Of a stretch of 8,409 nt of DNA, positions 1-8,409 are shown piece by piece. Both the position numbers and the translations under genes were made by a program. The stretch covers positions 8,403 through 16,811 of the forward strand of contig PMXH01000123.1 in the NCBI GenBank assembly GCA_003165855.1, written 5' to 3'. Under the pieces are notes generated by a model. The model searched no databases. It was not told the DNA's origin and saw nothing but the letters and a program-made list of their open reading frames with translations. The first letter of the stretch is position 1. Each line of letters starts with the position of its first letter. Origin of the DNA: Acidobacteriaceae bacterium. Lineage in GTDB: Bacteria > Acidobacteriota > Terriglobia > Terriglobales > Acidobacteriaceae.

Positions 1-24
1 CTGGCCGCTGAGGTGCAGTCATGA
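1..24 (+). CDS. Possible 3' end of an upstream gene (partial)
   Basis: The first 24 bases can be read in frame 1 as LAAEVQS followed by TGA at 22-24. That stop overlaps the ATG of the next gene at 21-23 in the ATGA arrangement typical of translationally coupled genes. Seven codons are too few to name a product, and an open frame this short can occur by chance. The only support is the overlap itself and the lack of room for a promoter before the next gene. Confidence 0.3.
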   Translation: MAAEVQS

Positions 25-1052
25 GTCATAAAGTGACGCTGATACCGGGGGATGGGATTGGGCCGGAGGTGACGCAGGCCACAGTGCGCATTCTGGAAGC
101 GTCCGGCGTGAAATTTGAATGGGAGTCTTTCCAGGTCGGGACAGATGCCTTCGAGAAGTACGGCGAATACATTCCGAAAGAAGTGATTGAATCCATCGAG
201 CGCACTCACGTTGGGTTGAAGGGACCGGTGACGACGCCGGTGGGCGGCGGTTTTTCCAGCATCAACGTTGCCTTGCGCCGGAAGTTTGAGCTGTATGCGA
301 ACTTCCGCCCGATCCGGAATCTGCCGCATATTCCCACGCGTTATCCCGATGTGGATCTCATCATCGTGCGCGAGAATACCGAGAGTCTGTATTCCGGACT
401 GGAGCACGAGGTGGTACCCGGAGTGGTGGAAAGCTTGAAGATCATCACCGAGAAGGCTTCGACCCGCATTGCGAAATTCGCCTTTGAATATGCCCGCAAG
501 AACCAGCGAAAGAAAATCCACGCTATTCACAAAGCGAACATCATGAAGCTATCGGACGGATTATTCCTGCGCTGCTGCCGCGACGTGGCCAAGGGATATC
601 CGGAAATCACCTACGGTGAGCACATCGTCGATAACACGTGCATGCAGCTGGTGATGAATCCATATCAGTACGACATGCTGGTGATGGAAAACCTGTACGG
701 CGACATTCTTTCGGACTTGTGCGCCGCGTTTGTCGGCGGCCTGGGATTTGTACCCAGCGCAAACCTGGGCGACCACTGCGCCATTTTCGAGGCGGTTCAC
801 GGGTCGGCTCCCGATATCGCGGGAAAGAATCTGGCGAATCCAACCGCGCTCTTGCGGTCTTCGCTGCTGATGCTCAGACATCTGGGCGAGTTCGACGCGT
901 CTACGCTGATTCGCAATGCCCTGGAGAAGGTGTACCGGCATCCCGAAAAGCTGACGAAAGACATCGGCGGTCAGGCAGGAACGTCGGAGTTCGCGGATGC
1001 GGTGATCGAGGAAATGGACAAGGCAAAGGCCGCGCCCGCAGCCGCTCTCTAG
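21..1052 (+). CDS. icd: NAD-dependent isocitrate dehydrogenase
   Basis: A 343-residue cytoplasmic enzyme that should oxidatively decarboxylate isocitrate to 2-oxoglutarate in the TCA cycle. It starts with the family signature LIPGDGIGPEV (7-17). The isocitrate-binding set is visible: S80 and N82 in SINVALR, R86, R96, R117 in the REN motif, Y124 and K171. Metal-binding aspartates are D204, D228 and D232 (GDILSD). S80-x-N82 argues for isocitrate rather than isopropylmalate. The segment HGSAPDIAGKNLANP (260-274) has Asp-Ile where NADP enzymes carry Lys-Tyr, so NAD is the likely cofactor. The stretch around RENTESLYSGLEHEVVPG resembles eukaryotic IDH3 more than the longer E. coli Icd. GAGGTG at 10-15 is a suitable ribosome site, five bases before ATG. 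The C-terminal tail is Ala-rich. Homoisocitrate dehydrogenase is a less likely alternative. Confidence 0.93.
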   Translation: MSHKVTLIPGDGIGPEVTQATVRILEASGVKFEWESFQVGTDAFEKYGEYIPKEVIESIERTHVGLKGPVTTPVGGGFSSINVALRRKFELYANFRPIRNLPHIPTRYPDVDLIIVRENTESLYSGLEHEVVPGVVESLKIITEKASTRIAKFAFEYARKNQRKKIHAIHKANIMKLSDGLFLRCCRDVAKGYPEITYGEHIVDNTCMQLVMNPYQYDMLVMENLYGDILSDLCAAFVGGLGFVPSANLGDHCAIFEAVHGSAPDIAGKNLANPTALLRSSLLMLRHLGEFDASTLIRNALEKVYRHPEKLTKDIGGQAGTSEFADAVIEEMDKAKAAPAAAL

Positions 1053-1071
1053 AGACGGTTTCAATCTTTTT
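1042..1071 (+). terminator. Weak candidate terminator after icd
   Basis: CCG (1042-1044) and TCT (1046-1048) can pair with AGA (1053-1055) and CGG (1056-1058), leaving C1045 bulged and a four-base loop. A T-rich stretch with five consecutive T follows, ending at about 1071. The stem is short and overlaps the stop codon, so this is only a possible intrinsic terminator. It fits with a new promoter lying just downstream. Confidence 0.28.
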
Positions 1072-1103
1072 ACAATTCTTCGACAGGTTGCTCGATTCCG
1101 CCA

Positions 1104-1132
1104 TTGACTCTCGCCCCAGATGGGAGTAGATT
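1104..1132 (+). promoter_or_regulatory. Sigma-70-like promoter ahead of hemH
   Basis: TTGACT at 1104-1109 matches the -35 consensus at five of six positions. It is followed by exactly 17 bases and then TAGATT at 1127-1132, which matches the -10 consensus at four of six. Transcription would begin near 1139-1141, leaving a leader of about 17 bases before the hemH ATG. It is the best-placed promoter I could see in the window and would serve hemH and, by read-through, the four respiratory genes behind it. No operator repeat is visible around it. Confidence 0.55.
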
Positions 1133-1156
1133 CGCCCGTTCTGGGGAATCTGGGGG

Positions 1157-2206
1157 ATGACGCGCACATCACGGCGTGTGGGGGTGATTCTGTTTCAGCT
1201 CGGCGGGCCTGACACGCTGGCTGCGATAGAGCCTTTCCTTTATAACCTCTTCTGCGATCCCGATATTATTGACTTCCCTTTTGCCCGCCTCGGTCGTAAG
1301 CCCTTGGCTAAGCTGATTTCGACCACCCGCGCCCGTAAAGTGCAGCACCACTACGCCACGATTGGCGGGGGCTCGCCCATCCGGCGCTTCACCGAGCGAC
1401 AGGCCCGGGCTCTGGAGATAGAACTCGCAAGTCACGGTCGGGAGGTGAGATCTTTTGTGGCCATGCGCTACTGGCATCCCTTCACCCGCGAAGCCATCGC
1501 ACAGCTCGAGGCGGCGCAATGCGACGAAATCGTGTTGCTCCCCTTGTACCCGCAGTACTCGTCCACCACCACGGGCAGCAGCCTCAACGAATGGCAGCGG
1601 CTGTTCCGCAGCGACGTTCCCGTGCGCGCCGTAACAAGTTTCTACCGGCATCCCGCTTATCTGGACGCGGTGATCGAAAGAGTTGAACAGGCCCTGGCGC
1701 GATTTCCGCTGCCCCAGCGAGCCGAAATTGTTTTCAGCGCGCATAGCGTGCCCATGTCCGTGATTGCGAAGGGGGATCCTTACCAGCGGCAGATTGAGGA
1801 AACCGTGCGTCTCCTGATGGAGCGCGCCGGATGGCCGAACCGTCACCGGCTCTGCTACCAGAGCAAAGTGGGAGCGAGCAAGTGGCTGCAGCCGTCCTTG
1901 CACCGAACTCTGCATGATCTGGCCGCCGAGAAGAAACGGGAAGTGTGTATCGTCCCGGTGGCGTTTGTTTCCGACCACGTAGAAACGCTGGGCGAGATTG
2001 ATCACGAAGCGCGCGAGGAGGCTCGGCGGCTGGGCATCACGCAGTTCGAAATGAGCGCGGGCTTGAACGATTCTCCGAAATTTATCTCGGCTCTGAGGGA
2101 GTTGGTGCTGGAAGCGCTCGGCGAAGAAGAGGATTCCTGCACAGGGATTCAGGCGACCGGCAGACAATTGACAACTCCAGGTTTGTTGGCAGCCGCAGGC
2201 GATTAG
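1157..2206 (+). CDS. hemH: Ferrochelatase (protoporphyrin type)
   Basis: A 349-residue enzyme that inserts Fe2+ into the porphyrin at the end of heme synthesis. The N-terminus VGVILFQLGGPDTLAAIEPF followed by LYNLFCDPDIID is the standard HemH opening, which supports the ATG at 1157. The ribosome site is weak: GGGGAA at 1143-1148 and a G run touching the start. The catalytic histidine is H196 in FSAHSVP, followed by GDPY (206-209). The second active-site motif, SDHVETLGEID, has E276. CYQSKVGASKWLQPS (233-247) resembles the YQS-x(n)-WL-P segment of protoporphyrin ferrochelatases of Gram-negatives rather than coproporphyrin ferrochelatases of Firmicutes, so the product should be protoheme. About 25 C-terminal residues after LVLEAL are not conserved. 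The next gene starts 29 bases later, so hemH is probably co-transcribed with the heme-consuming cytochrome genes. Confidence 0.95.
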   Translation: MTRTSRRVGVILFQLGGPDTLAAIEPFLYNLFCDPDIIDFPFARLGRKPLAKLISTTRARKVQHHYATIGGGSPIRRFTERQARALEIELASHGREVRSFVAMRYWHPFTREAIAQLEAAQCDEIVLLPLYPQYSSTTTGSSLNEWQRLFRSDVPVRAVTSFYRHPAYLDAVIERVEQALARFPLPQRAEIVFSAHSVPMSVIAKGDPYQRQIEETVRLLMERAGWPNRHRLCYQSKVGASKWLQPSLHRTLHDLAAEKKREVCIVPVAFVSDHVETLGEIDHEAREEARRLGITQFEMSAGLNDSPKFISALRELVLEALGEEEDSCTGIQATGRQLTTPGLLAAAGD

Positions 2207-2223
2207 GACCGAACTAATAGAGC

Positions 2224-2229
2224 AGGAGG
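2224..2229 (+). promoter_or_regulatory. Strong ribosome binding site of the Rieske gene
   Basis: AGGAGG is a full match to the anti-Shine-Dalgarno core and lies six bases before the ATG at 2236. It is the strongest ribosome site in the window and fixes the start of the Rieske gene. The 29-base gap from hemH leaves little room for a separate promoter. Confidence 0.8.
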
Positions 2230-2235
2230 GTACCC

Positions 2236-2883
2236 ATGACGGTTCCCGGAAGCGAACAACCGAACCCGAGTCCGAATCCAGATGCGGCTAAGCCCGCAGC
2301 GGGTGCGGTGGATGCCACGAAGTATGTGGGCACACCGGCGGTTGGAACCTCAAAGGCAGCGGCGGCTGGTGGACTTTCTTCAACCGGTCCTTCGAACACC
2401 GAGATCGACCAGCGGCGCCGGCGGCTGGTATGGGTCGCTGTGACGGCATTCCTGACCGCATGGTTCCTCGCCTTCTTCCGATTCTTTCTTCCCCGTACTC
2501 TGTTCGAACCCAACACGGTTTTCAAGATCGGCTATCCCTCGGAGTTCGCGCTGGGGGTCGATACCAAGTTTCAGCAAAAGTTCCGGATCTGGGTCGACCG
2601 CACGCCTGACCGCGTGTTCGTGATTTATGCGCGCTGCACTCACTTGGGCTGCACACCGGACTGGAAACCGAGCGAGAACAAGTTCAAGTGTCCATGCCAC
2701 GGCAGCGGCTATGACAGCGAGGGCATTAACTTCGAAGGCCCGGCGCCGCGCCCCATGGATCGCGCCCACGTCGAACTGGCGCCTGACGGGCAGATTATTG
2801 TGGATACTTCCCGCCTGTATCAGTGGCCGAAGGGACAGCCCAGCAAATTTAACGATCCGGGAGCTTTCTTAACCGGAGTGTAA
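2236..2883 (+). CDS. petC: Rieske [2Fe-2S] subunit of a quinol:cytochrome c oxidoreductase
   Basis: A 215-residue membrane-anchored iron-sulfur protein that takes the first electron from quinol at the Qo site. Residues 1-55 are a low-complexity Pro/Ala/Ser/Gly-rich tail. Four arginines at 60-63 precede one transmembrane helix (about 64-85). This resembles a degenerate twin-arginine signal anchor, the usual export route of Rieske proteins. The periplasmic head has box I C134-T-H136-L-G-C139 and box II C152-P-C154-H155-G-S. C134 and C152 with H136 and H155 should bind the cluster, while C139 and C154 should form the disulfide that marks high-potential quinol-oxidising Rieske proteins. The proline-containing GPAPRPMD loop (168-175) follows as expected. 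The gene is the first of four that encode the complex. The symbol is by analogy with split-cytochrome-b operons; petA/qcrA is equally defensible. Confidence 0.95.
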   Translation: MTVPGSEQPNPSPNPDAAKPAAGAVDATKYVGTPAVGTSKAAAAGGLSSTGPSNTEIDQRRRRLVWVAVTAFLTAWFLAFFRFFLPRTLFEPNTVFKIGYPSEFALGVDTKFQQKFRIWVDRTPDRVFVIYARCTHLGCTPDWKPSENKFKCPCHGSGYDSEGINFEGPAPRPMDRAHVELAPDGQIIVDTSRLYQWPKGQPSKFNDPGAFLTGV

Positions 2884-2888
2884 GAAAC

Positions 2889-2915
2889 ATTGATTCAATG
2901 ACTCATTGAGTCAAT
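2889..2915. repeat. 27-base near-perfect palindrome between Rieske and cytochrome b genes
   Basis: Left arm ATTGATTCAATGA (2889-2901) is followed by one central base (2902) and a right arm at 2903-2915. The arms are complementary at 12 of 13 positions, and the exception (T2894 against G2910) would be a G-U pair in RNA. It starts six bases after the Rieske stop and ends 20 bases before the cytochrome b ATG. It is AT-rich with no T run behind it, so it is not an ordinary intrinsic terminator. It could be a dimeric-regulator operator or an RNA hairpin for processing or stability. Which one is not decided by the sequence. Confidence 0.7.
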
Positions 2916-2935
2916 TCGAAGGTTTCGAGGCAATC

Positions 2936-3868
2936 ATGGCTGACGAAAATATCCCGAACGGCAAGAACGGCAAAGTGGGCTTGGTCGACCGCGTCAAAGA
3001 AGATATTCAGGCGCTGAAGGTCGATATCCCCGCCAAGGCGAAGGAACAGATCGAAGGGCTGAAGGATCCGACCAAGACTCAGGTCTACACTTCGATCTTT
3101 CGGCACAAGCACGACGACACGCCGCGCAACCGTGCTCTGGGCGTGCTCTCCAACGTGTTCCTGCATTTACATCCGGCGAAGATCAATCGCGATGCGGTGC
3201 GTTACAGCTACACCTGGGGTATGGGCGGGATTACGTTCTTTCTGTTCATCATCCTCACCTACACCGGCGTGCTGCTGATGTTCTACTACCACCCGAGCAA
3301 GGTGCAGGCATTTCGCGACGTGCTTTATCTGGAGCACGACGTCCCTTTCGGCAAAATTCTGCGCAACATGCACCGCTGGGCCGCCCACCTGATGGTGATC
3401 GGCGTATGGCTGCACATGTTCCGCGTGTTCCTTACGGGATCGTATAAGAAGCCCCGCGAGTTCAACTGGAACATTGGCGTGCTGCTTCTGGTGTTCACTT
3501 TATTGCTCTCGTTCACGGGGTATCTGCTGCCCGACGATCAACTTGGATTCTGGGCCGTGACCGTGGGCACGAACATGGCGCGAGCCACGCCGCTGCTGGG
3601 GCATGAAGGGCCGTTCGGATCGATGCTGGGCATGACGCCATACAACGATGTGCGCTTCGGTCTTCTCGGCGGATCGATCGTGGATGCGAATGCTCTGTTG
3701 CGGTCGTATATCTGGCACTGCATTGGCATTCCGATTGTCGCTTCGATCCTGATGATCGTGCACTTCTGGCGGGTACGGAAAGACGGCGGCATCTCAGGTC
3801 CGGCGCCGGTGATGCTGGAAGCTGAAGCGGATAAACCACGGAGAGGACCGAAGGCGGCGGGAGAGTGA
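2936..3868 (+). CDS. petB: Cytochrome b, N-terminal heme-binding subunit (b6-like)
   Basis: A 310-residue inner-membrane protein that carries the two b hemes across the membrane for the Q cycle. A charged soluble N-terminus of about 88 residues precedes four hydrophobic helices at about 92-117, 147-166, 179-197 and 258-279. Helix B has H146 and H160 (MHRWAAH...WLHMF). Helix D has H261 and H276, with 14 residues between them, the spacing of cytochrome b6 and Firmicutes-type proteins rather than mitochondrial bc1. The conserved LPDDQLGFWAVTVGTNM loop (198-214) follows helix C. The GGIT segment (97-100) aligns with b6, but the cysteine that holds heme c_i in b6f is absent (L103 in my alignment). 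I prefer ATG 2936, with GAGG at 2927-2930. An in-frame TTG at 2906 would add ten residues but lies inside the palindrome. The C-terminal b region is encoded by the next gene. Confidence 0.95.
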   Translation: MADENIPNGKNGKVGLVDRVKEDIQALKVDIPAKAKEQIEGLKDPTKTQVYTSIFRHKHDDTPRNRALGVLSNVFLHLHPAKINRDAVRYSYTWGMGGITFFLFIILTYTGVLLMFYYHPSKVQAFRDVLYLEHDVPFGKILRNMHRWAAHLMVIGVWLHMFRVFLTGSYKKPREFNWNIGVLLLVFTLLLSFTGYLLPDDQLGFWAVTVGTNMARATPLLGHEGPFGSMLGMTPYNDVRFGLLGGSIVDANALLRSYIWHCIGIPIVASILMIVHFWRVRKDGGISGPAPVMLEAEADKPRRGPKAAGE

Positions 3869-3874
3869 GCGACA

Positions 3875-3949
3875 AAGTCAGAATGAAGAAGTAAGAATGC
3901 AGAAGTAAAACGAACCCACTTCTTCATTTTGATTTCTGACTTCTGCATT
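3875..3949. repeat. Inverted heptanucleotide array, linker 1 (petB-petD)
   Basis: Five 7-base units run from 3875 to 3909 with consensus close to AAKKMAG, for example AATGAAG and AATGCAG. Five units of the opposite orientation run from 3915 to 3949, for example CTTCATT and CTGCATT, after a gap of only five bases. AATGAAGAAGT (3882-3892) is exactly complementary to 3918-3928, and AATGCAGAAGT (3896-3906) to 3939-3949. The two pairings cross, so they form either alternative hairpins or a pseudoknot. The array occupies most of the 120-base gap between the two cytochrome b genes. It is not a CRISPR: units are 7 bases long, contiguous and inverted. Confidence 0.75.
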
Positions 3950-3988
3950 ATCGAATTTAGCCACGGTATTCGAGGCGAGAGAAATCTT

Positions 3989-4918
3989 ATGGACTGGCGA
4001 CAACTTTGGGAGATTTGTTCGGCTCCGGATAACGTGCCGATCGTGGGCCTGATCCCGCTGTTGGCCTTCTACATTTATCTGGCCTGGAGGCAGGCGCACG
4101 CCAACGATCAGTTAATCGAACAACTGGAAGGCGATGCCGCCCTCGCCAAGACGCATCACCGCAAGACTTGGCCCTTCAAGCCGGGCTGGCAAAAGGAAGT
4201 ACACGTCTGGCCGTTTCTGCTGCGCATAGAATTTCTCGCCGCCATCATCGTCACCATCATTCTGATGGTCTGGTCGATCACGCTGAACGCGCCGCTCGAA
4301 GAACCTGCCAATCCCAACCTCACGATGAATCCGGCCAAGGCCCCGTGGTACTTCCTGGGACTGCAGGAGATGCTCGTTTATTTCGATCCCTGGATCGCCG
4401 GCGTGGTAATGCCCACAATGATCATCATCGGCCTGATGGTTATTCCATATATCGACACGAACCCGCTGGGCAGCGGTTATTACACGTGGAAGCAACGGAA
4501 GTTTTCCATTGGGACATTCCTGTTCGGCTTCATCATTCTCTGGATCGCGATGATCATCATCGGAACGTTCATTCGGGGGCCTGGCTGGCAGTGGTTTTGG
4601 CCGGGGCAAACCTGGGACCACAACCGGCTGATCTATGAAGTGAACCGCGATCTCCCCGACATTTTCGGGATCACGTCGAACATGGCGAAGGCGCTTTTCG
4701 GCGCGGTCGTAGTTGGAGGGTATTACCTGCTGGGAGGCTTTCTCGTGTATTCGCTGTTCCGGCGATACATGGGGAAAGACTTCAAACGCATGAGCCTGCT
4801 GCAATTTGGGATCACGCAGTTCCTTTTGCTGAGCATGGTGGCGTTGCCCTTGAAGATGGCGCTGCGGCTCTTGTGGCACATCAAGTATGTGTGGATTACG
4901 CCCTGGTTCAATGTTTGA
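3989..4918 (+). CDS. petD: Cytochrome b C-terminal subunit (subunit IV-like, extended)
   Basis: A 309-residue integral membrane protein supplying the C-terminal part of cytochrome b, including the quinol-oxidation (Qo) loop. About six hydrophobic helices are visible (roughly 17-33, 76-99, 138-154, 175-196, 235-257, 272-296), against three in b6f subunit IV, so there are extra helices at both ends. The Qo motif normally PEWY reads A118-P-W-Y121 inside NPAKAPWYFLGLQE, so the usual Glu/Asp is replaced by Pro. I recall this variant from other split-b complexes with multiheme partners. RGPGWQWFWPG (196-206) follows the fourth helix. No heme histidine pairs are expected or seen. The ATG at 3989 has GAGAGA six bases upstream. 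An in-frame TTG at 3929 would add 20 residues (MISDFC...) that read through the repeat array and look non-native. The symbol is by analogy. Confidence 0.92.
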   Translation: MDWRQLWEICSAPDNVPIVGLIPLLAFYIYLAWRQAHANDQLIEQLEGDAALAKTHHRKTWPFKPGWQKEVHVWPFLLRIEFLAAIIVTIILMVWSITLNAPLEEPANPNLTMNPAKAPWYFLGLQEMLVYFDPWIAGVVMPTMIIIGLMVIPYIDTNPLGSGYYTWKQRKFSIGTFLFGFIILWIAMIIIGTFIRGPGWQWFWPGQTWDHNRLIYEVNRDLPDIFGITSNMAKALFGAVVVGGYYLLGGFLVYSLFRRYMGKDFKRMSLLQFGITQFLLLSMVALPLKMALRLLWHIKYVWITPWFNV

Positions 4919-4923
4919 GAAGC

Positions 4924-5016
4924 GTCGTTGGTCGTTGGTCGTTAGTCGTTGGCCAACACCCACGGTGTCGGCACAAAACATGAATCGCGAACGACCAACG
5001 ACCAAGGACCAACGAC
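4924..5016. repeat. Inverted heptanucleotide array, linker 2 (petD-multiheme gene)
   Basis: Four units of GTCGTTG (one GTCGTTA) fill 4924-4951, and four units of its complement CAACGAC, with single changes, fill 4989-5016. The two arms pair in register at 25 of 28 positions. The 37-base loop contains its own hairpin: GCC (4952-4954) with GGC (4970-4972), and ACACC (4956-4960) with GGTGT (4964-4968). The structure fills almost the whole 116-base gap and ends eight bases before the ribosome site of the multiheme gene. No T run follows, so a simple terminator is unlikely. It has the same design as the array in the previous gap with a different unit. Confidence 0.8.
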
Positions 5017-5024
5017 TGATTTTC

Positions 5025-5030
5025 GGAGGA
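5025..5030 (+). promoter_or_regulatory. Ribosome binding site deciding a GTG start
   Basis: GGAGGA lies four bases before GTG at 5035 (five from the GGAGG core). It supports the GTG as start of the multiheme gene, since the next in-frame ATG falls inside the membrane helix. Confidence 0.75.
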
Positions 5031-5034
5031 AGCG

Positions 5035-8000
5035 GTGCCTGAACAACCCAACCTCGAGCAGGACCCAATCACTACTAAGTCGTACGCCGCGTATTACCTG
5101 ATCGCGATGGTGATTCTGATGGCGACCCTGTTCTGGGCCTTGTGGGACGAGGCGTGGATACAGCGTCCGTGGAAGGCCTTCCAGGAGCAATGGAAAGACC
5201 GGTACAGCGCGTTCCTGAACCAGTCGAAATCCAAGTCCGCTACGTCAGAGAAAGATGTCGAACAGAATCCTGATTACGCCGCACTCAAGCAGGCTTACGA
5301 CAAGACTTATCAGGATTCGAAAGCGCCGGGTGAGGAAGCTCGCAAAGCGGTGGACGAAGTAACCGCCCGCCTGCTCGCGGTGCAAAGCGTGTTCACCGAC
5401 CGGCGTGCCTACGTGAATGCGCTCAGCTATGAGATTGAGACCAGTACGAGCCCGTCGTCTAAAGCCAGTAAGCAAAAGGAACTGGCGGACTACAAGAAGG
5501 AGAAGGCAACGGTTGAATTTCCCGACGGGAGCAAGAAACAATTCGACTTTCCGCAACTCGAAGAAACTTACAACGAGATCCGGGATGAGCGCACGAAAAA
5601 AAGCCTCGAACTCGGCGACGTGCTCAAGCCTGTAACTGCAGCCAAGACCAAGCTGGATGAGTACATTTCCGACCACATGGTCGATCTCACGCCGCAGCAG
5701 ATTGACGGCCTCAAACGGAAAATAGCGGACTGGGACCCGAAGATCGTCCAGATCAATGTGGCCGATGCCAACATCGTGGACCGCTGCGAGTCCTGCCACT
5801 TGAATACACGGGAGCCGCTGAAGATCACGCCGGCATCGATGACAGCCAAAGGCGAGAAGAAGCCGGACGAATATGCAGATGCGTTCGTCAGCCATCCCGA
5901 GCCTGAGTTATTGAAGATTCACGATCCGGAGAAATTCGGCTGCTCGCCCTGCCATCAGGGCAACGGACGCGCGACCACGAGCGTCGAGAAAGCACATGGC
6001 AACTACGAGCACTGGCTCTGGCCCTTGTTTCCCAAGGAAAACGCGCAAGCGGGTTGCCAGAATTGCCATGCGTCCGACATGGTGCTGGCCAGCGGCGACG
6101 TGCAGTGGCAAACCATCAACAACGGGAAAGACCTCTTCCGCCAGCGCGGTTGCATGGGCTGCCACCGCTATGAGGGATACGACAAAGAACCCGAAGATCT
6201 GAACTCGATCGGCCAGCAGATCAAGCAAATCGAGACGCAGAAGAAAGATAATCTGAAGCAAACTGCTTACTTGATGAAGGAGGCAGATGCGGCCGACTCG
6301 AACGAGGAAGCCAATCGGCTGAATACTCAAGCGGTGGACCTGCGGGTTGCCAACAGCAAGCTGGACGGGCGTTTGCAGCAACTCGATTATCAGTCGCACA
6401 GCCTGATGCAGGATCAAAAGAAGGTCGGGCCGAACCTGAAAGATGCGCGGCTGAAGCTGAACAGGAATTGGATTCCGGTGTGGTTGAAGAAGCCTTCGGA
6501 TTTTCGTCCCACGACCAAGATGCCGAACTTCCGCCTGACCGATCACCAGATCCAGGCGATTTCGGCGTATATCTGGCAAACAGGATTCACCGACGCGCTT
6601 CCCAAGCACAAGCCCGGCAACGCAGCACACGGAAAAGAATTGTTCGAGACTCGCGGGTGTCTGGCCTGTCATTCGATTGGCGAAGGCGATCAAGTGCAGG
6701 GCGGCACGTTTGCCGCGAATCTGACGCGTGTCGGCGAAAAGGCGAACTACGATTATCTGGTGCGCTGGATTCACAACGCGCGCGAACGCACTCGTCCCTA
6801 CTGCCCGTACGAGAAGAAAGATATCGGCCCCGAGGATTACGCCAAGAAGGGCCTGCCCTACCAGTTTGATCTCGACCACAGCCGGTGTCCCAACGATGGA
6901 CACGAACTGCAAGTGCAGAACATGACGGTGATGCCCAGCCTACGGCTTGCTCCCGAGGATGCGGAAGATATTGCGACATACCTGATGACGCGGAAGAAGC
7001 AGGAACCGTCGTCGTATGCGGATGCGTCGTTCATGGACGATCCTTCGCTGAAAGCCGAGGGAAAGAAGTGGGTCCGGCACTTTGGCTGCGGCGGTTGCCA
7101 TGAGATTGCGGGCATGGAGGACGAAGGGCGCATCGGCACTGAACTCACTTACGAAGGCAGCAAGCCGATCGAACGTCTCGATTTCGCCTTGTTCACTGAG
7201 ATTGCCCAGCGCGGCGGCAAGGACGCTGAGCCGATCAAGGACAAGGACGACCTCGCGCGTTTGCCCGACGGTCCAGCGAAGGAACCCTGGTACAACCAAA
7301 AAGGTTTCTTCGAACACAAGCTCGCCGAACCCAACATTTATGACCAGGGCAAGATCAAGGGCGAGCTGGACGCTTCGCGCATGCCAAACCTGCACCTCAC
7401 CAAGGAGCAGGTGCTCGATCTCACAACCTTCCTGATGGGAAGCGAGGAGACTTCCCTGCCTGCGAGTTATCAATACAAGCCGGGCGACGCGCGGCACGAC
7501 ATTCAGGAGGGCTGGTGGATCATCAAGAAATACAACTGCATGGGCTGCCACCAGTTCATCCCCGGCCAGCGGACGATTCTGATGGGATTGCAGCAGTATC
7601 AGGACATCCAAGAGCAGTTGCCTCCGAAGCTTCTCACTGAAGGTGCGCGCGTCGATCCCGAGTGGCTGCGCAAGTTCCTGTCGAATCCCGCTCTCAGCAC
7701 GACGGAAACGAATCGCAACGGTGTGCGTCCTTACTTGAAGGTGCGGATGCCCACGTTCTCTTTCTCCGATAACGAACTGCGCAAGCTGGTGCGCTTCTTC
7801 CAGGCGCTGTCGCAGCAACCGCTGCCTTATATTCCGGAGCAGGTGCCGGTGCTCACCACGAAAGAAACGGATATGGCACGGAGCCTGTTCTCCAGTTCCG
7901 CGGCTCCTTGCCTGAAGTGCCACGCCACGGGCGATCCCGCTCACGACAAGATCGCGACCGCGCCCAACTTCCTGCTGGCAAAAGAACGCCTCAAGCCGGA

Positions 8001-8301
8001 CTGGGTCGAGCGCTGGATCACCGATCCGCAGGCCGTCAGCCCGGGAACGTCGATGCCGTCGGGCTTATTCAAGCAGCAGGATAATCAGTGGGTGTTTGCC
8101 GGCCCGACTCCCCCGTCGTTCCAAGGCTACGCGGGAGATCATCGTAAACTGCTCACGGATTACATCTTCCTGTTAACGCCGGAAGAACAGCGGAAGGTAG
8201 CCGCGTCCATGCCGCACGCAAAAGCGGCGGTGCAGTTGAAGATCAATCGCAGGCAGGCAGTGGTGGAATCGCATCAAGCGGCCAGTGGCGGTTCGCGGTA
8301 A
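5035..8301 (+). CDS. Membrane-anchored octaheme cytochrome c subunit of the bc complex
   Basis: A 1088-residue protein that takes the place of cytochrome c1/f and should carry electrons from the Rieske protein into the periplasm. One N-terminal helix (about 19-37) has no clear cleavage site, so it is probably a membrane anchor. Residues 75-235 are charged and helical, probably coiled coil. Eight CXXCH sites follow, with first cysteines at 251, 303, 341, 373, 542, 685, 835 and 959. Hemes 1-3 form a compact block with spare histidines H287, H296, H321 and H326, likely bis-His. Hemes 4-8 look like serial class I cytochrome c domains, each ending in a Met-Pro ligand motif at M496, M633, M783, M905 and M1007. 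A second charged helical insert (about 388-460) splits domain 4. Domain 5 has an extra pair, C590 and C618, with H623. I know no established symbol. Confidence 0.93.
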   Translation: MPEQPNLEQDPITTKSYAAYYLIAMVILMATLFWALWDEAWIQRPWKAFQEQWKDRYSAFLNQSKSKSATSEKDVEQNPDYAALKQAYDKTYQDSKAPGEEARKAVDEVTARLLAVQSVFTDRRAYVNALSYEIETSTSPSSKASKQKELADYKKEKATVEFPDGSKKQFDFPQLEETYNEIRDERTKKSLELGDVLKPVTAAKTKLDEYISDHMVDLTPQQIDGLKRKIADWDPKIVQINVADANIVDRCESCHLNTREPLKITPASMTAKGEKKPDEYADAFVSHPEPELLKIHDPEKFGCSPCHQGNGRATTSVEKAHGNYEHWLWPLFPKENAQAGCQNCHASDMVLASGDVQWQTINNGKDLFRQRGCMGCHRYEGYDKEPEDLNSIGQQIKQIETQKKDNLKQTAYLMKEADAADSNEEANRLNTQAVDLRVANSKLDGRLQQLDYQSHSLMQDQKKVGPNLKDARLKLNRNWIPVWLKKPSDFRPTTKMPNFRLTDHQIQAISAYIWQTGFTDALPKHKPGNAAHGKELFETRGCLACHSIGEGDQVQGGTFAANLTRVGEKANYDYLVRWIHNARERTRPYCPYEKKDIGPEDYAKKGLPYQFDLDHSRCPNDGHELQVQNMTVMPSLRLAPEDAEDIATYLMTRKKQEPSSYADASFMDDPSLKAEGKKWVRHFGCGGCHEIAGMEDEGRIGTELTYEGSKPIERLDFALFTEIAQRGGKDAEPIKDKDDLARLPDGPAKEPWYNQKGFFEHKLAEPNIYDQGKIKGELDASRMPNLHLTKEQVLDLTTFLMGSEETSLPASYQYKPGDARHDIQEGWWIIKKYNCMGCHQFIPGQRTILMGLQQYQDIQEQLPPKLLTEGARVDPEWLRKFLSNPALSTTETNRNGVRPYLKVRMPTFSFSDNELRKLVRFFQALSQQPLPYIPEQVPVLTTKETDMARSLFSSSAAPCLKCHATGDPAHDKIATAPNFLLAKERLKPDWVERWITDPQAVSPGTSMPSGLFKQQDNQWVFAGPTPPSFQGYAGDHRKLLTDYIFLLTPEEQRKVAASMPHAKAAVQLKINRRQAVVESHQAASGGSR

Positions 8302-8324
8302 AATGGCCGGTTTGGTGGCGACAT

Positions 8325-8337
8325 CCCCTATTTGGGG
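8325..8337 (+). terminator. Short hairpin after the multiheme gene, possible weak terminator
   Basis: CCCC (8325-8328) and GGGG (8334-8337) can pair around a TATTT loop, 24 bases after the stop codon. There is no T run after it, so it is not a standard intrinsic terminator. Together with two further hairpins downstream (8344-8364 and 8368-8392) it may slow polymerase or protect the 3' end of the transcript. Confidence 0.3.
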
Positions 8338-8340
8338 GCT

Positions 8341-8392
8341 GTCATCCCGAGCGAAGCGAGGGATCTTGGTGTTTGCTCGCCGCAGCAACACC
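8341..8392. repeat. Dispersed repeat element with two hairpins
   Basis: GTCATCCCGAGCGAAGC, running on to GGGATCT, is a sequence I recall as a widely scattered intergenic repeat in Acidobacteriota and some other bacteria. Its reverse strand gives the recurrent spurious peptide IPRFARDD. ATCCC (8344-8348) pairs with GGGAT (8360-8364) around GA...GA and the core GCGAAGC (8351-8357). A second hairpin pairs GGTGTT (8368-8373) and GC (8375-8376), with T8374 bulged, to GC (8385-8386) and AACACC (8387-8392). The element may continue beyond the window. Copy number cannot be judged from one copy. Confidence 0.55.
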
Positions 8393-8409
8393 GGTGGCAC
8401 AGGCAAGAA

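Follow-up and report, generated by a model that had tools for sequence, protein, structure and literature searches.

Inverted arrays of seven-nucleotide units in the gaps of an acidobacterial cytochrome bc-type operon: two families of a dispersed intergenic hairpin class

The cytochrome operon and its two linkers

The window, an 8,409-nucleotide stretch of an Acidobacteriaceae genome, contains an Acidobacteriota cytochrome bc-type operon. On the plus strand it encodes a Rieske iron-sulfur protein (2236..2883, PF00355), the N-terminal part of cytochrome b (2936..3868, PF00033/PF13631), the C-terminal part of cytochrome b (3989..4918, PF00032), and a multihaem cytochrome c of 1088 residues with a GTG start codon (5035..8301, PF00034 and others). 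The nearest named records are metagenome assemblies of Acidobacteriaceae, among them Candidatus Sulfotelmatobacter, and the assembly from which the window comes (4.87 Mb in 610 contigs) is 77% complete. An earlier note on this DNA had described inverted heptamer arrays in two successive gaps of the operon, each directly 5' of a cytochrome gene: linker 1 (gap 3869-3988), which precedes the gene for the C-terminal part of cytochrome b, and linker 2 (gap 4919-5034), which precedes the multihaem cytochrome c gene. Both arrays and both positions were confirmed, linker 1 being statistically the weaker of the two, although its unit family is dispersed.

Linker 2 begins 5 nt past the upstream stop codon with a 5' arm of four GTCGTTR units (4924..4953, plus strand), continues with a 33-nt loop that has a small hairpin inside it (4954..4986, no strand assigned), and closes with a 3' arm of four inverted units (YAACGAC; 4987..5016, minus strand) that ends 8 nt before a GGAGG (5025..5029, plus strand). 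The GGAGG resembles a ribosome-binding site by inspection and lies 5 nt 5' of the GTG start at 5035; a GGAG-type sequence likewise precedes the start in most of the orthologous gaps printed. The two arms of 30 nt, spaced 33 nt apart, are 90% complementary and are reported by TRF as (GTCGTTG)4.1 and (AACGACC)3.9. The lag-7 segment score (18), the stem score (21) and the lag-14 score were each reached by none of 1000 dinucleotide shuffles, and the predicted RNA fold has an energy of -53.3 kcal/mol (z -5.7).

Linker 1 is less regular. Its 5' arm (approximately 3875..3906, plus strand) consists of degenerate 7-nt AAKKMAG units of the GAAGTCA/GAATGCA family, in which a 14-nt period is clearer, and its 3' arm (approximately 3918..3949, minus strand) of the inverted units ACTTCTT, TGACTTC and TGCATTC; complementarity is 74-100% across the overlapping inverted stretches. 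A count of about 4.5 units per arm is fairer than the five forward and five reverse units first proposed, and the period is not strictly seven, since the lag-7 segment score (8) was reached by 10 of 1000 shuffles, versus none for the lag-14 score (16) and one for the stem score (12), and the sole array that TRF reports is one of period 14 in the left arm. Nor is the gap almost devoid of other sequence, as 39 nt follow the right arm. The RNA fold z of linker 1 is -2.3. The hairpin classification script placed linker 1 under 'other' because its lag-7 score of 8 is below the threshold of 11; visual inspection identifies it as the element of L004. The family labels of this script, like those used on the gene trees and in the loop comparisons below, follow motif and unit lists compiled once the sequences had been seen.

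A dispersed class of paired heptamer and octamer arrays

Both unit families are found elsewhere in the same assembly. A 20-nt GTCGTTR pattern, allowing at most 2 mismatches, has 77 matches (38 forward and 39 reverse, overlapping matches included) compared to 0 for the control, whereas the linker-1 pattern, allowing at most 3 mismatches, has 18 matches compared to 8 for the control, with contigs C263 and C519 carrying clear, full paired hairpins. The distribution of the exact 17-nt GTCGTTR pattern is patchy: it occurs in 10 of 297 Acidobacteriota genomes drawn across the phylum (this genome, one of the same genus, two of the same family, and six of other families). Chance low-complexity sequence, with which the modest lag-7 signal of linker 1 alone could be reconciled, is an explanation of negligible probability in view of the shuffles of linker 2, the 77 matches of GTCGTTR against none for its control, and the orthologous as well as dispersed copies. 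Other arrays are present in this genome and in its relatives, and conserved, non-repetitive linkers of the kind that would point to chance do not occupy the orthologous gaps.

Intergenic periodicity is dominated by seven nucleotides. A survey of 80 loci from relatives (1.28 Mb, with 142 kb intergenic according to an ORF mask) revealed 44 arrays at lag 7 and 27 at lag 14, whereas the other lags between 4 and 13 yielded 0 to 10 each. An unmasked scan for paired arrays covered 2.0 Mb, namely the loci of relatives (1.28 Mb), the own genome (340 kb, in which 20 of the 39 contigs had been chosen for holding matches) and 400 kb of a genome of the same genus, G084, scanned as 20 stretches at fixed steps. 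At lag 7, 57 pairs were inverted (24 in relatives, 19 in the own genome and 14 in G084) and three, all in G084, were direct; 17 of the 24 pairs in relatives lie in the two cytochrome gaps themselves and are not independent samples, and the 33 pairs of the own genome and G084 include one such gap. At lag 8, 20 pairs were inverted and none direct. The 2.0-Mb scan found no paired arrays at lags 5, 10, 11 and 13, one inverted pair at lag 4, one inverted and one direct pair at lag 6, one inverted and five direct pairs at each of lags 9 and 12, and 0 or 1 inverted pair at each other non-harmonic period up to 20, with lags 14, 16 and 21 treated as harmonics. The earlier suggestion that one process underlies the two linkers is thus well supported. 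The 7-nt families include GTCGTTR, CAGTGGY, CAGCTNT, TAGCTTC, AGGGRTT, GGTCTTA, AGGTCTC, AGATTTC, GAAGTCA and GAGTACC, and the 8-nt families are of the CACAGAGA and AATTGAGT types; linkers 1 and 2 are two of many unit families in one dispersed intergenic hairpin class.

The density of hairpins is uneven: G084 has 14 lag-7 pairs in 400 kb, compared to none in 19 own contigs taken at regular steps (122 kb), which contain two lag-7 arrays. The twentieth regular-step contig (C455) carries the element of site A (see below) and was tallied among the chosen contigs. Hairpins of 8-nt units (CACAGAGA, CCACGGAG, AATTGAGT and GTAATTTG types), inverted in layout like those of 7-nt units, were noticed at L001, L013, L021, L026, L130, L131, L132, L232 and other loci.

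The polarity of the arms within each family is nearly fixed. GTCGTTR pairs within 300 nt read GTC...GAC in all 15 cases from the own genome and all 14 from relatives, and never GAC...GTC. Between elements of the same family, agreement to disagreement in polarity was 68:0 (own genome), 15:0 (G084) and 57:3 (relatives) at lag 7, and 11:0, 1:0 and 3:0, respectively, at lag 8, in comparisons that overlap and are not independent. Among 18 loci from three distant genomes, six (L204, L205, L206, L210, L211 and L216) have paired GTCGTTR-type elements, all GTC...GAC; two (L214 and L215) have several arrays in a single orientation, one (L203) has a pair of a different family, and nine have no pair.

A universal core, YYRG, in the units of the 5' arm was considered and rejected: 46 of the 57 pairs agree with it, seven are opposite and four are ties, in a tally of unit families that are not independent, to which GTCGTTR contributes much and several families run opposite. 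As a separate observation, most 5'-arm units can be written as YYRG plus three variable bases, and the published units of Xanthomonas, Nostoc and Beggiatoa can be rotated to that form.

Replacement of unit families at orthologous sites

The gaps orthologous to linkers 1 and 2 (gaps 1 and 2) are variable. Among 45 genomes (the window plus 44 relatives), gap 2 contains paired GTCGTTR arms in 15 and single ones in 6; the remainder consists of another heptamer family (4), another recognisable hairpin type (6), other sequence (8), gaps shorter than 50 nt (5), and one locus (L041) for which the boundaries could not be set. In gap 1, the five nearest genomes, including the window, have four kinds of element. 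One clade of relatives has a gap 1 of 2 nt, and a gap 2 of less than 25 nt in several members. At L009, one arm has ten units and the other has four.

Other observations concern individual gaps. The close relatives L018 (10927-10995) and L021 (9556-9639) are identical in gap 1 and exactly one 7-nt unit apart in each arm of gap 2. Another dispersed-looking hairpin (GGACAGCCGCCCTCGGCTGTCC type, approximately 130-175 nt) occupies gap 1 of L006, L008-L011, L026, L035, L057 and L061, with a fold z down to -10 where it was folded. A TCATCCCGAGCGAAGCGAGGGATCT element is located at 8342-8366 of the window, 3' of the multihaem cytochrome gene, and TCATCCCGAGCGAAGCGAGGGATCT-like elements occur within or in place of heptamer hairpins in gap 2 of L006, L007, L008, L010 and L011 and at site C2.

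Three more stretches of the own genome were traced through its genus in 45 genomes, one of them the own genome, with matches in 44, 43 and 44 of them, among which 30 loci per search were examined; this placed 29, 29, 30 and 29 gaps, respectively, at sites A, B, C1 and C2, which were picked because an element of the own genome is present there. Within gaps of 50-260 nt, strong stems were found in 26 of 28 (A), 15 of 25 (B), 24 of 30 (C1) and 6 of 28 (C2), and lag-7 arrays in 25, 13, 29 and 11, respectively. As background, gaps of this length had strong stems in 19 of 142 cases in the G084 sample and, cytochrome gaps included, in 32 of 288 cases in relatives; the 34 such gaps of the 19 own contigs had none. 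Eight named unit families share one gap position at site A across 29 genomes, and at site C1 units of (A/G)GCT type are retained in 29 of 30 genomes even though the exact family switches.

The arms do co-vary between species, by family. When left halves were matched to their own right halves and to the right halves of orthologs, the scores were 17.9 versus 8.4 at A, 13.2 versus 7.2 at B, 16.9 versus 11.5 at C1 and 9.8 versus 7.4 at C2, and the observed mean was reached by 0, 0, 0 and 2 of 20,000 permutations, respectively. The cytochrome gaps behave likewise (14.8 versus 8.1 in gap 1 and 13.5 versus 8.9 in gap 2, 0 of 20,000 permutations each), with other hairpin types contributing there, as a lag-7 array is present in only 3 of 29 gap-1 and 22 of 37 gap-2 sequences. 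The co-variation of arms that the earlier note had proposed as a check is therefore found across orthologs, family by family, and not unit by unit (see below). On trees of the flanking genes, the number of family changes is close to that of shuffled labels (15 versus 17.25 at A, 20 versus 19.9 at B, and 13 versus 12.6 at C1, with labels based on motif and unit lists made after the sequences were seen), which indicates that switching is fast.

Correspondence between arms and between loops

Base-by-base pairing or copying of one arm from the other predicts that each unit should best match its partner in the opposite arm. There is no such unit-by-unit register: when the order of units in one arm was shuffled in 100 of the 107 elements found (those with arms of at least 21 nt), the match was 17.34 as observed and 17.63 as shuffled, and 192 of 200 shuffles reached the observed value. 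In the own genome, the two arms of a GTCGTTR element resemble each other no more than they resemble the arms of other elements (15 elements, p 0.35), and the same test on 14 GTCGTTR elements in relatives gave p 0.014, so that co-variation is clear only across orthologs and not inside one genome. Slippage producing a tandem array, followed by inverted duplication through inversion or template switching, as the earlier note had put forward, could account for the period and for the inverted layout, but predicts both polarities and a register between the arms; near-fixed polarity and absence of register argue against this very improbable scenario, and against arm-to-arm copying as well.

The loops show how much is replaced in a switch. 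Among 55 hairpins of sites A to C2 with loops of at least 12 nt, loops of the same family at the same site are alike in orthologs, with mean z of 0.83 (A), 1.19 (C1) and 1.60 (C2) and p values, rough because overlapping pairs were treated as independent, of 2e-6, 5e-9 and 5e-4, respectively, in comparison to pairs from different sites; the similarity is modest even where significant. Loops of different families at the same site have no likeness (p 0.16 at A and 0.24 at C1), nor do those of hairpins that belong to one family but lie at different sites (mean z -0.13 in 71 comparisons), and no 9-mer is shared among the 17 of 29 GTCGTTR loops, that of linker 2 included, that were long enough for comparison. 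Since likeness is confined to orthologs of the same site and family, arms and loop are replaced together, and no recognisable sister copy elsewhere is the source of the new loop. Loops may, however, diverge fast enough to hide common descent. The missing loop identity between dispersed copies argues against transposition of whole hairpins, and so against mobile hairpins in the plain sense of the earlier note. Internal sequence common to dispersed copies, as expected of MITEs, was found in neither set of loops.

RNA structure and gene context

A role in RNA is possible for the hairpins of the cytochrome operon. Among sequences of at least 50 nt, a fold z below -3 was found for 50% of 30 gap-1 and 49% of 39 gap-2 sequences, versus 9% of 130 other co-directional gaps (60-250 nt) of the same loci, and the hairpin types in these low-z cytochrome gaps are unrelated to each other. 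Selection for an intercistronic stem-loop that stabilises mRNA, directs its processing or separates the translation of the cytochrome genes, the stem being free to vary in sequence as long as it pairs, would agree with this enrichment through unrelated hairpins and with the persistence of the layout while the sequence switches, and it has precedents in cyanobacteria: a stem-loop at the processing site of nif operons accompanies a longer transcript half-life (PMC4284476), and 7-bp STRR hairpins between hupS and hupL have been discussed in terms of stability (PMC2670836).

Several results make such selection a doubtful explanation. The bias in gene context expected of terminators was looked for among 60 hairpins between two called genes and was not found, the ratio of co-directional to divergent to convergent positions being 39/14/7 compared to 450/173/122 in 745 other gaps; this count omits 14 hairpins called intragenic and three at edges, and rests on crude gene calls by which co-directional cytochrome gaps were miscalled as divergent (L009, L011 and L015) or intragenic (L018 and L021). 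The clade with a 2-nt gap 1 and the members with a gap 2 of less than 25 nt have these short gaps in place of a hairpin, pairing is not compensated at the level of units, and long operon gaps may simply be recipients of elements. The earlier suggestion that RNA structure is selected rather than sequence is possible, as the layout outlasts its sequence, but unit-level compensation and a distinctive gene context were not seen.

Two conventional identities were also rejected: no intrinsic terminator (short G+C stem, small loop and T run) was found in 3700-5100 by a scan of loops of 3-8 nt, and none of 4227 Rfam families matched at the gathering score.

Possible origins

We tentatively propose, with a probability of roughly 0.4, that each hairpin arose in place by being written as a single block, both of its arms being made from one unit, probably at the 3' ends of a break; a single step of this kind would fit most of the findings. 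A putative repeat addition would extend both 3' DNA ends of the break with unit X, and the extended ends would then be joined, giving X...X' with fixed polarity; the joint between the ends would become the new loop, and both arms would belong to the same family with no register between them. We infer that both arms are synthesised de novo in each event. Through repeated events a gap would be trimmed down to the sequence required by its genes, and this would account for the many arms that lie a few bases from a stop codon and just before a ribosome-binding site. No enzyme is known to perform such repeat addition at DNA ends, and the sequences examined revealed neither an enzyme nor a template nor a break. 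Two further findings count against writing at ends, namely the arrays of L214 and L215 in one orientation and the 19 regular-step contigs of the own genome with no paired hairpin, and the retention of (A/G)GCT-type units at site C1 implies a local memory of sequence that a template acting purely in trans does not predict.

The main rival, which we consider possible though somewhat doubtful, is that conventional dispersed intergenic repeats (similar to REP or STRR) were copied as entire hairpins long ago, that each arm has since drifted by slippage of 7 nt, and that family switches arise when species exchange whole gaps by homologous recombination through the conserved flanking genes. Descent from a single ancestral hairpin in each family would fit the fixed polarity; close orthologs differ by whole units (gap 2 of L018 and L021, and the ten versus four units of L009), family labels have little or no phylogenetic signal on the gene trees (A, B and C1), and same-family orthologs have loops in common, all of which this rival would explain. 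It is less easily reconciled with the missing loop homology of same-family copies at different sites, with three Y1 transposase loci that have no arrays, or with the eight families at site A in 29 genomes, which would need many donors.

Two kinds of enzyme were considered. A link to Y1 transposases found no support, as no arrays lie beside the three Y1 loci (approximately 1.5 kb on each side) of the 77% complete assembly. Nor did a role of reverse transcriptase gain support: genome G339 lacks a PF00078 match but carries hairpins at each of the three sites searched, so that a canonical reverse transcriptase is not needed. Elsewhere, contig C162 of G000 (L334 and L335), one short contig, has reverse-transcriptase matches (C162:1007-1632) approximately 0.4-1.4 kb from four heptamer arrays.

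A bolder extension of in-place writing, which we regard as unlikely, is that soil acidobacteria have a hitherto unrecognised process, akin to telomere capping in its products, in which 7- or 8-nt units would be added onto both 3' ends of a chromosome break, the ends joined, and the resulting inverted-repeat scars rewritten at the same gap with another unit family from one species to the next; this process might also account for the paired heptamers in Xanthomonas and for STRR hairpins in cyanobacteria.

Although heptamer repeats have been described from bacterial gaps over several decades, there is, to our knowledge, no agreement on their origin. Finding the same gap within one genus occupied by a different family in both arms and by a new loop places strong constraints on that origin: any mechanism has to write or transfer the arms jointly with the loop, preserve polarity, be indifferent to the order of units, and favour 7 or 8 nt. 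The old question thereby becomes testable with strain series and long reads. These results are also a warning that hairpins within operons should not be taken as conserved regulators on the basis of structure alone.

Comparison with known repeat systems

REP and BIME sequences are short, dispersed, intergenic palindromes, some of them paired, that are associated with RAYT transposases. They are characterised by a conserved, non-tandem palindrome with a GTAG or CGTC foot and are not built of tandem 7-nt units, whereas the arms described here are tandem units and the loops are unrelated, and none of the three Y1 (RAYT-type) genes is flanked by an element. REP-related Y1 transposases have been reported from Acidobacteria as well (PMC3733652).

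The TAACTGA repeats of Beggiatoaceae (MacGregor 2015, PMC4679880) resemble the present elements in being intergenic heptamer arrays of 2-6 units near start codons with a patchy distribution across phyla, but they comprise 169 direct sets and one inverted, a single family, and an orientation mostly linked to the start codon. The STRRs of heterocystous cyanobacteria are intergenic heptanucleotide tandem repeats with hairpin potential, as are those found here, with 7-bp units in intergenic and intra-operon gaps including that of hupS-hupL (PMC2670836). The accessible part of that description includes neither the paired layout nor the joint change of arms and loop, and the phylum is different: the closest genomes to the window are Acidobacteriota records, so that the two are set apart by host and not by comparison of units. 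To judge by its title, Jackman and Mulligan (1995) may already have put part of this in print for cyanobacteria. In the literature searched, which excluded most subscription papers, there was no mention of such hairpins in Acidobacteriota, of 8-nt relatives, of a paired form with many families, or of orthologous gaps between which the family switches.

Although the earlier note knew of no description of inverted pairs, such a form has been published before: apart from the published STRR hairpins (PMC2670836), Rehm et al. (2015) described GGGAATC heptamers with stem-loop potential in two Xanthomonas genomes, forming 70 and 75 convergent array pairs (PMC4692102). As in the class described here, for which inverted pairs outnumber direct ones 57 to 3, the Xanthomonas units are 7 nt long, mostly four in number, intergenic and dispersed, and their convergent pairs amount to one polarity; repeats of prominent length are at different genes in the two related species (PMC4692102). 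The Xanthomonas repeats are, however, a single G-rich family with quadruplex potential (PMC4692102), whereas the acidobacterial genomes have many families each with no need of a G-tract, the units of both linkers having no GGG, and the acidobacterial class extends beyond that of Xanthomonas to 8-nt relatives and to the switching of whole hairpin families at orthologous gaps.
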